Source of the DNA: Methylococcales bacterium
Lineage (GTDB): Bacteria > Pseudomonadota > Gammaproteobacteria > Methylococcales > Methylomonadaceae
Assembly: GCA_026399015.1 (NCBI GenBank)
Contig: JAPLRS010000040.1
Location: 62,001 to 126,000, forward strand
Direction of reading: 5' to 3'
DNA length: 64,000 nucleotides
Shown here: positions 1 through 64,000 of the stretch, piece after piece
Layout of the letters: each line of letters starts with the position of its first letter
How positions within the stretch are numbered: position 1 is the stretch's first letter
The notes under the pieces: model-generated
Databases searched by the model: none
Seen by the model: the letters and a program-made list of their open reading frames with translations, nothing else
Told to the model about the DNA's origin: nothing
Position numbers and translations under genes: made by a program

Positions 1-100
1 TTGTAAGTGTTGATGGGTGGCGGTTTTCTCAAACAGCGCCATCGTGTATTATGTCGGACTATAAATACACCTCAGGTGTGTAAACTTTAAAGCACTCGTT

Positions 101-3100
101 ATGAAGATACTCACGTTACATTTCAAAAATATCAATTCGTTAGAAGGTGAAAATCTGGTTGATTTTCAACAAGGGCCTCTTTCTGACACAGGTGTTTTTG
201 CAATAACAGGTCCAAATGGTTCAGGTAAATCCAGTATTTTGGATGTAATTACTTTGGGGTTGTACGGGGAAACTTTTCGCTTTGATAGACCTGCTGATTA
301 TGTAATGACGCAGCATACAGCTGAGTGTTTTGCTGTTATTGAGTTTAGTGTCGATGGCGAGACTTACAAGTCTGGTTGGTATGTTGAACGAGCCGAAGGT
401 GATGTAAATCGTGAGTTGCTACCTGCTCAAATGCAGTTAGTTCGCTTGTCTGATGAAGCTGTTTTAGCGGATACCCCTAAACAAGTTTGTCAGCGTATGG
501 TAGAAATTACCGGCATGAATTTTCGTAATTTCACGCGTTCTATCATGTTGGCACAAGGAGACTTTTCGGCATTTTTAAATGCGCTAGATAATGAGCGCAT
601 GGATATTTTAGAAAAGATAATCAGTGTGGATATCTATGCTGAGTATAAAAAAAATGTCTTGGAAAATGTAGTAACGGCTCAGCAAGACTTGGATTTTTTA
701 AGAAAACAATTAACGTCTATACAAGTATTTCCTCCTGAAAAACAAGAAGCCTCAGAGCAAGATTTACTGGATTTTAAAGAGCAATTAAGTGAGTTGCAGG
801 CACAAGAATACAACTTAACGCAACAGCAGAATTTATTACAAAACATCACCGCTATAAAAAAGCAGATTAATGATGAAGAGCGGTATTTAGGAAAAATTCA
901 GCAGCAGATAGATGAGACCCAAAAAGGCTTAGATAAAATCAGTCAAGCGCAGTCAGTCTTAAGTTTTAAAGATGATATTGCAATATTACAATCTAAAGAT
1001 ATTGTTATTAGACAAGCTAAAGAAGAGCTATCAGCACTAAAAAATGAACTAAAGTTTATAAGAGATCAGGTTGCGAATATAGAAATTGATCCTAACCTAT
1101 TAGGTAAACAATCTTTTACTGAACAACAGAAAACTTTAGAAAACGTCAAATTACAACTCAATCAATACACTTCTAATAGACAAACCGAAGTAGATCATTG
1201 GCAATCTTTAAGCGAGCAAGCGACGCAAAAAGAGCTGGCATTTACGACTGTGTCAGCGTGGTTAGAAGAACATAAACTTGATGAGGCTTTGTTAACGGAA
1301 TTACCAGAAATTGGTAAATTAAAAAAACTCAGAACCGAAATTATTGAGTTAAACAGTAAGCTTAAGATTTATAACAAGCAGACTAAGAAGACCTCTACTG
1401 CCATTCAAAATAATGCGAGTTCCCTAGAAAAACAACTGGCTAAGCAAGTTGAATTAACGCAGCAAGTTAAAGATGATGAGCAAGAGTTAGTCGAATTATT
1501 GCAAGGTAACACGCTAGATACCTTAGCGTCTTTAAGAGAAGATCAGCAAGAGCGTGTAACGAACTTTCAGGCCTTATACAATATTGGCCTTAAACATGAA
1601 ACGCTGGTTGGTAAGCGGGGCTTTTTCTCTTGGTTTAAAGCCAAAGAAACGCCTGAATATGACGCTGATGAATTAACACTAGAATTAGAAAAGCTTCAGC
1701 AAGATATGAAGCGTGAAGAAAATATTCGTGCTTCCTTAGAGACGGCTATTACTTATGAGGCGTTATTAAAAAAAATGACGCCAGATCGTGTACATTTAGT
1801 CCACGGTAAACCCTGTCCGTTATGCGGAGCTTTACAGCATCCATACGCTAAGTTTCCACCGATTGTTAGTAACTCAAAACAAGCGCTAATCGATCAAAAA
1901 GCTAAAATGAGACAACTGAAAGAAACCATTAGTCAGGTTACTTTTAAGATTGGGCTGGCTCATAAAAATACAGCTAATAACAAAGTCAAACAAAGTAAGT
2001 CCGCACAATTAAGAAGAGAGTGGTTAAATTTAGTTAATCGTTTAAACTGCGCTAACAAAGAATTGACCATTAACAATATCAGTTTGATGAAAGACTTGTT
2101 GATGCAAGCAAATGCTGAGTTAACCGAAATTGGTAATCTCACCACAAAGATTATTGCTAAACAAAATGCCATTGAAAAAAACACGGCTTTAATAGCTAAG
2201 GGCGTAACCTTAATAGCCCAATTGCAAGAGAATAAAGAGCAATTAGGTGCACCGATTGCAGGCGTGCCTCAGGAACAACTTGATCTTGAAACTGCCCTAC
2301 GTGCTAGTCAAACGGAAGAAGCTGAGTTAGCAGTTAAAGTTGCTACACAATTGGCTATTTTTGGCGAAAAGATGCCAGCTAAAGGCCAAGAAGATGCGCT
2401 ATTTGATAAATTAAATACCCGTCGTCAGGAATATCATACCTACAGTTTTAGATATAAATCTTTGTTAGAAGAACGCGAGTCTTTACAAGAAAAGCAGGTC
2501 GCTTGTCAGCAAGAAATTAGCCGCTGTAATGAGCAGGTAGAAATTTTTACAGCTCAATTGCAAACCCAAGAGGCTGTAGGCTTGCATTTAGGCTTGATAG
2601 AAAAGCAAAAACTGATTGCCGATAAAGAACAAGCGGTTGTTAGCTTAGAAACAGATTTAGCGCAGGTGCAAAAAACAGTTCAGGAAAAAGTCTCGACAAC
2701 TCCTTTCGCTAGTCTGCAAGAAATCGAGCGCGTTTTAGACTTTATGGATAATGAAGTAGAAGTTCAAAATCAATTACATAGTTTAGTCGAACAATTTAAT
2801 AGCAAAGCCCAAGAAATTAAAGTTTTACAACACCAATTAGACCAAATGTATGCCGCTTCTGGGGACGCTCTTTCAAATTCTTTAGAAATTGATTATCAGT
2901 TAAAAGGCTTTAAAGAAAAAATCGCTATAGCGAGCATGGAAATAGAGCATTTAGAGCGAGTGTTAAACGAGCAAGCACAAAATCTAGCCGCTTACATCGA
3001 CATAACAGCGCGTATTAAGCAACAAGAATTAGCGGCACAAGCTTATTTTGCAGATGCTGCCTTAATTAATGCTGAAAATGGTATGGCCTTTAGACGGCGG

Positions 3101-3544
3101 GTACAAACACAATTGGCAGATAAATTATTGTCTCAAACTAACGCTATGTTAGAAAAAATCAGTGGTCGCTATTATTTACGCCAAGCTTATAGTGAACAAG
3201 GCTTAGCATTAGAAGTTGAAGATACTTATCAAGCGAATGTCCGTCGATTACCCAAGACTTTATCGGGTGGTGAAAGTTTTGTCGTTAGTTTAGCCTTGGC
3301 TTTAGGGTTGTCAGAATTGGCAAATAATGGCCGTTCAGTTGATTCGTTATTTTTAGACGAGGGTTTTGGTAATTTGGATGCTGATGCTTTATATACAGTT
3401 ATTAGTACCTTAGAAAATCTCCATACACACGGTAAAACAGTGGGTGTTATCTCGCATGTTGAAGCCGTTCATAAACGCTTTAAAGCCCAGTTACAGGTTG
3501 TTAAAAAACCAAATGGCTTGGGTGAAATAAGACAAGCCTCGTAA
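101..3544 (+). CDS. sbcC: SbcC, exonuclease subunit (Rad50-like ATPase)
   Basis: Large subunit of the SbcCD nuclease, which cleaves hairpins and processes DNA ends in the cytoplasm. The 1147-residue protein starts with an ABC ATPase half carrying Walker A (GPNGSGKS, residues 37-44). Long coiled coils follow, with a zinc-hook CPLC at about 572-575 near the middle. The second ATPase half has the signature LSGGES at about 1054 and Walker B (SLFLDEGFGNLD) just after. Length and order are those of intact SbcC. The start ATG at 101 gives a conserved N-terminus (MKILTLHFKNINSLEG). The nuclease partner sbcD normally lies directly upstream and would be off the window edge. The next gene begins 19 bp downstream. 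Identification is secure. Confidence 0.97.
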   Translation: MKILTLHFKNINSLEGENLVDFQQGPLSDTGVFAITGPNGSGKSSILDVITLGLYGETFRFDRPADYVMTQHTAECFAVIEFSVDGETYKSGWYVERAEGDVNRELLPAQMQLVRLSDEAVLADTPKQVCQRMVEITGMNFRNFTRSIMLAQGDFSAFLNALDNERMDILEKIISVDIYAEYKKNVLENVVTAQQDLDFLRKQLTSIQVFPPEKQEASEQDLLDFKEQLSELQAQEYNLTQQQNLLQNITAIKKQINDEERYLGKIQQQIDETQKGLDKISQAQSVLSFKDDIAILQSKDIVIRQAKEELSALKNELKFIRDQVANIEIDPNLLGKQSFTEQQKTLENVKLQLNQYTSNRQTEVDHWQSLSEQATQKELAFTTVSAWLEEHKLDEALLTELPEIGKLKKLRTEIIELNSKLKIYNKQTKKTSTAIQNNASSLEKQLAKQVELTQQVKDDEQELVELLQGNTLDTLASLREDQQERVTNFQALYNIGLKHETLVGKRGFFSWFKAKETPEYDADELTLELEKLQQDMKREENIRASLETAITYEALLKKMTPDRVHLVHGKPCPLCGALQHPYAKFPPIVSNSKQALIDQKAKMRQLKETISQVTFKIGLAHKNTANNKVKQSKSAQLRREWLNLVNRLNCANKELTINNISLMKDLLMQANAELTEIGNLTTKIIAKQNAIEKNTALIAKGVTLIAQLQENKEQLGAPIAGVPQEQLDLETALRASQTEEAELAVKVATQLAIFGEKMPAKGQEDALFDKLNTRRQEYHTYSFRYKSLLEERESLQEKQVACQQEISRCNEQVEIFTAQLQTQEAVGLHLGLIEKQKLIADKEQAVVSLETDLAQVQKTVQEKVSTTPFASLQEIERVLDFMDNEVEVQNQLHSLVEQFNSKAQEIKVLQHQLDQMYAASGDALSNSLEIDYQLKGFKEKIAIASMEIEHLERVLNEQAQNLAAYIDITARIKQQELAAQAYFADAALINAENGMAFRRRVQTQLADKLLSQTNAMLEKISGRYYLRQAYSEQGLALEVEDTYQANVRRLPKTLSGGESFVVSLALALGLSELANNGRSVDSLFLDEGFGNLDADALYTVISTLENLHTHGKTVGVISHVEAVHKRFKAQLQVVKKPNGLGEIRQAS

Positions 3545-3563
3545 ATCTTAACTGAGTTTAAAT

Positions 3564-4835
3564 ATGCGTTTATCAAATTTAAAACATCCACTATTCATTG
3601 TTTGTTTAGCTTTACATTTATCCGGCTGTGCTAGTTTTGGCAAAGGTGTCGCGGAGGCGGTGTTAGAGAAAACCAATACTGAAGATAGCCGAGTATGTCA
3701 GGTAAGGGGTAAACCCTTTCAAGGCATTAAGCCAGAATTAGACGACTTAAAAGGTAAAACAAAAGTTTTAATGGTCCACGGGGTGGGTAATCATTTACCC
3801 GGTTATGCGACAGAATTTTTAGATAAGTTATCTAAACAGTTAAAGATGACAGCTAAATCTACGCAATATAAAGATATTAAGTTAATGTCTTTTAGTAATG
3901 TAGATCAAAAACTAGGTAATTTAAGGGTTACGCGTTTACAAAACCAAGAGAGCAATAAAGAATTATGGTTTTATGAATTAACGTGGTCAGAAATTACTAA
4001 GGATAAAAAAGCCTTATTAGAGTTTGATAATTCTGGGGAATATTCTTATCGTCGGGCTGAAGTTAACGACATGTTAAAGAAATTCAGCAACGATACCGGC
4101 CCAGATCCTATTATTTACTTAGGTGAAAGTAGAGATTTAATTTTAAGGTCTTTTGCGCAAGCAGTTTGTTGGATGAGTAGAGATAATTGGGATGAGTTGC
4201 CTAAAGAAGGTCGACATGGCTGTGATTTTACGCAAGGTTTAAATCATAATTTTAAGGAAGATTCTTTAGTTTTTGTATCGCACAGTTTAGGCAGTCGTAT
4301 TACCATTGACGGCATTACCCGTATGGTTTCTTTATTAGAACAGCCAGAAAAAAAATCTACCTTACAAAGTATTAATAAAGAAAAAAGAGAAGTGTTACAA
4401 AATAAGCATGTGCAGATATTTATGCTTTCAAATCAACTTCCCATGTTGCAATTAGGTCGAGAATTACCGGAAGTAGTGGGGCAAAAAGAGAATTATTGTG
4501 CAATGACTGGGCCTAAATACCAGTCTCGAATGTTTAATGAAACCTCTATTGTGGCTTTTAGTGATCCTAATGATATTTTAAGTTATGCCATTCCACATGA
4601 CTTTGGCGAAAAATATTTAGACTCAAGATTATGTAGCGATGTGACCAATATCAATATAAATATTGCTAAAGTCTTTGATGCGTTTGGTATTGGTAAAATT
4701 GCTAACCCCTTAGAGGCGCATGTCGGTTATGCAAAAGATGATCGAGTTGTTGCCTTAATAGCGGATGGTATAGGTAATGATCACACTGATCCGTTGATAA
4801 AAGGTAAATGTGAATGGACAGAAATAACGGATTAA
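3564..4835 (+). CDS. Lipoprotein with alpha/beta-hydrolase-like fold
   Basis: Predicted outer-envelope lipoprotein of 423 residues. The N-terminal signal ends in a lipobox (LSGC, Cys at residue 22). The mature part has an oxyanion-type strand-loop VLMVHGVGNH at about 69-78 and a nucleophile elbow FVSHSLGS (S-H-S-L-G, near residue 240), as in serine hydrolases with the alpha/beta fold. Substrate is unknown; esterase or lipase-like activity is inference from these motifs. It starts 19 bp after sbcC on the same strand, so it may be co-transcribed, though no functional link to SbcC is known. It converges on cmoA with only 12 bp between the stops. Confidence 0.7.
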   Translation: MRLSNLKHPLFIVCLALHLSGCASFGKGVAEAVLEKTNTEDSRVCQVRGKPFQGIKPELDDLKGKTKVLMVHGVGNHLPGYATEFLDKLSKQLKMTAKSTQYKDIKLMSFSNVDQKLGNLRVTRLQNQESNKELWFYELTWSEITKDKKALLEFDNSGEYSYRRAEVNDMLKKFSNDTGPDPIIYLGESRDLILRSFAQAVCWMSRDNWDELPKEGRHGCDFTQGLNHNFKEDSLVFVSHSLGSRITIDGITRMVSLLEQPEKKSTLQSINKEKREVLQNKHVQIFMLSNQLPMLQLGRELPEVVGQKENYCAMTGPKYQSRMFNETSIVAFSDPNDILSYAIPHDFGEKYLDSRLCSDVTNININIAKVFDAFGIGKIANPLEAHVGYAKDDRVVALIADGIGNDHTDPLIKGKCEWTEITD

Positions 4836-4847
4836 AGCTTAAAGTGT

Positions 4848-5588
4848 TTAAATCTTAACGGCAATGAGACAAGCAAAGTTAAACCACTGAAAATAAGTGC
4901 CAATGCGACCAAAGCCGGCTCTTTCTAATAATTCGTAATTTTCATCTAAACGATACGGAATTAAAACGTTTTCCAGCGCTTCACGTTTGCGCTGGTTTTC
5001 TATATCCGTATAGTGGCTTTGGGAAGTTTTAAATTGTAGATAATGATCAATATATAAACGGTTTAACACGGGATCATTCACTAGAATTTTTTCTGACAAT
5101 AAGACAATGCCACCAGGCTTTAAAGCCTTAAAAATCGCCTTAAGTAAGGCTTCTCTGCCTATCGGCCTAACAAACTGTAATGTCCAATTTAAAATTATAA
5201 TATCGCAGTCAGGTAGGGCCGGTAAGGCGCTTAAATCAGCTGTAATTAAAGAAACTCTATCACTATTTATTTGCGTACTAAGTTTGTCGCGCGCCTTATC
5301 CAACATGGATTCTGAATTGTCGTAACCAATAAAACGCGTGCTTTCAGGGCACTTAGGATGTTGACTGAGATGATCAATCGTAGTGCCAGTTGAACAGCCT
5401 AAATCACACACAATACCGCCCGTTTCAGGCAAAAAATCCATGATAAGGTCAGCTTGAATGCGTTGCACTTCATTATAGAAAGGTACGCTTCTAGACACCA
5501 TATTGTCGAAGACTTTGGCTACTTTTTCATCAAAAGCAAAGTCTTCAATTCGAGTGGTTTGCTGAAATACTCTATCTTGTTCGGTCAT
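4848..5588 (-). CDS. cmoA: CmoA, carboxy-S-adenosyl-methionine synthase
   Basis: Makes carboxy-SAM from SAM and prephenate, the donor CmoB uses to form 5-oxyacetyl-uridine (cmo5U34) in tRNA. The 246-residue protein has the class I methyltransferase core with CDLGCSTG at residues 61-68. The N-terminal stretch VFDNMVSRSVPFYNEVQR is typical of CmoA rather than of generic methyltransferases. cmoB, often adjacent, is not in the window. The upstream neighbour on the same strand is purK, 27 bp away, so the three minus-strand genes (purE, purK, cmoA) could form one transcript. ATG at 5588 gives a full-length product. Confidence 0.93.
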   Translation of the reverse strand: MTEQDRVFQQTTRIEDFAFDEKVAKVFDNMVSRSVPFYNEVQRIQADLIMDFLPETGGIVCDLGCSTGTTIDHLSQHPKCPESTRFIGYDNSESMLDKARDKLSTQINSDRVSLITADLSALPALPDCDIIILNWTLQFVRPIGREALLKAIFKALKPGGIVLLSEKILVNDPVLNRLYIDHYLQFKTSQSHYTDIENQRKREALENVLIPYRLDENYELLERAGFGRIGTYFQWFNFACLIAVKI

Positions 5589-5615
5589 GGTAGAAATTTA
5601 TTAATTTAAGAAAAA

Positions 5616-6710
5616 TTAAGAGTCATCAACCTGGTCAGCAATCTGAGCTAATTGTTCAATAAGGCTGTCTAATTGCGCAGAAGTTTCTGCACGAATAGTT
5701 GCATGAGCAACTTTACGGCCTTTGCGAGGGGTTTTGTCGTATAGATGTAAATGCGTATTAGGCAAAGCCAATAATTCTTCTGTTACAGGTAGGCCGCCAA
5801 TAAAATTAATCATGGCTGATTTGCCAACGGCATGAGTTTTACCTAACGGTAAATTAGCGATGGCACGGAGATGATTTTCAAATTGGCTGGTTTCTGCACC
5901 TTCAATAGTCCAGTGTCCAGAATTATGCACGCGGGGGGCAAATTCATTTGCAACCAGTTGGCCATTCACATCAAATAATTCGAGGGCTAATACGCCGACA
6001 TAATCTAAGGCTTCTAATAAGCGAGTGACATAATCTTGAGCTTGTGCTTGCACGGCATCGCTATCAAGACATTTAGCAATTCTTAAAATACCACCGCGAT
6101 GTATATTCTCAGATAAAGGGTAAAACTCAATGTCGCCTGCCACATTACGCGCGGCAATAATAGAAACTTCTCTATTAAATGGCACAAAGCCTTCTAAAAC
6201 AGCAGGTGCACCGGCTAGAATTTCCCATGCGCCAGCTAAGTCATTTACCGATTTAATTAACGATTGGCCTTTACCGTCATAGCCCATCGTGCAGCTTTTT
6301 AAAATAGCAGGACACCCAATAGTGGTAATAGCCGACTCTAAATCAGCAAAGCTATTAATGGGTGCATAAGGCGCGGTAGGGATGTTAATGTCACGGAAAA
6401 AAGCTTTTTCTATTAAACGATCTTGCGCAACCGCTAAAGCTTTTGGTGCTGGATGCACTTGGGTATGTGATGCCAAAAAATTCGCAACATCAGCAGGTAC
6501 ATTTTCAAATTCGTAAGTGACTACATCGGCAAGGTCCGCAAGTTCTGCTAATAAGCGTGGATCATCATAAGCGCCGTGTAAATGTTGACCTAAGCTATTA
6601 GCGCAAGCATCTGCAGAAGGATCAAGAAAAACAAATTGTAAGCCTAAAGGGTAGCCCGCTAAAGCAATCATTCTGGCCAATTGACCAGCACCTAAAATGC
6701 CTATTTTCAT
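5616..6710 (-). CDS. purK: PurK, N5-carboxyaminoimidazole ribonucleotide synthase
   Basis: ATP-grasp enzyme that converts AIR, bicarbonate and ATP to N5-CAIR in purine synthesis; PurE then isomerises the product. The 364-residue protein opens with [11 protein letters not shown] at residues 3-13 (nucleotide-binding loop of the family). It has the expected ATP-grasp landmarks [23 protein letters not shown] and [20 protein letters not shown]. Its ATG lies inside the last codons of purE (4-bp overlap), a translational-coupling arrangement usual for purEK. Length fits the family. No irregularities are seen. Confidence 0.96.
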
Positions 6711-7204
6711 AAAGCAGTCTCTCTAGGGTCAGAGTTTGCTAGTACGGTTTCTGTTTGTTCATTTCTGAAAGTATCAAGAGCCGCACGGTATTGGCTGTGT
6801 TTATTACTGATAATAGCCGCCGCTAAAAGTGCTGCGTTAATAGCCCCTGCTTTACCAATAGCCAAGGTCCCTACTGGAATACCCGCCGGCATTTGTACTA
6901 TAGATAATAAAGAGTCCATGCCATTAAGGGCTTTGGATTGCACGGGAACACCTAACACGGGCAAGGCTGTTTTAGCAGCGGTCATGCCGGGTAAATGTGC
7001 CGCACCACCTGCGCCCGCAATAATGACTTCAAGGCCTTTAGATTCAGCAGTTTCTGCATATTGGAAAAGTTTGTCAGGCGTTCTATGTGCCGACACAACT
7101 TCAACTTGATGAGGTATGCCAAGACGCTCTAAGGTTTCAGCGGCAAAACACATTGTTTCCCAATCAGAGGTCGATCCCATAATGATGCCAACCAGTGCTG
7201 TCAT
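6707..7204 (-). CDS. purE: PurE, N5-CAIR mutase
   Basis: Cytoplasmic isomerase that turns N5-CAIR, the PurK product, into CAIR for purine synthesis. The 165-residue protein carries the class I PurE signatures: GSTSDWETM at 10-18, SAHRTPDK at 38-45, and the [11 protein letters not shown] loop followed by VLGVPV. It overlaps purK by 4 bp. A Shine-Dalgarno-like AAGGAG lies about 5 bases before the ATG on the minus strand (complement of ctccttaat at 7211-7219). The C-terminal tail is a little longer than the minimal enzyme. The region upstream holds the repeat island described separately. Confidence 0.96.
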
Positions 7205-7372
7205 TTATTACTCCTTAATGAGGCTTTGAGTACAAAGAGACTAAGTACAATCTAGATAATTTAAAAGTTGCGTAGTATCGCATAAATGCACAACTCATTG
7301 TTTATTAATCCCATGATGTTTCATTAATCCGGTCACAGGTTGCTTGGTTATGTAATGATTTTTAGTCCGGTA

Positions 7373-7462
7373 ATGGATTCCAGTCTATTCATGGATTCTA
7401 GTTTGTTCATGGACTCTAGTTTGTTCATGGACTCCGGCCTGTTCATGGATTTTAGTCCGTTC
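7373..7462. repeat. 18-bp tandem repeat, five units
   Basis: Five head-to-tail 18-bp units of the type ATGGAYTCYAGTYTGTTC, beginning at 7373, 7391, 7409, 7427 and 7445. They diverge at a few positions. The unit length is a multiple of three, so the DNA also reads as MDSSLF repeats in an open frame (7340-7531), but that frame has no ribosome-binding site and looks fortuitous. It is a minisatellite-like array in the purE upstream region and may vary in copy number between strains. Confidence 0.85.
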
Positions 7463-7512
7463 ATGGTGAGCCTGTCGAACCATATGCTCTTCGACACACT
7501 CAGAGCGAACGG
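7457..7512. repeat. REP-like palindrome (TTCGACA/CTCAG family)
   Basis: Imperfect inverted repeat with arms CCGTTCATGGTGAGCCTGTCGAA at the left and TTCGACACACTCAGAGCGAACGG at the right, around a 10-bp loop (7480-7489). The arms contain the GAGCCTGTCGAA / TTCGACA-CTCAG words of a very widespread bacterial extragenic palindrome. It is wedged between two different short tandem arrays. It could act as a transcript stabiliser or terminator for the minus-strand pur genes only if transcription came from the right; more likely it is a dispersed element. Confidence 0.75.
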
Positions 7513-7645
7513 AATTACACAACGAGATTAGAATTACACAACGAGATTGGAGTTATATAACGAGATTGAAATTACATAACGAGATTGGAATCAAACAACG
7601 AGTTTTCCAATTACAGAATACATCTGGAATTACACAACAAGTTTG
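7512..7645. repeat. 19-bp tandem repeat array
   Basis: Starting directly at the edge of the REP-like palindrome, 19-bp units of the type GAATTACACAACGAGATTG repeat about seven times. The first four (7512, 7531, 7550, 7569) are nearly identical; the later ones decay. There is no spacer sequence between units, so this is not a CRISPR. From 7646 to the lipoprotein start at 7834 I see no gene and no other clear element. Confidence 0.8.
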
Positions 7646-7833
7646 GAGTTTCCCAAGCATTCCAAGAGTACCCAAGTTCAGCTTACAAAAATCAACTCAG
7701 TATAAATTATAGAATTTGATGATGAGCGGTACTGGATGAACGGCTAATTAAATGATAAAGTTACGCGCATTATTTAATCAGTCTTAAGGGTGCATTAGTC
7801 AGCCTTGGACTTTTAACCAAGGCAACAGAACTT

Positions 7834-8328
7834 ATGAAATCATACAAAATTAATAAGAATTTATTATTTGCTTCTTTAACCAGTATAGTCGTTGCAATAC
7901 TTATAGGTGGCTGTTCAGACTCAGATAAAGCTAAAGAAACTGCAAAGGCACCGGTACATGAGGTGTTTAACCCATTTGATCATTCAAAAGATGAACCCGT
8001 AACCGTAGATGAGAAACATAAATTTCATGACGCATTTGCGGCGCAATGTGTGGCTAGAGAGTTAAAAAATTCAGTTAATGTAGAAGAAGATATCGCGCGT
8101 TTCACAAAGTCTTGTGAATGTGTCACCACTTACATGTTGAAAGATTTGACGGATGAAGAGGTAGAAAAATACCTTGCTGAACATGAAAACCCACGCTCAT
8201 TACAAATCAAATTCACTGGCGCGGCTTATCATTGCGCACAGCAACAACCTATCGATAAAGGTTTTAAAGTGTATCAACAAAACCCTCCAGTTAAGAAAGA
8301 AGAAGGCTTTTTTAGCAAATTCTTTTAA
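7834..8328 (+). CDS. Small cysteine-containing lipoprotein, unknown function
   Basis: I do not recognise a family. The 164-residue product has a type II signal peptide with lipobox IGGC (Cys at residue 27), followed by a charged linker. A compact domain of about 80 residues then carries four cysteines in the pattern C-x22-C-x-C-x(about 42)-C (CVARELKN..., SCECV..., YHCAQ). These may form two disulfides in the periplasm or bind a metal. The C-terminus ends EGFFSKFF. ATG at 7834 is preceded by GGCAACAGAACTT, a weak ribosome-binding site. It converges with the hvf operon, with a terminator-like hairpin between. Confidence 0.75.
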   Translation: MKSYKINKNLLFASLTSIVVAILIGGCSDSDKAKETAKAPVHEVFNPFDHSKDEPVTVDEKHKFHDAFAAQCVARELKNSVNVEEDIARFTKSCECVTTYMLKDLTDEEVEKYLAEHENPRSLQIKFTGAAYHCAQQQPIDKGFKVYQQNPPVKKEEGFFSKFF

Positions 8329-8346
8329 TCTTTAACTCGCGAAATG

Positions 8347-8377
8347 TCACTGGGTAAGCTTTAGGTTTTCCCAGTGA
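8347..8377. terminator. Hairpin between convergent genes
   Basis: Perfect 8-bp inverted repeat TCACTGGG / CCCAGTGA around a 15-base loop rich in T on the plus strand. It lies in the 75-bp gap between the lipoprotein stop (8328) and the hvfC-like stop (8404), so it can end transcripts from both sides. No long T-run directly follows, so it may be partly Rho-dependent. Confidence 0.55.
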
Positions 8378-8403
8378 TACGCCTAAGTTCTATTTCAGCG
8401 TTC

Positions 8404-9180
8404 CTATCCCTCTAAACCAATAATACCTTTTTGGTATAAGTCGTTTAGGATTTGTAAGCCACCGTTAATAATAATTTCTGGATTAGGATGCTGGGTTTCT
8501 TGAGCTATTTGTTCTAAACAAGCGCTAGTCATTACAGACTCTTGTTCAGAGATTATTTCTAGCAAACGGTAGGTAATCGGGGTTATCTCCAAAAAATTAA
8601 CATCATCTTCATGGTTACGATAAACAATAAGAAATGTAGCTTGTTCGGGAGGTGTTAAGGGTGTGTAACCAGGACCAATTTTGTGGACTGGATATTGATA
8701 GGCTAAGGGCCAAGCTAATGGAGATACTTTAATTTTTTTAGCCAGTAAATTATCTATAACAACAGTTTTGTGTGTCAGATTAGTTGTGGATATAGATAAA
8801 GCCATTTCTACCCATTCATAGTGAGCCAACTCCAGCGTAAATGGTAAGTCATTGCTGGTATCACGCTCATGCTCTAAATAATATAAAAATTCTTCTGCAA
8901 TCTCTGAGAAATGAGGCGTTTTACATTCGTGTTTTGCAAAGAAATCTTCCGTTAAAGCCAGCCATTCAGTTTCTGTGAGTAGTTTGTTTAGCACCGGAAA
9001 ATTACCAGATAAGAAGCTATTAATATTATTAAAAAATAGCTCTCGGTACATTAGCATCCTGTCTGCTTTAACATCAGCGGGGATGGGGTTATTTAACGGG
9101 TCGCGTATGTAAGCGGCAAACTCTGCTTGTTTAACTTTAAAATCAACCATGGTATTAGCGTTAAGCGGTGCGTTTGTCAT
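8404..9180 (-). CDS. HvfC-like partner protein of a DUF692 peptide-modifying enzyme (DUF2063)
   Basis: DUF2063 family protein of 258 residues, the usual partner of DUF692/MNIO enzymes in HvfABC (bufferin/oxazolin type) clusters. It probably presents the precursor peptide to the oxidase. The family hallmark is the N-terminal FAAYIRDPLNNPIPADV followed by RMLMYRELFFNNINSFLSGNFPVLNKLL. The name DNA-binding domain protein seen in databases for this family is historical. The called ATG (9180) overlaps the 3' end of the DUF692 gene by 20 bp; a second ATG at 9150 would remove the overlap, and neither has a good ribosome-binding site. It is the last gene of the precursor-oxidase-partner operon. Confidence 0.87.
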   Translation of the reverse strand: MTNAPLNANTMVDFKVKQAEFAAYIRDPLNNPIPADVKADRMLMYRELFFNNINSFLSGNFPVLNKLLTETEWLALTEDFFAKHECKTPHFSEIAEEFLYYLEHERDTSNDLPFTLELAHYEWVEMALSISTTNLTHKTVVIDNLLAKKIKVSPLAWPLAYQYPVHKIGPGYTPLTPPEQATFLIVYRNHEDDVNFLEITPITYRLLEIISEQESVMTSACLEQIAQETQHPNPEIIINGGLQILNDLYQKGIIGLEG

Positions 9181-10012
9181 GTTGAATTTGCCACGCGTCT
9201 TGAATAGATTTAATGGTTTGAATTTCTCTGATTAATTCAGGGATGGGAGGGAGATTAAAATCTCGCTCTAATAAAGTCGGAAAAACACCGTAAAGTTCAT
9301 ACGCCTTTCCTAGTAATTTCCAGACCGGATCAACAATTTCAGCGCCATGAGTATCAACTAAAAAGTCTTCAGCTTCCACATGATGTCCTGCGATATGCGC
9401 GTAGGCAATTCGGTCTGCAGGGATAGCTTTTAAAAAGGCTTCAGCGTCATATTGATGGTTAACACTGTTGACATAAATGTTGTTAACATCTAACAAAATA
9501 TCACAATCTGCTTCTTGTACAACAGCGTTAAAAAAGTCTATTTCAGACATTTCTTGGCCGGGTGCTGCATAGTAAGACACATTTTCAATGGCGATTTTTT
9601 GTTCTAGAATTTCTTGTACACGTTTAATGCGTTTAGCGACATGTATGACCGCATCAGAGGTAAAAGGAATAGGCATTAAATCGTATAAATGACCATTTTT
9701 ACTGCAATAGCTAAGATGTTCGCTGTAAAGTTTGATTTGATGCTCTTTCATGAAGCTTTTTACTTCATTAATAAAGCTTTCATCCAGAGGATCAGTGCTA
9801 CCAAGGGATAAAGATAAACCATGACAAACAAAGTCATGACGCTCAGTCATGGCGCGAAAAGCTTTGCCAAACTTGCCGCCAATGGTAATCCAGTTTTCTG
9901 GCGCGATTTCGTAAAAATTAATAGCGGGTTCTGGTGTTTCAAGTAGAGGTATGGCTAAGGATCTTCTTAACCCTAACCCTGCACCTTTAACTAAACCGAG
10001 TGTTGTGTCCAT
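9161..10012 (-). CDS. HvfB/MbnB-like multinuclear iron oxidase (DUF692)
   Basis: Predicted multinuclear non-heme iron-dependent oxidative enzyme that modifies cysteines of the co-encoded precursor. MbnB (methanobactin) and the enzymes of HvfABC/bufferin clusters are the characterised relatives. The 283-residue TIM barrel shows family metal-site and core motifs in order: GLGLRRSL, HGLSLSLGS, YSEHLSYC, AIENVSYY, LLDVNNIYVNS, AHIAGHH, DTHGAEIVD and LLERDFNLPP. It lies between the precursor gene (upstream, 81 bp away across a hairpin) and the DUF2063 gene (downstream, overlapping). Substrate assignment to the adjacent precursor is inference from order and family. Confidence 0.92.
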   Translation of the reverse strand: MDTTLGLVKGAGLGLRRSLAIPLLETPEPAINFYEIAPENWITIGGKFGKAFRAMTERHDFVCHGLSLSLGSTDPLDESFINEVKSFMKEHQIKLYSEHLSYCSKNGHLYDLMPIPFTSDAVIHVAKRIKRVQEILEQKIAIENVSYYAAPGQEMSEIDFFNAVVQEADCDILLDVNNIYVNSVNHQYDAEAFLKAIPADRIAYAHIAGHHVEAEDFLVDTHGAEIVDPVWKLLGKAYELYGVFPTLLERDFNLPPIPELIREIQTIKSIQDAWQIQHDKRTA

Positions 10013-10046
10013 AAGAACACCTATTGAAAATTGAAAAAAATAGAGT

Positions 10047-10068
10047 GGAGGGTATAGAGATACCCTCC
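10047..10068 (-). terminator. Intercistronic hairpin between precursor and enzyme genes
   Basis: Perfect 8-bp stem GGAGGGTA / TACCCTCC with a 6-base loop. On the minus strand it is followed by ACTCTATTTTTTT. It sits between the hvfA-like stop and the DUF692 start, so it can act as a partial terminator or 3' stabiliser that leaves more precursor mRNA than enzyme mRNA, as is common in RiPP operons. The expression role is inference. Confidence 0.65.
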
Positions 10069-10093
10069 GGGTTTATTGAATAAAATTCAATAA

Positions 10094-10495
10094 TTATTTT
10101 GCTGCACCACAAGCGCCTTCTTTGCCTTTCATGGTTTCGCCTTCTTTCATTTGACCACAAGCGCCTTCTTTACCTTTCATCATAGCGCCACAAGCCATTT
10201 CCATACCTGGCTTCATTTTGCCGTCTTTCATCATAGCGCCACATGATGCGTCAGATGCTTTTTCATCTGCTTTTTTAGGATGTTGTGCACCTGCACAAGC
10301 ACCTTCAGCAGTTTTGTTGTTCATGTCCATTGCAGCGCCGCATTTCATTTCTGCTGCAGCAACTTGCATGTAACCAGTTGAAAGTTCAGTCATACCAAAT
10401 GGATTTGTATCTGCATAAACCGCAGTAGCAGAAACAGTTGAAATTAAAGCAGCGCCCATAGCTGTTGCTAATGGTGATTTGTTGATTTTTTTCAT
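10094..10495 (-). CDS. HvfA-like RiPP precursor with repeated CG motifs
   Basis: Secreted precursor of 133 residues. A signal peptide (MKKINKSPLATAMGAA... cut after VYA) is followed by a low-complexity Lys/Glu/Gly/Met-rich mature part with six cysteines. Five lie in xCG settings (MKCGA, ASCGA, MACGA, EGACGQ, EGACGA) and one in EGACAG. EGxCG repeats are the modified core units of HvfA/bufferin-type peptides, which chelate copper after Cys-to-heterocycle conversion by the DUF692 enzyme. ATG at 10495 is chosen because GGGAG lies 5 bases upstream; an in-frame TTG at 10507 would include that site. Strong methionine content also fits metal binding. The final product is inference. Confidence 0.88.
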   Translation of the reverse strand: MKKINKSPLATAMGAALISTVSATAVYADTNPFGMTELSTGYMQVAAAEMKCGAAMDMNNKTAEGACAGAQHPKKADEKASDASCGAMMKDGKMKPGMEMACGAMMKGKEGACGQMKEGETMKGKEGACGAAK

Positions 10496-10512
10496 GTTAA
10501 CTCCCAAGTATT

Positions 10513-10546
10513 ATTATAAATATTCGACTGATTAAGGTAATCGAAT
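10513..10546 (-). promoter_or_regulatory. Promoter and inverted repeat of the hvf-like operon
   Basis: On the minus strand a TATAAT -10 box (10513-10518) lies about 20 bases before the hvfA-like ATG. Just upstream, an inverted repeat ATTCGA-N13-TCGAAT (10522-10546) covers the -35 area. That position is where an operator for a metal-responsive repressor or activator would be expected. The identity of the regulator is unknown. Confidence 0.45.
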
Positions 10547-10594
10547 GTGCCTATCATACCTAAAGACGGGTAAATAAAGAATAAATAAACTCTA

Positions 10595-11236
10595 TTAAAG
10601 CAAGGTATTAATCTGAATACCCGAATCACACAGGTCTTTAATGATGCAATGTGTGCATTTTGGTTTTCTAGCAGTACAAGTATATCTGCCGTGTAAAATT
10701 AGTAAATGGTGCGCGTCTTTTTTATGTATTTTAGGCACATATTTATTGAGTTTTTGCTCAACTTCTAAGACATTTTTGCCTGGTGCCAAGCCGGTTCTGT
10801 TGGATACCCTAAAAATATGTGTATCGACAGCAATAGTTGGTTGACCAAATGCCGTATTGAGAATCACATTAGCTGTTTTTCTGCCAACGCCGGGCAGGGC
10901 TTCTAATGCCACTCTTGTTTGAGGCACTTCGCCATTATGATGGGCAATAAGTTGCTGACAGAGCTTAATAATATTGGCGCTTTTAGTATTGTATAATCCA
11001 ATGGTTTTTACATACTCTTTAAGTGTCGGTAAACCTAAATCTAAAATCGCCTGCGGGGTATTTGCAACCGCAAATAAAGGGCCGGTAGCTTTGTTAACGC
11101 CTTTATCTGTCGCTTGCGCAGATAACACTACGGCAATTAAGAGTTCAAAGTCTGTGGTGTAATTGAGTTCTGTAGTGGGATCTGGAATGGCTACAGCCAA
11201 TCTATCAAAAATCTCTAAGCGGTTTTTGTTATTCAT
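10595..11236 (-). CDS. nth: Nth, endonuclease III
   Basis: DNA glycosylase/AP lyase for oxidised pyrimidines in base-excision repair. With ATG at 11236 the product is 213 residues and its landmarks fall at the classic numbering: helix-hairpin-helix LPGVGRKTAN with catalytic Lys120, Asp138 (AVDTH), and the 4Fe-4S ligands Cys187, Cys194, Cys197 and Cys203. The open frame extends to a TTG at 11272, but the MNNKNRLEIFDRL start matches the family and avoids 12 unlikely residues. The gene stands alone on the minus strand, divergent from the DHH gene with about 120 bp between them. Confidence 0.96.
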   Translation of the reverse strand: MNNKNRLEIFDRLAVAIPDPTTELNYTTDFELLIAVVLSAQATDKGVNKATGPLFAVANTPQAILDLGLPTLKEYVKTIGLYNTKSANIIKLCQQLIAHHNGEVPQTRVALEALPGVGRKTANVILNTAFGQPTIAVDTHIFRVSNRTGLAPGKNVLEVEQKLNKYVPKIHKKDAHHLLILHGRYTCTARKPKCTHCIIKDLCDSGIQINTLL

Positions 11237-11355
11237 CGTTAAAAAGGTCTGGTCTATCGCAGCGCTAAGCAAACATGATTATGCCAAATAATTTCAACAT
11301 AGATTTTATTTTTATAATGAGACAACACTAATTAATAGGTATCAACGAGGCTTTT

Positions 11356-12312
11356 ATGTATTTTGATGTTTTTAATGGGGATGCTGATGGGCTATGTGCT
11401 TTGGTGCAACTGCGTTTAGCAAACCCTCAGATCTCTAAGTTAGTAACAGGTGTAAAGAGAGATATACAACTTTTAGACAATTTAACCGTCACGCAGCAAG
11501 ATGTAGTGACCGTATTGGATATATCACTTAAAAAAAATCGGGATGGTTTAGTGGCCATTTTGCAGCAAGGCGCTCAGGTTTTATATGTGGATCATCATGA
11601 GACGGGCGATATACCTATATGCGCTAACTTAACTACAATTATTAACACAGCACCAACGACTTGCACTAGTTTATTAGTTGATGAATATTTAAATGGTAAG
11701 TACCGGGCTTGGGCGCTCGTTGCTGCGTGTGGTGATAATTTATTGCCTCAAGCGGAGCAGTTAGCAAAAACCTTAGATATCACTACAACGCAGTTTGAGC
11801 AGTTAAAAAAATTGGGTATTTGCCTTAACTATAATGCTTATGGGCATAGCGTAGCAGACTTACATTTTGCGCCAGACGAACTTTATAAACACTTGGTTCA
11901 GTATGCCTCGCCTTTAGAGTTTTTAATTGATAAAGCAGATATTTTTGAGCAATTACAAGCTGGATATGCAACAGACTTAGAATTAGCTCAAAGTACTAAG
12001 CCAGAGTATCAAGATGACAAAATCTGTGTCTATATCTTGCCTGATGAGGCTTGGGCAAGACGTATTAATGGTGTAATGGGAAATGATATGGCCAATTTAA
12101 ATCCTCAGCGGGCGCATGCGGTACTCACGTATAACGCACAAGGCGCTTATCAGGTAAGTGTTAGAGCTCCTATAGCTAATAAACAAGGGGCAGATGAGTT
12201 GTGTGGCTTATTTAAAACAGGCGGGGGGCGAAAGAGTGCGGCAGGGATTAATCATCTGCCTTTACACGCATTAGTGGATTTTATAGCGGCGTTTAAAAAG
12301 CAGTATCAGTAA
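11356..12312 (+). CDS. DHH family phosphoesterase
   Basis: Cytoplasmic DHH/DHHA1 protein of 318 residues. The N-terminal domain has the metal-binding signatures DVFNGDADGLCAL (3-15), VTVLDISL and the eponymous DHH in YVDHHETGD at about 78-86. The C-terminal DHHA1 domain carries GADELCGLFKTGGGRKSAAG. Family members cleave phosphodiester bonds in small oligonucleotides (nanoRNase) or cyclic dinucleotides, or hydrolyse pyrophosphate; the sequence does not tell which. ATG at 11356 follows a weak ACGAGG site. An inverted repeat downstream separates it from the convergent cytochrome gene. Confidence 0.9.
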   Translation: MYFDVFNGDADGLCALVQLRLANPQISKLVTGVKRDIQLLDNLTVTQQDVVTVLDISLKKNRDGLVAILQQGAQVLYVDHHETGDIPICANLTTIINTAPTTCTSLLVDEYLNGKYRAWALVAACGDNLLPQAEQLAKTLDITTTQFEQLKKLGICLNYNAYGHSVADLHFAPDELYKHLVQYASPLEFLIDKADIFEQLQAGYATDLELAQSTKPEYQDDKICVYILPDEAWARRINGVMGNDMANLNPQRAHAVLTYNAQGAYQVSVRAPIANKQGADELCGLFKTGGGRKSAAGINHLPLHALVDFIAAFKKQYQ

Positions 12313-12322
12313 ATCAATAAGA

Positions 12323-12353
12323 TATCAGGGTATGCATTGCACATACCCTGATA
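12323..12353. terminator. Inverted repeat between convergent genes
   Basis: Perfect 12-bp arms TATCAGGGTATG / CATACCCTGATA with a 7-base loop, in the 59-bp gap between two convergent stops. There is no strong T-run on either strand, but the long perfect stem and location support a shared transcript end. Confidence 0.6.
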
Positions 12354-12371
12354 AATTCAGACATTAAAACC

Positions 12372-14474
12372 TTAAGGTATACGCGTTACAATTAACGCAT
12401 CTGCTTGCAGTTTTAAAGATTTGGCTTTATTTAACATGGCGTTTCTTGGGCCGCTAATGCGTAATAACGCCGCGGCGGTTTCCCATTTATAGGCGGCTTT
12501 AAGTTTGCTGACCGCTTCAGGGTAAGCAATTAATTGGCCTTCGGTTAATACTTCAATTGCATCTTGAGTGTCTGCCATCGCTAATTTAGTTAACTCTTGG
12601 CCATTAATACCGTTTAGCAATTTAGCTTGATCAAGTAAAGCATTAGAATTTCTGATGTTTTCTAAGGCATTAATAGAGCGTAAAAACTGCGCTACTGCCA
12701 CCACTTGCGAAGAACTGATTTGTACAGTTCTGTCCGCACCTGAAGAAGTTAAGTGTCCAGGAGATAGATTAAACTCAGGGGTGTTATAAAAAGCGACTGC
12801 TTCTTCGATAGTATTTACACTGTTGTTATGAAAGAAAGGCGCTGTATCAGCGGCTTCAATTAAACTAGGTGTATTAAAGCGTTCTTCACCATAACTGCAG
12901 ATTGTAGTGGGGTCCGTATCATTACAATAGCCGTGAATATCAACAGTACCAATACCTCCATCCTGTGCTAAGGCAGAGTCTAATAATAAACCAGGTTGAT
13001 CTTTCATGGCTTCAACGCCGGTATTGCGCGTTGGGTTACCACCTGTAGTAGAACTTAAAGCGCCGGCATTGCTGTGACAACCGTTGCAGTTAGCAGAAGT
13101 GCCTAAGACAGGTACGTTATTAACTTTAGGATTGCTTTTAACATCAAATAACACTTTACCGCGTTGTACGATAGGCGAGTTAAAAGTCATTTTAGCTAGT
13201 GTTACATCTTGGTTACGACCCAAAGAGAGCATATACGCTTGGATGGCATTTAGTTCAGCATCTGTTGGTAAACGGAAGTCTGTGTCAGGAATGCGAGCTA
13301 AAGACTTAGGAAAATGTTGCACAATAGCGCCAATCGTAAATTCTCTTAAAGAACCAGTACCTACCGAACCATCACCTGACCAGCCTAAGGCATTAGCAAA
13401 GGTTTCATCTAATACATCAAATGCATCGCCAGCGCCAAAGGGAGCAGGATTTACAACGCGTTCGGTAGTAATTGATTTAGCTAAGCCTAAGGTATGAGGC
13501 ACACTGCGCATAATAGCTGGGTGATCAAAGCCATCCACATTAGTTAAGATTAAACCCAATTTACGCATTAAATCCGGTTTTTCTAAATTAGCTAAAGTCG
13601 GATTGGTTTCAGCGACAAATAGTGGATCTGTCGGTGGTAGGGTGGCTATGTATTTAGGATCAATGGTGTGATTGTTGTCTAAACGATGACAAGTTGAACA
13701 AGTACGGCCATTACCACTAAATGTTTCATTAACAAAAAGTCTACGACCCTCAGCAATTTGAGTGCCCATTACAGTCGCTAAATCAGCTTGATCAGCAATT
13801 GCATCTGCATTGGCTAGGGTAGGTAATAAAAAGTCAAAAGTCGATTTAGGACTGGCAGAATCTTTGATGTTACCAATGCTGGCTTGTGTCCAAGGTTTAT
13901 TGCTGTAATACAGCGTTTGTAATAAATCCGGTGCGCCAGCAATTACCACAGCTTGATCAGGTTTTTTACCTGCAGGTGTTACCACAACCATATCAATCTT
14001 AAAGTCGTTCAGAGTCGCGCGAGTAATTTGAGTATTTAGTTTTGCAACGCTATTACCTTTATTTAAAGAACCTAAACGGTAAAAACTATCGCCAGCTTCT
14101 GGTTTAACAGTGCGATTGTCACCATCACGGTTATCAACTAACCACACATCATAAGCTTGATTATCTAAGTTTTTAACCTTAACAGACACTTGGCCAGTCA
14201 TTAAATCAAGCTCTAAATAACCTTTCGCTTTAGAATCGTTAGTCGAAAAAGCTTTTGAATGTGCCATGGCTAAATGCAAAGTAGTTGGACTACCGCCTTT
14301 GGCTTCATAATTTTTTTGCCAATCTGTAAAAACGCTTTGTAAAGCATCTAAATTACCATGGCCCAATACCAATTCTTTTTCATTGCTGGGTGCGTCCAGG
14401 GTTGCATAAGTCATAATGCCACCGGATAGTAAGGCTATCAATGACATGAGTCCTAGGATTTTTTTGTGTTTCAT
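12372..14474 (-). CDS. Secreted di-heme cytochrome c peroxidase-like protein
   Basis: Exported electron-transfer protein or peroxidase of about 700 residues. After a signal peptide (MKHKKILGLMSLIALLSGGI) comes an N-terminal beta-rich region of roughly 200 residues that I cannot assign. Then come two heme c sites: CSTCH near residue 258 and CNGCH near 461. The C-terminal part (NTPSLIEAADTAPFFHNNSVNTIEEAVAFY) resembles the MauG/CcpA peroxidase family. ATG at 14474 is preferred over a TTG at 14510, since it starts the signal peptide. A sigma-54 type promoter (14594-14609) and a palindrome pair lie upstream. The partner of the cytochrome is unknown; a second di-heme protein under similar control begins at 25268. 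Confidence 0.85.
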   Translation of the reverse strand: MKHKKILGLMSLIALLSGGIMTYATLDAPSNEKELVLGHGNLDALQSVFTDWQKNYEAKGGSPTTLHLAMAHSKAFSTNDSKAKGYLELDLMTGQVSVKVKNLDNQAYDVWLVDNRDGDNRTVKPEAGDSFYRLGSLNKGNSVAKLNTQITRATLNDFKIDMVVVTPAGKKPDQAVVIAGAPDLLQTLYYSNKPWTQASIGNIKDSASPKSTFDFLLPTLANADAIADQADLATVMGTQIAEGRRLFVNETFSGNGRTCSTCHRLDNNHTIDPKYIATLPPTDPLFVAETNPTLANLEKPDLMRKLGLILTNVDGFDHPAIMRSVPHTLGLAKSITTERVVNPAPFGAGDAFDVLDETFANALGWSGDGSVGTGSLREFTIGAIVQHFPKSLARIPDTDFRLPTDAELNAIQAYMLSLGRNQDVTLAKMTFNSPIVQRGKVLFDVKSNPKVNNVPVLGTSANCNGCHSNAGALSSTTGGNPTRNTGVEAMKDQPGLLLDSALAQDGGIGTVDIHGYCNDTDPTTICSYGEERFNTPSLIEAADTAPFFHNNSVNTIEEAVAFYNTPEFNLSPGHLTSSGADRTVQISSSQVVAVAQFLRSINALENIRNSNALLDQAKLLNGINGQELTKLAMADTQDAIEVLTEGQLIAYPEAVSKLKAAYKWETAAALLRISGPRNAMLNKAKSLKLQADALIVTRIP

Positions 14475-14593
14475 AAAATTCAATCCGTTTTTTATTAGTA
14501 TAAAAACCAATCATTAGTTGATTGGTAGTTTTAAAGCACCATGCTTAGTTTGTACTTTGGCTGGCTAGATTCATTGATCTTGGTAATTCAATG

Positions 14594-14609
14594 AGCAATG
14601 TTTATGCCA
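14594..14609 (-). promoter_or_regulatory. Sigma-54 promoter of the di-heme cytochrome gene
   Basis: Minus-strand TGGCATAAACATTGCT has GG and GC at the exact -24/-12 spacing and fits 10 of the 12 fixed positions of TGGCACGNNNNTTGCW. It lies about 120 bases before the ATG at 14474. The element nearly repeats at 21647-21662 (TGGTATAAACATTGCA), in front of a PEP-CTERM gene. Confidence 0.75.
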
Positions 14610-14661
14610 CAATAAATATAAGGGATTTTAAAGGCTTCTAGGGCCAGGTATAAAATGTTAA

Positions 14662-14709
14662 ATAGGTTAAATGCCCTATTTTTTAAAAAAAGTGTGTCAT
14701 ATGACACAC
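14662..14709. promoter_or_regulatory. Palindrome pair 1 (candidate activator sites)
   Basis: Perfect GTGTGTCATATGACACAC at 14692-14709, with a strongly degenerate partner (14662-14679, AGGTTAAATGCC-like) whose centre is 30 bp away. The pair is 60-95 bp upstream of the minus-strand sigma-54 element at 14594. Confidence 0.65.
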
Positions 14710-14734
14710 TTTTTACATATAAGTCTTAGCACCA

Positions 14735-14762
14735 TAAAAAAACGCCCCGAAGGGCGTTCTAT
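14735..14762 (-). terminator. Intrinsic terminator of the secreted-protein gene at 14787
   Basis: Minus-strand hairpin AACGCCC-TTCG-GGGCGTT with a UUCG-type tetraloop, followed by seven T. It is a textbook Rho-independent terminator 25 bp beyond the stop of the 14787-15254 gene. Confidence 0.93.
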
Positions 14763-14786
14763 AAGTCCTCAGGAAACTAAGAAATC

Positions 14787-15254
14787 TTATTTGGACTCAC
14801 CTGATTTAGCTGTCGTTGCTGGGAGTTTAGGAGAGTAACGAGTACCGTTGGTAATACCTTCAACTCCAAATGTATTAGTAAAGTTACCTACAAAAGATTC
14901 TTTGTTAGGTGAAAACTGTAGATCGAAGTAAGAGTCAATGTGCACAACGCTTGGTACTGGATCAAAGCTAATGGTTGCAGTAGCAGAGCAGTTGGTATTC
15001 ATAGTCGCAGTGCCGTAAACAGGCCCATTGAATCCTGGTTCGTTGTTTGAATTATTGCCAAATTCACAAGTACCTGTTAAAGCACCGCCAGTCGCGATGT
15101 TAATTACACAACGCCCCATGTGATTGTGGTGGTTGATAGCTGCTTGATACATTACATAGTTACCGACTAGGTTAGCTTGTGTGCAAGGCGTAATAGCAGC
15201 AAAAGCTGGACTAGCAATTAAAAGAGTTGATGCAATAAATAATAATTTTTTCAT
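14787..15254 (-). CDS. Secreted protein of unknown function
   Basis: I do not recognise a family. The 155-residue product has a clean Sec signal peptide (MKKLLFIASTLLIASPAFA) and a mature domain of about 115 residues with four cysteines. It is rich in Gly, Asn and Thr, alternating in a pattern suggestive of beta strands (GGALTGTCEFGNN, YGTATMNTNCSATATISF). The tail is polar and probably disordered (KLPATTAKSGESK). A strong ribosome-binding site (GAGGAGC, 7 bases before ATG) supports the start. It diverges from the AraC gene across palindrome pair 2, so it may belong to the same regulon, though I see no good sigma-54 element on its side. Confidence 0.75.
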   Translation of the reverse strand: MKKLLFIASTLLIASPAFAAITPCTQANLVGNYVMYQAAINHHNHMGRCVINIATGGALTGTCEFGNNSNNEPGFNGPVYGTATMNTNCSATATISFDPVPSVVHIDSYFDLQFSPNKESFVGNFTNTFGVEGITNGTRYSPKLPATTAKSGESK

Positions 15255-15417
15255 AAATAAGCTCCTCGTGGTGTTATTAGAATTTTAAAAATGAATCGTA
15301 AAAAGCCAATAGTAAAAGTCTTTTAAACTAATTCGGGGCAGATAATAGCCGTAAATAACAGCCCCAATTTTTTTAATTATTATTTTAAAAGTAGTATTTT
15401 TTATGCTTGAGGTATTA

Positions 15418-15466
15418 GTGTGTCATATCACACAGTTTTATTTAAAAAGTGTGTCATATGACACAC
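15418..15466. promoter_or_regulatory. Palindrome pair 2 (candidate activator sites)
   Basis: Perfect GTGTGTCATATGACACAC at 15449-15466 and GTGTGTCATATCACACAG at 15418-15435, with centres 31 bp apart. They lie in the divergent region between the secreted-protein gene and the AraC gene, 74 bp (nearer centre) from a sigma-54-like element at 15530. Confidence 0.75.
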
Positions 15467-15529
15467 TTTTTAAAAATTCACCGGCCCAGTTTTTTTTTAA
15501 AGTCGAGTCTTTTAGGGTAAAAACCCTGT

Positions 15530-15545
15530 CGGCGTGATTTTTGCA
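15530..15545 (+). promoter_or_regulatory. Possible sigma-54 promoter at the AraC gene start
   Basis: CGGCGTGATTTTTGCA keeps GG and GC at -24/-12 spacing (9 of 12 fixed positions). It overlaps the first possible start codon of the AraC-type gene. If it is used, translation must begin further downstream, for instance at GTG 15585. Confidence 0.45.
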
Positions 15546-16547
15546 TTAGGTAAAAATATCTACCTAAACTACAGGCGATTTTTAGTGAATTCCGTTCCAT
15601 CCGATTTACAGACATACCATCAGCTTAATAATGCTGAACTTCCCTTACAAAAGCAGTCTGATACTAATAATCTGATTCAATACCTACCCGATGAGGTTGG
15701 TGATGGGCACACTTTAATTGTGCCGTTACATGAGGATTTTAGTTTTATAGATACCAACTATCTGCCGAATAAAAATTTGGCAATAGTTAGTAAGATAGAT
15801 GATCAAGAGCCACGCTTAGTGGTCACTATTGCTTTAAAAGGCCAATCCTCCTTTAAGGGTTATCAAAACCAAGCTATCTTTTTTAAAGAAGGTTACACCA
15901 CCATTGCTATTTTTAAGTCCAGCCATGGTGAACGGCAATATAAAGCAAATAAGCAAATTAGACAGTTACGATTTTCTGTTAAAAAGTCTTGGCTAGATAA
16001 GCAATTAGGCGCAGAAAAATCAGCTGAAATATTTGCAAAAGATGGCATCTGCTTGGTTAGTCATCGGCCTATCAGCACACAAGGGTTAATAGCAGCTCGC
16101 CATTTGGTTGACGCTAAAGATAAGGAGGCTTTACAACATTTATTTATTCAGGGTCATGCGATGACTTTATTGGCGGCAGAATTAGCAACGCTGTTTCAAG
16201 AGGATCCGCAGTGTGTAGATGGTTTTACAAAAAAAGATAAAGTGACTGCCCAAATGGCTAGAGACATTTTATATAGTGAATTTAAAAATCCACCTTCAGT
16301 AGCGGACTTAGCACTGAGGGTAGGCACCAATCAATTTAAATTAAAAAAGCTATTTCATCATTTCTTTTCTAATACACCCTATGGTTTATTAGGGGAATAT
16401 AGAATGCAAGTGGCATATCAATTACTGGAAACTAAACAGCATCCCGTTAATGTGGTGGCAGATAAAGTTGGTTTTGCCCATGCGAGTAACTTTACGCTTG
16501 CCTTTATAAAGTGCTATGGGGTGTCGCCTAAAGTGGTGGGTAAATAA
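15534..16547 (+). CDS. AraC family transcriptional regulator
   Basis: DNA-binding regulator of up to 337 residues. The C-terminal hundred residues hold the two helix-turn-helix units of AraC proteins: NPPSVADLALRVGTNQFKLKKLFHHFF, then HPVNVVADKVGFAHASNFTLAFIKCYGVSP, close to the consensus of PchR/MarA-like members. The N-terminal 200 residues are a sensing domain without a recognised ligand. The GTG at 15534 is uncertain: it has no ribosome-binding site and sits inside a sigma-54-like element. GTG at 15585 (AGG 9 bases upstream) would give 320 residues. The palindrome pair directly upstream places the regulator in, or near, the regulon it may help control. Confidence 0.85.
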   Translation: MIFALGKNIYLNYRRFLVNSVPSDLQTYHQLNNAELPLQKQSDTNNLIQYLPDEVGDGHTLIVPLHEDFSFIDTNYLPNKNLAIVSKIDDQEPRLVVTIALKGQSSFKGYQNQAIFFKEGYTTIAIFKSSHGERQYKANKQIRQLRFSVKKSWLDKQLGAEKSAEIFAKDGICLVSHRPISTQGLIAARHLVDAKDKEALQHLFIQGHAMTLLAAELATLFQEDPQCVDGFTKKDKVTAQMARDILYSEFKNPPSVADLALRVGTNQFKLKKLFHHFFSNTPYGLLGEYRMQVAYQLLETKQHPVNVVADKVGFAHASNFTLAFIKCYGVSPKVVGK

Positions 16548-16696
16548 AAAAGCATCCATGATTATCTTTGTAAAGTTATGTATTTATCTCGATTTCCGTC
16601 CTTTATTATCAAGGTAAACGAGTATCCTAATATGCATGGATGCATGATGTGATAATTAGGGTTGCAGACCCCGATAGTAAAGGATGGTTATTTAAA

Positions 16697-17086
16697 TTAG
16701 GAAATAGCGTGTTGAATTAGGGTATAAGCATTCCACATAAAGCCCACGGATGAAACTGTGAAGCTCAATGCTGTGAATACTTTCCATTTTTTCTTATTCC
16801 AGAAATCAGTGTCGAAAGCTGCGATAGTAAAAATTGTTGGATTGGTAAATCCGCCAATCGCAATGCACCAGCAAGCCGCAACAGGCAATTCAATGCCTAA
16901 ACCGTAAAATCCCAAACAGAACAACGCCATCAATGCATAGTCTACGTGTGCTCTAATTAGAGTTTTGTAATCAATCACGAATTCATCAACACCTTTGATT
17001 GGAAACCATTTAGCAAAGGTCATGAGCCATGCTGATGAAATCAATGCAGTAATACATGCTGCGGCACCAATTAATAAAATCTCCAT
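16697..17086 (-). CDS. Four-helix membrane protein, unknown function
   Basis: I do not recognise a family. The 129-residue protein has four predicted transmembrane helices: residues about 3-25, 50-66, 69-90 and 104-125. A short cytosolic or periplasmic stretch WFPIKGVDEFVIDYKTLIRAHVDY lies between the first two. Conserved-looking residues in the membrane include a His in RAHVDYALM and two Cys near ACWCIAIGG. A strong GGGGAGA site precedes ATG 17086. It stands alone. The approximately 150-bp region at 16548-16696 contains only 9-bp inverted arms GCATCCATG / CATGGATGC, far apart. Confidence 0.7.
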   Translation of the reverse strand: MEILLIGAAACITALISSAWLMTFAKWFPIKGVDEFVIDYKTLIRAHVDYALMALFCLGFYGLGIELPVAACWCIAIGGFTNPTIFTIAAFDTDFWNKKKWKVFTALSFTVSSVGFMWNAYTLIQHAIS

Positions 17087-17314
17087 TTATTTTCTCCCCT
17101 AATATTAAGATAAAAAGCGCAGTTTAATTCTAAAGAAAGGTCTGTCTTATATCAATTTATTTTATAAAACTTATAACCTCTTTTTTAGGTAGTAGCATCA
17201 CGGCCTGAACTATTAAAGATGAAAGCTGACTTAATGGCCAAGCAAAGAACCTGGATTGTCGAAAATGCATTAACGCAGGAAGAAGCCACTAGCATAGAAG
17301 CAATTTTTAAAGAA

Positions 17315-17350
17315 AATCCGCATTCTGGAGTGGCGTTCAGAATGCGGATT
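17315..17350 (-). terminator. Terminator hairpin of PEP-CTERM gene 1
   Basis: Perfect 13-bp arms AATCCGCATTCTG / CAGAATGCGGATT with a 10-base loop. On the minus strand the stem is followed by TTCTTT. A virtually identical copy with flanks lies at 20551-20586, after the paralogous PEP-CTERM gene. A variant (AATCCGCATAC stem) lies at 23609-23640, beyond the third. Confidence 0.85.
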
Positions 17351-17360
17351 TGTTACCTAC

Positions 17361-18320
17361 CTATGCTTTTTTATTCCGACGTAAGCCTAAGAAGCCAGCC
17401 ATAGCCGTACCGAACAACCAAACTGCTCCAGGAACTGGTACAGCGGCAATAGTTAAATTGTAGGCATTAGCGCCAGGAGTACCACAACCTTGGCCATTAG
17501 CATCAACATCAGGACAGGAACCTGCGTAACCGATTAAATAGTAACCGGCTTTAAGACCTGATAAGTTCAGTAAGGCTTCTCCGGTTGATAAAGTAGCAGA
17601 GCCACCATTTACCCAAGGTGATGAACTATTCACATTGGTGATTGCCGTGCCATTTAGGGGATCAGATGCGCCGCCACCATATTGACCAATGTTTGTTGGG
17701 TTGGTAGAGCCAGCAAATTGACCTTGAATATAATCACCATCACCATTGATAAACGAATAACCTGCGTTAGCATAACCTATCCAGCCATTGTGGCCATCGA
17801 GGATATTGCCACCACCACCGGCCCCCATCCAACCATTACTGCCAAGTGTTGCGCTACTCGGCCCCCCATTATATGTAGCAACACCACCATCCACACTTCC
17901 ACGAACTTGACTCCACGCATGTCCATAGCCAACACCATCCGCAGAGCCAACTACTAGAGGCGTCGTGCCGCTAGTCCAGATACTAAAGGCAGGAGAGTTC
18001 ATAGGTGTAGCAGAGCTTGTATCTGCTTTTAAATTCACACTTACATCAAAGCGGGTACCTGCTAATAAATCAGCTGCATCACCCACTTGAAAAATCCTAA
18101 AAGCTGCAGTATGTGTCCAGCCATAGTTATAATTCGTACCGTAATCTGCCCATGCTCTAACTGGAGCATTTCCAGTCACAGTGTCAGTAATGCCAGCAGT
18201 AAGAATAGGTAAGTTCGGTGAGCTAGGTGCTGCTACAGCTTGGCTTGAATAAGCAAGTGCTGCTGAAATGCCTAAAGCGGCCAAAACCGCTTTCTGCAGT
18301 TTAATGTTAGTTCTTTGCAT
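17361..18320 (-). CDS. PEP-CTERM protein 1
   Basis: Exported protein of 319 residues with a Sec signal (cut near QAVAA) and a C-terminal exosortase sorting tag: the VPVPGAVWLFG motif, a hydrophobic helix, then RRNKKA. Exosortase would cleave the tag and hand the protein to the cell surface; no exosortase is in the window. The mature part is rich in Gly, Asn and Ser, with a cysteine pair region (SCPDVDANGQGCG) and aromatic repeats (YNYGWTHTAAFRIFQVGD). It is paralogous to 20631-21599 along its whole length and shares its terminator. A sigma-54 element and two palindrome pairs lie upstream. Confidence 0.93.
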   Translation of the reverse strand: MQRTNIKLQKAVLAALGISAALAYSSQAVAAPSSPNLPILTAGITDTVTGNAPVRAWADYGTNYNYGWTHTAAFRIFQVGDAADLLAGTRFDVSVNLKADTSSATPMNSPAFSIWTSGTTPLVVGSADGVGYGHAWSQVRGSVDGGVATYNGGPSSATLGSNGWMGAGGGGNILDGHNGWIGYANAGYSFINGDGDYIQGQFAGSTNPTNIGQYGGGASDPLNGTAITNVNSSSPWVNGGSATLSTGEALLNLSGLKAGYYLIGYAGSCPDVDANGQGCGTPGANAYNLTIAAVPVPGAVWLFGTAMAGFLGLRRNKKA

Positions 18321-18467
18321 ATTATTTCCCTTAGAATATTTTCTATACTTGTTAGTTTAAGTAAAAAAAACTGAAATTTAATCGGTGGTCGTGAGTGCGA
18401 TGTTGATTAAACTCCTATTATCTTGATTTAAATATCGGGAATATTTTTAATCAAGGCTAATTCATTA

Positions 18468-18483
18468 TGCAAAAAATGAGCCG
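18468..18483 (-). promoter_or_regulatory. Sigma-54 promoter of PEP-CTERM gene 1
   Basis: Minus-strand CGGCTCATTTTTTGCA has exact GG-N10-GC spacing (9 of 12 fixed positions). The predicted leader is about 135 bases. The copy in the duplicated segment (20146-20161) has lost one G of the -24 GG pair, as expected for a promoter no longer in use. Confidence 0.7.
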
Positions 18484-18557
18484 GATTTTATAACACTCTA
18501 ATTTATATTATGTTTTGTCTGAGCTGCAAGTTGATTAAAAAATTGTACAAGAAAAAA

Positions 18558-18606
18558 GTAGGTGATATGCCACGCTTTTATAACAAAACTGTGTCATATA
18601 ACACAT
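18558..18606. promoter_or_regulatory. Palindrome pair 3 (candidate activator sites)
   Basis: Degenerate sites GTAGGTGATATGCCACGC (18558-18575) and CTGTGTCATATAACACAT (18589-18606), with centres 31 bp apart. They are 84 bp and more upstream of the PEP-CTERM gene 1 sigma-54 element. Confidence 0.65.
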
Positions 18607-18658
18607 TATATTTACTAAGGTTATTAGATAATCTGCTTGCTGTATAGGATATTAACCC

Positions 18659-18707
18659 GTGCGTGATATGGCTTATTGTTTTTTAAAAAGTGTGTCATAT
18701 GACCTTT
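18659..18707. promoter_or_regulatory. Palindrome pair 4 (candidate activator sites)
   Basis: GTGCGTGATATGGCTTAT (18659-18676) and GTGTGTCATATGACCTTT (18690-18707), again 31 bp between centres. This is a second pair upstream of PEP-CTERM gene 1 and also upstream of the plus-strand gene at 18975. On the plus side no sigma-54 element is seen between here and 18975; that stretch (18708-18960) is AT-rich with no other feature I can support. Confidence 0.65.
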
Positions 18708-18974
18708 TCAACCAACTGTTACTAATATTGCACTTCATGCTTGAAACCAAGAAGAATATATATCGTAAATACATTTAATTTAGTAATAAATTTAATTTTT
18801 TGGGGTTTATTTTAAAAATAAATTACCGTAGGTTATCAGTGTGTTAGCGTTAAATATCAGTTTATTTTTGTGATTTTTTGGTAAATTATTGAAAATAAAA
18901 GTTTATTTTTCATAAACAAGCCTATAGTGAGAGTCGCTACACACTCTTTTACTAACTTAAATCGAGGGGAGATT

Positions 18975-19589
18975 ATGAAAATACAAAGAGCATTAATCGA
19001 CATTATTAAGACCCCAGTCCGCGAAAAAGTTGTTGTTTATCGCGGTGTTTTTTCCAAAATGACTGCTAACCCTAATTACACAAATCCTTATATTCCCGTT
19101 GCAGAGGCTATAGCCGCAGTCGACGCACTAGAGCTTGCGATTATTGCGGCTGATGACGGTAGCCATGTTGCCGCTGCTATTATGCATGATAAAGAAGTGG
19201 TGGCAGATAATATTGTTAGGGTGTTTGTGCAATACGTTAATCACGTGGCTAAAGGTAATGAAGCGATGCTGTTAAGCAGCGGATTTAATATCAGCAAAGA
19301 TGTTCCACCTCTGGCAAAACCGATATTATCGCTGGTTGATGGATCACATTCTGGCGAAGTTAAATTTATAACCAAAGCCGCTTATGCCGTGGGAGTTTAT
19401 ATTTGGCAGATATATATAGGCGGAGTACCTACCTTAGAGTCAGAATGGGTAACGGTCGAAATGACAACCGCCGCAAGCTATACTATGAAAGGTTTGGTCG
19501 TAGGATCCTTTATAGGGGTTAGAGTTGCAACTGTAACACCTGATGGTACTAGTGAATTTTGTGTCCCCGTTGTAAAAGTAGTCAATTAA
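18975..19589 (+). CDS. Fibronectin type III-like protein, no signal peptide
   Basis: Protein of 204 residues without signal peptide or membrane helix. The last 90 residues look like one fibronectin type III or related beta-sandwich (KPILSLVDGSHSGEV..., YIWQIYIGGVP, ESEWVTVEMT, MKGLVVGSFIGVRVATVTPDGTSEF). The first 100 residues are helical (VAEAIAAVDALELAIIAADD). Proteins of this layout are often annotated only as hypothetical. ATG 18975 is chosen because GAGGGGAG lies 4 bases upstream; the open frame reaches back to a GTG at 18927. Flanking repeats and duplicated segments suggest a mobile neighbourhood. Function unknown. Confidence 0.75.
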   Translation: MKIQRALIDIIKTPVREKVVVYRGVFSKMTANPNYTNPYIPVAEAIAAVDALELAIIAADDGSHVAAAIMHDKEVVADNIVRVFVQYVNHVAKGNEAMLLSSGFNISKDVPPLAKPILSLVDGSHSGEVKFITKAAYAVGVYIWQIYIGGVPTLESEWVTVEMTTAASYTMKGLVVGSFIGVRVATVTPDGTSEFCVPVVKVVN

Positions 19590-19629
19590 TAAATTGTTAA
19601 TCTAAGGCTTTAAGTGCAAGGCTTAAAGC

Positions 19630-20125
19630 TTTATTTAAATATCAAATAAAAGTTTTAATACCCAGTTATTAATCCTAGCAATAAAACTGATTTCTCAGTG
19701 TTCAAACAAAAGACTTAATATTAAGAATGTTTTCTCAATATGCAGCTAATAATCCTAGCACTTAAACAGTTGTTCCAAAACTCAAATAAAAGTTTTTATA
19801 CTTGAATAAAAATCTCATCATTCAAACTATTATTTTAATCGTTAAATTATGAGTCTAGCAGTCAAACTAATTTTTAAGTATTGAAACAAAAGATTCAATA
19901 TTCTTAAAGCTTTCGCAGTATTCAAATAAAAGTTACAGTATTTAAACAAAAGATTCAATATTCTTAAAGCTTTCGTAGTATTTATACAAAAGTTACAGTA
20001 TTAAGATAACTTACCCGGTATTAATACAAAAGCTTCATTACGCAGAAATTTTTTTCAATACCCAAATAAAAATATCAGATTTCAATCTATTATTTTAATA
20101 TTGAAATAATAGTTCTAACTTGGTT
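19630..20125. repeat. Degenerate 20-bp AT-rich repeat array
   Basis: About 25 units with a 20-21 bp period of the type TATTCAAATAAAAGTTACAG. The phase is kept over nearly 500 bp although single units differ widely. A higher-order unit is visible: GATTCAATATTCTTAAAGCTTTCG occurs twice, 60 bp apart (near 19891 and 19951). There is no spacer logic of a CRISPR and no open frame. The period near two helical turns suggests intrinsically curved DNA. It is similar in style to the 19-bp array at 7512. Confidence 0.8.
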
Positions 20126-20144
20126 TTAAATCAGAGTTATCTAA

Positions 20145-20284
20145 ATGCAAAAAATGAGCTGGATTTTATAACACTCTAATTTATATTATGTTTTGTCTGA
20201 ACTACAAGTTGATAAAAAAATTGTACAAGAAAAAAGTAGGTGATATGCCATGCTTTTATAACAAAAGTGTGTCATATGACACAC
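20145..20284. repeat. 140-bp promoter segment, copy 2 (decayed)
   Basis: Copy of 18467-18606 with eight substitutions and no gaps. It lies downstream of PEP-CTERM gene 2 and drives no gene: read leftward it meets only the repeat array. The -24 GG has become AG here, while the right palindrome is perfect. It is probably left over from a tandem duplication of the PEP-CTERM gene with its flanks. Confidence 0.88.
20236..20284. promoter_or_regulatory. Palindrome pair 5 (within the decayed copy)
   Basis: GTAGGTGATATGCCATGC (20236-20253) and perfect GTGTGTCATATGACACAC (20267-20284), 31 bp between centres. No functional promoter was found beside it. Confidence 0.6.
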
Positions 20285-20310
20285 TTTTTAAAAAACATGC
20301 AATGTTCAGG

Positions 20311-20461
20311 TTATATAGATATAAACTTGGTGATTTTGGCTAGAAATAAACCCCTAACAGGGCTTAATAATCCAAAAGATGTAGATAAGAACGGCGTTAT
20401 TAATGCCCTAGATGTGCGTAAACAAACCCTGTTATGCACTAGGCCTCGTTGTGCTAGGTAA
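20311..20461 (+). pseudogene. Remnant of a dockerin-type C-terminal domain
   Basis: An open stretch reading IDINLVILARNKPLTG..., DVDKNGVINALDVRK and LLCTRPRCAR matches the two-loop, calcium-binding dockerin-like module that ends many PEP-CTERM-associated secreted proteins (D-x-N-x-D-G-x-I-N-x-x-D loops, then a CTRPRCA tail). The first loop is broken and there is no signal peptide or upstream protein part, so this is a fragment of a lost larger gene. Confidence 0.6.
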
Positions 20462-20469
20462 TTATACAA

Positions 20470-20550
20470 ATTGATTTCTATCTTGACATCCAAGAATTAG
20501 TTAATGAACTTGAAAACAGTGGATTTACTCGCAAACAATCAGAAAAAGAA
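20470..20550 (+). pseudogene. Possible DUF1640-like N-terminal remnant
   Basis: Directly after the dockerin remnant a frame reads IDFYLDIQELVNELENSGF followed by TRKQSEKE, which resembles the N-terminus of DUF1640 coiled-coil proteins (F-D-x-L-x-x-V-x-x-L-x-x-x-G-F-x-x-x-Q-A). It has no start codon and runs into the terminator copy at 20551. It is short, so the match could be chance. Confidence 0.35.
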
Positions 20551-20586
20551 AATCCGCATTCTGGAGTGGCGTTCAGAATGCGGATT
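20551..20586 (-). terminator. Terminator hairpin of PEP-CTERM gene 2
   Basis: Same 13-bp stem as at 17315-17350, with identical loop and identical flanking AAAGA and TTGTT bases. This shows the terminator was duplicated along with the PEP-CTERM gene. Confidence 0.85.
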
Positions 20587-20630
20587 TGTTGTCTGCTTAA
20601 TAGCGAAAGCAGGCGTTGTGCTTAAAAGAA

Positions 20631-21599
20631 TTAAGCAGCGATTTTTTTGTTGCGACGTAAGCCCAAGAAGCCGGCGATAGCCGTACCGAACAACCAAACT
20701 GCGCCAGGAACTGGTACAGCGGCAATACTCAAGTTGTAAGCTTGTGATTGTCCTGTCGCACAGGCTTGTCCATTTGAGTTGTTATCAGCACACGCGCCTG
20801 CATAGCCTATTAAATAATAACCAGCTTTTAGGCCAGATAAGTTAAGAATGGCTTCGCCAGTCGATAAGGTCGCTGAGCCACTATTCACATATGGTGATGA
20901 ACTGTTTACGTTCGTTATGGTTGTTCCGTTTAATGGGTCTGATACGCCGCCACCGTATTGTCCTATATTTTCTGCGTTAGTTGCGCCTGCAAATAATCCT
21001 TGGATTTTATCGCCATCACCATTGGTAAATGAGTAGCCTGCGTTTGCATAGCCTATCCAGCCATTATGACCGTCAATGATGTTTCCGCCACCGCCAGTTC
21101 CTAACCAACCATTACTACCAAGTGTGGCATTGCCTCCAACAGTTGAAGGATTACCAGCAACACCTCCATCACCGTAACCACCTCGAACTTGACTCCACTC
21201 ATGACCGTAGCCAGCGCCATTTGCGGCGCCAGCAACTAAGGCTGTTGTGCCACTAGTCCAGATGCTAAAGGCGGGAGAATTCATCGGGGTAGCTGAGCCT
21301 AAGTTTCCTTTTAAATCAACACTTACATCAAAACGAGTACCTGCTAATAAATCATCGGCATTACCGACCTGAAAAATACGAAATTGTGCGGTATGTGTCC
21401 AGCCATAGTTACTGTTAGTGCCATAATCTGACCAAGCTCTTTTAGGGGCATTACCCGTTACAGTATCAATTGAGCCGGCTGTTAAAACAGGTAAACTGGG
21501 AGGAGCAATCGCCGCGGCTTGGTTTGAATAAGCGAGTGCTGCTGAAATACCTAAAGCGGCTAAAATCGCTTTGTGCATTTTAATGTTAGTTTTTTGCAT
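20631..21599 (-). CDS. PEP-CTERM protein 2
   Basis: Exported protein of 322 residues, full-length paralogue of PEP-CTERM protein 1. It has the same start (MQKTNIKMHKAILAALG), the same TNSNYGWTHTAQFRIFQVG block and the same sorting tag VPVPGAVWLFGTAIAGF with RRNKKIAA. Differences cluster in the middle loops and around the Cys region (ACADNNSNGQAC). ATG 21599 is used (AAGGA 8 bases upstream, and it matches the paralogue); the frame extends nine codons further. It has its own sigma-54 element (21647) and palindrome pair 6, shared with the divergent sulfotransferase gene. Confidence 0.93.
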   Translation of the reverse strand: MQKTNIKMHKAILAALGISAALAYSNQAAAIAPPSLPVLTAGSIDTVTGNAPKRAWSDYGTNSNYGWTHTAQFRIFQVGNADDLLAGTRFDVSVDLKGNLGSATPMNSPAFSIWTSGTTALVAGAANGAGYGHEWSQVRGGYGDGGVAGNPSTVGGNATLGSNGWLGTGGGGNIIDGHNGWIGYANAGYSFTNGDGDKIQGLFAGATNAENIGQYGGGVSDPLNGTTITNVNSSSPYVNSGSATLSTGEAILNLSGLKAGYYLIGYAGACADNNSNGQACATGQSQAYNLSIAAVPVPGAVWLFGTAIAGFLGLRRNKKIAA

Positions 21600-21646
21600 T
21601 ATATTTTCCTTAAAAGATTTTATCACTTAAATCGATATAATTTACA

Positions 21647-21662
21647 TGCAATGTTTATACCA
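21647..21662 (-). promoter_or_regulatory. Sigma-54 promoter of PEP-CTERM gene 2
   Basis: Minus-strand TGGTATAAACATTGCA has exact -24/-12 spacing (9 of 12 fixed positions). The predicted leader is about 40 bases. Its AAACATTGC core is shared with the cytochrome promoter at 14594. Confidence 0.72.
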
Positions 21663-21738
21663 AATAATGTTATATCCAGGTTTATTGGGTGTTTAGTAGG
21701 TGCTTTGGTCAGGTTTTTAAATGCGTATAAGTAATTAA

Positions 21739-21787
21739 GTGTGTCATATGCCATATTTTTATTTCAAAAGTGTGTCATATGACACGC
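21739..21787. promoter_or_regulatory. Palindrome pair 6 (shared by divergent promoters)
   Basis: GTGTGTCATATGCCATAT (21739-21756) and GTGTGTCATATGACACGC (21770-21787), 31 bp between centres. It lies 87 bp from the minus-strand sigma-54 element and 64 bp from the plus-strand one. Confidence 0.75.
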
Positions 21788-21840
21788 TTTTGTTTTAAGG
21801 AAAAGGGCTTTAGGCCTTATGCTAAAATGCCGCGAACAAT

Positions 21841-21856
21841 TGGCTGGATATTTGCA
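21841..21856 (+). promoter_or_regulatory. Sigma-54 promoter of sulfotransferase gene 1
   Basis: TGGCTGGATATTTGCA has GG-N10-GC at -24/-12 (10 of 12 fixed positions) and ends 41 bases before the ATG. It faces away from the PEP-CTERM gene 2 promoter across one palindrome pair. Confidence 0.72.
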
Positions 21857-21896
21857 TCTAGTTTGGCTTTACTCCTTAGATAGGTCTTAACGATAC

Positions 21897-23423
21897 ATGA
21901 GTTTATTAATGCAGCGTGGCCAAGCGGCTATTAACGCTAAAAACTTTGCCGAAGCAGTTGACTGTTTTACGCAAGCCGCTAAAGAAAGCCCTAAAGATCC
22001 ACAAATTCAAGCCTGTTTAGGGCAGTCGCTGTGTTGGCAAGGCTTACGCGAGCAAGGTCTTAAGCATTTAAGGCTGTGTGGGCAGTTGCTGTTAAAAAAG
22101 GCAAAAAAAAATCGTGATACGCGTTTGGCGTTAGATTTAGTGGATCAATTGCAATATTGGAGTGATTATCCAGGTGCTTTAGAGTTGTGTAAACAGGCCG
22201 TGCAAATTAACTCAGATTATGTGTGCGGTTATCAATTGTTGGCGTTAAGCCATTCGCGTTTAAATCAAAAGAAATCAGCTTTAGCTGCAGGCAGAAAAGC
22301 ACTTAGTTTGGTGCCGGGGAGTGCTATGTTGGCCATTTTATTAGCCACTTTAGAAATAGCCGAAGGTTTAAATGACGATGCCAGAAAAAGATTAGAGAAG
22401 GTTTTAACGCATTCAGCAATCACACCAGAAGAAAAGTTTAGGGCACACAAAGAGTTAGCAAGGGTGTTAGATAAATTAAAGGATTTTCAGCAGGTGTTTA
22501 CGCATTTGCATGCCGCTGGGGAGATTGCGCCACGCATACCGGAAGTGGCAAAACAAGATGCGGCTTTAGTGCCGGCGTTATTGGCAACGTATCAAGCAGA
22601 GTTTACTGCGGAGTTATTAGGTCGTTGGGCAGAGGCAATATTTCCACCAGAGCAACCAGCGCCGGTGTTTTTATTAGGCTTTATGCGCACCGGGACAACC
22701 TTAACACAAGAAGTATTGGGGGCGCATCCTAAGGTATTTGTAGCAGATGAAACTGATCTAGTGGCCTCTGTGGTTAAAGAGTTAAATAGGATATCAAAGT
22801 TTCAAGGTTCTGTGCCTGAGCAATTGCGGCAGTTAGATTTTGCGGGGGTTTTATATTTGCGGGATTTTTATTGGCAACGGGCTAAGGCATTGTTTGGTGA
22901 CAAGATGACTGGGCGCTTGTTTTTGGATAAAACCACCATGAATAGTATTGATCTGGGGGTTATTAATTGTTTGTTTCCAGATGCAAAGTTGGTGTTTTTA
23001 TTACGTGACGCACGTGATGTGTGTTTGAGTTGTATTATGCAGACCATGATTCCTACGCCCTCCACTGTGCATTTGCTTACTTGGCAAGGTACCGCGCAAT
23101 TTTATGCGCAGGTGATGACTTGGTGGTTAACAGTTAAGCCAAAATTGAGCATGGCGTATGTTGAGTTTAGGTATGAAGATGCGGTGTTTGATTTTGAGGC
23201 GGCTTTTAAACGCGTTTTTAGCTTAATGGGCTTAGATTGGGATCCAGCGGTAGCTGACTTTCATAAAAATGCCGCAGGCAAATATATTGCCAGTCCGAGT
23301 TTTGGTCAGGTTGCGCAGCCTTTATATTCGTCCTCTGTGGGGCGTTGGCAACATTATGAGGCCGACTTTGGAGAAATAATGCCCATCTTGCAGCCCTTTC
23401 TTAACGAATATGGTTATAAGTAA
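21897..23423 (+). CDS. TPR-sulfotransferase 1
   Basis: Cytosolic or membrane-associated sulfotransferase of 508 residues. The first 230 residues are TPR helices (GQAAINAKNFAEAVDCFTQAAKESPKDPQIQ and following). A PAPS-dependent sulfotransferase domain follows: the 5'-phosphosulfate loop FLLGFMRTGTTLTQEVLGAHP begins near residue 258, and the 3'-phosphate motif LLRDARDVCLSC lies near 365. Substrate is unknown; sulfation of a surface polysaccharide or of a protein is the usual guess. It is homologous to the gene at 28513 (without the SEC-C finger). It diverges from PEP-CTERM gene 2 and shares its activator pair. Confidence 0.9.
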   Translation: MSLLMQRGQAAINAKNFAEAVDCFTQAAKESPKDPQIQACLGQSLCWQGLREQGLKHLRLCGQLLLKKAKKNRDTRLALDLVDQLQYWSDYPGALELCKQAVQINSDYVCGYQLLALSHSRLNQKKSALAAGRKALSLVPGSAMLAILLATLEIAEGLNDDARKRLEKVLTHSAITPEEKFRAHKELARVLDKLKDFQQVFTHLHAAGEIAPRIPEVAKQDAALVPALLATYQAEFTAELLGRWAEAIFPPEQPAPVFLLGFMRTGTTLTQEVLGAHPKVFVADETDLVASVVKELNRISKFQGSVPEQLRQLDFAGVLYLRDFYWQRAKALFGDKMTGRLFLDKTTMNSIDLGVINCLFPDAKLVFLLRDARDVCLSCIMQTMIPTPSTVHLLTWQGTAQFYAQVMTWWLTVKPKLSMAYVEFRYEDAVFDFEAAFKRVFSLMGLDWDPAVADFHKNAAGKYIASPSFGQVAQPLYSSSVGRWQHYEADFGEIMPILQPFLNEYGYK

Positions 23424-23425
23424 AA

Positions 23426-23474
23426 GTGTGTCATATGACCTATTTAGATATTAAAAGTGTGGCATATGCCACAC
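23426..23474. promoter_or_regulatory. Palindrome pair 7 (convergent region)
   Basis: GTGTGTCATATGACCTAT (23426-23443) and GTGTGGCATATGCCACAC (23457-23474), 31 bp between centres. It begins 2 bp after the sulfotransferase stop, in a convergent intergenic region with no sigma-54 element nearby. The right copy carries paired changes (T to G and A to C) that keep the palindrome. Confidence 0.6.
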
Positions 23475-23608
23475 TTTTGTTATTGATGATTTAAATAAAT
23501 TTTTATTTGATATTAAGCTGTTAGCTTGTTTTTTTTTGGCCATTAAAACTATTGTTTATAAGATTTAGGGCGGATGGTTGTGTAAAGAAATGTTGTCATG
23601 AGATGTGT

Positions 23609-23640
23609 AATCCGCATACTTGACATTTAGTATGCGGATT
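23609..23640. terminator. Terminator hairpin between convergent genes
   Basis: Perfect 11-bp arms AATCCGCATAC / GTATGCGGATT, followed on the plus strand by TTTTA. The stem resembles those after PEP-CTERM genes 1 and 2. It serves the sulfotransferase transcript and perhaps also the convergent PEP-CTERM gene 3. Confidence 0.75.
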
Positions 23641-23684
23641 TTTAGCTACCTTAATAGCGGCATTAGATGTAGTGCTTAAAGAAA

Positions 23685-24638
23685 TTAAGCAACGATTTTT
23701 CTGTTTTTACGTAAGCCTAAGAATCCAGCCATAGCCGTACCGAATAACCAAACAGCCCCAGGTACAGGTACAGCAGCAACTGAAACTGTATAGTTAGCAT
23801 TACCCCATGAACTAGCGGTATTCAAGGTAGTTGTGTCGCTGATTACTCCAAGAATTGAATCTGTTTGTACTATGTGTCTTGAAATTTCTTCATTACCGCA
23901 GCTAGTTAAATTTACGCAATTAGCACCTAAAGCGATTAAATAATCGCCTGCTCCAATAGCATTAAATATTAAGCTGGCAAATTTATGCCCAGAGCCATCT
24001 ACTCCATAATCACTTCCTGTGCTGCCATGGCCAACAAAGTCGCCATTTCCATTAGTAAAAGTATCACCTGAATTGGCATAGCCAATAAAACCATTAACAC
24101 CGCCTGTTGCTAAAAAATTGCTATTATTTGATGCATTTGGCGCTGCCACTTGGTTATAACCCATAGTGTTATTGGTTTGCGGTGACGCTAGGTTGTAGTG
24201 CGTGGCGGATGGTGAAGTCGCAAGAGCGCTGTTTCCAGTAGATGTCATTGTGTTTGCTAGTGGAGGTAATCCACTAAAAGACCAGATAGAAAATGCCATG
24301 TTTGAGCTTAAGCCGCTGTAACTTTTTGTGGTTGTGGTTGTTACGGTGCCAGCTACTGCAGTGGTGGGTGTGCCGGTATACGCGGCACTAGTATCTTTAA
24401 GTGTAATTAATTTATCACCAGCTGAATCAGTATGTAAGGTAAACCATTTTGTAGTATGCATCCAGCCTAAGTCAATTGACATGTCCGCCCAGTTTTTTAC
24501 AACAGTTGTACCACTAAATGTTGTGTTAGTTGTGTCATTTAGAGAGCCTGCATACGTAATCGCATTCGCTTGATTTGATACTCCAATTAAGGCGCCACCC
24601 GTTATTAAGGTCGCTATTGTTTTTCTTAATATTGTCAT
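23685..24638 (-). CDS. PEP-CTERM protein 3
   Basis: Exported protein of 317 residues with a signal peptide (MTILRKTIATLITGGALIG, cut near NANA) and sorting tag VPVPGAVWLFGTAMAGFLG then RKNRKIVA. The mature part is Thr-, Ser- and Asn-rich and only partly like PEP-CTERM proteins 1 and 2. It shares the arrangement of a WMHTTKWF block, then a GFIGYANSGDTFTNGNGDF block just before the end of the repeats. An AAAGAGA site precedes ATG 24638. It has a sigma-54 element at 24730 and palindrome pair 8, shared with the divergent cytochrome operon. A 5' leader inverted repeat lies at 24690. Confidence 0.92.
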   Translation of the reverse strand: MTILRKTIATLITGGALIGVSNQANAITYAGSLNDTTNTTFSGTTVVKNWADMSIDLGWMHTTKWFTLHTDSAGDKLITLKDTSAAYTGTPTTAVAGTVTTTTTKSYSGLSSNMAFSIWSFSGLPPLANTMTSTGNSALATSPSATHYNLASPQTNNTMGYNQVAAPNASNNSNFLATGGVNGFIGYANSGDTFTNGNGDFVGHGSTGSDYGVDGSGHKFASLIFNAIGAGDYLIALGANCVNLTSCGNEEISRHIVQTDSILGVISDTTTLNTASSWGNANYTVSVAAVPVPGAVWLFGTAMAGFLGLRKNRKIVA

Positions 24639-24689
24639 ATTTATTTCTCTTTATTGTTTACAAGAATACAAATGTTGTGACAACCACAA

Positions 24690-24725
24690 CACCATCCCGG
24701 ATAGTTATTAATTGGGATGGTGTGT
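24690..24725 (-). other. Leader inverted repeat of PEP-CTERM gene 3
   Basis: 10-bp arms ACACCATCCC / GGGATGGTGT around 16 bases, lying at the predicted transcription start of the minus-strand gene. It may protect the mRNA 5' end or be an operator; nothing identifies which. Confidence 0.5.
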
Positions 24726-24729
24726 TCAA

Positions 24730-24745
24730 AGCACAAAACGTACCA
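24730..24745 (-). promoter_or_regulatory. Sigma-54 promoter of PEP-CTERM gene 3
   Basis: Minus-strand TGGTACGTTTTGTGCT has exact spacing (10 of 12 fixed positions). It is about 85 bp from the nearer site of palindrome pair 8. Confidence 0.75.
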
Positions 24746-24818
24746 TTTTATATTTATCTTTAATATTCATAGTTTTACATTATTGTTAGTGGTTTAGGAT
24801 TCATTGTGCTTTTAAAAA

Positions 24819-24857
24819 GTGTGTCATATGCCACACCTACTGTGTCATATGACACAC
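24819..24857. promoter_or_regulatory. Palindrome pair 8, close spacing
   Basis: GTGTGTCATATGCCACAC (24819-24836) and CTGTGTCATATGACACAC (24840-24857). Here the centres are 21 bp apart, two helical turns rather than three. It lies between divergent sigma-54 elements at 24730 and 25083. The remaining 24858-25082 stretch is AT-rich with nothing else I can support. Confidence 0.75.
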
Positions 24858-25082
24858 TTTTTATGGGTTAAATCAGATTGCATTTATTTTTTTTATGAGA
24901 AATGAGATCAGATATAGAACATTTGGGCACCGGATTTGAATATTTTTACAATTTATATTCACATAAATATTTTTTATATGTTTCTAATTTATTAATAAAT
25001 ATAGTTTTTTATGGAAACGTATTCTCTTTGTTTAATATAGATTAAACATGTAGTGTTATTTTTACGTAATGAATGGGTTTTG

Positions 25083-25098
25083 TGGCATATTTTTTGCT
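25083..25098 (+). promoter_or_regulatory. Sigma-54 promoter of the cytochrome/PEP-CTERM/sulfation operon
   Basis: TGGCATATTTTTTGCT has exact -24/-12 spacing (10 of 12 fixed positions). The predicted leader to the start codon at 25268 is about 160 bases long, unusually long for these genes, and could hold further control. Confidence 0.75.
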
Positions 25099-25267
25099 TT
25101 TCTGTAGGGATGGCAAATATCCTTGCTTATAAATCTTACATACATAGGTCGTCCTCCCGACTTGAGTGGTGCGAATAGGATTTATACAAGGAATAAATTC
25201 TCAAGGATGAGAGTTTTGCCAAGGATTAATTTAATACAGTCTTAGGCTGTTTGTTTGGGAGTAATAA

Positions 25268-27553
25268 TTGAAAGATTTGATAAATAAAATAGTTTTGGCA
25301 GTATGCTTGTTAAGTGTGAATTCTGTATTTGCGCATGGACCGACCCCCGTATCATTACAGAATGTACCTATTCCACCAGTACCAGGACTTACTGATGGCC
25401 TTGATCCAATTGTGGTCAATAAAACCGCAGCGATTGCTTTGGGTAAAGCTTTATTTTGGGATGTTAATGTTGGTAGTGACGGTATGTCTTGTGGTTCTTG
25501 TCACTTTAGTGCTGGCGTTGATAGTCGAACTAAAAATCAAATTAATCCAGGAATTAAAAGCAGTAAGCCTAGTGGTCAGACTTATGATGCTTTTCCTTCG
25601 GGGCCTAATAGTGGTGGCCCCAATTACACTTTAACCTTGGCAGATTTTCCGTTACAGCGCTTTAGTAATCCAGCAGATAAGTTTAGTACGGTAACTTATA
25701 CCACCGATGATGTGGTGTCTTCTGCGGGTACCTTTAGTGGCACTTTTACAGGTTCTACAAAGTTAACTGGTTCAAATGATCAATGTTCACGTAGCGTAGA
25801 TCCTATATTTCATGTGAATGGCGTGGGTACGCGTCGTGTTGAACCTAGAAATGCACCCAGTATGATTAATGCGGTATTTAGTCATCGTTTGTTTTGGGAT
25901 GGTCGCGCTAATAATATTTTTAATGGCAGTAGTCCATGGGGTGATCGTGATCCTGATGCCGGTGTTTGGGTTAAAGTTAATGCAAAGTCGGTCGTTAAAC
26001 AACGTTTACACTTAGAAAATTCAGCTCTAGCTTCATTAGCAACCGGACCGGCTTTAAGTGATTTAGAAATGAGTTGCCGTCAACGCAAATGGCCGGATAT
26101 CGGGCGTAAATTATTGTCGCGTCAGCCGTTACAAAATCAGAAAGTGCATAACCAAGATTCGGTGTTGGGGGCTTTAAGCTTAAGTACCGCGGGTAATTTA
26201 AAACCGGGTTTAAAAACTATTTATAAAAACTTAGTGACTCAAGCGTTTAACCAAAAGTATTGGGCTTATGCCGCATTAGGCCCGTTTGGTAATGCGCCTG
26301 GGCAAACACCTTATACGCAAATGGAAGCAAACTTTGCTATGTTTTTTGCGTTATCTTTACAACTTTACGAATCAACTTTAGTGTCTGATCAAGCCCCAAT
26401 CGATTTAAGTCCAGTGGATGCAAATGTTAGACCTACTTGGGTGGGCTTGGGTAAAACAGATGCAGAAATTGCTCAGCTTAAGCGAGGTGGTGCGTTATTT
26501 TTTAATAATCATTGCAACCTTTGTCATACCGGCCCCGTTATGAGTATGGCGGCGGTAACTACTAACGCCACTTTATTAACTCCAACGCCAGGTAAAACAT
26601 TTGGGCCGGTGGCAACCCCCATTGCTTATGGTCCTGATGCATTTGGTACAGGTAATGCAGCAAAAGCAGCAGGTATGACACAGTATGTGAGTGGTATTAC
26701 CCGTGATTTTAACGCTAATTTTGAACCTAAATTAATGGATGTGGGTTTTACAAATACCGCCGTCGGTGATCAAGATGCAGATTTAGGATTAGGAGGGGTT
26801 GATGATTTTGGTCATCCATTATCTTACTCTGCACAGTATCTTGAATACTTAAAGGGAAATTCAGCAGGTATTTATGACGCCTTAGTGCCTAAAACGCGGG
26901 CTTGTGATTTTATTGCCGGTATGGCGATTAATTTAACCAATCCTGAATATTTATACTTTACGGCTTTAGACGATATTATTTTAGACGGTAGCCGAGAAGG
27001 GGTTTTAAGAACTAGCAATTGCGCTGATCCAACGACTGCTTATATTCCTTCTGTGGCTGCGGCACAAGTGGCTGCCGCATATCCAGCGGGTGATCCTAGA
27101 ATGGCTCTGTCTGTTAAAGCGGCATTTAAAATTCCAACTTTAAGAAATATTGAGTTAACTGGGCCTTATATGCATAACGGTAGTATGGCTAACTTAGAGC
27201 AAGTGCTGGATTTTTATGCACGTCAAGGGAATTACTTCCATGAAAATTTACACAGTCAGATAGTCAGTATTTCATCATCAGTTAACTCTACTGCTGTTAA
27301 TGGTTTTGGCACTAGCAATAAAGCGGATTTAATCGCCTATTTAAAAGCATTTACTGATGAGCGTGTCAGGTATGAAAGAGCGCCTTTTGACCATCCAGAA
27401 GTGGTTATCCCTAATGGTCATAAAGGTAATCAGGCTCTGGCTTTACAGGGACATTCTTTAAATGGCAGTTTAGCGCAAGAAGATTATTTAACAGTGCCAG
27501 CAGTGGGTGCAAATGGTTCTGTTACGCCTGTTAAACCCTTTTTAGCGCCTTAG
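25268..27553 (+). CDS. Secreted di-heme cytochrome c peroxidase-like protein 2
   Basis: Exported cytochrome of 761 residues. The TTG start is supported by GGGAG 7 bases upstream and by the signal peptide that follows (KDLINKIVLAVCLLSVNSVFA). Heme c sites CGSCH at about 75-79 and CNLCH at about 416-420 define the MauG/CcpA-type di-heme family. Motifs near the C-terminus (KIPTLRNIELTGPYMHNGSM, LEQVLDFYARQG) match that family. The protein is larger than typical peroxidases because of insertions between the hemes. After signal cleavage it would begin with His. First gene of a presumed operon with a PEP-CTERM protein, sulfotransferase 2, APS kinase and PPK2. Confidence 0.88.
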   Translation: MKDLINKIVLAVCLLSVNSVFAHGPTPVSLQNVPIPPVPGLTDGLDPIVVNKTAAIALGKALFWDVNVGSDGMSCGSCHFSAGVDSRTKNQINPGIKSSKPSGQTYDAFPSGPNSGGPNYTLTLADFPLQRFSNPADKFSTVTYTTDDVVSSAGTFSGTFTGSTKLTGSNDQCSRSVDPIFHVNGVGTRRVEPRNAPSMINAVFSHRLFWDGRANNIFNGSSPWGDRDPDAGVWVKVNAKSVVKQRLHLENSALASLATGPALSDLEMSCRQRKWPDIGRKLLSRQPLQNQKVHNQDSVLGALSLSTAGNLKPGLKTIYKNLVTQAFNQKYWAYAALGPFGNAPGQTPYTQMEANFAMFFALSLQLYESTLVSDQAPIDLSPVDANVRPTWVGLGKTDAEIAQLKRGGALFFNNHCNLCHTGPVMSMAAVTTNATLLTPTPGKTFGPVATPIAYGPDAFGTGNAAKAAGMTQYVSGITRDFNANFEPKLMDVGFTNTAVGDQDADLGLGGVDDFGHPLSYSAQYLEYLKGNSAGIYDALVPKTRACDFIAGMAINLTNPEYLYFTALDDIILDGSREGVLRTSNCADPTTAYIPSVAAAQVAAAYPAGDPRMALSVKAAFKIPTLRNIELTGPYMHNGSMANLEQVLDFYARQGNYFHENLHSQIVSISSSVNSTAVNGFGTSNKADLIAYLKAFTDERVRYERAPFDHPEVVIPNGHKGNQALALQGHSLNGSLAQEDYLTVPAVGANGSVTPVKPFLAP

Positions 27554-27592
27554 TAAGACGCTGAGTAAAATTAAAACATTAGGACTTTATTT

Positions 27593-28357
27593 ATGTTTAT
27601 GAAAAGAAAAAATCAATATTTAATGGGTGTGGCTGTTTTGTGTGGTGGTTTATTTGTCACTCAAGTTGCGCAAGCAAGCGTTACTTTTGATAGTTCGGCT
27701 ACTTTAACCTATACCATTAATAGTATTACCAATTTAAATCCTGCGCATCCCACTGATTTATCCGCTTTAGCTATCTCTGGTTATTTTGATCAAGGCGTTG
27801 ATGCGACTAATTATTTGTTAACTACAACTGGGGATGGTGCGGTAGTTGCCAATAATCCGGGTTATACATTAGACCCAGTGTCTAGTGTCTTTGGACATAG
27901 TTTTAGTGTAAGTGGTAGTGCAACTGCGGGTAGTGTTGATAGCTTACATACCGGACTATTTGGCTTATTGTTTGATAATTCAGGTTCAGATAGTTACAGT
28001 GTAGATGTTAGCTTAGCTTATGATTTAAGTGCGGCGGTTGATGGTTTGTTTGCAACTAATTCCATTACATTAGATTATTTTACTTTAACTGATACGACGA
28101 TATTTGGCGCTACAAATCCTCTGGGGGCTTATACCCTAGAGGGCACGCTAAGTGATATCCAAACTCTAAACGGTGTGTTTAATAATATTAATTTTAATAT
28201 TGGTGCTTTGGGATTAGAGTCGTTAAATGCTAATGTGGCAGTAACAAGCACAATCGAGCCTGCAGCCGTGCCTTTACCAGGTGTGGTTTGGTTATTTTTA
28301 AGCGGGTTATTAGGTGTATTAGGATTTAGTAAACGTAAGAAAGCTAAGCATGCATAA
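27593..28357 (+). CDS. PEP-CTERM protein 4
   Basis: Exported protein of 254 residues with a signal peptide (cut near AQA) and a sorting tag VPLPGVVWLFLSGLLGVLG ending in KRKKAKHA. The mature region is Ser/Thr/Asp-rich, lacks cysteines and looks beta-stranded. It lies 39 bp after the cytochrome gene; AGGA sits 8 bases before ATG 27593. A strong hairpin ends this part of the operon. Co-transcription with a cytochrome suggests a surface-anchored redox pair, which is inference. Confidence 0.9.
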   Translation: MFMKRKNQYLMGVAVLCGGLFVTQVAQASVTFDSSATLTYTINSITNLNPAHPTDLSALAISGYFDQGVDATNYLLTTTGDGAVVANNPGYTLDPVSSVFGHSFSVSGSATAGSVDSLHTGLFGLLFDNSGSDSYSVDVSLAYDLSAAVDGLFATNSITLDYFTLTDTTIFGATNPLGAYTLEGTLSDIQTLNGVFNNINFNIGALGLESLNANVAVTSTIEPAAVPLPGVVWLFLSGLLGVLGFSKRKKAKHA

Positions 28358-28391
28358 TTTTATGGCTTAGCTTATAAGTTCTTAGCTTATT

Positions 28392-28428
28392 AAAAAGCGC
28401 GTTGAGCTTAAGGCTCGCGCGCTTTTTT
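28392..28428 (+). terminator. Terminator after PEP-CTERM gene 4
   Basis: Arms AAAAAGCGCG / CGCGCTTTTTT enclose a partly paired loop (GAGC/GCTC), and the right arm ends in six T. It is a strong intrinsic terminator 35 bp after the stop, so the downstream sulfotransferase may need its own promoter or read-through. Confidence 0.88.
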
Positions 28429-28512
28429 GTTGTGAGGTTGGATTTGATACAGGATATTTGTTAGACATTTATCTTTTTGTTTTAATTATCAATTATCGTC
28501 GCTAGTTTTATT

Positions 28513-30171
28513 ATGAATCAATCTGTGTCTCATAAAGTGGGTCGTAATGATCCTTGTGTCTGCGGTAGCGGAAAAAAATATAAAGCCTGTTGCGCGAGTT
28601 CAAGTATCGCTCTAACGGGCCACACTACAAACGTGATAGATATAAACAGTGTGCACCAACAAGCCCAACAGGCTATTGCTCAAGCCGATTTTACTAATGC
28701 GGAATTGCTGTTTAGGCAATTACATACAGCAAAGCCAACCGATGCTTATTTTTTAGCTAGTTTGGGCCAAGCTTTATGCTGGCAGAATCGGCGTAGGGAT
28801 GGAGTTGGGTATTTGTTGCAAGCGGCTAAATTATTAGAACGCCAAGCCTTAAAAACTCGTGATCCGCGCTTAGCGCAAGAGTTATCGGCGCAATTATTAC
28901 ATTGGGGCGAGGTAAATGCTGCAGAGCGCTTAGCGCGTTTAGTGGTGTCTTTAGCGCCCAATGCCCCCGCTGCCCTTAATAACTTGGTATTGTGTTTAAC
29001 GCGGGTGAGTCGTAATGCCGAGGCTTTGCCCTTTGCTAAAAAGGTGGCTGAATTATTACCCAATAATCCGGGGTGCCAAGTTTTATTAGCTTTAATAGAA
29101 GATAAAACTCAGCAAACTGCATCGGCATTAACGCGTTTAGAATCTGTGATTGAGCGCAATCTTGACCCAGAACAAACGGCTAGAGCTTATTTAGAAATGG
29201 GTGGGGTATTAGATAAATTGGGTCGTTACGATGAGGCATTTATCGCTTTAACAAAGGCTTCTGAGGGGCATTCCGCGCTTTTGATTCAGCACCCAGCACA
29301 GCGTGAGTATTTGTTTGAGGTGTTAGAGCAAAATAGCATTGGATTTACGCCGGCTTTATTACAGCGGTGGTCAATTGAGGAAGTAACGGCAGATCATTTG
29401 CCGGCACCGGCTTTTTTAATGGGCTTTTTACGCTCAGGTACCACTTTAACTGAGCAGGTGTTGGGTGCGCATCCGCAGATTATTGCCACTGATGAAAGTA
29501 GTATTGTGCATGAATTGGTTAAAGAATTAGAAAAGTTAACAGGTATTAAGCAAAATACGGCTTTGGCGGTAAAGGCTTTAAAATTAGCGGATATTCAGGG
29601 TTTGCGACAGTTTTATTGGCGTAGGATGCAAGAAGAATATGGGCCTGAAGTTATGCGAAAGCAGTTGGTTGATAAAAACGCATTAAACACTATGGATTTA
29701 GGGGTTATTAGTGTGATTTTTCCGGAGGCAAAAATTATCTTTGCTTTACGTGATCCACGTGACATTTGCGTGAGTTGTTTTATGCAGGCTTTTAGCGCAA
29801 CGCCCGCGACGGTTAATTTATTATCTTGGTCAGGCATTGCTAGGCAATATTCGGCTGTTATGGGCTATTGGTTGGCAATACGCGCGGCCATTCAGCCCAG
29901 TTATTTGCAATTACGTTATGAAGATACAGTAGCTGACTTTGAAGGCACGTATCGCCAGGTTTTTGAGTTTTTGAATTTACCATGGCATGCAGGCGTAGAG
30001 CAGTTTCATGAGCGCGCTAAGGGTAAGTATATTTCTACGCCAAGCTTTGCGCAGGTTGCGCAACCGGTTTATAACAAAGCAGTCGCCCGCTGGAGGCATT
30101 ATGAGCCTGAGTTTGCTACTGTAATACAGGATTTACAACCTTATATTAAAGAGTTTGGTTATGAGTCATAA
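28513..30171 (+). CDS. SEC-C/TPR-sulfotransferase 2
   Basis: Sulfotransferase of 552 residues. It begins with a SEC-C zinc finger (GRNDPCVCGSGKKYKACC at 10-27, ligands Cys15, Cys17, Cys26, Cys27), then TPR helices, then a PAPS-binding domain with FLMGFLRSGTTLTEQVLGAHP (from about residue 303) and FALRDPRDICVSC (about 412). It is homologous throughout to the 21897 gene but has gained the finger, often a protein-protein contact module. The next gene, an APS kinase, overlaps its end by 11 bp, so donor supply and transfer are translationally coupled. Substrate unknown. Confidence 0.92.
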   Translation: MNQSVSHKVGRNDPCVCGSGKKYKACCASSSIALTGHTTNVIDINSVHQQAQQAIAQADFTNAELLFRQLHTAKPTDAYFLASLGQALCWQNRRRDGVGYLLQAAKLLERQALKTRDPRLAQELSAQLLHWGEVNAAERLARLVVSLAPNAPAALNNLVLCLTRVSRNAEALPFAKKVAELLPNNPGCQVLLALIEDKTQQTASALTRLESVIERNLDPEQTARAYLEMGGVLDKLGRYDEAFIALTKASEGHSALLIQHPAQREYLFEVLEQNSIGFTPALLQRWSIEEVTADHLPAPAFLMGFLRSGTTLTEQVLGAHPQIIATDESSIVHELVKELEKLTGIKQNTALAVKALKLADIQGLRQFYWRRMQEEYGPEVMRKQLVDKNALNTMDLGVISVIFPEAKIIFALRDPRDICVSCFMQAFSATPATVNLLSWSGIARQYSAVMGYWLAIRAAIQPSYLQLRYEDTVADFEGTYRQVFEFLNLPWHAGVEQFHERAKGKYISTPSFAQVAQPVYNKAVARWRHYEPEFATVIQDLQPYIKEFGYES

Positions 30172-30766
30172 AAGTTCTAATACTGTTTGGCATATGCCAA
30201 ATATTAATCGTAAGGATCGGGAGTTATTACATCGACATAAAAGTGCGGTACTTTGGTTTACGGGGTTATCGGGCTCTGGTAAATCAACCTTAGCACATGC
30301 CATTGAGGCTTATCTGTATGAGCTTGATATTTCAACTTATGTATTAGACGGTGATAATATTCGGCAGGGTTTGTGTGGTGATTTAGGTTTTAGTGATGTG
30401 GATAGGGTGGAGAATATTCGCCGAATTGGAGAAGTGGCTAAGTTATTAACGGATGCTGGTGTGTTAACAATTACCGCGTTTATTTCACCCTTTAAATCGG
30501 ATAGAGCAGAAGTAAAAAAACGTTTTGCTAAGCAGGATTTTATTGAGGTGTATTGCCAATGTCCTATAGAAGTTTGTATGGTTCGTGATGTGAAAGGCTT
30601 GTATAAAAAAGCGTTATCTGGCGAGATTAAACAGTTTACCGGTATCAGTTCACCCTATGAAGCGCCTGAACAAGCAGATTTAGTGATTGATACTAGTGCC
30701 TTGTCTTTGGATGATAGCGTGCAAGCGGTCTTAAATCTTTTACGAGATAGGCAATTGATTGTGTAG
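30161..30766 (+). CDS. cysC: CysC-type adenylylsulfate (APS) kinase
   Basis: Phosphorylates APS to PAPS, the sulfate donor used by sulfotransferases. The 201-residue protein has the P-loop WFTGLSGSGKST and the CysC landmarks YVLDGDNIRQGLCGDLGFS, VENIRRIGEVAKLL, TAFISPFKSDR and KGLYKKALSGEIKQFTGISSPYE. ATG 30161 is chosen over an in-frame TTG at 30155. It overlaps the sulfotransferase stop by 11 bp. No ATP sulfurylase or assimilatory genes are nearby, so this copy probably serves sulfation of a biopolymer rather than cysteine synthesis; that is inference from context. Confidence 0.94.
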   Translation: MSHKSSNTVWHMPNINRKDRELLHRHKSAVLWFTGLSGSGKSTLAHAIEAYLYELDISTYVLDGDNIRQGLCGDLGFSDVDRVENIRRIGEVAKLLTDAGVLTITAFISPFKSDRAEVKKRFAKQDFIEVYCQCPIEVCMVRDVKGLYKKALSGEIKQFTGISSPYEAPEQADLVIDTSALSLDDSVQAVLNLLRDRQLIV

Positions 30767-30786
30767 TTCAATGTGAGGGAGTTTGA

Positions 30787-31683
30787 GTGATTAAGCAAAA
30801 AGATATTGATGCCTTACGCGTGGAACCCGGTAAAAAAATTCAGCTTAAAGACTTGGCGACAGAATGGCATAAGCGTAAAAAGATTGATGGCAACGGCACT
30901 GAGAATTTAAAAGAAAAAGTAAACGAGTTGTTACAACAGAATTTAACGGATTTAACCAAAGCCCAGCAGTTACTTTATGCGGATGATCGGTATTCATTAT
31001 TATTGGTTTTTCAAGCCATGGATGCCGCTGGTAAAGATGGCACTATTAAGCATGTAATGTCGGGTGTTAATCCGCAAGGTTGTCAGGTTACTAGTTTTAA
31101 GAAGCCTTCGGTGGAAGATGTGGATCATAATTTTTTGTGGCGCTACACTAAATGTCTGCCGGAGCGAGGCCGTATTGGTATATTTAATCGCTCTTATTAT
31201 GAAGATGTCTTAGTGGTTAAAGTGCATCCTGAGTTATTACAAAATCTACCTGAAGGCAAAAGAAATAAGGCTTTTTGGCAGCATCGTTATGAGGATATTA
31301 ATGCCTTTGAACAGCATTTACACAGAAATGGCACTATCATCTTAAAGTTCTTTTTAAATGTGTCTAAACAAGAGCAAAAGAAACGCTTTTTAGAACGTAT
31401 TGATAAACCAGAAAAGAATTGGAAATTTTCGGCAGCAGATTTAACAGAGCGAGAATATTGGCAGGATTATATGGCGGTTTATGAAGACGCTATTAATGCT
31501 ACTAGTACAAAGTGGGCGCCTTGGTATATTGTGCCAGCTGATAATAAATGGGTCACCAGAGCCTTGGTTGCAGAAATTGTAACGGCTACTTTAAAAAGTT
31601 TGGATCTTAGTTTTCCAAAATTGAATGCTACGCAAGCGGAATTATTGGTTAAAGCTAGAAAGGTATTGGAAGCGGAGGCATAA
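30787..31683 (+). CDS. PPK2 family polyphosphate:nucleotide phosphotransferase
   Basis: Uses polyphosphate to phosphorylate nucleoside mono- or diphosphates. The 298-residue protein shows the PPK2 Walker A QAMDAAGKDGTIKH, the lid arginine region PERGRIGIFNRSYYEDVL, and the WKFSAADLTEREYW block. GTG start at 30787 with GAGGGAG 6 bases upstream. It lies 20 bp after the APS kinase. An attractive reading is that it recycles nucleotides in sulfate activation (PAP/AMP or ADP to ATP), but chain type (class I-III) cannot be set from sequence by eye. Confidence 0.92.
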   Translation: MIKQKDIDALRVEPGKKIQLKDLATEWHKRKKIDGNGTENLKEKVNELLQQNLTDLTKAQQLLYADDRYSLLLVFQAMDAAGKDGTIKHVMSGVNPQGCQVTSFKKPSVEDVDHNFLWRYTKCLPERGRIGIFNRSYYEDVLVVKVHPELLQNLPEGKRNKAFWQHRYEDINAFEQHLHRNGTIILKFFLNVSKQEQKKRFLERIDKPEKNWKFSAADLTEREYWQDYMAVYEDAINATSTKWAPWYIVPADNKWVTRALVAEIVTATLKSLDLSFPKLNATQAELLVKARKVLEAEA

Positions 31684-31693
31684 ACGCTGGAAA

Positions 31694-31722
31694 TAAAACC
31701 CCTTGCCATTAAGGCAAGGGGT
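31694..31722 (-). terminator. Terminator of the cold-shock-domain gene
   Basis: Perfect hairpin ACCCCTTGCC / GGCAAGGGGT with a short loop. On the minus strand it is followed by TTTATTT. It lies in the 50-bp gap between convergent genes and ends the minus-strand transcript. Confidence 0.9.
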
Positions 31723-31733
31723 GAGCTGTGTAT

Positions 31734-32081
31734 TTAAACAGGTTGTTGTGTGTAATACCACGCAACAGCGGCAGCAATGATAAGCAGGCTTGTTATCAAC
31801 GCTATCCAGCCTAGTTTTTTAACAGGTGTTGCGGTATTTTCTGTGTTGCTTGTTGTTAATTCAACGCCTTCAATAGAGGCGTTTATCGCTTTGTATTTGC
31901 CTCGGTGATCTTTAGCAACTTGATAATAGATAATATCATCGGCAATCGGTCTTCTACTTCTACTGTCTAATGCAGAGATATGTATAAAGATGTCTTTACC
32001 ACCATCGTCTGGTTTTATAAACCCAAAGCCTCTATCTTCTTTCCAAGTTTTTAAGACACCTCTAACCGTTTTTCTTGTCAT
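31734..32081 (-). CDS. Cold-shock domain protein with C-terminal membrane anchor
   Basis: Protein of 115 residues. An N-terminal cold-shock domain carries the RNP motifs WKEDRGFGFIKP (about 13-24) and DIFIHIS (30-36). After a short Thr/Asn linker comes one transmembrane helix (WIALITSLLIIAAAVAWYY) and a tiny tail. Related proteins often carry a multi-helix DUF1294 domain instead of a single anchor. It probably binds RNA or single-stranded DNA at the inner membrane. It lies 28 bp downstream of the small membrane protein gene on the same strand. Confidence 0.88.
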   Translation of the reverse strand: MTRKTVRGVLKTWKEDRGFGFIKPDDGGKDIFIHISALDSRSRRPIADDIIYYQVAKDHRGKYKAINASIEGVELTTSNTENTATPVKKLGWIALITSLLIIAAAVAWYYTQQPV

Positions 32082-32109
32082 AAAAATTTATTATTGTTGT
32101 ACTTTCGGT

Positions 32110-32478
32110 TTAATTTGTTTTATGAATAATGACTTTATCATCAATAACTAACTCAGAGATACCACCTAAAGAGGCAAGTAACGTGCAGCTCGCTTTTTTA
32201 AAGCCACCTGTTTTAATGTTTTCGCCTTCCCAGATTAAAGTGAAGTAAGTTTCTTTATCTGTTTTTGTTTCTTTAGGAAAATACACCTGTTCGCCAGTAT
32301 GTTCTAAGATGGCTTTTGGACATTTGTCATTGGCCATTGTTTGAATAGCCACCAGATTTCTGATATTTGATGCATTTTCTTTGTCTTGTAAGCTTTCATT
32401 TTTACTTAAGCCAACTAGTACAAATCCAGTGACGAAAACGCCAAGTACCGCTAATACAACTTTCATTGTTTCGGACAT
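32110..32478 (-). CDS. Small membrane-anchored protein, unknown function
   Basis: I do not recognise a family. The 122-residue product has an N-terminal hydrophobic helix (VVLAVLGVFVTGFVLVGLS), likely an uncleaved anchor or signal. A soluble domain of about 95 residues follows with two cysteines (DKCPKAI and ASCTLLA) that could pair in the periplasm. AAGGAG, 7 bases before ATG 32478, supports the start. It precedes the cold-shock domain gene, perhaps as an operon. Confidence 0.7.
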   Translation of the reverse strand: MSETMKVVLAVLGVFVTGFVLVGLSKNESLQDKENASNIRNLVAIQTMANDKCPKAILEHTGEQVYFPKETKTDKETYFTLIWEGENIKTGGFKKASCTLLASLGGISELVIDDKVIIHKTN

Positions 32479-32601
32479 TTTAAACTCCTTATTATTTTGA
32501 TAAAAAACCTTTATCGGGGTTACTGCAACTGCCCAGCAATTTTAAGTTAATTAATGAGGCTCGGCAATGAAAGATACTTGTCGAGCCTTATCAACTTAAT
32601 T

Positions 32602-34746
32602 TTAAATAACTAGTTGTGTCGCTAATTCAATGACTGCAGGGTAATTAACTTTGCCGGTCATTAACACGGGGATCTCATCAACGACGAGGATTTTTTTAGG
32701 TAAACTGATGTTATTAACGCCTGGTGAAGCAAGCATTAAATCGTTGATAGTGGCATTGCTGTGTGTGGTAAGTAAAATAATTTGCTCGCCTTTTTTTGCA
32801 TCAGGCAAGCTAACCGCCGCATGATGCGCTTCTGGCCATGCGTTAATTGCGAGTTGTTCAACTGCGACTAAGGACACCATTTCACCACCAATTTTGGCAA
32901 AACGTTTGCCACGCCCACGGATGCTGATATAGCCTTCATGGTCCACATGCACAATATCACCCGTGTCATGCCAACCCTTACCATACACTGATTCAGGTGG
33001 TACTAATTTCCCTGGATTAGACGGTAAGATATAACCCAGCATAATATTTGGGCCACTTACATGTAATTGCCCGCCATCATGAATACCCTCTATCGGTTCA
33101 AGTTTATAATTCATACGGGGCATAAATCGACCTACTGTACCTGACTTATGGTGTAGCGGGGTATTAACAGAGGTGATGGGCGAGGTTTCTGTCGCGCCAT
33201 AACCTTCTAGAATTCTAATGCCAAATTTATCTGCCCAGATTTGTCGGGTATTTTCTTGTAATTTTTCAGCTCCAGCTACCACATAGCGTAAGTTGTAAAA
33301 ATCATACGCATGGGCTTTTTTAGCATAGGCGGCAAAAAAGGTATTAGTCCCAAACATGATAGTGGCATGAATTTCATAGGCTATTTCAGGGATCACGCTG
33401 AAATGGAGAGGCGAAGGATAATAAAAAGTCCTCATGCCGCTAACTGTGGGTAGTATGGTGCCTACGGTAAAGCCGAATGAATGGAACATGGGTAAAAAGT
33501 TAAACACCACATCTTTAGAGGTAAAACTAATACAGGATTCTAATTGCTTAAGATTACTCAAAATATTGGCATGTGATAAGACAACACCTTTGGGTGTGCC
33601 TTCTGAACCCGAGGTAAATAAAACGACAGCAGGTGTATCAGCATCAAATTGTTTGGTGTTATACCAGAGTGCGGTGGTTTTACTTTTGATTAAGGCTTTA
33701 AGTTTATTAGAAGTAGATATAGTTTGGGCTAAATCTTCTAAGTAAACCAGTTTGCAATGCTGGCTTAACTGCTCGGCTTCTGCTTGCAATTTACCCAGTT
33801 CTATAAAGCGTTTTGAGCTAATAACGGTGTTAATTTGTGCCGTATGACAAGAAGAAATAACATTAGCTGCGCCTGTTGAGTAATTAAGCATTGCGGGTAT
33901 GCGGTGGTTTAACTGCAACCCTAAAATGGTCATTAAGGTTTTAGACGAGTTAGGTAAAAACACGCCAACATGCTCATCTTTAGCGGTGATTTTTGCCAGA
34001 GCATCGCCCAGAGCAATACTACGGGTAATAAGGGTGTTGTAGTTGAGGGTTGATCTATCTAAGTCTTCGGCAATAATGTGTTTACCGCCGTGAATTTTGC
34101 GGGCTTCTAATAAACTAGAAAAAATTGCTTGTTTGTAATGGCTAGTATCAAACATCATGTTGGCCATGATGTCAGTGAGTAATTGACCACAAAGTGCTCG
34201 GCGTTCTTTACCCTTAATATTGTGTGGAGGGTCAATTTGAGTGGGCTTAGATATATGGATGCTAATTTTAGGAAATAGACGTAAGCGCACTAAGTTTTGT
34301 AACTTTGAAAAGTGCGTATATTGTGCACCCGCAATACGTATCGGTAAGATAGTGGCTTGGGTTTTATCTGCAACCATGCCAGTGCCATCATAAACTTTCA
34401 TTAACGCGCCGGTAACAGAAATACGGCCTTCAGGAAAAATGACTGTCCGGGTGTCATTTTCAAGATGGTGAATTAAATCTTTTAAAGATAAAGGATGGGT
34501 GGGATCCATGGGGAATACTTTAGATAAACCCAAGAAAGGTTTTAACCACCAGCGTTGAGAAATATGGGTGTTGATGGCAAAAGTGATGTCATCGGGTAAA
34601 AATACACCTAATAATAAGGGGTCTAAAAAGGAGGTGTGGTTTGCAACAATTAAAACGCGTTTTCCGGCTTCTCTGTAATTATCCAAACCGGTTATTTCTA
34701 CTTTATAGATTAAGCGTAATAACCAGCGTAAACATATTTTTAACAT
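32602..34746 (-). CDS. Aas-like acyltransferase/acyl-ACP synthetase fusion
   Basis: Inner-membrane enzyme of 714 residues for recycling lysophospholipids. The N-terminal PlsC domain has NHTSFLD (His37, Asp42) and FPEG. The C-terminal AMP-binding domain has VVLFTSGSEGTPKG and the HDTGDIVHVDHEGY region. The architecture equals E. coli Aas (2-acyl-GPE acyltransferase plus acyl-ACP synthetase), but Aas carries extra MFS-type LplT in some species and not here. ATG 34746 is preferred (AGAGA upstream, matches the family N-terminus); the frame extends 30 codons to a TTG. No partner gene is adjacent. Confidence 0.88.
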   Translation of the reverse strand: MLKICLRWLLRLIYKVEITGLDNYREAGKRVLIVANHTSFLDPLLLGVFLPDDITFAINTHISQRWWLKPFLGLSKVFPMDPTHPLSLKDLIHHLENDTRTVIFPEGRISVTGALMKVYDGTGMVADKTQATILPIRIAGAQYTHFSKLQNLVRLRLFPKISIHISKPTQIDPPHNIKGKERRALCGQLLTDIMANMMFDTSHYKQAIFSSLLEARKIHGGKHIIAEDLDRSTLNYNTLITRSIALGDALAKITAKDEHVGVFLPNSSKTLMTILGLQLNHRIPAMLNYSTGAANVISSCHTAQINTVISSKRFIELGKLQAEAEQLSQHCKLVYLEDLAQTISTSNKLKALIKSKTTALWYNTKQFDADTPAVVLFTSGSEGTPKGVVLSHANILSNLKQLESCISFTSKDVVFNFLPMFHSFGFTVGTILPTVSGMRTFYYPSPLHFSVIPEIAYEIHATIMFGTNTFFAAYAKKAHAYDFYNLRYVVAGAEKLQENTRQIWADKFGIRILEGYGATETSPITSVNTPLHHKSGTVGRFMPRMNYKLEPIEGIHDGGQLHVSGPNIMLGYILPSNPGKLVPPESVYGKGWHDTGDIVHVDHEGYISIRGRGKRFAKIGGEMVSLVAVEQLAINAWPEAHHAAVSLPDAKKGEQIILLTTHSNATINDLMLASPGVNNISLPKKILVVDEIPVLMTGKVNYPAVIELATQLVI

Positions 34747-34847
34747 CGTTATCTCTTTTAAGTTTAAAAAAGCCCAGTAGATTTGGCGTAGATATCTTAA
34801 ATTAAATCTATTTAAGGATATAATTTTACTCAACAATTGTATGTTGA

Positions 34848-35252
<405 letters not shown>

Positions 35253-36548
35253 ATGTGGGCGCTTTCTAAACGTATTCAATTAATTTTAGGTTTGCTTTTA
35301 TTACCCGAATTAGCGTTTGCAGAGGGTTTAAATCAAGCCAATACAGCTTGGATTCTAACTTCAACGGGTTTAGTTTTATTTATGACTATTCCTGGCTTGT
35401 CATTGTTCTACGGTGGCTTAGTAAGAAGTAAGAATGTGTTGTCGGTATTAATGCAATGTTTTGCGATTACTTGCTTAGTGTCTATTTTATGGCTGGCAGG
35501 TGTTTATAGCTTTATATTTGCAAATGGTGGGGAGTTACAAAAGTTTATTGGTGGGGCATCAAAGGTATTTTTACCGGGTATTACTACTTCTGCACTGATT
35601 GGGGATATCCCTGAAACCGTGTATTTTATGTTTCACATGACCTTTGCTATTATTACGCCAGCCTTGATTGTGGGTGCCTTTGCTGAGCGAATGAAGTTTT
35701 CTGCCATGCTTTGGTTTAGTGCTCTGTGGTTAATTATTGTCTATATGCCGGTGTGTCATTGGATATGGGGCAGTGGTTGGCTGGCAGATTTAGGTGTTAT
35801 GGATTTTGCTGGCGGTATCGTGATTCATGTTAATGCGGGTGTGGCTGCTTTAGTGGCGGCTCTAGTGTTAGGTAAGCGTAAGGGTTTTCCTACAACGGCG
35901 ATGCCTCCGCATAATATGACCATGGTAGTCACTGGTGCGGGTATGTTATGGGTTGGCTGGTTTGGTTTTAATGCCGGCAGTGCTTTAACTGCGGATGGTA
36001 GAGCCGGTATGGCTATGTTGGTGACGCATATTGCGGCAGCCGCGGGCGCGCTAACTTGGATGTCTATTGAATGGCAACGGTTTGGTAAACCCAGTGTATT
36101 AGGAATAGTGACTGGCATGGTGGCTGGTTTAGGTACCATTACCCCGGCCTCTGGTTTTGTAGGTCCTATGGGTGCTTTAGTGATTGGGGTAACCGCAGGT
36201 TTTATTTGTTTTTATGCGACTCAATATGTTAAACGTACTTTAAAAATTGACGATTCTTTAGATGTTTTTCCTGTACATGGTGTGGGTGGCATTATGGGGT
36301 CATTATTAACAGGTGTCTTTGTTAGTAGTCAATTTGGTGGTTTAGGCTTGCCAGAAGGCGTTACTATAGGGCATCAAGTGTCTGTTCAGGCTTTGGCTGT
36401 TGTGGTCACTGCGTTTTGGAGTGCTTTATTTAGCTATTTAATTTTAAAATTATTAGATAGTTGGTTAGGTTTGAGAGTGACGCCTGATGAAGAAGTAGAA
36501 GGTTTAGATACGGTTTTACATGAAGAAACAGGTTATCTAGATTTATAA
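35253..36548 (+). CDS. amtB: AmtB ammonium transporter
   Basis: Inner-membrane ammonium channel of 431 residues with a cleavable N-terminal signal (MWALSKRIQLILGLLLLPELAFA) and eleven transmembrane helices. Signature stretches include GLSLFYGGLVRSKN, FAFAERMKF-like VGAFAERMKF, DFAGGIVIHVNAG (first pore His) and DSLDVFPVHGVGGIMGSLLTG (second pore His). The start codon directly follows the glnK stop, consistent with coupled translation and with GlnK binding to its cytosolic face. A clear intrinsic terminator follows. Confidence 0.96.
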   Translation: MWALSKRIQLILGLLLLPELAFAEGLNQANTAWILTSTGLVLFMTIPGLSLFYGGLVRSKNVLSVLMQCFAITCLVSILWLAGVYSFIFANGGELQKFIGGASKVFLPGITTSALIGDIPETVYFMFHMTFAIITPALIVGAFAERMKFSAMLWFSALWLIIVYMPVCHWIWGSGWLADLGVMDFAGGIVIHVNAGVAALVAALVLGKRKGFPTTAMPPHNMTMVVTGAGMLWVGWFGFNAGSALTADGRAGMAMLVTHIAAAAGALTWMSIEWQRFGKPSVLGIVTGMVAGLGTITPASGFVGPMGALVIGVTAGFICFYATQYVKRTLKIDDSLDVFPVHGVGGIMGSLLTGVFVSSQFGGLGLPEGVTIGHQVSVQALAVVVTAFWSALFSYLILKLLDSWLGLRVTPDEEVEGLDTVLHEETGYLDL

Positions 36549-36550
36549 AA

Positions 36551-36578
36551 AAAAGACAGCAAGGACGCTGTCTTTTTT
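36551..36578 (+). terminator. Terminator of glnK-amtB
   Basis: Hairpin AAAAGACAGC-AAGGAC-GCTGTCTTTTTT starting 3 bp after the amtB stop; stem followed by six T. Confidence 0.95.
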
Positions 36579-36622
36579 GTATTAATAAGGGTTTAGTGGA
36601 TATAAATATTTGGGATTGCATA

Positions 36623-39580
36623 ATGGCCACTCATCATCGATTTAATTATTTTAAAAAGCCCTTAGTTCTGAGTTTTTTGTTTATAGCCATTTATTTTGTT
36701 GTTAGTCTATTTGTTTTACCCCCCTTCCTAAAAAGTAAACTGCCCGACATTATTCAGCAAGAAACCGGCAGAACGGCTGTTATATCTGCTGTAAATTTTC
36801 AACCACTTGCTTTGATAATCACCCTTGAGGGCGTGCAAATACAAGAACTCAATCAGCAAACTTGGTTGGCTTTTGATGAGTTATCAGTGCAAATTGGCTT
36901 GTTAGCATCTATTAAACAACAGGCCTTGGTATTAAATGCACTGGTTTTAAAAAAGCCCGTCATTAATGTTGTTAGAAATAAGGGTGGTGCATATAATTTT
37001 CATGATTTGCTTAAATCGTCTCCTAAAAAATCGCCAGAAGATCAAGGTAGCTTTCCCTTTAGTATTTCCCAGTTAAATATTTCTGATGGTGTCGTAAACT
37101 GGACAGATGCCGTTGCAGATAAGTTAGTGAGTGCCGTTATTTCGCCCATTAATATTCAGGTACAAAATTTAGGAAATGTAGGGGATCAGCCAGGCGTTCT
37201 TGATGCAAGTTTAGCGTTACAGTCTGGTGGCACTTTAGTCCTTAAGAGTCATTTTAATATCCCTGCGCTATCATCAGAAGGCCATATTAGTTTAAATAAG
37301 GTGCCTTTAAATACCCTAGTAATGTTAGCGGGTGCTGATACATTGCCCGTCGAGTTAAACGGTGATGAAATTCTAGAGACTGATTATGTGTTTAATAAGG
37401 TTAAGCAGTCTTCAAGTTTTCAGATTAAAAATGCCGCTTTGAAACTTAATAATATTGATGTGTTAGATAAAGCTAACGACAAGCATCTTATTAGTATTCC
37501 TGTGCTAGCTGTAGAGGGCGTTGGCATTAATTTTAAACAAAAAACTGTGTCGATTAAATCAGCTACGGCTAATGACGGTATGCTAATCGCAGGCTTAGAA
37601 GCCGATGGGCGTTTAAATTATGCCAGCCTGTGGACTGAAAAATCTGATTCTAAGCAAGGCCAAGTTGTTGAACCTATAGACCCAGTTAATTCCGCTGATG
37701 TAAGTAAAGAAAAACCTTGGGATATTAAGGTGGGTAGTTTTGAATTGATTAATTTTGGTTTGGATTTTGAGGATAAAACCTTAAAAACGCCGGTTAAAGT
37801 GAATTTAAAACCCATTAATTTTAAGCTAAGCGACTATAGCAATATTGAACCCATCAGAACGCCTGTACAAATGTCAGTAGGTGTTAATAATGGTGGTTCA
37901 GTAAAGTTTCAGGGGCATACAGTAGCTGAGCCTTTTTCTGCGGAAGTTGATGTAAAAATTGAAAATATAGATTTAGAGCGTTTTCAATCCTATTACGAAA
38001 AATTTGTGCATCTGGATGTGATTGATGGCGCATTACACTTGGATGGCAAATTAGCTTTTGCTAAATTAGAACAAGATAACCCCGATATTCAATTTACCGG
38101 CAATTTGGCAGTGTCTAGTTTCTTAACTCGTGATCAGGTCTTAAATAAAGATTTTGTAAAGTGGGAGAACATGGCACTCACAGATTTGGTGGTGGATTAT
38201 TTGGGTAATAATTATTCAGCAAAATCTTTAACATTTGATAAACCGTATCTAAGAGTAGCCATTAGAAAAGATAAAACGGCTAATTTTAATGATATTTTGG
38301 TGGTAGATTCTAAGGAGTCTGTGTCTAAAGCTAAGTCTATTGAGTCGAATAAGGTTGCTTTAGATCCGCAGAAACCGGCTTTTAAATTAGGTAGGGTGCA
38401 AATTAAAGAGGGGACTTCAGACTTTTCTGATCAATCCTTGATTTTACCTTTTGAAGCGCAAATCCAAAGTTTAGATGGTGGCGCTAGTGGTATTTCATCT
38501 GAGCAAAATTCGCTGATTAAAGTTAATTTAAAGGGTAGTGCTTATGATTTAGCACCGGTAGACATTAATGGTGAAGTCAGTCCCTTTTTAGAGAGTTACC
38601 AAGCTAAAGTTAATTTTAAAGGTTTGCCTATGCCTTTGGTAACGCCTTATATGGTGCAGTTTTCTGGCTATAAAGTTGAAAAAGGCAAGATGACTTTGGG
38701 TTTGAATTACAAGGTGGTTAATAGTGATTTAACCGCAACTAATAACTTGTTAATTGATCAGTTTGAACTCGGTGAGCAAGTTGAAAATCCCAATGCAGTG
38801 TCTTTACCTATTAAATTAGCCGTGGCTTTATTAAAAGATGCTCAGGGTAGAATAAAAATAGATGTGCCTATTTCGGGTAGTTTGGATGACCCTCAATTCA
38901 GTTTTGGTGGCGTTGTGGCGGATGCTTTATTTAATGGTTTAAGTAGTTTGGTGTCATCGCCATTCAATACTTTAAGCATGTTGATGGGTAATGAGAAAGA
39001 CCTTAATTTGGTTAGTTTTACGGCGGGAAGTTCTACACTCAATGATCTGCAAAAACATAAATTATTAGATCTTGCTAAGGCTTTAAAGGCTAGACCCAAT
39101 TTAAATATAGAAATTAAGGGTGTCGCTTTACAAACAAAGGATTGGCCATTGATTCGGCAAGATGCCCTTTATGAGCAGCTTAAAAGAATAAGAGCGGCGG
39201 AACTCAATAAAAATGCAAAAAAACGCATTCGTGATGAATATGTCCAATTAAGCGACGAAGACTATAAACGCTTATTAGCTGATTTGTTTATCGAAAAATT
39301 TCCACATTTAGCTAAGCGTTCTGTTTGGGGTGAGCCAAGATTGCTTGAGTCTAATGCGGGTGATTTTTATGCGGTAGCTAAAGAAAAGTTACTGACTTTA
39401 ATTAAACCGGAGCCAGAACGGCTTAAAGTGTTGGCGACCGCAAGGGCTCAGGGGATAGCAAATTTCTTGGTACAGCAAGGCGGTATCGCAGCAGAAAATA
39501 TTTATATACTGGATACCTTGGTTGATCTTGATACGACTGATAAAGAGATTGTGTCTTTGTTACTATTAAACGCTGATTAA
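36623..39580 (+). CDS. DUF748 (AsmA-like) envelope protein with OmpA-like end
   Basis: Envelope protein of about 985 residues. One N-terminal membrane anchor (LSFLFIAIYFVVSLFVLPPFL) is followed by a long repeat-rich beta region of the AsmA/DUF748 type (VAVNF-like segments, for example DLERFQSYYEKFVHLDVIDGAL). Such proteins form long grooves and are linked to phospholipid transport or outer-membrane homeostasis. Near the end, SFTAGSSTLNDLQKHKLLDLAKALKARPNLNIEIKG looks OmpA-like (about 810-850). ATG 36623 has GGGA 7 bases upstream; the frame runs back to GTG 36596. Function is inferred from family only. Confidence 0.85.
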   Translation: MATHHRFNYFKKPLVLSFLFIAIYFVVSLFVLPPFLKSKLPDIIQQETGRTAVISAVNFQPLALIITLEGVQIQELNQQTWLAFDELSVQIGLLASIKQQALVLNALVLKKPVINVVRNKGGAYNFHDLLKSSPKKSPEDQGSFPFSISQLNISDGVVNWTDAVADKLVSAVISPINIQVQNLGNVGDQPGVLDASLALQSGGTLVLKSHFNIPALSSEGHISLNKVPLNTLVMLAGADTLPVELNGDEILETDYVFNKVKQSSSFQIKNAALKLNNIDVLDKANDKHLISIPVLAVEGVGINFKQKTVSIKSATANDGMLIAGLEADGRLNYASLWTEKSDSKQGQVVEPIDPVNSADVSKEKPWDIKVGSFELINFGLDFEDKTLKTPVKVNLKPINFKLSDYSNIEPIRTPVQMSVGVNNGGSVKFQGHTVAEPFSAEVDVKIENIDLERFQSYYEKFVHLDVIDGALHLDGKLAFAKLEQDNPDIQFTGNLAVSSFLTRDQVLNKDFVKWENMALTDLVVDYLGNNYSAKSLTFDKPYLRVAIRKDKTANFNDILVVDSKESVSKAKSIESNKVALDPQKPAFKLGRVQIKEGTSDFSDQSLILPFEAQIQSLDGGASGISSEQNSLIKVNLKGSAYDLAPVDINGEVSPFLESYQAKVNFKGLPMPLVTPYMVQFSGYKVEKGKMTLGLNYKVVNSDLTATNNLLIDQFELGEQVENPNAVSLPIKLAVALLKDAQGRIKIDVPISGSLDDPQFSFGGVVADALFNGLSSLVSSPFNTLSMLMGNEKDLNLVSFTAGSSTLNDLQKHKLLDLAKALKARPNLNIEIKGVALQTKDWPLIRQDALYEQLKRIRAAELNKNAKKRIRDEYVQLSDEDYKRLLADLFIEKFPHLAKRSVWGEPRLLESNAGDFYAVAKEKLLTLIKPEPERLKVLATARAQGIANFLVQQGGIAAENIYILDTLVDLDTTDKEIVSLLLLNAD

Positions 39581-39588
39581 TAGGCGTT

Positions 39589-39930
39589 TTACCATTCGAG
39601 TAATTTCCAAACATTGATGTTGCTTTCGCCATGATCTAAGTCATCTCTACGCACATCCATTTTTTCATCGCCATCTTTATCAAGAAAGTAATAGGCCGGA
39701 CCTATATCAGGAATAACTTTAATCATATAAAGTTTTCCACCGCGTCTATATTCTTGAATCGTTTTCTTAGCTTTACGAATAATAGTAATATCAGGTTCTA
39801 ATGTTTCACCGCTCTGTGCTGGTAAGATTGGATCTGGTGCCTCAGGAACAGCCTCAAGTACTGGCGGTTTATCATCAATAGCAAACGCTGGAAAAGCCAG
39901 CATAAGACTGAGTAAAATAAGATAACGCAT
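39589..39930 (-). CDS. DUF2782 periplasmic protein
   Basis: Small exported protein of 113 residues: signal peptide MRYLILLSLMLAFPAFA, a Pro-rich linker, then the DUF2782 core (EPDITIIRKAKKTIQEYRRGGKLYMIKVIPD, PAYYFLDKDGDEKMDVR). It is a conserved gammaproteobacterial family of unknown role, often found near DNA polymerase I in other genomes; here it lies between DUF748 and dut instead. It converges with the DUF748 gene with 8 bp between the stops. Confidence 0.87.
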   Translation of the reverse strand: MRYLILLSLMLAFPAFAIDDKPPVLEAVPEAPDPILPAQSGETLEPDITIIRKAKKTIQEYRRGGKLYMIKVIPDIGPAYYFLDKDGDEKMDVRRDDLDHGESNINVWKLLEW

Positions 39931-40058
39931 AATAACGACTCGTTTAATTTAATGTCCGCACTATATTAGTACAGTTTTTGCTCGTGCGCTTAACTAAAAT
40001 TGCGCCATCTACGTGCTAATAGGCTAGGTTATAATATTTAATTTTATAGGTGGAACAC

Positions 40059-40517
40059 ATGAAAAGACTCATTGAAACAAAAATAGTAAATCCTTTGTTA
40101 GAAAAATATGGGGTTCCTGCTTATAAAACACCGGGCTCTGCAGGATTAGATTTAATTGCTTGCATTGATGATCCTGTGATTATTCCGGGTGGTAAAAATT
40201 ATTTAATAGGAACAGGTTTGGCTGTTAATATTCAAGATCCAGGTTTAGTAGCGGTAGTCGCTAGTCGTAGTGGTTTGTGTTTGAATAGTCAGGTTAGAGT
40301 GGGTCAAGGTCTAGGTGTAGTCGACTCTGATTATCACGGTGAAATTGGTGTAATTTTGCATAATGATGGTGAAGACGATTATGTGGTGCAACCTGGTGAA
40401 AGAATTGCCCAACTTTTATTTATGCCTGTCGTACAAGTTGATTTTAAAATAGTGGATAGCTTTACAACGGTAACGGATAGAGGCGCGGGTGGTTTTGGTC
40501 ATACCGGTCGTCATTAA
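40059..40517 (+). CDS. dut: Dut, deoxyuridine 5'-triphosphate nucleotidohydrolase
   Basis: Trimeric dUTPase of 152 residues that makes dUMP and keeps uracil out of DNA. The five family motifs are visible: [30 protein letters not shown] (catalytic Asp), [10 protein letters not shown] and the C-terminal [13 protein letters not shown] 40059 has AGGTGG 4 bases upstream; a GTG 9 bases earlier is in frame but lies inside that site. The next gene is argB, 83 bp on. Confidence 0.97.
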
Positions 40518-40588
40518 TATACACATTAAATAGTTAAGCCGAAGATCTTGAGGTCTAGGTTATATCTCAGTAAACCCTAGTTTAATAA

Positions 40589-41500
<912 letters not shown>

Positions 41501-41518
41501 GGTTATACGCTAGGTAAT

Positions 41519-42145
41519 TTAAGCATCAAGTATGTTGATGGCAGTTTCGCAGCTTACTTGGTCTTCTTCGGTATTGCATATAAAATGCGCCAGTCTTTCA
41601 ATGGCTTGCCAGTAAATTGGCGCATTAACAAATTCAAAAGCCTCTTTAAGTAGGCGGGTCATTTTTGCTGTTTGGCGTTGTTTGTCGGCAATAAAGTTTT
41701 CTAAATATTCCTGAATGGTTTCAAGGTCGGATGTGCCGCCATATTCATGTAAAACCTCAAGACTAATGTTGTCTAAAGCGAATGTTTGCTTGTTTTTTAA
41801 CGCGATATATTTGGCTTCGGCCAGCGGGCCGGCTAGCAAATTAACAATATCAGCCTCAAACGCACATTTAAAACTGTCTTGTTCGCTAGTGCTATAAAAC
41901 TGACTACTTTCAAGTATGTTAAAAGGTAGGTTTTGGATTAAACGACCATCCTCAATTCTGGCAACATACTCATTGTGTGTCTGGTTTCTTAAATTTATTT
42001 GAAAGAATACGGGGGGTAGATTTTTTCTGAGATTACTAAGGTGAATAGCGGCTGCATGTCCTGCTTCATGAAAAGCAATTTGTAATGAGGTGGTCTGTTG
42101 GTTTAAAGCGTTAGGAGTTTGATTGTTTAAGTAATTCCGTTTCAT
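41519..42145 (-). CDS. M41-like zinc peptidase-domain protein
   Basis: Protein of 208 residues resembling the peptidase domain of FtsH alone, without the AAA+ or membrane parts. HEAGH lies at residues 26-30 (two zinc His and the catalytic Glu); the third ligand may be an acidic residue in ADIVNLLAGPLAEAKY (about 95-110). No signal peptide is seen. Small M41-like proteins of this type are mostly uncharacterised. The GAGGCGAG ribosome-binding site lies in front of GTG/ATG at 42148/42145. The 5' region carries an RNA unit ending in an intrinsic terminator 18 bp before the start, so expression may be attenuated. Confidence 0.75.
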   Translation of the reverse strand: MKRNYLNNQTPNALNQQTTSLQIAFHEAGHAAAIHLSNLRKNLPPVFFQINLRNQTHNEYVARIEDGRLIQNLPFNILESSQFYSTSEQDSFKCAFEADIVNLLAGPLAEAKYIALKNKQTFALDNISLEVLHEYGGTSDLETIQEYLENFIADKQRQTAKMTRLLKEAFEFVNAPIYWQAIERLAHFICNTEEDQVSCETAINILDA

Positions 42146-42162
42146 CACTCGCCTCGCAAAGT

Positions 42163-42252
42163 AAAAAAAAAGCGGGCAATATATTGACCGCTCAAGGGGA
42201 AGGATTGTAAAACTGTGACACCTTTAGGAGCAGTGAGCTCATCACGAGTTGG
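42163..42252 (-). ncRNA. Twin RNA A (small RNA or leader of the M41-like gene)
   Basis: Minus-strand unit of about 90 nt. It begins CCAACTCGTGATGAGC, has a short GAGC...GCTC hairpin, then CTCCTAAAGGT. It ends in the hairpin AGCGG-TCAATATATTG-CCCGCT followed by nine T. The promoter region holds TACTATCCT at -10 and two adjacent palindromes (42286-42317). Sequence and layout are shared with the unit at 42580-42664. The T-run lies 18 bp before the M41-like start, so it may be a 5' leader/attenuator or a separate sRNA. CTCCT is complementary to Shine-Dalgarno sequences, a common sRNA feature. Confidence 0.55.
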
Positions 42253-42285
42253 GTATAGGATAGTATGAAATAAGTTATCTGAAAA

Positions 42286-42317
42286 TGTGACATATTGTCG
42301 CGCGACAAAATGTCGCA
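42286..42317 (-). promoter_or_regulatory. Double palindrome upstream of RNA A
   Basis: TGTGACATATTGTCGCG (42286-42302) and directly adjoining GCGACAAAATGTCGCA (42302-42317). The first lies at -33 to -50 from the expected start of RNA A, the same place as the single site at RNA B; this is an activator-like position. Confidence 0.6.
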
Positions 42318-42322
42318 GATTT

Positions 42323-42338
42323 TGGCATACTATCTGCT
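42323..42338 (+). promoter_or_regulatory. Isolated sigma-54-like element near palindrome pair 9
   Basis: TGGCATACTATCTGCT has GG-N10-GC spacing (9 of 12 fixed positions) and ends in CTGCT like the elements at 50198 and 51354. It points right, toward the pair, with the next plus-strand gene (zur-like) nearly 500 bp away and antisense to RNA B. Function doubtful. Confidence 0.3.
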
Positions 42339-42417
42339 ATATATTATCTTCCCCTGCTGTGAATTGAGTTAATCTTCAGGTTTTTGGGCGTTTTATGCAT
42401 TTTTATCTTAATACAAA

Positions 42418-42465
42418 GTGTGTGATATCACGCAGTTTTATTAAAAAGTGTGTCATATGACACAC
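42418..42465. promoter_or_regulatory. Palindrome pair 9
   Basis: GTGTGTGATATCACGCAG (42418-42435) and perfect GTGTGTCATATGACACAC (42448-42465), centres 30 bp apart. They sit between RNA B and RNA A. The left copy has symmetric changes (C to G, G to C) that keep the dyad. Confidence 0.65.
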
Positions 42466-42579
42466 TTTTCTTGCTTAGTGCTCATTGTCTAGGCTATCAG
42501 TCATAAATCATGAAATTTTAGTTTCCCAGACCAAACTAAAGTGATGGAGCTTGCTACTTTAGTGTGAAAAACGTTAGGC

Positions 42580-42664
42580 AAAAAAAAGCGGTCAAGGCGA
42601 CCGCTTAAGGAGAAAGTTTTGTAACTCAGAGACCTTTAGGAGCGGAGCGCTCATCACGAGTTGG
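42580..42664 (-). ncRNA. Twin RNA B (small RNA candidate)
   Basis: Minus-strand unit of about 85 nt, homologous to RNA A. It has CCAACTCGTGATGAGC at the 5' end, a GAGCG-CTC-CGCTC hairpin, CTCCTAAAGGT, and a terminator AGCGGTC-GCCT-TGACCGCT followed by eight T. A TATGAT -10 box (42669-42674) fits a start at about 42662-42664. The next gene on that strand is 430 bp away, so this copy is free-standing. The terminator stem differs in sequence from RNA A yet stays paired, which supports a conserved fold. Confidence 0.6.
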
Positions 42665-42697
42665 TTATATCATAATGTTAAAATACTATTTTTAAAA

Positions 42698-42714
42698 TGC
42701 GACATATTGTCGCA
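42698..42714 (-). promoter_or_regulatory. Palindrome upstream of RNA B
   Basis: TGCGACATATTGTCGCA, a perfect 8-bp dyad around one base, at about -35 to -51 from the expected RNA B start. The same element precedes RNA A. The regulator is unknown. Confidence 0.6.
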
Positions 42715-42770
42715 CTTCGAATTAATGATGCATTAATTATAGAGCTTGAGTCGTTGTAATTTATTTGTGT

Positions 42771-42787
42771 ATGTTATATTATAACAT
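42771..42787. promoter_or_regulatory. Zur box at the zur promoter
   Basis: ATGTTATATTATAACAT, close to the gammaproteobacterial Zur consensus (TGTTATANTATAACA), 39 bp before the Zur-like start. It implies autoregulation by zinc. Confidence 0.75.
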
Positions 42788-42825
42788 TACGTTATTGATG
42801 TCTTAGTAGTCCTTAATTCTTGTAA

Positions 42826-43329
42826 ATGAACTCAAAAGTTAAAATTGATCAGATTCCCGTAAAAAGTGTAGTCCATGATCATAATAAGTGTGTCTCAGAA
42901 GCTTTAAGTGTGGCTGAAAACTTGTGCATGGTGAGAGGGGTACAGTTAACGGCTATTCGTCATCAGGTTTTAGAGTTGATTTGGGGAAGTCATAAAGCAG
43001 TTAAAGCTTATGAATTGTTGGATCTTATTAAACCTTTACAAAATGCTGCAAAACCGCCCACTATTTATCGCGCTTTAGATTTTTTGCTTGAGCAAGGTTT
43101 AATTCACCGTATAGAAAGTCTTAATGCTTTTGTGGGCTGTAATTGTTCGGGTCATCAGCATGATTTGTTGCTATTAATCTGTAAGCAATGTCATGAGGTT
43201 GAAGAGCGTCCCGCTTTAAAAGTTATGTCTGCTTTAACGCAAGAATTTACGAACGCAGGTTTCGTGACACATAGTCAAGCAATTGAAGCACATGGTCTTT
43301 GTGCTAAATGTACTGAGGATAGCGTTTAA
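42826..43329 (+). CDS. zur: Zur, zinc uptake regulator (Fur family)
   Basis: Zinc-sensing repressor of 167 residues. The winged helix carries RHQVLELIWGSHKAVKAYELLD and the Zur-specific AKPPTIYRALDFLLEQGLIHRIES. Structural zinc ligands are Cys119, Cys122, Cys159 and Cys162. Further Cys/His (Cys105, Cys107, His110, His112) fit a regulatory site. The whole C-terminal EAHGLCAKC is Zur-like rather than Fur-like. A Zur box overlaps its promoter and another precedes the TonB receptor gene, so it probably governs itself and the zinc locus that follows. Alternative starts exist upstream of no clear ribosome-binding site; ATG 42826 is used. Confidence 0.92.
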   Translation: MNSKVKIDQIPVKSVVHDHNKCVSEALSVAENLCMVRGVQLTAIRHQVLELIWGSHKAVKAYELLDLIKPLQNAAKPPTIYRALDFLLEQGLIHRIESLNAFVGCNCSGHQHDLLLLICKQCHEVEERPALKVMSALTQEFTNAGFVTHSQAIEAHGLCAKCTEDSV

Positions 43330-43369
43330 TAGTTCATGGGATGTTATTAACCTAAACCAATGTCTTAAA

Positions 43370-43392
43370 AATGTAATGTTATAACGTTATAG
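43370..43392. promoter_or_regulatory. Zur box before the znuD-like gene
   Basis: GTAATGTTATAACGTTATAG, with perfect core TATAACGTTATA at 43380-43391, shares the GTAATGTTATAA word with the reverse strand of the zur box. It lies about 45 bp before the receptor start. Confidence 0.6.
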
Positions 43393-43436
43393 TAAATATA
43401 TGTGTATAACAGCCACTGATAAATAAATGAGAAAAG

Positions 43437-45455
43437 ATGTATTTTAAAGATAAATTTTATTTTGGCTTATTAAATGCCTTAATAATCTCAACGGCAACTG
43501 CGGCTGAACAAAGTGTTGTAGAGTTAGAAGAAGTCACGGTAACGGCCCCTATCGCTAAAAAAATAGCTGACTTTATCACCCCTGTGACAGTTTTAAGTGA
43601 TGAGGAATTAAGCTTAAAGGTAGGACATAGTATTGGTGAAACGCTGAAAAATGAATTAGGTATCACCAGCCAATCATTTGGGCCAGGAGTCGGTACGCCG
43701 GTTATGCGCGGTCAAAGTGGCTCTCGAGTTAAAGTGCTTAATAATGGTGTGGGTAGCAATGATGTCTCTGCTATTAGTCCTGATCACGCGTCCAGTGTTG
43801 AAGCATTATTAGCCGAGCGTATTGAGGTATTACGTGGCCCTGCTACTTTACTCTATGGTAGTGGCCTTATGGGCGGTGTGGTTAATGTGTTAGACAATAG
43901 AATCTTAGGCAAACTACCTGATAAATTAGTAACCAGCACGCTTGAGCAACGTTTTGACTCGGTTTCTGATGAAACTGCGACCGTAATGAAAGTGGAAGGC
44001 GGTAAAAGTGCCTTGGCCTATCATTTAGATGGGTTTTATCGTGATCGTAATAACATGGATATTGGTGGTGGCTCAGCTATTGATGTTAAATCCGCTCAAG
44101 TAACTGACCCAAGTTTAAATGTTATTCAGAATCCTCAGGGTTTTATCAATAACACATCAGCACATGCGATTAGTGGATCTGCAGGGCTGTCTTTAGTAGG
44201 GGATCCAGGTTTTGCGGGCGTGTCTATTAATCGTCTAGAAAATAATTATGGTATTGCCCCTGATGGGTCGGGTGGGGAATTAACCCGTATAGATCTTAAG
44301 CAAAGTAAATACGATTTTAAAAGTGAGTTAAAAAAGCCACTTAAATTTGCTGAGTCATTGCAAACAAAGTTGTCGTATACCGATTATCAGCATACTGAAA
44401 TAGCCGATGGGGTTGCGGCGGCATTTTTTACTAATAAAACCTATGAGAGTCGACTTGAAATGGCTCATAACCCCGTAGGTATCTTTAAAGGTTTGTTGGG
44501 CTTTCAGGCTTTAGCGAGTGATTTTGCGGCGATTGATAAAGCATCAAATGAAATTATTGTGCCTCAAACCCAAACTAATAGTTATGGGGTATTTGCATTA
44601 GAGTCGTTTAATACGGGAGTGTTGGCAAATCAGGTGGGTTTGCGTGTCGAAGACACCACTTTGTTACCCGAGAGCATGCAGAGTTTAAATTACACGCCAG
44701 TTAGTGCTTCTGCGGCTAGTTTGTGGAAGTTAAATGCCCAGAATAGTTTAAATTTGGCTATGACGCGATCTCAGCGTGCGCCACAAGTCCAAGAGTTATT
44801 GGTAGATGGTTATCATGATGCAACGCGGAGTTATGAGAAAGGCAATATTAATCTACAGGAAGAGACTTCTTATAATTTAGATTTGGGTTATAAATTTAAG
44901 GCCGATTGGGTTAAAGCCCAGTTAGATTTGTTTCATAATTGGGCTGCAGATTATATCTATCAGCAACGCAACGGCCAATTTATTGATGGTGCCGCGGTGT
45001 TAGAGAGTCGCCAAGCCGATGCTACTTTTATGGGTTACGAAAGTAAATTAAGCTTTCCTGTGCTCCAAAGAACTTGGGGTTATGTGGATTTAACCTTGTT
45101 TAGTGATTTTACGCGTGGCCAATTTGTAAATAATACGGATGTCCCAAGAATGCCACCTTTGCGTTTTGGCGTGCAGTTAGATCATAGTTGGGGGCAGTGG
45201 AATAGTAATATTCGCTTAACTAGAGGGGAGGCGCAGACTCACGCAGGTGAACATGACACCGCTACCTCAGCTTATTTATTATTAAGTATGGATACGCAAT
45301 ATAAAGTAATGGGCTTTAAAGGTGCGGATTTGATGGTGTTTGCAAAAGCTAATAATTTGAGTAATGAACTTATCCGTAATTCGACTTCTTATTTGCGTAA
45401 TTATGCGCCCGAACCGGGTCGTGGTGTAGAGATTGGTTTTAGGGTGAATTACTAA
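43437..45455 (+). CDS. ZnuD-like TonB-dependent receptor
   Basis: Outer-membrane zinc receptor candidate of 672 residues. The signal peptide ends near TATAA. A TonB box-like VELEEVTVTAP follows, then the plug with GTPVMRGQSGSRVKVLNNGVGSNDVSAISPDH and RIEVLRGPATLLYGSG. The 22-strand barrel ends in a typical aromatic-rich terminus (GIEIGFRVNY-like VEIGFRVNY). The plug sequence is characteristic of the ZnuD group rather than siderophore receptors. It lacks the long His-rich loop found in some ZnuD proteins. The preceding Zur box and Zur gene support zinc as ligand. Confidence 0.88.
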   Translation: MYFKDKFYFGLLNALIISTATAAEQSVVELEEVTVTAPIAKKIADFITPVTVLSDEELSLKVGHSIGETLKNELGITSQSFGPGVGTPVMRGQSGSRVKVLNNGVGSNDVSAISPDHASSVEALLAERIEVLRGPATLLYGSGLMGGVVNVLDNRILGKLPDKLVTSTLEQRFDSVSDETATVMKVEGGKSALAYHLDGFYRDRNNMDIGGGSAIDVKSAQVTDPSLNVIQNPQGFINNTSAHAISGSAGLSLVGDPGFAGVSINRLENNYGIAPDGSGGELTRIDLKQSKYDFKSELKKPLKFAESLQTKLSYTDYQHTEIADGVAAAFFTNKTYESRLEMAHNPVGIFKGLLGFQALASDFAAIDKASNEIIVPQTQTNSYGVFALESFNTGVLANQVGLRVEDTTLLPESMQSLNYTPVSASAASLWKLNAQNSLNLAMTRSQRAPQVQELLVDGYHDATRSYEKGNINLQEETSYNLDLGYKFKADWVKAQLDLFHNWAADYIYQQRNGQFIDGAAVLESRQADATFMGYESKLSFPVLQRTWGYVDLTLFSDFTRGQFVNNTDVPRMPPLRFGVQLDHSWGQWNSNIRLTRGEAQTHAGEHDTATSAYLLLSMDTQYKVMGFKGADLMVFAKANNLSNELIRNSTSYLRNYAPEPGRGVEIGFRVNY

Positions 45456-45565
45456 TCTAGGTATTTTAAGAAAAGGTACATATATCTACAGTTAAATAAG
45501 AATGATTTGCATTTGCATATTTCTAAGGTTAGAATTTGTTAAAACCTAATACAGGAGATATGTTT

Positions 45566-47089
45566 ATGAATTATCCTAATTTTGTCAGTAAAAGTTTTGG
45601 CCTTGTGGCACTAACGGCGGTTAGTTTGTCTGCCAATGCCTTAGATAAACCACAGACTATGGAAGATATGTGGAAAATTATTCAGGCCCAGCAACAGCAA
45701 CTTAATGCGATGCAGGCGCGCTTAGAAAAAGCCGAAAGCAAGCCGGTTGTTGCATCTGCTCAGCAATCCACTCAGACTGCAGACGCTAAGGCTCCACAGG
45801 ACACTAAGGTGTCATCTACTTTAGCAAGTAATAGCCAAAGTCCTGAGCCACAAGCGCCCAATAATCAGGTGAAGAAGTTAGAGCGTAAAACCGATATCTT
45901 AAGTCAAGAAGTTGAGAAATTACGCACAAATTTGGCCATTCCGGAAGAGAAGCAACTTAAAAGTGCTTATGGCTTAGGGCCTGCGGCGTCTAAGGTTTAT
46001 CAAGTTGGTAAAGGCTTATCGATTGGCGGTTATGGGGAAGGCTTTTATCAAAATATCGTTGGTGATAAAGGTACAGAAAAATCTAAAGCCGATATGGAAC
46101 GTATGGTGTTATATGTTGGTTATAAGTTTACCGATAGCATCATTATGAATAGTGAACTTGAGTTTGAACACGGTTCTACCGGTGAAGGTGATGAGAAAAA
46201 AGGTGAGGTATCGGCCGAGTTTGTGTCCTTAGATTTTTTACTTAATCCTAAAGTTAATGTGCGTACTGGTTTGTTATTAATGCCGATGGGTATGATTAAC
46301 CGTATGCATGAGCCGTTATTTTATTTTGGTAATCATCGTCCTGTGGTTGAGCAAACGATTATCCCCAGTACTTGGCGTGAAATGGGCGTGGGTTTATTTG
46401 GCGCTATTACACCTAATTTAACTTATACCACTTATGCGGTGAATGGTTTAAATGCCAGTGGCTTTAGTTCAGATGGTATTAAAGAAGGCAGAGGTGGCGG
46501 GAGTGAGGCTTTAGCCCAAGACTTAGGTTATGTGGCAAGAGTTGATTATACGCCAGATGCATTACCAGGCTTAACCATAGGTGGTTCTGGATATGTGAGT
46601 AATTCGGGACAAGATTCATTAACGTATAACAATGGTAAAAAAGCGGATGTTTTAACGCAAATATATGAGTCACATCTGCAATGGAAATATTATGGCTTAG
46701 AGTTTAGAGCTTTAGGTTCATGGGGCATGATTAATAATGCGGATTTATTGAGTGCTAATGCGAGTGCAAATCCTATAACTGGAGAGAATGTTATAGGTTC
46801 GCAAAACTATGGTTGGTATACAGAAGCCGGTTATGATGTTTTACCGCTGATGTTTAAAGATACCCCGCAATATTTAGCGCCTTTTGTGCGTTATGAAAAA
46901 TTAAATACCCTAGCAAAAGCGCCATTGGGTTATAGTGCTGATCCTACAAAAGACCAAGAAGTATTCCAAGTGGGTTTGCAGTACAAGCCAATACCGCAAG
47001 TGGTTCTTAAAGCGGATTATAGAAATTTTGTGGCAAAACAAGGTACTATGCCGGATGACTTTAATTTAGGTTTTGGTTTTATTTTTTAA
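45566..47089 (+). CDS. Outer-membrane porin with N-terminal coiled coil
   Basis: Beta-barrel protein of 507 residues. The signal peptide (MNYPNFVSKSFGLVALTAV..., cut after ANA) is followed by a Gln-rich coiled coil (MWKIIQAQQQQLNAMQARLEKAE), a Ser/Ala/Gln linker, a second coiled coil (LERKTDILSQEVEKLR), then a barrel related to phosphate-selective porins, ending in NLGFGFIF. It is typical of trimeric porins found with metal-uptake receptors. ATG 45566 fits GGAG 8 bases upstream; ATG 45560 is too close. It follows the znuD-like gene by 110 bp and probably provides passive zinc entry; that is inference. Confidence 0.82.
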   Translation: MNYPNFVSKSFGLVALTAVSLSANALDKPQTMEDMWKIIQAQQQQLNAMQARLEKAESKPVVASAQQSTQTADAKAPQDTKVSSTLASNSQSPEPQAPNNQVKKLERKTDILSQEVEKLRTNLAIPEEKQLKSAYGLGPAASKVYQVGKGLSIGGYGEGFYQNIVGDKGTEKSKADMERMVLYVGYKFTDSIIMNSELEFEHGSTGEGDEKKGEVSAEFVSLDFLLNPKVNVRTGLLLMPMGMINRMHEPLFYFGNHRPVVEQTIIPSTWREMGVGLFGAITPNLTYTTYAVNGLNASGFSSDGIKEGRGGGSEALAQDLGYVARVDYTPDALPGLTIGGSGYVSNSGQDSLTYNNGKKADVLTQIYESHLQWKYYGLEFRALGSWGMINNADLLSANASANPITGENVIGSQNYGWYTEAGYDVLPLMFKDTPQYLAPFVRYEKLNTLAKAPLGYSADPTKDQEVFQVGLQYKPIPQVVLKADYRNFVAKQGTMPDDFNLGFGFIF

Positions 47090-47119
47090 AAGTTTACGGC
47101 TCTTTAGTGGATATACACG

Positions 47120-47659
47120 ATGAAAATACTTAAGCTAATCTTGTTAAGCTTATTAATGTTGATGGTTACACCCAGTTTTGCGACTATTTATTACAGCAAA
47201 AATGAAGCGATGGAGTTAGCCTTTGGCGTGGGTACCGCTATTGAGCCGTTGTCTTTATTTCCTGATGAAGAACAGGTGGTTAAAATAGAACAAGAGGCCA
47301 AGATAAAGCTAGAATCTGGTTTATTCACTTTTTATGTGGGTAAAAATCAAGATAAAATACTTGGCTATGCAGCAATAGAAACTAGTACGGTTAGAACCAA
47401 ACCAGAAACTTTGTTAATAGTATTAACCCCAGAAGGTGAGTTACGCAATGTCTATACCTTGGCTTTTCATGAGCCTAGTGAATACGAGCCACCTTTAACT
47501 TGGTATGAAAAGCTATATAATAAACCGCTAGCCAACATGGATTTTAATAAAGGTGTTGATGGTATTAGTGGTGCTACTTTAAGTACGCGAACAGCGTTAA
47601 GTAGTATTCGTAAAGTGATGATGATTTATCAAATTATGATAAAAAATAAGGATTCTTAA
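47120..47659 (+). CDS. FMN-binding domain protein (covalent flavin)
   Basis: Exported protein of 179 residues: signal peptide MKILKLILLSLLMLMVTPSFA and an FMN-binding domain ending in DGISGATLST (147-156). In this motif an ApbE-type transferase links FMN to the Thr (here Thr153), as in RnfG/NqrC. It lies 30 bp after the porin and 2 bp before a four-helix membrane protein, suggesting a two-part transmembrane electron path that reduces something in the periplasm. No ApbE gene is in the window. The role in zinc uptake is not established. Confidence 0.82.
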   Translation: MKILKLILLSLLMLMVTPSFATIYYSKNEAMELAFGVGTAIEPLSLFPDEEQVVKIEQEAKIKLESGLFTFYVGKNQDKILGYAAIETSTVRTKPETLLIVLTPEGELRNVYTLAFHEPSEYEPPLTWYEKLYNKPLANMDFNKGVDGISGATLSTRTALSSIRKVMMIYQIMIKNKDS

Positions 47660-47661
47660 TA

Positions 47662-48168
47662 ATGCGTTATTTTGTAACAGGCGAGCAACAGCGCAAAGCC
47701 TTGCTTAATGCTTTGGTACTGATGTTTTTAGGTTACATTGCCTTGTTATGGTTAAGTAATGCTCTGATGTATTTTCATCATATGGCTTTAACGCCCAGTT
47801 CTGTTATCAGCTATTATTTAGGTTCAGAAGAGCAGTTTATCCCTGCTAGAAGTTACGAAGGCATGTTAGAAGTGTCTCATTTCCATTTATTTTCAATGGG
47901 TATGTTAATCGTAACGCTAACGCATTTAATGTTAATGACCGATTTTTCGGTACGCTTAAAAATCTGGTTAAGTGCAATGACCTATCTTTCTGCTATAGCG
48001 GATGAAGCGGGTGGTTGGTTGGTAAGGTTTGTGCACCCGGTGTTTGCGTATTTTAAAATAGCTGCTTTTATTACCTTAGAATCTTCTTTAGCCGCCTTAT
48101 TAGTTGTGGTTATTTGGGCTTTATTACGCGCTAGAGCTCAAATGCGTCCTGCAGAAACAGAAGATTAA
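47662..48168 (+). CDS. Four-helix membrane protein, partner of the FMN-binding protein
   Basis: Integral membrane protein of 168 residues with four predicted helices: about 15-38, 72-93, 99-118 and 130-155. Histidines sit at helix ends: YFHHMAL (residue about 39), VSHFHLFSMG (about 72-76), LTHLML and VHPVF. Such an arrangement could bind b-type heme or a metal, but no recognised motif proves it. It begins 2 bp after the FMN-binding gene, so the two are almost certainly co-translated. The C-terminal tail is polar. Function unknown; a membrane electron carrier feeding the flavoprotein is my inference. Confidence 0.7.
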   Translation: MRYFVTGEQQRKALLNALVLMFLGYIALLWLSNALMYFHHMALTPSSVISYYLGSEEQFIPARSYEGMLEVSHFHLFSMGMLIVTLTHLMLMTDFSVRLKIWLSAMTYLSAIADEAGGWLVRFVHPVFAYFKIAAFITLESSLAALLVVVIWALLRARAQMRPAETED

Positions 48169-48401
48169 ATCTCGTTTATTTAATAATAAGCTTTTAGTGT
48201 TTTGTTTTTTAAGTAATGTTAAGTGTAGTTACTTCAGAAGTTATTAGGCTTTTAATTTACAGGTATAGACGGCTGTTGCCTTAGCGAGTTTTATAAGATT
48301 GTTGCTCTAATATTGCATTTGTAATATTTAGACTCTTGTTTTATTAGGCTATCGGACTTACAATCTAGTTTCGATGGACTAATAATAAGAGAGAAGATGC
48401 T

Positions 48402-49031
48402 ATGAAAACTAAAAATTTATTAATCGCGACTGGATTGGTTGCATTAATCGCATTAACTGGTTGTGAAGCAAAAAAACCATTAACTGAAGCCGTTGCTGAG
48501 TCTGTTGTTGCAGCAACACCTGCCACCCCTGTAGTAACTCCCGAAACTGCTAGTATTCCTGCTCCATTAGCTACTGCTACCGAACATTGTGATAAAAATC
48601 ATGCGCCAGCACATGATTGTGTTGTGCATTGCGCAGAAAACAAAGGTGTAAAAGATCAAGCGTGCAAAACGCATTGTGATGATAAAGCGGTATCAACACA
48701 TGATTGCACTAAACATTGCGCAGAAACGGGTAATGTTAAAGATGCAGTTTGCCAAGCGCATTGTGATAACAAAGCCGTTGCTGATCACAATTGTACTAAA
48801 CATTGTGCAGAAACTGGCAATGTAAAAGATAAGGTTTGCCAAACGCATTGTGATGAAAAAGCTTTAGCGGATCACGATTGCACTAAACACTGTGCAGACA
48901 CTGGTAACGTAAAAGACAAAATCTGTGTAGAGCATTGTGATAAAGGTGCTGCAACTGCAGCTGGTCATATCTGTGATACTCATCATGTAAAAGCTCATAA
49001 AAAAGCTTCTAAAAAGGCAGTTAAAAAATAA
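48402..49031 (+). CDS. Cys/His-repeat lipoprotein, probable metal binder
   Basis: Lipoprotein of 209 residues: lipobox LTGC (Cys at residue 21), a Pro/Thr/Ala-rich stalk, then tandem 29-residue repeats. Their pattern is H-C-D-x-K-A-x4-H-D-C-T-K-H-C-A-E-T-G-N-V-K-D-x-x-C. There are about four full units, with partial ones at each end. Each unit supplies four Cys and several His. A basic tail (KAHKKASKKAVKK) closes it. I know no named family. Position behind a Zur-controlled zinc locus, though 230 bp away and without a clear Zur box, suggests periplasmic zinc or other metal storage. Confidence 0.75.
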   Translation: MKTKNLLIATGLVALIALTGCEAKKPLTEAVAESVVAATPATPVVTPETASIPAPLATATEHCDKNHAPAHDCVVHCAENKGVKDQACKTHCDDKAVSTHDCTKHCAETGNVKDAVCQAHCDNKAVADHNCTKHCAETGNVKDKVCQTHCDEKALADHDCTKHCADTGNVKDKICVEHCDKGAATAAGHICDTHHVKAHKKASKKAVKK

Positions 49032-49054
49032 TCTTTCAAAAAGATTATTTAGAA

Positions 49055-49093
49055 TTAAAAAAGCCCAGTCCAAAAGGACTGGGCTTTTTTTAT
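49055..49093. terminator. Bidirectional terminator
   Basis: Stem AAAAAAGCCCAGTCC / GGACTGGGCTTTTTT with a 4-base loop; A-run on one side and T-run on the other. It ends both the Cys/His lipoprotein gene and the convergent DUF1566 gene. Confidence 0.95.
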
Positions 49094-49108
49094 GTCTTAA
49101 AGAACCCC

Positions 49109-49819
49109 TTAAAACTTTCTAATAGCGCGAGCGCTGGATGGGTTCATTTTTGTTCCAAAAGTTTCAGCGCCATTGCCAAAAAAGATAGTCCAAGCGTGAT
49201 TAGGGCCAATTTCACTAGAGGACCAATAGTAATTATTATCTGAAAAGTTGCCAATATTGGTTAAGGGCGTTGCTGCATTAGGTCCTATATTGTTATAGAG
49301 TGCCATCAATTCATCTTTAGACGGTAAATACCAATCTTCATAACCATTAAAATAATAGTTGTCCGCTTGTTTTACTGCGCCTTCTGCTTGATCACATCCC
49401 GCCACAACTGCTTTAGTATTAGCATTGCCGGTGCCAATATCAGTACCACTGGCTTTAGCTATTGCTTTACCCTCACAGCCCCAAATTCTGATGGGTAAAT
49501 CAATCGGTGCGGCCTCTAAGCCATGCAATCCACCATCTGATATATAAAAAACTCTACCGCCAGCAGGGCCAGTTTCGCCAATTTCATAAGGACTACTGCC
49601 GGGGCAAGAATAGAGTACCCAAGTTGGAACACCATCACACAAATGCAAAGTGGGTTCGACAGTTGAATGCATGACATACGCAGGAATATCCCGCCATTGT
49701 TTACCATTCCAAAACTGCATTGCTCCTGTTTTAGTGTCTGCAATGGTATAGCTTACATGGCCCATTAATAAAGCTTGAGTCATTAAGGTAATTGATAATG
49801 AGTATTTTAAGTTACGCAT
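49109..49819 (-). CDS. Secreted DUF1566 (Lcl) domain protein
   Basis: Exported protein of 236 residues with signal peptide (cut near TIADT). It has a YIGETGPAGGRVFYISD-like stretch (YEIGETGPAGGRVFY) and the DUF1566 core DWYLPSKDELMALYNNIG ... YYWSSSE ... AWTIFFGNGAE ... RAIRKF. DUF1566 domains form a C-type-lectin-like fold and are widespread on bacterial surfaces. It has a sigma-54 element (49883) and shares palindrome pair 10 with the divergent PhoB-like gene, placing it in the candidate regulon although it lacks a PEP-CTERM tag. Confidence 0.88.
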   Translation of the reverse strand: MRNLKYSLSITLMTQALLMGHVSYTIADTKTGAMQFWNGKQWRDIPAYVMHSTVEPTLHLCDGVPTWVLYSCPGSSPYEIGETGPAGGRVFYISDGGLHGLEAAPIDLPIRIWGCEGKAIAKASGTDIGTGNANTKAVVAGCDQAEGAVKQADNYYFNGYEDWYLPSKDELMALYNNIGPNAATPLTNIGNFSDNNYYWSSSEIGPNHAWTIFFGNGAETFGTKMNPSSARAIRKF

Positions 49820-49882
49820 AGTTGTTGATGAATTTTATCTATATATTAAAGAATAAATTGTTGTAAAAGAACTAATTTGGTT

Positions 49883-49898
49883 TGCAAAAAATAAGCCA
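49883..49898 (-). promoter_or_regulatory. Sigma-54 promoter of the DUF1566 gene
   Basis: Minus-strand TGGCTTATTTTTTGCA has exact spacing (9 of 12 fixed positions) and is very similar to CGGCTCATTTTTTGCA before PEP-CTERM gene 1. The leader is about 55 bases. Confidence 0.7.
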
Positions 49899-49985
49899 AA
49901 AAGCCTAAACAAGCAAGCAGAGTTACTGAAACTAGGGAGTAAAGCGTCTATGCTAAAAATGACTGGGCAGTAGAAAAAAGCAAAA

Positions 49986-50033
49986 GTGTGTCATATGACA
50001 CAGTTTTTTTAAAAAGTGTGTCATATGACACAC
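49986..50033. promoter_or_regulatory. Palindrome pair 10 (shared by divergent promoters)
   Basis: GTGTGTCATATGACACAG (49986-50003) and perfect GTGTGTCATATGACACAC (50016-50033), 30 bp between centres. It is 98 bp from the minus-strand sigma-54 element and 175 bp from the plus-strand one. Confidence 0.78.
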
Positions 50034-50197
50034 TTTTATGACTTGTAATACATTTGCAAAATGGAGGCTCAAATTGAGGGTAAAAAAACACAAAAATGTA
50101 TGACAATTCATAAATGTCAATTTATCAATAGTTTATTAACAAGAAATGGTTTTTTTACAAGCAAAAAAGAGCTGGATTTATGCGATAAACATCAAGT

Positions 50198-50213
50198 TGG
50201 CACGGTGTCTGCT
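50198..50213 (+). promoter_or_regulatory. Sigma-54 promoter of the PhoB-like gene
   Basis: TGGCACGGTGTCTGCT matches 11 of 12 fixed positions of the -24/-12 consensus. The same 18-mer TTGGCACGGTGTCTGCTT recurs before the YcnI-like gene at 51353-51370. The leader is about 80 bases. Confidence 0.85.
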
Positions 50214-50301
50214 TATAGTAATTATAAATCGTGACAGATAAATCAACCGCACTTCATAGAGTAAGTGCTTTTGTCTTTAACTTATTGTGAATGTAATTAT
50301 T

Positions 50302-51000
50302 ATGTCTACTTGTAATATTCTTGTTGTTGAAAATGATAGCGCAGTCAGAGAAATGCTGGGCTTGGTCCTCGAGCATGCAGGTTTTTTGTCAACTACGGTG
50401 AGCGATGTAACCGATGCTCAAGACGCTATTGAAAGCAATTATTATGACCTGATTCTATTAGATTGGCGTATGCAAGGTACTGCTGGTGTTGAATGGGGCA
50501 TGAAATTAAAAAAAGATGAGTTATTTAAAAATATTCCTATTGTGTATTTAATCGCCAGAGGCGAAGAAGAGTTTATTTTAAATGGCTTAGAATTGGGTGT
50601 AGAAGATTATGTGACTAAGCCCTTCTCACCAAAAGAGCTGATTGCCCGTATACGTATCGTGTTATCAAGACAAGGTAAAGATAGTCGTGATTCTCAAGCT
50701 CAAGTTAAATTAGGTGACATTGTTCTAGATACTGAGCAACGTCGCTTTAGTATCGGTGATAAATGGTTAGAAGTAGGGCCTACGCGGTTCCGTTTAATGC
50801 ATTTCTTTATGACGCATCCTGATAAAGTTTTTACTCGTAACCAGCTTATGGATCACATTTGGGGTCGACGAGTTTATATCGAAGAACGTACGATTGATGT
50901 CCACATTCGTCGTTTAAGACAGTCCCTAGACGAGCACGGTCGAGGTGATTTAGTACAAACAGTGCGTGGTTTTGGTTATCGCTTTTCATTAGTGGCATAA
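50302..51000 (+). CDS. PhoB-like response regulator with atypical receiver
   Basis: OmpR/PhoB-type transcription factor of 232 residues. The receiver domain has phospho-acceptor Asp54 (LILLDWRM) and Lys106 (YVTKPFSPKEL). The winged helix (GPTRFRLMHFFMTHPDKVFTRNQL, then EERTIDVHIRRLRQSL) is close to PhoB. Two switch positions differ from PhoB: the acidic pair reads E-N-D instead of E-D-E, and the conserved Thr before AR is Ile (VYLIARGEEE). Signalling may therefore be altered. No histidine kinase is adjacent. ATG 50302 gives the PhoB-like start; the frame begins at GTG 50287. A strong sigma-54 element controls it. Confidence 0.87.
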   Translation: MSTCNILVVENDSAVREMLGLVLEHAGFLSTTVSDVTDAQDAIESNYYDLILLDWRMQGTAGVEWGMKLKKDELFKNIPIVYLIARGEEEFILNGLELGVEDYVTKPFSPKELIARIRIVLSRQGKDSRDSQAQVKLGDIVLDTEQRRFSIGDKWLEVGPTRFRLMHFFMTHPDKVFTRNQLMDHIWGRRVYIEERTIDVHIRRLRQSLDEHGRGDLVQTVRGFGYRFSLVA

Positions 51001-51059
51001 CCTGTAGTAATGTAATACCCCTTCTCTTACCTATAGATTTAATAGATCTATACCTTCCA

Positions 51060-51101
51060 GGGTAAACAAGTTCACCTCTTTGCTTGTTTGCCCTTTTTTT
51101 T
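51060..51101 (+). terminator. Terminator of the PhoB-like gene
   Basis: Arms GGGTAAACAAG / CTTGTTTGCCC (11 bp) with a 12-base loop, followed by eight T. Confidence 0.95.
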
Positions 51102-51143
51102 GCCTAAAATTTAAAGTTCTTTACCGGAACTGTTTTTTAAAAA

Positions 51144-51191
51144 GTGTGTCATATCACGTATTTTTTTTAAAAAGTGTGTCATATGACACAC
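51144..51191. promoter_or_regulatory. Palindrome pair 11
   Basis: GTGTGTCATATCACGTAT (51144-51161) and perfect GTGTGTCATATGACACAC (51174-51191), 30 bp between centres. It is 173 bp upstream of the sigma-54 element at 51354, almost the same geometry as pair 10 to 50198. Confidence 0.78.
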
Positions 51192-51353
51192 TTTTTAAAA
51201 TTGTCCAAATCAGCTTTTAGATTTTAAGAAAAAAGTTTTGTACAGTTATAAAAAATATTTTAAATAATTTTTATATAAATATCAGTTTGTTATTTTGAAA
51301 TGTTGAGTGGTTAAATAGTTTTAATGTAAAAATAATTATTAAAAATATTAACT

Positions 51354-51369
51354 TGGCACGGTGTCTGCT
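51354..51369 (+). promoter_or_regulatory. Sigma-54 promoter of the YcnI-led operon
   Basis: TGGCACGGTGTCTGCT matches 11 of 12 fixed positions and is identical to the element at 50198. The leader to ATG 51477 is about 95 bases and ends with a strong AGGAGG-type site. Confidence 0.85.
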
Positions 51370-51476
51370 TTATATATTGCATCTTCTGATCATTTCGTTA
51401 GCAAAAGTTAATGTACAGAGAACGAAGGTAAGTTAAACAACAAATAATTTTAATCAACGTCCTCAGGAGGACTTAC

Positions 51477-52427
51477 ATGAAAATTTCTACTAAAGCTTTA
51501 AAAATTGCTGCATTAGGTGTTAGCGCAGTTACTATGATGGTTGCTACACAAGAAGCATCAGCTCATGCTACTTTTTTAAACAATGTTAATAGTGGTACTG
51601 CGAATGGTTCAACTTCTTTCTCTAGACTTGGTCTTAACCATGCGTGTAATGGCACTACACCATCATATCCCATCATAGCTCAAAGTGTTGCTATTCCAAC
51701 TGTAAATCCAATTATTTCTCGTGCGGATGTTACTGCAGGTGTTTTGGGTGGTTACACAGTATTACCAACTGCAGTTGTTGGTGATTATTTATTTACTGCA
51801 GAAACAAGCGCTATTGCAGTAACAACTTTGGCAAATAGATTTCAATTAGTACAATCTAAAGATGTATTTAATTCGCAAATTGAGCAACGTAGTCCATTAA
51901 CAACTACAACTAGTCATGGTAAAACGACTAATGACGTAGTGGGTTGGGTTTCTACTAAAGGTAACTTGCAGATTAACCTAAATGGTGAAACACCTTTCCG
52001 TTTTGCTAACGTATTCTTTAAGAATACATCTTGTTTAAGAAATGTTACGGTTCAAATTCCGGTAGTCGATATTTGTAAATCATCTGCTAAACCAGGAACA
52101 TTTGTCGCAAATACTTTAGCTAAAGCCAGTGGTGGTGTTGAAATATGGGTTGATCCAGCTTTAACAACTCCAGCATGGTTACCACAAACCTCGATTGAGG
52201 CTGGCGCAGGTACTACAAACTTTACGATCAACCGTGATCCAATTGCTAACCCATACCCAGCAAATTGCGCGGCTGCACCAACTGCGGCAAATGGCGTGTT
52301 AACAGGTGCTTTCACAACAGGTGCTGATCCTTTATTTGATATCAAAATTCAGCCATCAGCTGATGATATTGACAAATTACAGTTCCCAGGATGGGGAACT
52401 CCAGTTGCTGGCAACACTTTCGAATAA
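51477..52427 (+). CDS. YcnI-like (DUF1775-type) exported protein, likely copper-binding
   Basis: Exported protein of 316 residues. Signal cleavage after EASA leaves His as the first mature residue (HATFLNN), as in YcnI/DUF1775 proteins, where the N-terminal amine and His form a copper brace. The GLNHACNGTTPSYPII segment corresponds to the Cys-containing loop before the VxIP strand of that family. The protein is longer than usual YcnI and repeats Ser/Thr/Asn-rich strands. The assignment is by motif and is moderate. It is first in an operon with two PEP-CTERM proteins, an STN/HEAT protein, TlpA, DUF4266 and a DUF3570 fusion, under a strong sigma-54 promoter. Confidence 0.68.
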   Translation: MKISTKALKIAALGVSAVTMMVATQEASAHATFLNNVNSGTANGSTSFSRLGLNHACNGTTPSYPIIAQSVAIPTVNPIISRADVTAGVLGGYTVLPTAVVGDYLFTAETSAIAVTTLANRFQLVQSKDVFNSQIEQRSPLTTTTSHGKTTNDVVGWVSTKGNLQINLNGETPFRFANVFFKNTSCLRNVTVQIPVVDICKSSAKPGTFVANTLAKASGGVEIWVDPALTTPAWLPQTSIEAGAGTTNFTINRDPIANPYPANCAAAPTAANGVLTGAFTTGADPLFDIKIQPSADDIDKLQFPGWGTPVAGNTFE

Positions 52428-52452
52428 TAGTTTAGTTAGGGACTGTCTTTAG

Positions 52453-52484
52453 TTGCACTGGGTGTTTTGTAAAATCGAGTGCAA
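52453..52484. other. Intercistronic inverted repeat
   Basis: TTGCACT / AGTGCAA arms around 18 bases, 25 bp after the YcnI-like stop. There is no T-run; it may stabilise the upstream mRNA end and so give more of the first gene. Confidence 0.5.
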
Positions 52485-52539
52485 TTAAAGCATTCTGTAT
52501 TAAGGCTATCCGATTAATCGAATACTAACGAGATAATTT

Positions 52540-53118
52540 ATGAAAAATAAACTATTTACTGCGCTGTTGTTTAGCGTATTTTTATCAGGAGTTGCTAGAG
52601 CTGATCTATTTGCAGCCACTACCCAATCAGGTTTGGTTACATTGGATGCGGAGTTTTTAGCTGTTGATCAGTCAGACTGGTTTGGGTTTGATGTAACGAC
52701 TGGTGGCGATGTGAATTTATACACTAGTTCTTTTGCACCTTATGATCCAACTTTAACATTGTGGAAATCAACGTCGTCGACAGTAGATTGGGCCCTGGCA
52801 GACCCAACCACTGGCTGGACATCACTTGGTTTTAATAATGATACAACTACATTAAGTTTTTTTGAAACTGGAGTTAACGCAAAAGACGCTCAGTTAAAAT
52901 TAACTTTAGATGCAGGAATCTATTTTGCAAGAGTCTCTGGTCAAAGTCAATTATTTACTTATCAATTAAATATTGATACAAATAATGTGGCAGGTACGGG
53001 AGCATTGGTTACAAATGTAGCGGCGGTGCCATTACCAGCTGCAGTTTGGATGTTTGCAAGTGGTTTGATTGGTTTCTTAGGTTTTTCAAAAAGAAAAGCA
53101 CAAAATAAATCAATCTAG
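52540..53118 (+). CDS. PEP-CTERM protein 5 (DVUA0089-like)
   Basis: Exported protein of 192 residues with a signal peptide (cut near ARA) and the sorting tag VPLPAAVWMFASGLIGFLG ending in KRKAQNKSI. The mature domain, SDWFGFDVTTGGDVNLYTSSFAPYDPTLTLWKS and later DAGIYFARVSGQSQLFTYQLNI, matches the DVUA0089-type pre-peptidase C-terminal-like beta sandwich. It is the second gene of the YcnI-led operon. Its closest partner is the next gene (53207), which has a similar tag and size. Confidence 0.9.
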   Translation: MKNKLFTALLFSVFLSGVARADLFAATTQSGLVTLDAEFLAVDQSDWFGFDVTTGGDVNLYTSSFAPYDPTLTLWKSTSSTVDWALADPTTGWTSLGFNNDTTTLSFFETGVNAKDAQLKLTLDAGIYFARVSGQSQLFTYQLNIDTNNVAGTGALVTNVAAVPLPAAVWMFASGLIGFLGFSKRKAQNKSI

Positions 53119-53125
53119 TTAAACT

Positions 53126-53190
53126 AACACACCTGTGCTTTGTTTTTTTATCATGGAATGATAATGAGTGAAGTGTAGGTGTGTTTTTTT
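53126..53190 (+). terminator. Branched hairpin between two PEP-CTERM genes
   Basis: Outer arms AACACACCT / AGGTGTGTT, followed by T, enclose an inner hairpin TTATCA-TGGAA-TGATAA. The right arm's T-run lies directly before AGGAGG of the next gene, so it can be a partial terminator or attenuator that also touches the ribosome-binding site. Confidence 0.6.
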
Positions 53191-53206
53191 ATTTAAGGAG
53201 GTAGAA

Positions 53207-53941
53207 ATGCTTAAAAAATTTATAGTTGCAGTTTTTGCAGTTGCAGCGTCAACGGGTTTAGCTCAGGCCGCTATTACACCAATAAATTCAACATTTAATA
53301 GTTCCAATATAAACAAAATTGATACCTATTTTATTCGAGCCAATGCTACGGGTAATGTTGATATCTTTTTACAATCGCAATTTAATACCGAGTTAGGCTT
53401 TGATTTACCGATAGATTTGACCTTAACGGTTTGGCAACAAGTCGGTAATTTATGGTCTTTGATTGGCGCTAATGCGGGTGCGGCAAGAACTTTAGCTGAT
53501 TCTGGTAAAACCACAATATACGGACAAACTGTTTTGCAGTGGACTGGAGGGTTTGATGGTATGGCCGATCCTGGTTTATCGCTGAGCTTAACTAGTGGTA
53601 ACACTTATATGATTGTTAATTCAGAGGAGAATAATGGCCCCACTTCGTTGGCAAAGGCAAGTAGTAATTTATATCCAACTACTACTAATGAATGGGGATT
53701 TACAGGGGCTTTAGGGCAGACAATTGCAGTTTCTTCAACAAGTCCTGGTGATTATAGTAGTGCATTTCAAGGGTTAAACGACTTGTCTGGTTCGGGCGTG
53801 GCTTATTCTATAAATACCCCCTATGTTTTAACTATCAACGGAAATGTTTCTTTAGTGCCTTTACCTGCAGCGGTTTGGCTATTTGCCACTGCTTTAGCAG
53901 GTTTTGGTGTGTTTGGTAAGAGAAAAACTTACGCTGAGTGA
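53207..53941 (+). CDS. PEP-CTERM protein 6
   Basis: Exported protein of 244 residues with signal peptide (MLKKFIVAVFAVAASTGLAQA) and sorting tag VPLPAAVWLFATALAGFGVFG then KRKTYAE. The mature part resembles the preceding protein (TYFIRANATGNVDIFLQSQ, DLTLTVWQQVGNLWSLIG, LTSGNTYMIVNSEENNG), with an added Ser/Gly-rich insert before the tag. ATG 53207 with AGGAGG 5 bases upstream is chosen; the frame extends 13 codons further. Third gene of the YcnI-led operon. Confidence 0.9.
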   Translation: MLKKFIVAVFAVAASTGLAQAAITPINSTFNSSNINKIDTYFIRANATGNVDIFLQSQFNTELGFDLPIDLTLTVWQQVGNLWSLIGANAGAARTLADSGKTTIYGQTVLQWTGGFDGMADPGLSLSLTSGNTYMIVNSEENNGPTSLAKASSNLYPTTTNEWGFTGALGQTIAVSSTSPGDYSSAFQGLNDLSGSGVAYSINTPYVLTINGNVSLVPLPAAVWLFATALAGFGVFGKRKTYAE

Positions 53942-54035
53942 TTATTGATGTTTTGTTTTGCACTTAAGGGTCTCAGATATTCTTTCATGGAATATCTACC
54001 CTGCTCCATGTTTTTGTGATTTTTAAATAAAAATT

Positions 54036-54860
54036 ATGTTATCAAAAAAAGTGTTTTGGTGCGTGCTTTTATACTTTTGTGTATTAGATGTTAGTGTTGC
54101 GGGTTTAGATTTGATTAAGAATCAGTTGGCTGAGCCTAGTGGTTCTGGTTTTATTAATATCAAGCAACTTTCACCTAAAGTATTTAGCTTAAATACTAAC
54201 AAAGTGAACTTATCCGAGGTACTAAAGGAGTTTAGTCAAAAATCGGGTACTATTATCCATTATAATAATAAGCAAGATGCCACGCTGACAGTAAATTGTA
54301 AGGGCGAGTTTCTTGCGGTTATGTATTGTTTATTAGGTGATACTTACAGCGTTATCGTTCGACACCAAGAACCTGTTCAACCAATGTCAATGCTACCGGA
54401 AACAGCAGAAATATGGTTAGTACAAAAAACAGAGTTTGAGCAGCCTAAGCAGCCACCAAAATACCAGATAGATGAAAGTAAAGCTGAGTTAATTGATAGC
54501 TTTTTACTTATGGCTAAAGATCCTGTCCAAAGATTAGAGGCCATTTCGCAGTTGGCTGTTTTAGCTACAAATAATGATGTGTTAGTTAAAAACGAGTTAA
54601 TACATGCGTTGAGTGATAATGATGCACAAGTAAGAGCCCAGGCTGTTTTTGGGTTAGGCAAGTATCATCAAAATGATTCAATAGTGTATTTAAGACAAGC
54701 GCTGTCAGATGAAAACTTAGATGTGCGCTTAATGGCATTAGAACAATCTACTGATTATCCTGTGCTGTTAGAGCAAGCATTAAAAGACAGTGAGGTGGCG
54801 GTTCGAGACATGGCTAGCATGAAATTAAAGCTACTGAGCAATCAACATAATAAAAATTAA
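54036..54860 (+). CDS. Periplasmic STN-like/HEAT-repeat protein
   Basis: Exported protein of 274 residues. After the signal peptide (cut near SVAG) an STN/secretin-like small domain is suggested by FSLNTNKVNLSEVLKEFSQKSGTIIHYNNK and the following VNCKGEFLAVMYCLLGDTYSVIV. The C-terminal half has two or three HEAT repeats (QVRAQAVFGLGKYHQNDSIVYLRQAL, DVRLMALEQ, AVRDMASMKL). The combination suggests a scaffold in the periplasm, perhaps for export or assembly of the neighbouring surface proteins. No close named homologue is recognised. Confidence 0.72.
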   Translation: MLSKKVFWCVLLYFCVLDVSVAGLDLIKNQLAEPSGSGFINIKQLSPKVFSLNTNKVNLSEVLKEFSQKSGTIIHYNNKQDATLTVNCKGEFLAVMYCLLGDTYSVIVRHQEPVQPMSMLPETAEIWLVQKTEFEQPKQPPKYQIDESKAELIDSFLLMAKDPVQRLEAISQLAVLATNNDVLVKNELIHALSDNDAQVRAQAVFGLGKYHQNDSIVYLRQALSDENLDVRLMALEQSTDYPVLLEQALKDSEVAVRDMASMKLKLLSNQHNKN

Positions 54861-54873
54861 TGAGGAAAAATGA

Positions 54874-55362
54874 ATGAAAAATATTAAGGCAACATTACTC
54901 TTAGTGTTATCAATTTTTTTAAGCGCTTATGCGACAAATGCATTATCACATACTTATATTGGAGGCTTAGGGGCTTTTGGTGGTCCTAGTGCGACTGATT
55001 TATTTAGGGTTGATTGTTTTTTAGATCCTGGGTATTCTCAAACGCCTACTCACTCATTATTTTTAGATATTAGTGATGGTACTTCTGCAGGTGGAAAATT
55101 AACTGCTCATGCAACTGTTTATAATACGGGGGCTTATGGCAAAGCAATCTCTGTAACAGACCCAAAAGGTGGGGATGGTGTGAGCGTATCAAAAACATTA
55201 AATGTTGTAACCCCAACCGATGTTCAAGATGTTTCTTTTTATATTTCAGTAAGCCATACCGATGCGGGTGCAGAGACTTATCAAATGAACTATCATTGCC
55301 AAGATAAATTTGGTCAGCACACCGGTACTGGAGATCCTATAACCGTTTTGCAAGATCAGTAG
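54874..55362 (+). CDS. Exported protein with mature N-terminal His, unknown function
   Basis: I do not recognise a family. The 162-residue protein has a signal peptide cut near NALS, leaving HTYIGG as the mature start, the second such case in this operon. Two cysteines (VDCFLD and YHCQDK) probably form a disulfide. The sequence is rich in Gly, Thr and Ser, with strands such as AHATVYNTGAYGKAISV and VQDVSFYISVSHTDAG. It starts 14 bp after the STN/HEAT gene, with GAGG upstream. A copper-binding beta-sandwich is possible but not shown. Confidence 0.68.
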   Translation: MKNIKATLLLVLSIFLSAYATNALSHTYIGGLGAFGGPSATDLFRVDCFLDPGYSQTPTHSLFLDISDGTSAGGKLTAHATVYNTGAYGKAISVTDPKGGDGVSVSKTLNVVTPTDVQDVSFYISVSHTDAGAETYQMNYHCQDKFGQHTGTGDPITVLQDQ

Positions 55363-55436
55363 TTTATATATCAGAACGTCTTTAGAAAATCCTTTTGAAA
55401 AAGTATTACTTATTGCACAGTTATAAGAATTATTAA

Positions 55437-55958
55437 ATGCCATCAAAAACAAATCTAAAATTAATTGCTATATTGTTGTTTATTTTATTTGCGAATAAAG
55501 CTGATGCAACTGATATAAATTTAATAGCGCCGCAATGTAATTTGATTTCTTTAAATGATGCCAAGAATATAAATTTACAGCAATTTAAAGGTAAGGTGAT
55601 TTATGTTGATTTTTGGGCCTCTTGGTGTGGTCCCTGTGCAACTTCTTTTCCTTTTATGAATAATTTAAGTAGAGATTTAAAGGCACAAGGCTTAGAGGTG
55701 ATTGGCGTAAATCTAGATGAAAATCTAGAGGAATCTAAACAGTTTCTGGAGCAACAGCCCGCGAACTTTATTATAGCTTCTGATCCAGAGCAACAATGCG
55801 CAAAACAATTTGGGCTTAAAGCAATGCCTTCTTCTTATCTAATTGATAGAAAAGGCTTGGTAAGGCATGTGCATATTGGTTTTAGGCCTGCTGAGGCGCT
55901 TGAGTTTAGGGCTTTAGCTGAAAAACTATTAGCAGAGCCCATAGATAACTCCAAATGA
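55437..55958 (+). CDS. TlpA-like thioredoxin-fold protein
   Basis: Membrane-anchored or exported thiol-disulfide oxidoreductase of 173 residues. A hydrophobic N-terminus is followed by the thioredoxin fold with WASWCGPC (Cys64, Cys67), the cis-Pro region KAMPSSYLIDRKG and a TlpA-style insertion (GVNLDENLEESKQFL). Proteins of this kind precede DUF4266-DUF3570 pairs in many proteobacteria. It probably keeps cysteines of the operon's products, such as the Cys-rich tail of the DUF4266 protein, reduced. Confidence 0.9.
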   Translation: MPSKTNLKLIAILLFILFANKADATDINLIAPQCNLISLNDAKNINLQQFKGKVIYVDFWASWCGPCATSFPFMNNLSRDLKAQGLEVIGVNLDENLEESKQFLEQQPANFIIASDPEQQCAKQFGLKAMPSSYLIDRKGLVRHVHIGFRPAEALEFRALAEKLLAEPIDNSK

Positions 55959-55974
55959 TTAGATAGAGTAAATT

Positions 55975-56223
55975 GTGTTTATTTACGTTTTTAATGTATT
56001 AATAGGTTCTAGAGTGACTAGAATCTTTTTTTTTATATCCATAAGTATTTTTTGCATAGCCTGTGTGCATTTAGAACCTTGGGAGCGAAGAAATTTAGCT
56101 AAACCTCAAATGGCTGTAGAAGCATTTCCTTTGTTAAATGAAATGCGCGCACATAATTTTGGTAGCCGAGAAGCAGGTTCAGGATCAAGTGCGAGTAGTG
56201 GTGGTGGTTGTGGCTGCTATTAA
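55975..56223 (+). CDS. DUF4266 lipoprotein
   Basis: Small lipoprotein of 82 residues: hydrophobic signal with lipobox FCIAC, then the DUF4266 signature VHLEPWERRNLAKPQMAVEAFPL, a SREAG stretch and a Ser/Gly-rich tail ending GGGCGCY. Such Cys-rich tails may bind a metal or carry modifications. Start uncertain: GTG 55975 gives a long leader, GTG 56014 gives a more usual lipoprotein signal of about 17 residues. Its stop overlaps the start region of the DUF3570 gene in another frame, as in other DUF4266-DUF3570 pairs. Confidence 0.88.
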   Translation: MFIYVFNVLIGSRVTRIFFFISISIFCIACVHLEPWERRNLAKPQMAVEAFPLLNEMRAHNFGSREAGSGSSASSGGGCGCY

Positions 56224-58816
56224 AGCAAAAAAAACAAGTATACAGGCATTAACTGCCGCGGCATTATTGTTACCAGGGTTGGTTTTTCCTATTGTAAATG
56301 CGGCTGAAGATGATGAAATGGATTTTCAGTTTAGTCGCTATCAAGAAGGTAAAAGAAATTTAGGTGGTGTGCCTAATACTAAAAAACCAATAGAGGTTAA
56401 TAGTTTGCAAGGTGGTGCAAAATTTAGCCTATCTGATCGAGTTAAGTTTGCCTTCAAATATACCCAAGATACTTGGTCGGGTGCAACTCCTATAGGAACT
56501 GCACCGTTATTATTTGGCGGAAATAAAAAACTGATGAGTAATGGGGTGGTAACGGGTGCATCACCCATCATCAGTTCAAATTATTATATTGATAAAAATA
56601 CTCATCAAGCTCAAAAGTTGATTGGTTATACACCAGATGGCGTAGCTTTATTTTCTGCAAATAATCAATTAGTTCACACTCTATCCGTTGCTTCTCCAGA
56701 AACAAGAAAACAAGGTGATTTCAATTTATCCTATGAATGGGATGAAGCTGCGCTTAATTTGGGTGGAGGAACCTCCGTTGAAAGAGATTACGAATCTAAT
56801 TTTGGTAATGTAGGCGCAAGATTTGATTTTAATCAAAAGTTAACTAGCTTAAATTTAGGCTTAAGTTATACAAAAAGTGATACAAATGCGCTTATGGATC
56901 ATGATGCGGCGCCTTACATTGATAAAAATGCCTATTTATCATCAGGAATATATCATGCAACTCCTTCAGGAGAACGTATTCAAGCTGGCAGAGAGGATTG
57001 GGCGCCAAATATTGGTATCACTCAGGTTTTAGGTGAAAACTCTGTCGTTCAAAGTAGTCTTGGTTACAGTCATGCGACTGGGTATATGGCAAATCCATAC
57101 AAGGTTGTTGAGGTTGGATTTGTAGATCCAAATCAAATTCCTGACTTTATTGACCCTTTGGGGGATGGTAAAAACTATTTTGGAGATGGGCGTCCTGAAA
57201 ATATTGTAAATGCAAATCTTAAGGCTTTTCTTGAGAAAAGGCCTGCTCAAAGAGATCAATTTAATGTCAGTTCTCGGTTTGTGCAGTATATAAAGCCTTT
57301 GGATGCGGCTTTACATTTTGATTACCATTTTTCATCTGATGATTGGGGAATAACTTCACACACCTTTGAGGGCGATTGGATGCAGCCTATTGGTGCTGGC
57401 TGGACTTTAACACCAAGAGTGCGTTATTACTCACAAGAAGCGGCTGATTTTTATACGCCTTATTTGCTGATTAATCAAAAAAGTATTCCAGGAAAAACGG
57501 GTAAACCTAGCCCAGATTATCTAAAATTACCTAATAATTATTCCAGTGATCAACGCTTATCAGGTTTTGGAGCTTTAAGTGGTGGTGTGTCTTTAAGTAA
57601 AAAATTCTCAAAGAGTGTGTCTCTAGACACTGGCTTTGAATATTACACCCATGATGGTGGCTTAAAGATGGGTGGTGGTGGCGAAGCAAGTTACGCTAAC
57701 TTTAATTATTATGTTGTTAATGCGTCTATTAAAGTCAATTTAGCGTCTTTGAGCCATAGCATTGCCACTGAAGGTCATGGCGATCATATCCATAATCATG
57801 ATCATGGCGCACCAATTCCTGCGGGTGTTATGTTTGGACATATGTTAGATAAACCCGGAAAATTTATGGTGGGTTATCGCTATATGCACGATTCACAAGC
57901 GGGTTCCATGTTACATGGACAAGATGCTGTTGCGGATTCTACCTTGGTTAATCAAGCCTGTGGTTCTGCTCCCATCGATAAATGTTTTATTGTGCCTAAA
58001 GAGATGAATATGCACATGCACATGTTAGATTTAATGTATGCGCCCACCGATTGGTTAAATCTAATGTTAATGCCGCAGTTTGTAGATATGAACATGTCAA
58101 TGCGGCAAATTGCAAAGCCTACAGATTTTGGACTCATTTCTAATGGTAATAAATTAGCGCATATTACCCATCATGTTGATGCAGGTCATAGCACTGGTGG
58201 TGTGGGTGATACGGGTATGTATGCTTTATTTAAATTATGGAATACCTCAAATAATCATGTGCATTTAACAGTAGGCACCACTGCGCCAACCGGTTCTATT
58301 GATAATATGTTACGTCGTAACCACCAGGTTGATGGTGGTTTTAATGATTATGGTATGCAGTTAGGCAGTGGCACTTGGGATTTTAAGTCTAATTTAACTT
58401 ATACCGGACATTGGGATGCTTGGTCTTGGGGTGCGCAAGTAGGTGGTACACAACGCTTACAAGAAAGAAACTCTTCTGGTTATGCATTGGGTGATGTATT
58501 TCAGTCAACGGCTTGGGGCAGTTACAACTTGTTTAGCTGGTTATCATCTTCTGTTAGAGGTGTTTATACCGAGCAGGGGAAAATTAAAAATCACTACAAT
58601 GGCTTAGTTCAGGCTTTAGGACCTATGGATTATCCCAAGAATTACGGTGGGCGCTATTGGGATGTGGGGTTTGGTCTTAATGCGTTTGTACCGAGTGGTA
58701 ATTTGGTGGGTAACAATTTAAGCGTTGAGTGGTTGGAGCCGGTCAGTACCGATGTAAACGGTTATCAATTAAATCGCGATGGCGCTTTATCAGCAACTTG
58801 GAGCTATATGTTTTAG
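56210..58816 (+). CDS. DUF3570 protein fused to a second barrel-like transporter domain
   Basis: Outer-membrane protein of about 868 residues. The N-terminal half is a DUF3570 barrel (start IQALTAAALLLPGL..., FQFSRYQEGKRNLGG, SDRVKFAFKYTQDTWSGATP). The second half, after a His-rich linker (HGDHIHNHDHG, about residue 527), resembles the transporter family often annotated beside copper genes: MVGYRYMHDSQAGSMLHG, MNMHMHMLDLMYAP and HLTVGTTAPTGSIDN. Met/His runs suggest metal contact. DUF3570 proteins are normally about 400 residues, so this is a fusion. GTG 56210, overlapping the DUF4266 stop, fits the family start better than ATG 56138. Confidence 0.85.
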   Translation: MAAIKAKKTSIQALTAAALLLPGLVFPIVNAAEDDEMDFQFSRYQEGKRNLGGVPNTKKPIEVNSLQGGAKFSLSDRVKFAFKYTQDTWSGATPIGTAPLLFGGNKKLMSNGVVTGASPIISSNYYIDKNTHQAQKLIGYTPDGVALFSANNQLVHTLSVASPETRKQGDFNLSYEWDEAALNLGGGTSVERDYESNFGNVGARFDFNQKLTSLNLGLSYTKSDTNALMDHDAAPYIDKNAYLSSGIYHATPSGERIQAGREDWAPNIGITQVLGENSVVQSSLGYSHATGYMANPYKVVEVGFVDPNQIPDFIDPLGDGKNYFGDGRPENIVNANLKAFLEKRPAQRDQFNVSSRFVQYIKPLDAALHFDYHFSSDDWGITSHTFEGDWMQPIGAGWTLTPRVRYYSQEAADFYTPYLLINQKSIPGKTGKPSPDYLKLPNNYSSDQRLSGFGALSGGVSLSKKFSKSVSLDTGFEYYTHDGGLKMGGGGEASYANFNYYVVNASIKVNLASLSHSIATEGHGDHIHNHDHGAPIPAGVMFGHMLDKPGKFMVGYRYMHDSQAGSMLHGQDAVADSTLVNQACGSAPIDKCFIVPKEMNMHMHMLDLMYAPTDWLNLMLMPQFVDMNMSMRQIAKPTDFGLISNGNKLAHITHHVDAGHSTGGVGDTGMYALFKLWNTSNNHVHLTVGTTAPTGSIDNMLRRNHQVDGGFNDYGMQLGSGTWDFKSNLTYTGHWDAWSWGAQVGGTQRLQERNSSGYALGDVFQSTAWGSYNLFSWLSSSVRGVYTEQGKIKNHYNGLVQALGPMDYPKNYGGRYWDVGFGLNAFVPSGNLVGNNLSVEWLEPVSTDVNGYQLNRDGALSATWSYMF

Positions 58817-58869
58817 TGACATATAGTTCTAGCATTTATTATTTTTTATAACACAAGCGAGTAAGCACA

Positions 58870-60423
58870 ATGAGCAATACACCTCTCCAAGCTAGTGGGC
58901 GGGTCGGTCTTTTTTTGACCGTTTTTATGACCGGATCAGCAGTAATGGTCATCGAGCTGTTAGGGACGCGGATGATTGCGCCATTTTATGGGGCAAGTTT
59001 GTATGTTTGGTCATCTTTAATTTCAGTGACGATGATTGCCTTAGCTATCGGCTATTTTGTCGGTGGTAAGTGGGCAGACAGTGCAAAACGAACTGGCTTG
59101 TCTTTAATTATTGCTTTGGCGGCCTTTTTAACGTTAATTATTCCTTGGATTGCGCGTCCGGTATTATTAGCGACAGATCCATTAGGTTTGCGTGCGGGTG
59201 CTTTTGTCAGTTCATTGGTGTTATTTTTACCTAGTTTAACTTTCTTAGGTATGGTGGGCCCCTTTGCTATTAAATTAGCTACCTCTAAATTAGAGGGGGT
59301 TGCGTCAAGTGCGGGTTCTCTATATGCGGTAAGTACTTTAGGTAGCGTAGTGGGTACTTTGGTGTTAGGGTTTTTCTTGTTTCCATTATTAGGTTCTAGA
59401 GAAATTTTTATTGGCGTAGGCGTTATTTTGTTGATATTGGCTGTGGTGGTGGCTTTTTTTGAACAACAAAATTTAGACAGTAAAGCCGCAATATTGCCTG
59501 CTATTTTAATTGCTGTTGTAGGTCTTAGTTTAGTACCTAAAATATCTGACGCAGGTCATGTTTATGATCCTAATAGCAAGTTTACTATTAAATCAGAACA
59601 TGAAAGTTTATATGGTTGGGTACGTGTTATTGATCATAAAACGAATGATTTAAGAGTATTAACCTCTGATGCCTCGGCTATTGGTGCAGAAAGTATTTCA
59701 AATGGTGAAAATCAGCTCCCTTATCAAAATATAGTGGGCCTAATCCCACCTTTAGCACCTAAGATGACTAGAGCATTAATTGTGGGCTTGGGTGCCGGTA
59801 AAATGGCAAATGTACTGCATGATAAATATGGTATGGAAGTGGATACCTTAGAAATTGATCCGGCAGTGGCAAAAGCGGCGAGTGAATTTTTTGATTTTAA
59901 AGAGTTTGGTCAAAATATCATTGGTGATGCGCGGTATGAAATACGGCATTTAAAAGGTCCGTATGATTTAATTATTCATGATTGTTTTACTGGTGGTTCA
60001 GAGCCCGCGCATTTATTAACAGTGGAGACTTTAAATCAATTACGAGGCTTGTTATCAGAAAAAGGTATCTTAGCGTTAAATTTTGTGGCGTTTTATGAAG
60101 GTGGGCATAATGCCTCTTTAGCAGCGGTTTCCAAAACTTTAGAGCAATCTTTTAAGCATCAGCAGTTCTTTATTTCGGAGTTAGGTGAAGACTTTAACGA
60201 TTTTATCTTCTTGGCTAGTATGCAACCGTTAGATATTAATGCTTCTGAATTAACAGCGGAACAAAAAGATTGGTTAATTAAAAGAAAGCTTCCGTTAGAT
60301 AATTCTAAGGGTGTTATTTTGACAGATAATTTAAATCCGTTAGAGCACTTACAAACAGCTAAAGCAGAATATTACAGACGCGTTGTTGTTAAGGCTTTTG
60401 GAACACAGTTGTTGGTAAGGTAA
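58870..60423 (+). CDS. Fused MFS/spermidine synthase-like protein
   Basis: Membrane protein of 517 residues. The first half has six to seven helices of the MFS-like module (GSAVMVIELLGTRMIAPFYGASLYVWSSLISVTMIALAIGYFVGG). The second half is a spermidine-synthase-like Rossmann domain with ALIVGLGAGKMANVL, VDTLEIDPAVAKAA and DLIIHDCFTGG. Polyamine synthesis is not proven for such fusions; key aminopropyltransferase residues are only partly present. It follows the DUF3570 fusion by 53 bp and may share its transcript. Confidence 0.88.
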   Translation: MSNTPLQASGRVGLFLTVFMTGSAVMVIELLGTRMIAPFYGASLYVWSSLISVTMIALAIGYFVGGKWADSAKRTGLSLIIALAAFLTLIIPWIARPVLLATDPLGLRAGAFVSSLVLFLPSLTFLGMVGPFAIKLATSKLEGVASSAGSLYAVSTLGSVVGTLVLGFFLFPLLGSREIFIGVGVILLILAVVVAFFEQQNLDSKAAILPAILIAVVGLSLVPKISDAGHVYDPNSKFTIKSEHESLYGWVRVIDHKTNDLRVLTSDASAIGAESISNGENQLPYQNIVGLIPPLAPKMTRALIVGLGAGKMANVLHDKYGMEVDTLEIDPAVAKAASEFFDFKEFGQNIIGDARYEIRHLKGPYDLIIHDCFTGGSEPAHLLTVETLNQLRGLLSEKGILALNFVAFYEGGHNASLAAVSKTLEQSFKHQQFFISELGEDFNDFIFLASMQPLDINASELTAEQKDWLIKRKLPLDNSKGVILTDNLNPLEHLQTAKAEYYRRVVVKAFGTQLLVR

Positions 60424-60630
60424 ATCTTTTGATGGAGGTGCGGGCACTGCCTAAATACGCTCTGTAAGTCCTTCTATATATAGATTCTCGTTATTTTTAA
60501 AAGTTAAGTTACTGTAAAAGTTACTGCAATATGTTTTTGTAAATATGATTAACAAATTTGGAATCGACAAAGGCCATTATAAGTGATGTATAGAAGTTAT
60601 TCTAAATTTGAATATAAATATGATTTTTAA

Positions 60631-61308
60631 TTACCAGTAATCTGGTTTAACAGCAGGTTTTTTCTTTGTAGGAACCTTGAGTGGTAATTGGAATTTTAAT
60701 AGCTCTTCGTCAAGTATATATTGGCGTGTCCAATTTGAATAACTTGATAAACTTTTATTAGCCGGGCGTTGTTTATCTGTTATTGATTGTCTTCTTGGCA
60801 GAATTAGTCCAATTTTATGTTTAGGGAAGTCAAAGCTAATAAATTTCAATGCAGATTCAAGATCGGAGTCGCTAGATACTAATACTGCTTGTTCACAGTT
60901 TCTGTGAACAGCATCACGATATAAATGTAATGCAATATTTACATCGGTTTGTTTTTCTTCAAGTCTCCAGATGTCTACACGATCTGTTTTATCCACTGGG
61001 TTTTTATATTTTGGAGGTGTGCCTTTTTCCATGTGGTAATAACCGTTGATAATTTCAATGGTTTCGCCGTGTTTGTTTTTTAATGCTTTGTGGTAGATGT
61101 CTTGTGATTGTTGTGCTTTTTCACCTTGCGTGGCTAGACGAGTAATAACGGGAGCTGTAAAGAATTTAACTTGTGTAACTTCAATATGAGGATCCTGAAC
61201 ATGACAAATGTGTTTCAAAATGTCGACGATGTCTAACCATTTGTATTGAGTACCTCTTAATACGCCAAAATAAAAGTTGTATCCATCGACATAAACTATA
61301 GTTTTCAT
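60631..61308 (-). CDS. NYN domain (PIN-like) putative ribonuclease
   Basis: Protein of 225 residues with a NYN/LabA-type PIN-like nuclease domain. Acidic metal ligands are seen in VYVDGYNFYFG (Asp8), EEKQTDVNIALHLYRDA (Asp, about residue 116) and LVSSDSDLESAL (Asp, about 140). It probably cuts RNA. ATG 61308 is chosen (GGAT site, family start MKTIVYVDGYN); the frame extends 17 codons through a terminator hairpin, which argues against the longer form. A 52-residue RHH-like gene lies upstream on the same strand, giving a toxin-antitoxin-like order. 60424-60630 contains nothing I can support. Confidence 0.82.
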   Translation of the reverse strand: MKTIVYVDGYNFYFGVLRGTQYKWLDIVDILKHICHVQDPHIEVTQVKFFTAPVITRLATQGEKAQQSQDIYHKALKNKHGETIEIINGYYHMEKGTPPKYKNPVDKTDRVDIWRLEEKQTDVNIALHLYRDAVHRNCEQAVLVSSDSDLESALKFISFDFPKHKIGLILPRRQSITDKQRPANKSLSSYSNWTRQYILDEELLKFQLPLKVPTKKKPAVKPDYW

Positions 61309-61322
61309 ACCGTATCCTAGAA

Positions 61323-61427
61323 ATGAAAAAACCGCCCGAAGGCGGTTCTTTCGTCCCACACTGAAGTCAATTTAATGACAGCCGCATAGGATGAGTTGTG
61401 TTCATATAATAACAAATTAAACGAACT
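61323..61427 (-). ncRNA. Possible small RNA ending in an intrinsic terminator
   Basis: A perfect terminator AACCGCC-TTCG-GGCGGTT followed by six T (61323-61347) lies between the RHH and NYN genes. On the same strand a TATAAT at 61434-61439 could start an RNA of about 105 nt ending there. Alternatively the hairpin is simply the end of the RHH transcript. No function can be read from it. Confidence 0.35.
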
Positions 61428-61464
61428 ATGCAAATTATAACTGCTGTCGAGGTATTAATTTAAT

Positions 61465-61623
61465 TTAATTCAACCGGCCAACAGCATCTAACAGTACAAC
61501 CCTAACAAACTCACTTTCACTTAAATTCAAACTTCTTGCCGTGGCATAAACAGAATGTGCAAGCCCAGGGCTGAATCTGTATGCTCTCATTGCGGTTAAT
61601 TTCTTGCTGTTTTTGTGTTTCAT
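61465..61623 (-). CDS. Small RHH-like protein (candidate antitoxin)
   Basis: 52-residue open frame beginning MKHKNSKKLTAMRAYR with AAGGAG 7 bases upstream. The second half, SLNLSESEFVRVVLLDAVGRL, has the helix-turn-helix spacing of ribbon-helix-helix proteins (strand, then S-x-S-E-F-V-R-x-V-L). The basic N-terminus fits DNA or RNA binding. It lies upstream of the NYN nuclease gene in antitoxin-first order, with a terminator between. The match is by pattern only. Confidence 0.55.
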   Translation of the reverse strand: MKHKNSKKLTAMRAYRFSPGLAHSVYATARSLNLSESEFVRVVLLDAVGRLN

Positions 61624-62486
61624 AATAAAACTCCTTGTATAACTGATGTATTTATCATTTGTAGCTAATAACTCGAATTTTAGGCGTAGCTATTCATTAG
61701 GGCATTAGGATTTTAATGGTGATATTGCCAACATATCATGGAACACTTGAGAGTGAGCTGTCGCTCACTGGTGCTTCCCTTTTGGTCAGCACCTTTTTCT
61801 TCTTTCAGGCTGATTTCAGGTTAATTTTTTACTGTCATGATGTTGTTGAATGCCACTAGCAATATAGAGCTTATATTCAAGAAGATATTGCCCGTGGGAC
61901 TATCTTCATCTAGATTACGATTTACGAACTTTTGCCCCCTTTCGGGAGCAAAAAAATAATTTCATCTGAGTTGACTTCATTACCTAGCGTTACACTAATC
62001 ACAGAGGCGGTTGGCCAGTACCTCGAAGTGCGTCTTTTGTTTCTATGTTCCAACGGTGGCATTAGGAAAATACGCTAGTCATATTCCTAATACGTCTGGG
62101 AATTACCCAGTCTTTTAGCCTTCTTTTTATATTCAAATTACCGAAATTGGTTTTACTTAAGGCGTATCCAATCATCATCCACAACACGAGGTGTGGGTAG
62201 TCAGTAAAGTCGCTGCTTTTGCTCAGCTGTTACGCTCAATGCGAAGAACATTCCATTGCCAACGGCACCTATCAATCTACCGGTGCGAGTATTTCAAAAG
62301 TGTTTGCCTAGGTTGTTGCCTGGTGTGCTTACTGGTTTTGAAAGGAACCAATCAACCTTCGCCTAATTCTTTCTTTATTACTTTTATTTAGCAAAGTTAT
62401 ACAAAAGGGCCCAAAAAAGCCCCAAAAAAGCCGTTTTTTTACTGTTTTTTGTCTTACGAGCTAAATAAAGTAAAGGAGTTAAAGAG
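61624..62486. other. Gene-free stretch with several strong inverted repeats
   Basis: No convincing gene in 860 bp. Paired elements are present: GTGAGC-TGTC-GCTCAC near 61752-61767, then GGTGCT...AGCACC ending in TTTTTCTTCTTT (61770-61805, a plus-strand terminator); TTTTGC-CCCC/GGGAGCAAAA near 61930; ATTAGGAA...TTCCTAAT near 62062; CTGGG-AATTA-CCCAG near 62096; and CCACAACACGAGGTGTGG near 62178. The density of stems suggests one or two structured RNAs or remains of a mobile element. A 66-codon frame at 62191 is low complexity and not supported. Confidence 0.45.
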
Positions 62487-62903
62487 ATGCGAATAAACGA
62501 ATTATTAAATGATGACCAACTCTACGAGATTTGGTGGTTAGTGAGTGATGCAATATGGGAAGCACTGGTTGATAAATACGTTGCCAATGATATAGACGAA
62601 GGGTATGTCTATCGAAGACCATTTGCTCGAAGGAGGTATCCCATGCCCACTAGAAGTGGTCCAGCACGAAAGCTTAAGCGAAAGCCAGCGCCCAAAATGC
62701 CTGTAAAACCATTCCCCATTCGACCAGAGCAAACGCCAGTGAATAAAACAAAAATTTCACCCAGTCAAACCAGTGGTCTTAATCCTAAGATTGATATTCA
62801 AAACGGTCCAGACTTTAAACTTAAGGATCGATATGTCATGCCAGAACTTAGCGATAAAGACATTGAGATTGAAATGAAGAAAAAACCTAATGGTCGCCAC
62901 TAA
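62487..62903 (+). CDS. Hypothetical Arg/Pro-rich protein
   Basis: I do not recognise a family. The 138-residue product starts with a Trp-rich helical segment (MRINELLNDDQLYEIWWLVSDAIWEAL). A basic, proline-rich and probably disordered part follows (YRRPFARRRYPMPTRSGPA, KLKRKPAPKMPVKPFPIRPEQ), then an acidic end (MPELSDKDIEIEMKKKP). AAGGAG lies 7 bases before ATG 62487. It overlaps the next gene by 14 bp, suggesting one transcript. The accessory location suggests horizontal origin. Confidence 0.65.
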   Translation: MRINELLNDDQLYEIWWLVSDAIWEALVDKYVANDIDEGYVYRRPFARRRYPMPTRSGPARKLKRKPAPKMPVKPFPIRPEQTPVNKTKISPSQTSGLNPKIDIQNGPDFKLKDRYVMPELSDKDIEIEMKKKPNGRH

Positions 62904-63243
62904 TATTAAACAAGTTATCGAGGATGATGGCACTATTCGATTCTATTTGGGTGATTTACACCATAATCCAGAAGGGCCGGCTGTCATTGCTTATGATGGC
63001 TTACATAAAGAATATTGGTTTAAAGGCATGAGGCACCGAACAGATGGTCCTGCGGTTGAATATGCCGATGGTGATTACGAATATTTTCAGCAGGGCAGGC
63101 GACACAACTTACAGGGCCCTGCTAAGCGCATCGATGGAAAGTTAGAATATTGGATCAATGGTATTCAGTATACGACTGAAGATGAATACATTATGGTGCT
63201 TTTTGCGATGGGCTATGTGAATGGGAAGAAGTTTAGTAATTGA
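62890..63243 (+). CDS. Protein with MORN-like HxxxGPA repeats
   Basis: Cytosolic protein of 117 residues built from three or four repeats of about 24 residues of the form G-x-x-H-x-x-x-G-P-A-x(5-6)-G-x-x-x-Y-W: DLHHNPEGPAVIAYDGLHKEYWF, MRHRTDGPAVEYADGDYEYF and RRHNLQGPAKRIDGKLEYWI. This MORN-related beta repeat is common in phage and accessory-region proteins of unknown role. It starts inside the end of the preceding gene (14-bp overlap). Confidence 0.7.
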   Translation: MVATNIKQVIEDDGTIRFYLGDLHHNPEGPAVIAYDGLHKEYWFKGMRHRTDGPAVEYADGDYEYFQQGRRHNLQGPAKRIDGKLEYWINGIQYTTEDEYIMVLFAMGYVNGKKFSN

Positions 63244-63304
63244 GTCTATTATAAGATTTACTATTTATGATGTAAATGATGTTTGTTCAAGATTGTCCTG
63301 AAAT

Positions 63305-63943
63305 TTAATGTAGGTTATAATGTAATGAATATTTTACATATTTATTTGCATCAGCAGAAAAAGCCCGCCAGTCTTCGTCAGATAAACGGTTTGACAAATA
63401 GTGCGCTGCCATTAATGAAAATGCACCGCTAACTGATTGTAAATCTGTAATAAATTGATGAATTTCATCTGTTCGATTATCGCCATAGGATAAATAGATC
63501 GTATCTCTGTAATTAGCTTTGCCACGATAACGAAAAGCCTGGCTTAGAAAATTCACATGTGCTGGTTCCAATCTAGCCTCCCTTAAGCGCTTTGCTTTGC
63601 TAGAGCGGAAGTTCTCATATCCATATTTTTTATATTCGGAGCTTCCCTTAACACTTTCTTCAATGGGCCATTTTTCATATTCTGCTGTACCTTTAAGATA
63701 TGAGTATATTGAGCCAAAAGCCATTTCTTGATTTGACGGTGATGTATTTAGGTCATATTTTTTGCCATTTCGTAAAGCATCTACAGTCTTAGTAATATTT
63801 GATTGAGTTAAATTAGAGATACTAAAATCAAATGGAGTTTGTAGTAACATCCTACAAACAATATCTATTTGCCAGATTTTTGCTGTAGCTATGAGTTTGA
63901 GGGTTAGAACCACTTGAGGCTGCCAACATCGCTTTTGAAGCAT
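63305..63943 (-). CDS. Hypothetical protein
   Basis: I do not recognise a family. The 212-residue frame has a hydrophobic, unusual N-terminus without a ribosome-binding site, so the true start may be an internal Met (for example MLLQTPFDF at about residue 32). The main part is helical and charged (EYEKWPIEESVKGSSEYKKYGY, KAKRLREARLEPAHVNFLSQAF), with no signal peptide or membrane helix. An in-frame stop upstream of 63943 shows the gene does not extend off the window. Codon use looks AT-rich like the surrounding accessory DNA. Confidence 0.55.
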   Translation of the reverse strand: MLQKRCWQPQVVLTLKLIATAKIWQIDIVCRMLLQTPFDFSISNLTQSNITKTVDALRNGKKYDLNTSPSNQEMAFGSIYSYLKGTAEYEKWPIEESVKGSSEYKKYGYENFRSSKAKRLREARLEPAHVNFLSQAFRYRGKANYRDTIYLSYGDNRTDEIHQFITDLQSVSGAFSLMAAHYLSNRLSDEDWRAFSADANKYVKYSLHYNLH

Positions 63944-64000
63944 AATATATAGTGTAATACCAAGCTATAATAGCTGATCTTACAATTGAATAAGGGTTAT

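Follow-up and report, generated by a model that had tools for sequence, protein, structure and literature searches.

We analysed a stretch of 64,000 nucleotides from a Methylococcales bacterium, in the following called the window. Its minus strand carries two short units, unit 1 at 42163-42252 and unit 2 at 42580-42664, which sit between the gene of a Zur-like regulator (42826-43329, plus strand; product at 138 bits vs. a cut-off of 167 in the profile search) and a gene with a HEAGH motif (open reading frame, ORF, at 41519-42148, minus strand) directly behind unit 1. The 5' core is common to both units, and each has a CU-rich linker, a terminator, and at least one palindromic operator. The window also shows two adjacent palindromes between the units (GTGTGATATCACGC and GTGTGTCATATGACACAC, 42415-42468) and a perfect GTTATANTATAAC 5' of the Zur-like gene (42773-42785), which resembles a Zur box; with two mismatches allowed, its matches in the window are at chance level. 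Further off, at 62135-62291 (minus strand), a Polynucleobacter-1 RNA (RF01718) scores 59.9 bits, i.e., above the gathering score of 37.

A first-pass annotation of this DNA had claimed a shared 5' core, intrinsic terminators, and palindromes at about -35 to -50 for both units. The core is confirmed by the 16-nt start CCAACTCGTGATGAGC, which occurs exactly at 42237-42252 and 42649-42664 (both minus strand), and by an ungapped direct repeat of 91 nt with 78% identity (42211-42301 vs. 42623-42713) that spans core, promoter, and palindrome. With up to three mismatches, the window holds one further match of CCAACTCGTGATGAGC (three mismatches; chance mean 0.16). The terminators are present as well, each a stem with a T run behind it (minus strand), located at 42163-42192 in unit 1 based on sequence and folding, and at 42580-42606 in unit 2, whose terminator is the only one of the two listed by the terminator scanner. 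The linkers, AAUCCUUCCCCUU in unit 1 (42194-42206, minus strand) and CUUUCUCCUUAA in unit 2 (42605-42616, minus strand), are putative seeds that are conserved in the family described below and unpaired in the folds, except for the 3' end of the latter, which abuts the terminator stem.

Putative RNA starts lie near CCAACTC or CTAACTTTT; we count operator positions from the first C of CCAACTC. The operator GCGACA-NNN-TGTCGC has its cores at 42699-42713 in unit 2 and, in unit 1, at 42287-42301 (one change) and 42302-42316. The palindrome search thus places the operator of unit 2 (42698-42714) and the proximal operator of unit 1 (42286-42302) with their centres at -42, and a distal operator of unit 1 only (42301-42317) at -57. 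No further match with up to two mismatches is found in the window; still, the operator count alone is weak evidence, since 2/100 shuffles also yield three matches. A putative -10 box of unit 2 (TATGAT, 42669-42674, minus strand) comes from a promoter scan that is weak on its own, as four promoter-like sites were found vs. 2.8 expected. That of unit 1 (TATCCT, 42257-42262, minus strand) is placed by sequence, in the register of the repeat with unit 2.

To follow the units through relatives, the 146-nt region of unit 2 was compared with 301 genomes of the order, 74 of which match, some over the full length (same genus) and many in the operator only. From 12 sequences we built a covariance model (R1), later refined (R2). 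R1 finds unit 2 with 85.5 bits and unit 1 (at 42164-42252) with 76.1 bits, each being itself one of the model's sequences; we call the RNAs family A. The covariance model search in Methylococcales, which the first-pass annotation had proposed as a check, detects family A in 199 of the 237 genomes of the GTDB family and in all of its 29 genera, with one to seven copies each (E 0.01). Among named records, the model matches, e.g., Methylobacter, Methylomonas, Crenothrix, and a symbiont of Bathymodiolus, so that the window most likely stems from a methanotroph of this group. The genome of the window holds a third copy with operator (G000:C45:164376-164463; L069, L220). Among 321 sampled genomes of the class, the refined model matches two, both of them members of the GTDB family, and no others (E 0.001), and 13 operator-bearing loci of clearly other lineages (L092, L097-L100, L106, L110, L112, L116, L120, L122, L140, L150) show no family A model match. 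For other families of the order, weak refined-model matches occur in 4/74 genomes, one of them being L210. The remaining three (L207, L208, L209; three other families of the order) were rejected as family A: near 1501-1590 they show what looks like a different C-rich, sRNA-like element, which contains TTCTCCTCCTCTTTGGCGACC, ends in a strong terminator, and has no operator and no Rfam match at threshold.

Both units fold better than expected, with z-scores of -2.9 and -2.6 (1/200 and 3/200 shuffles, respectively, fold equally well). The small hairpin that had been annotated with a differing but still pairing stem has to be corrected: its inner stem GAGC/GCUC is identical in both units and only the loop differs. 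It is the outer stem that differs between the units and, according to folding, still pairs. In the unfitted alignment of 12 sequences, 6/18 pairs change on both sides, which is reached by 5/500 shuffles, and the covariation score is reached by 1/500; RNAalifold predicts for this alignment the terminator alone and no other structure. Among 88 distinct sequences, 15/18 pairs change on both sides (0/500 shuffles reach this), in an alignment that was fitted to the covariance model and thus leans towards it. The 5' stem is part of the minimum-energy fold of 73 of the 88 sequences, and the CU linker is conserved and on average unpaired among them. The free CU stretch which is more strictly conserved in relatives is the linker 5' of the terminator (AUCCUUCUCUU-like), and CTCCTAAAGGT is often swapped for other C-rich loops. 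A lack of conserved paired stems in relatives had been named as what would speak against the units; the stems are kept and covary. With an own promoter (as judged from sequence), an intrinsic terminator, and a conserved structure, the units resemble trans-encoded sRNAs in these features.

We also located the operator in front of 43 family A units from the model matches, using the pattern GYGRCA-NNN-TGYCRC with at least 11/12 fitting positions. Its centre is at -42 in 42/43 units, at -57 in 30/43, and at -59 in 2/43. When compared with the boxes that PMC5506826 gives for RegR and PrrA, family A promoters resemble RegA-class boxes in sequence: the RegR box is found within one mismatch in 26/43 promoters vs. 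5/2150 shuffles, the PrrA box in 33/43 vs. 9/2150.

In the genome of the window, one RegA-like regulator stands out (189.8 bits, next 65.7) and adjoins a RegB-like kinase, for which the best NCBIfam model listed is ActS/PrrB/RegB with 212.8 bits, i.e., below the cut-off of 350; both proteins score under the curated NCBIfam cut-offs. The translated kinase contains GGASNPI, the quinone motif named for RegB of Methylomonas sp. DH-1 (PMC13274454). Since 231 of the 237 genomes of the GTDB family have a RegB-like match (E 1e-20; none above the curated cut-off), correlating the presence of RegB and of the RNAs is uninformative. A perfect operator is found in 20 of 39 sampled regB upstream regions (19 are without), with 110-354 bp between the closest one and the kinase match; 66/3900 shuffles reach the threshold. 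In 19 of these 20 regions the operator is followed by a second sRNA, family B, that points away from regB; in the regB region L269 the nearest operator has no family B RNA and two farther ones do.

Family B shares operator and spacing with family A, with an operator-to-start distance of 32-34 nt in 25/25 pattern-found sequences. Its pairs covary (8/17 change on both sides, 1/500 shuffles), given an alignment in which four sequences are misaligned at the 5' stem. The family occurs in 143/237 genomes and 22/29 genera (covariance model, E 0.001). Where both places are listed, 54/86 genomes have it in divergent orientation less than 1 kb from regB (median 196 nt), and the other 32, the genome of the window included, do not have it beside regB: its family B copy (G000:C41:18106-18202, L300) has an operator and lies away from regB, and its regB region holds no operator copy. 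Rfam yields no family at gathering score for the unit region of the window or for the 14 loci checked, and literature searches, which covered mostly openly accessible journal papers, showed no description of these RNAs. Families A and B are thus two sRNA families of familiar type that have apparently not been described before.

Outside the methanotroph family, the operator precedes various protein genes. When named genomes were scanned for the tandem operator, at least 118 stretches came up, of which 80 loci were examined. In 11 of them the next gene is a TonB-dependent receptor (profile search), e.g., in Nitrosomonadales, Ferrigenium, Nitrotoga, Methylophilaceae, Amphritea, and the BD1-7 clade; L112, L122, L129, L136, L138, L147, L150, L154, and L166 are among the loci of other proteobacteria where the tandem operator stands directly before the receptor. 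A RegB-like kinase is listed for 7 of the 80 loci and a RegA-like regulator for 6 of these 7; the operator is at most 90 nt from the kinase ORF in L106, L102, L147, and L130, 299 nt in L168, and several kb in L154 and L098. Copper was considered as the signal and dropped: ten operator-linked receptors spread over several NCBIfam groups, none above cut-off, and the match of the L112 receptor to OprC, its only match among solved structures, is a lead only. A tandem operator of the window's own genome (L217, 5549-5578) stands before a putative secreted protein of 109 aa without family match, and an ORF similar to it follows the tandem operator in L090.

Given these observations, RegB/RegA is the likely regulator of both units, as far as sequence comparison can tell. 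The strongest alternative keeps the sRNAs as real and lets another DNA-binding protein read the operator, with the proximity to regB reflecting a target or a mere neighbour. ChIP in Methylomonas sp. DH-1 shows RegA at feo and not at tbdr or tonB, these three promoters being the ones covered (PMC13274454). Unlike the family A promoters, feo, the sole direct RegA target reported for a related methanotroph, shows no such operator in relatives: none of 20 feoA upstream regions has one, DH-1 not being among them. RegA may thus recognise several kinds of site, or else a different protein reads the palindrome. The feoA regions that were inspected show a Fur-box-like sequence instead. Furthermore, RegA-class sites are described as degenerate in PMC4263372 and PMC5506826, both of which report failure to arrive at a strong motif, whereas the operator here is strict. 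On the other hand, the operator is linked to regB in many genera as well as to RegB in named genomes outside the family, and it matches the RegR and PrrA boxes. Another candidate would be CRP, whose sites read TGTGA-N6-TCACA; we set it aside on spacing, as the operator has N7. We consider a regulator other than RegA unlikely, if still worth keeping in mind.

A further alternative concerns the function of unit 1, which ends 15 nt before the HEAGH gene. It could chiefly be a cis-acting leader, at whose terminator transcription mostly stops and conditional readthrough expresses the gene, with unit 2 as a duplicated leader. We took a census of 84 distinct family A units with enough flanking sequence, asking for an ORF of at least 80 aa that starts within 75 nt. 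In favour of a leader, 22/84 units, unit 1 included, have a HEAGH ORF 3-19 nt behind them. Other ORFs follow 5/84. In contrast, 57/84 are free-standing, i.e., without such an ORF, unit 2 being one of these; moreover, copies occur in tandem succession and the same CU linker is kept in HEAGH-linked and free-standing units. A leader as the main role is thus rather improbable. That the units are non-functional dispersed repeats, which the several and tandem copies per genome might suggest, is very improbable, as compensatory changes and the fixed operator position indicate selection. Likeliest is a trans-acting sRNA family in which some members double as leader of a HEAGH gene, as unit 1 may do. 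The HEAGH-motif protein itself (about 209 aa), repeatedly placed behind a family A RNA, has no match in NCBIfam (E 1e-4) or Pfam (E 0.01) and a single, chance-level one among PDB sequences (E 0.37).

Our preferred reading, to which we assign a probability of roughly two in three, is that units 1 and 2 are sibling trans-acting sRNAs of family A that are switched by RegA via the operator and repress at ribosome-binding sites via their CU linker. The first-pass annotation had spoken of sibling sRNAs under one activator; the comparative data, i.e., conservation, covariation, and fixed operator, along with the predominance of free-standing units and an Hfq encoded in the genome, support both the siblings and the shared regulator. 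According to the proposed mechanism, each unit has its own promoter with a 17-bp palindromic operator near -42, in the usual place of a -35 box, and many family A copies have a second one at -57. RegA of the RegB/RegA redox system would most likely bind there and switch the RNAs on, activation being suggested by the operator's occupying the place of the -35 box. The RNA would consist of the conserved 5' stem, the free CU-rich linker, and the terminator, whose long T run would suit binding by Hfq. Most likely, ribosome-binding sites, being purine-rich, are what the free CU stretch pairs with, and such pairing would repress translation; a search of the own genome for complements of the seed gave eight matches, none convincing as a target. 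Sister family B shares this operator geometry and often lies back to back with regB.

Among known systems, the sibling copies with a CU-rich motif recall CcsR of Rhodobacter, and the oxygen-responsive regulator of FnrS of E. coli offers a second parallel, with the difference that no Rfam family reaches its gathering score at the loci checked. PcrZ of Rhodobacter sphaeroides is a PrrA-dependent sRNA, and a consensus site for PrrA lies in its promoter (PMC8139620). It resembles family A in being an sRNA with a promoter box of a RegA homologue, and thus sets a precedent for an sRNA under a RegA-class regulator, but differs as a single alphaproteobacterial sRNA that represses photosynthesis genes. 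Methylomonas sp. DH-1 belongs to the methanotroph group considered here and shares its redox two-component system. There, RegB/RegA is reported to govern growth on methanol as well as the uptake of iron; the paper leaves room for an indirect route to tbdr and tonB and gives the intermediary for unbound genes as unidentified (PMC13274454); a term search of the available text of that paper returned no mention of sRNA, motif, or palindrome.

A bolder extension of our reading, which we hold tentatively and regard as possible rather than probable, is that RegB/RegA acts largely via RNA, that the operator is older than the RNAs, and that these may have taken over a metal- and redox-responsive regulon. 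If so, the sister sRNA beside regB and the one to seven sibling copies would form a main part of the RegB/RegA regulon, and the sRNAs would be the intermediary by which RegA affects genes that it leaves unbound, e.g., in DH-1, the operons of tonB and of the TonB-dependent receptor. It is in line with this extension that in nitrifiers, iron oxidisers, and other methylotrophs the operator often stands before TonB-dependent receptors, one of which has the copper receptor OprC as its nearest solved structure.

In summary, a redox-sensing system probably switches both units. With its shared operator and its sister family beside regB, the conserved sRNA family A provides a concrete and testable candidate for the RegB/RegA intermediary. 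The palindrome is likewise a clear candidate for the operator of RegA-class regulators, whose sites have so far resisted definition (PMC4263372, PMC5506826). If the redox control holds true, RegB/RegA would gain an RNA-based way to control other genes.
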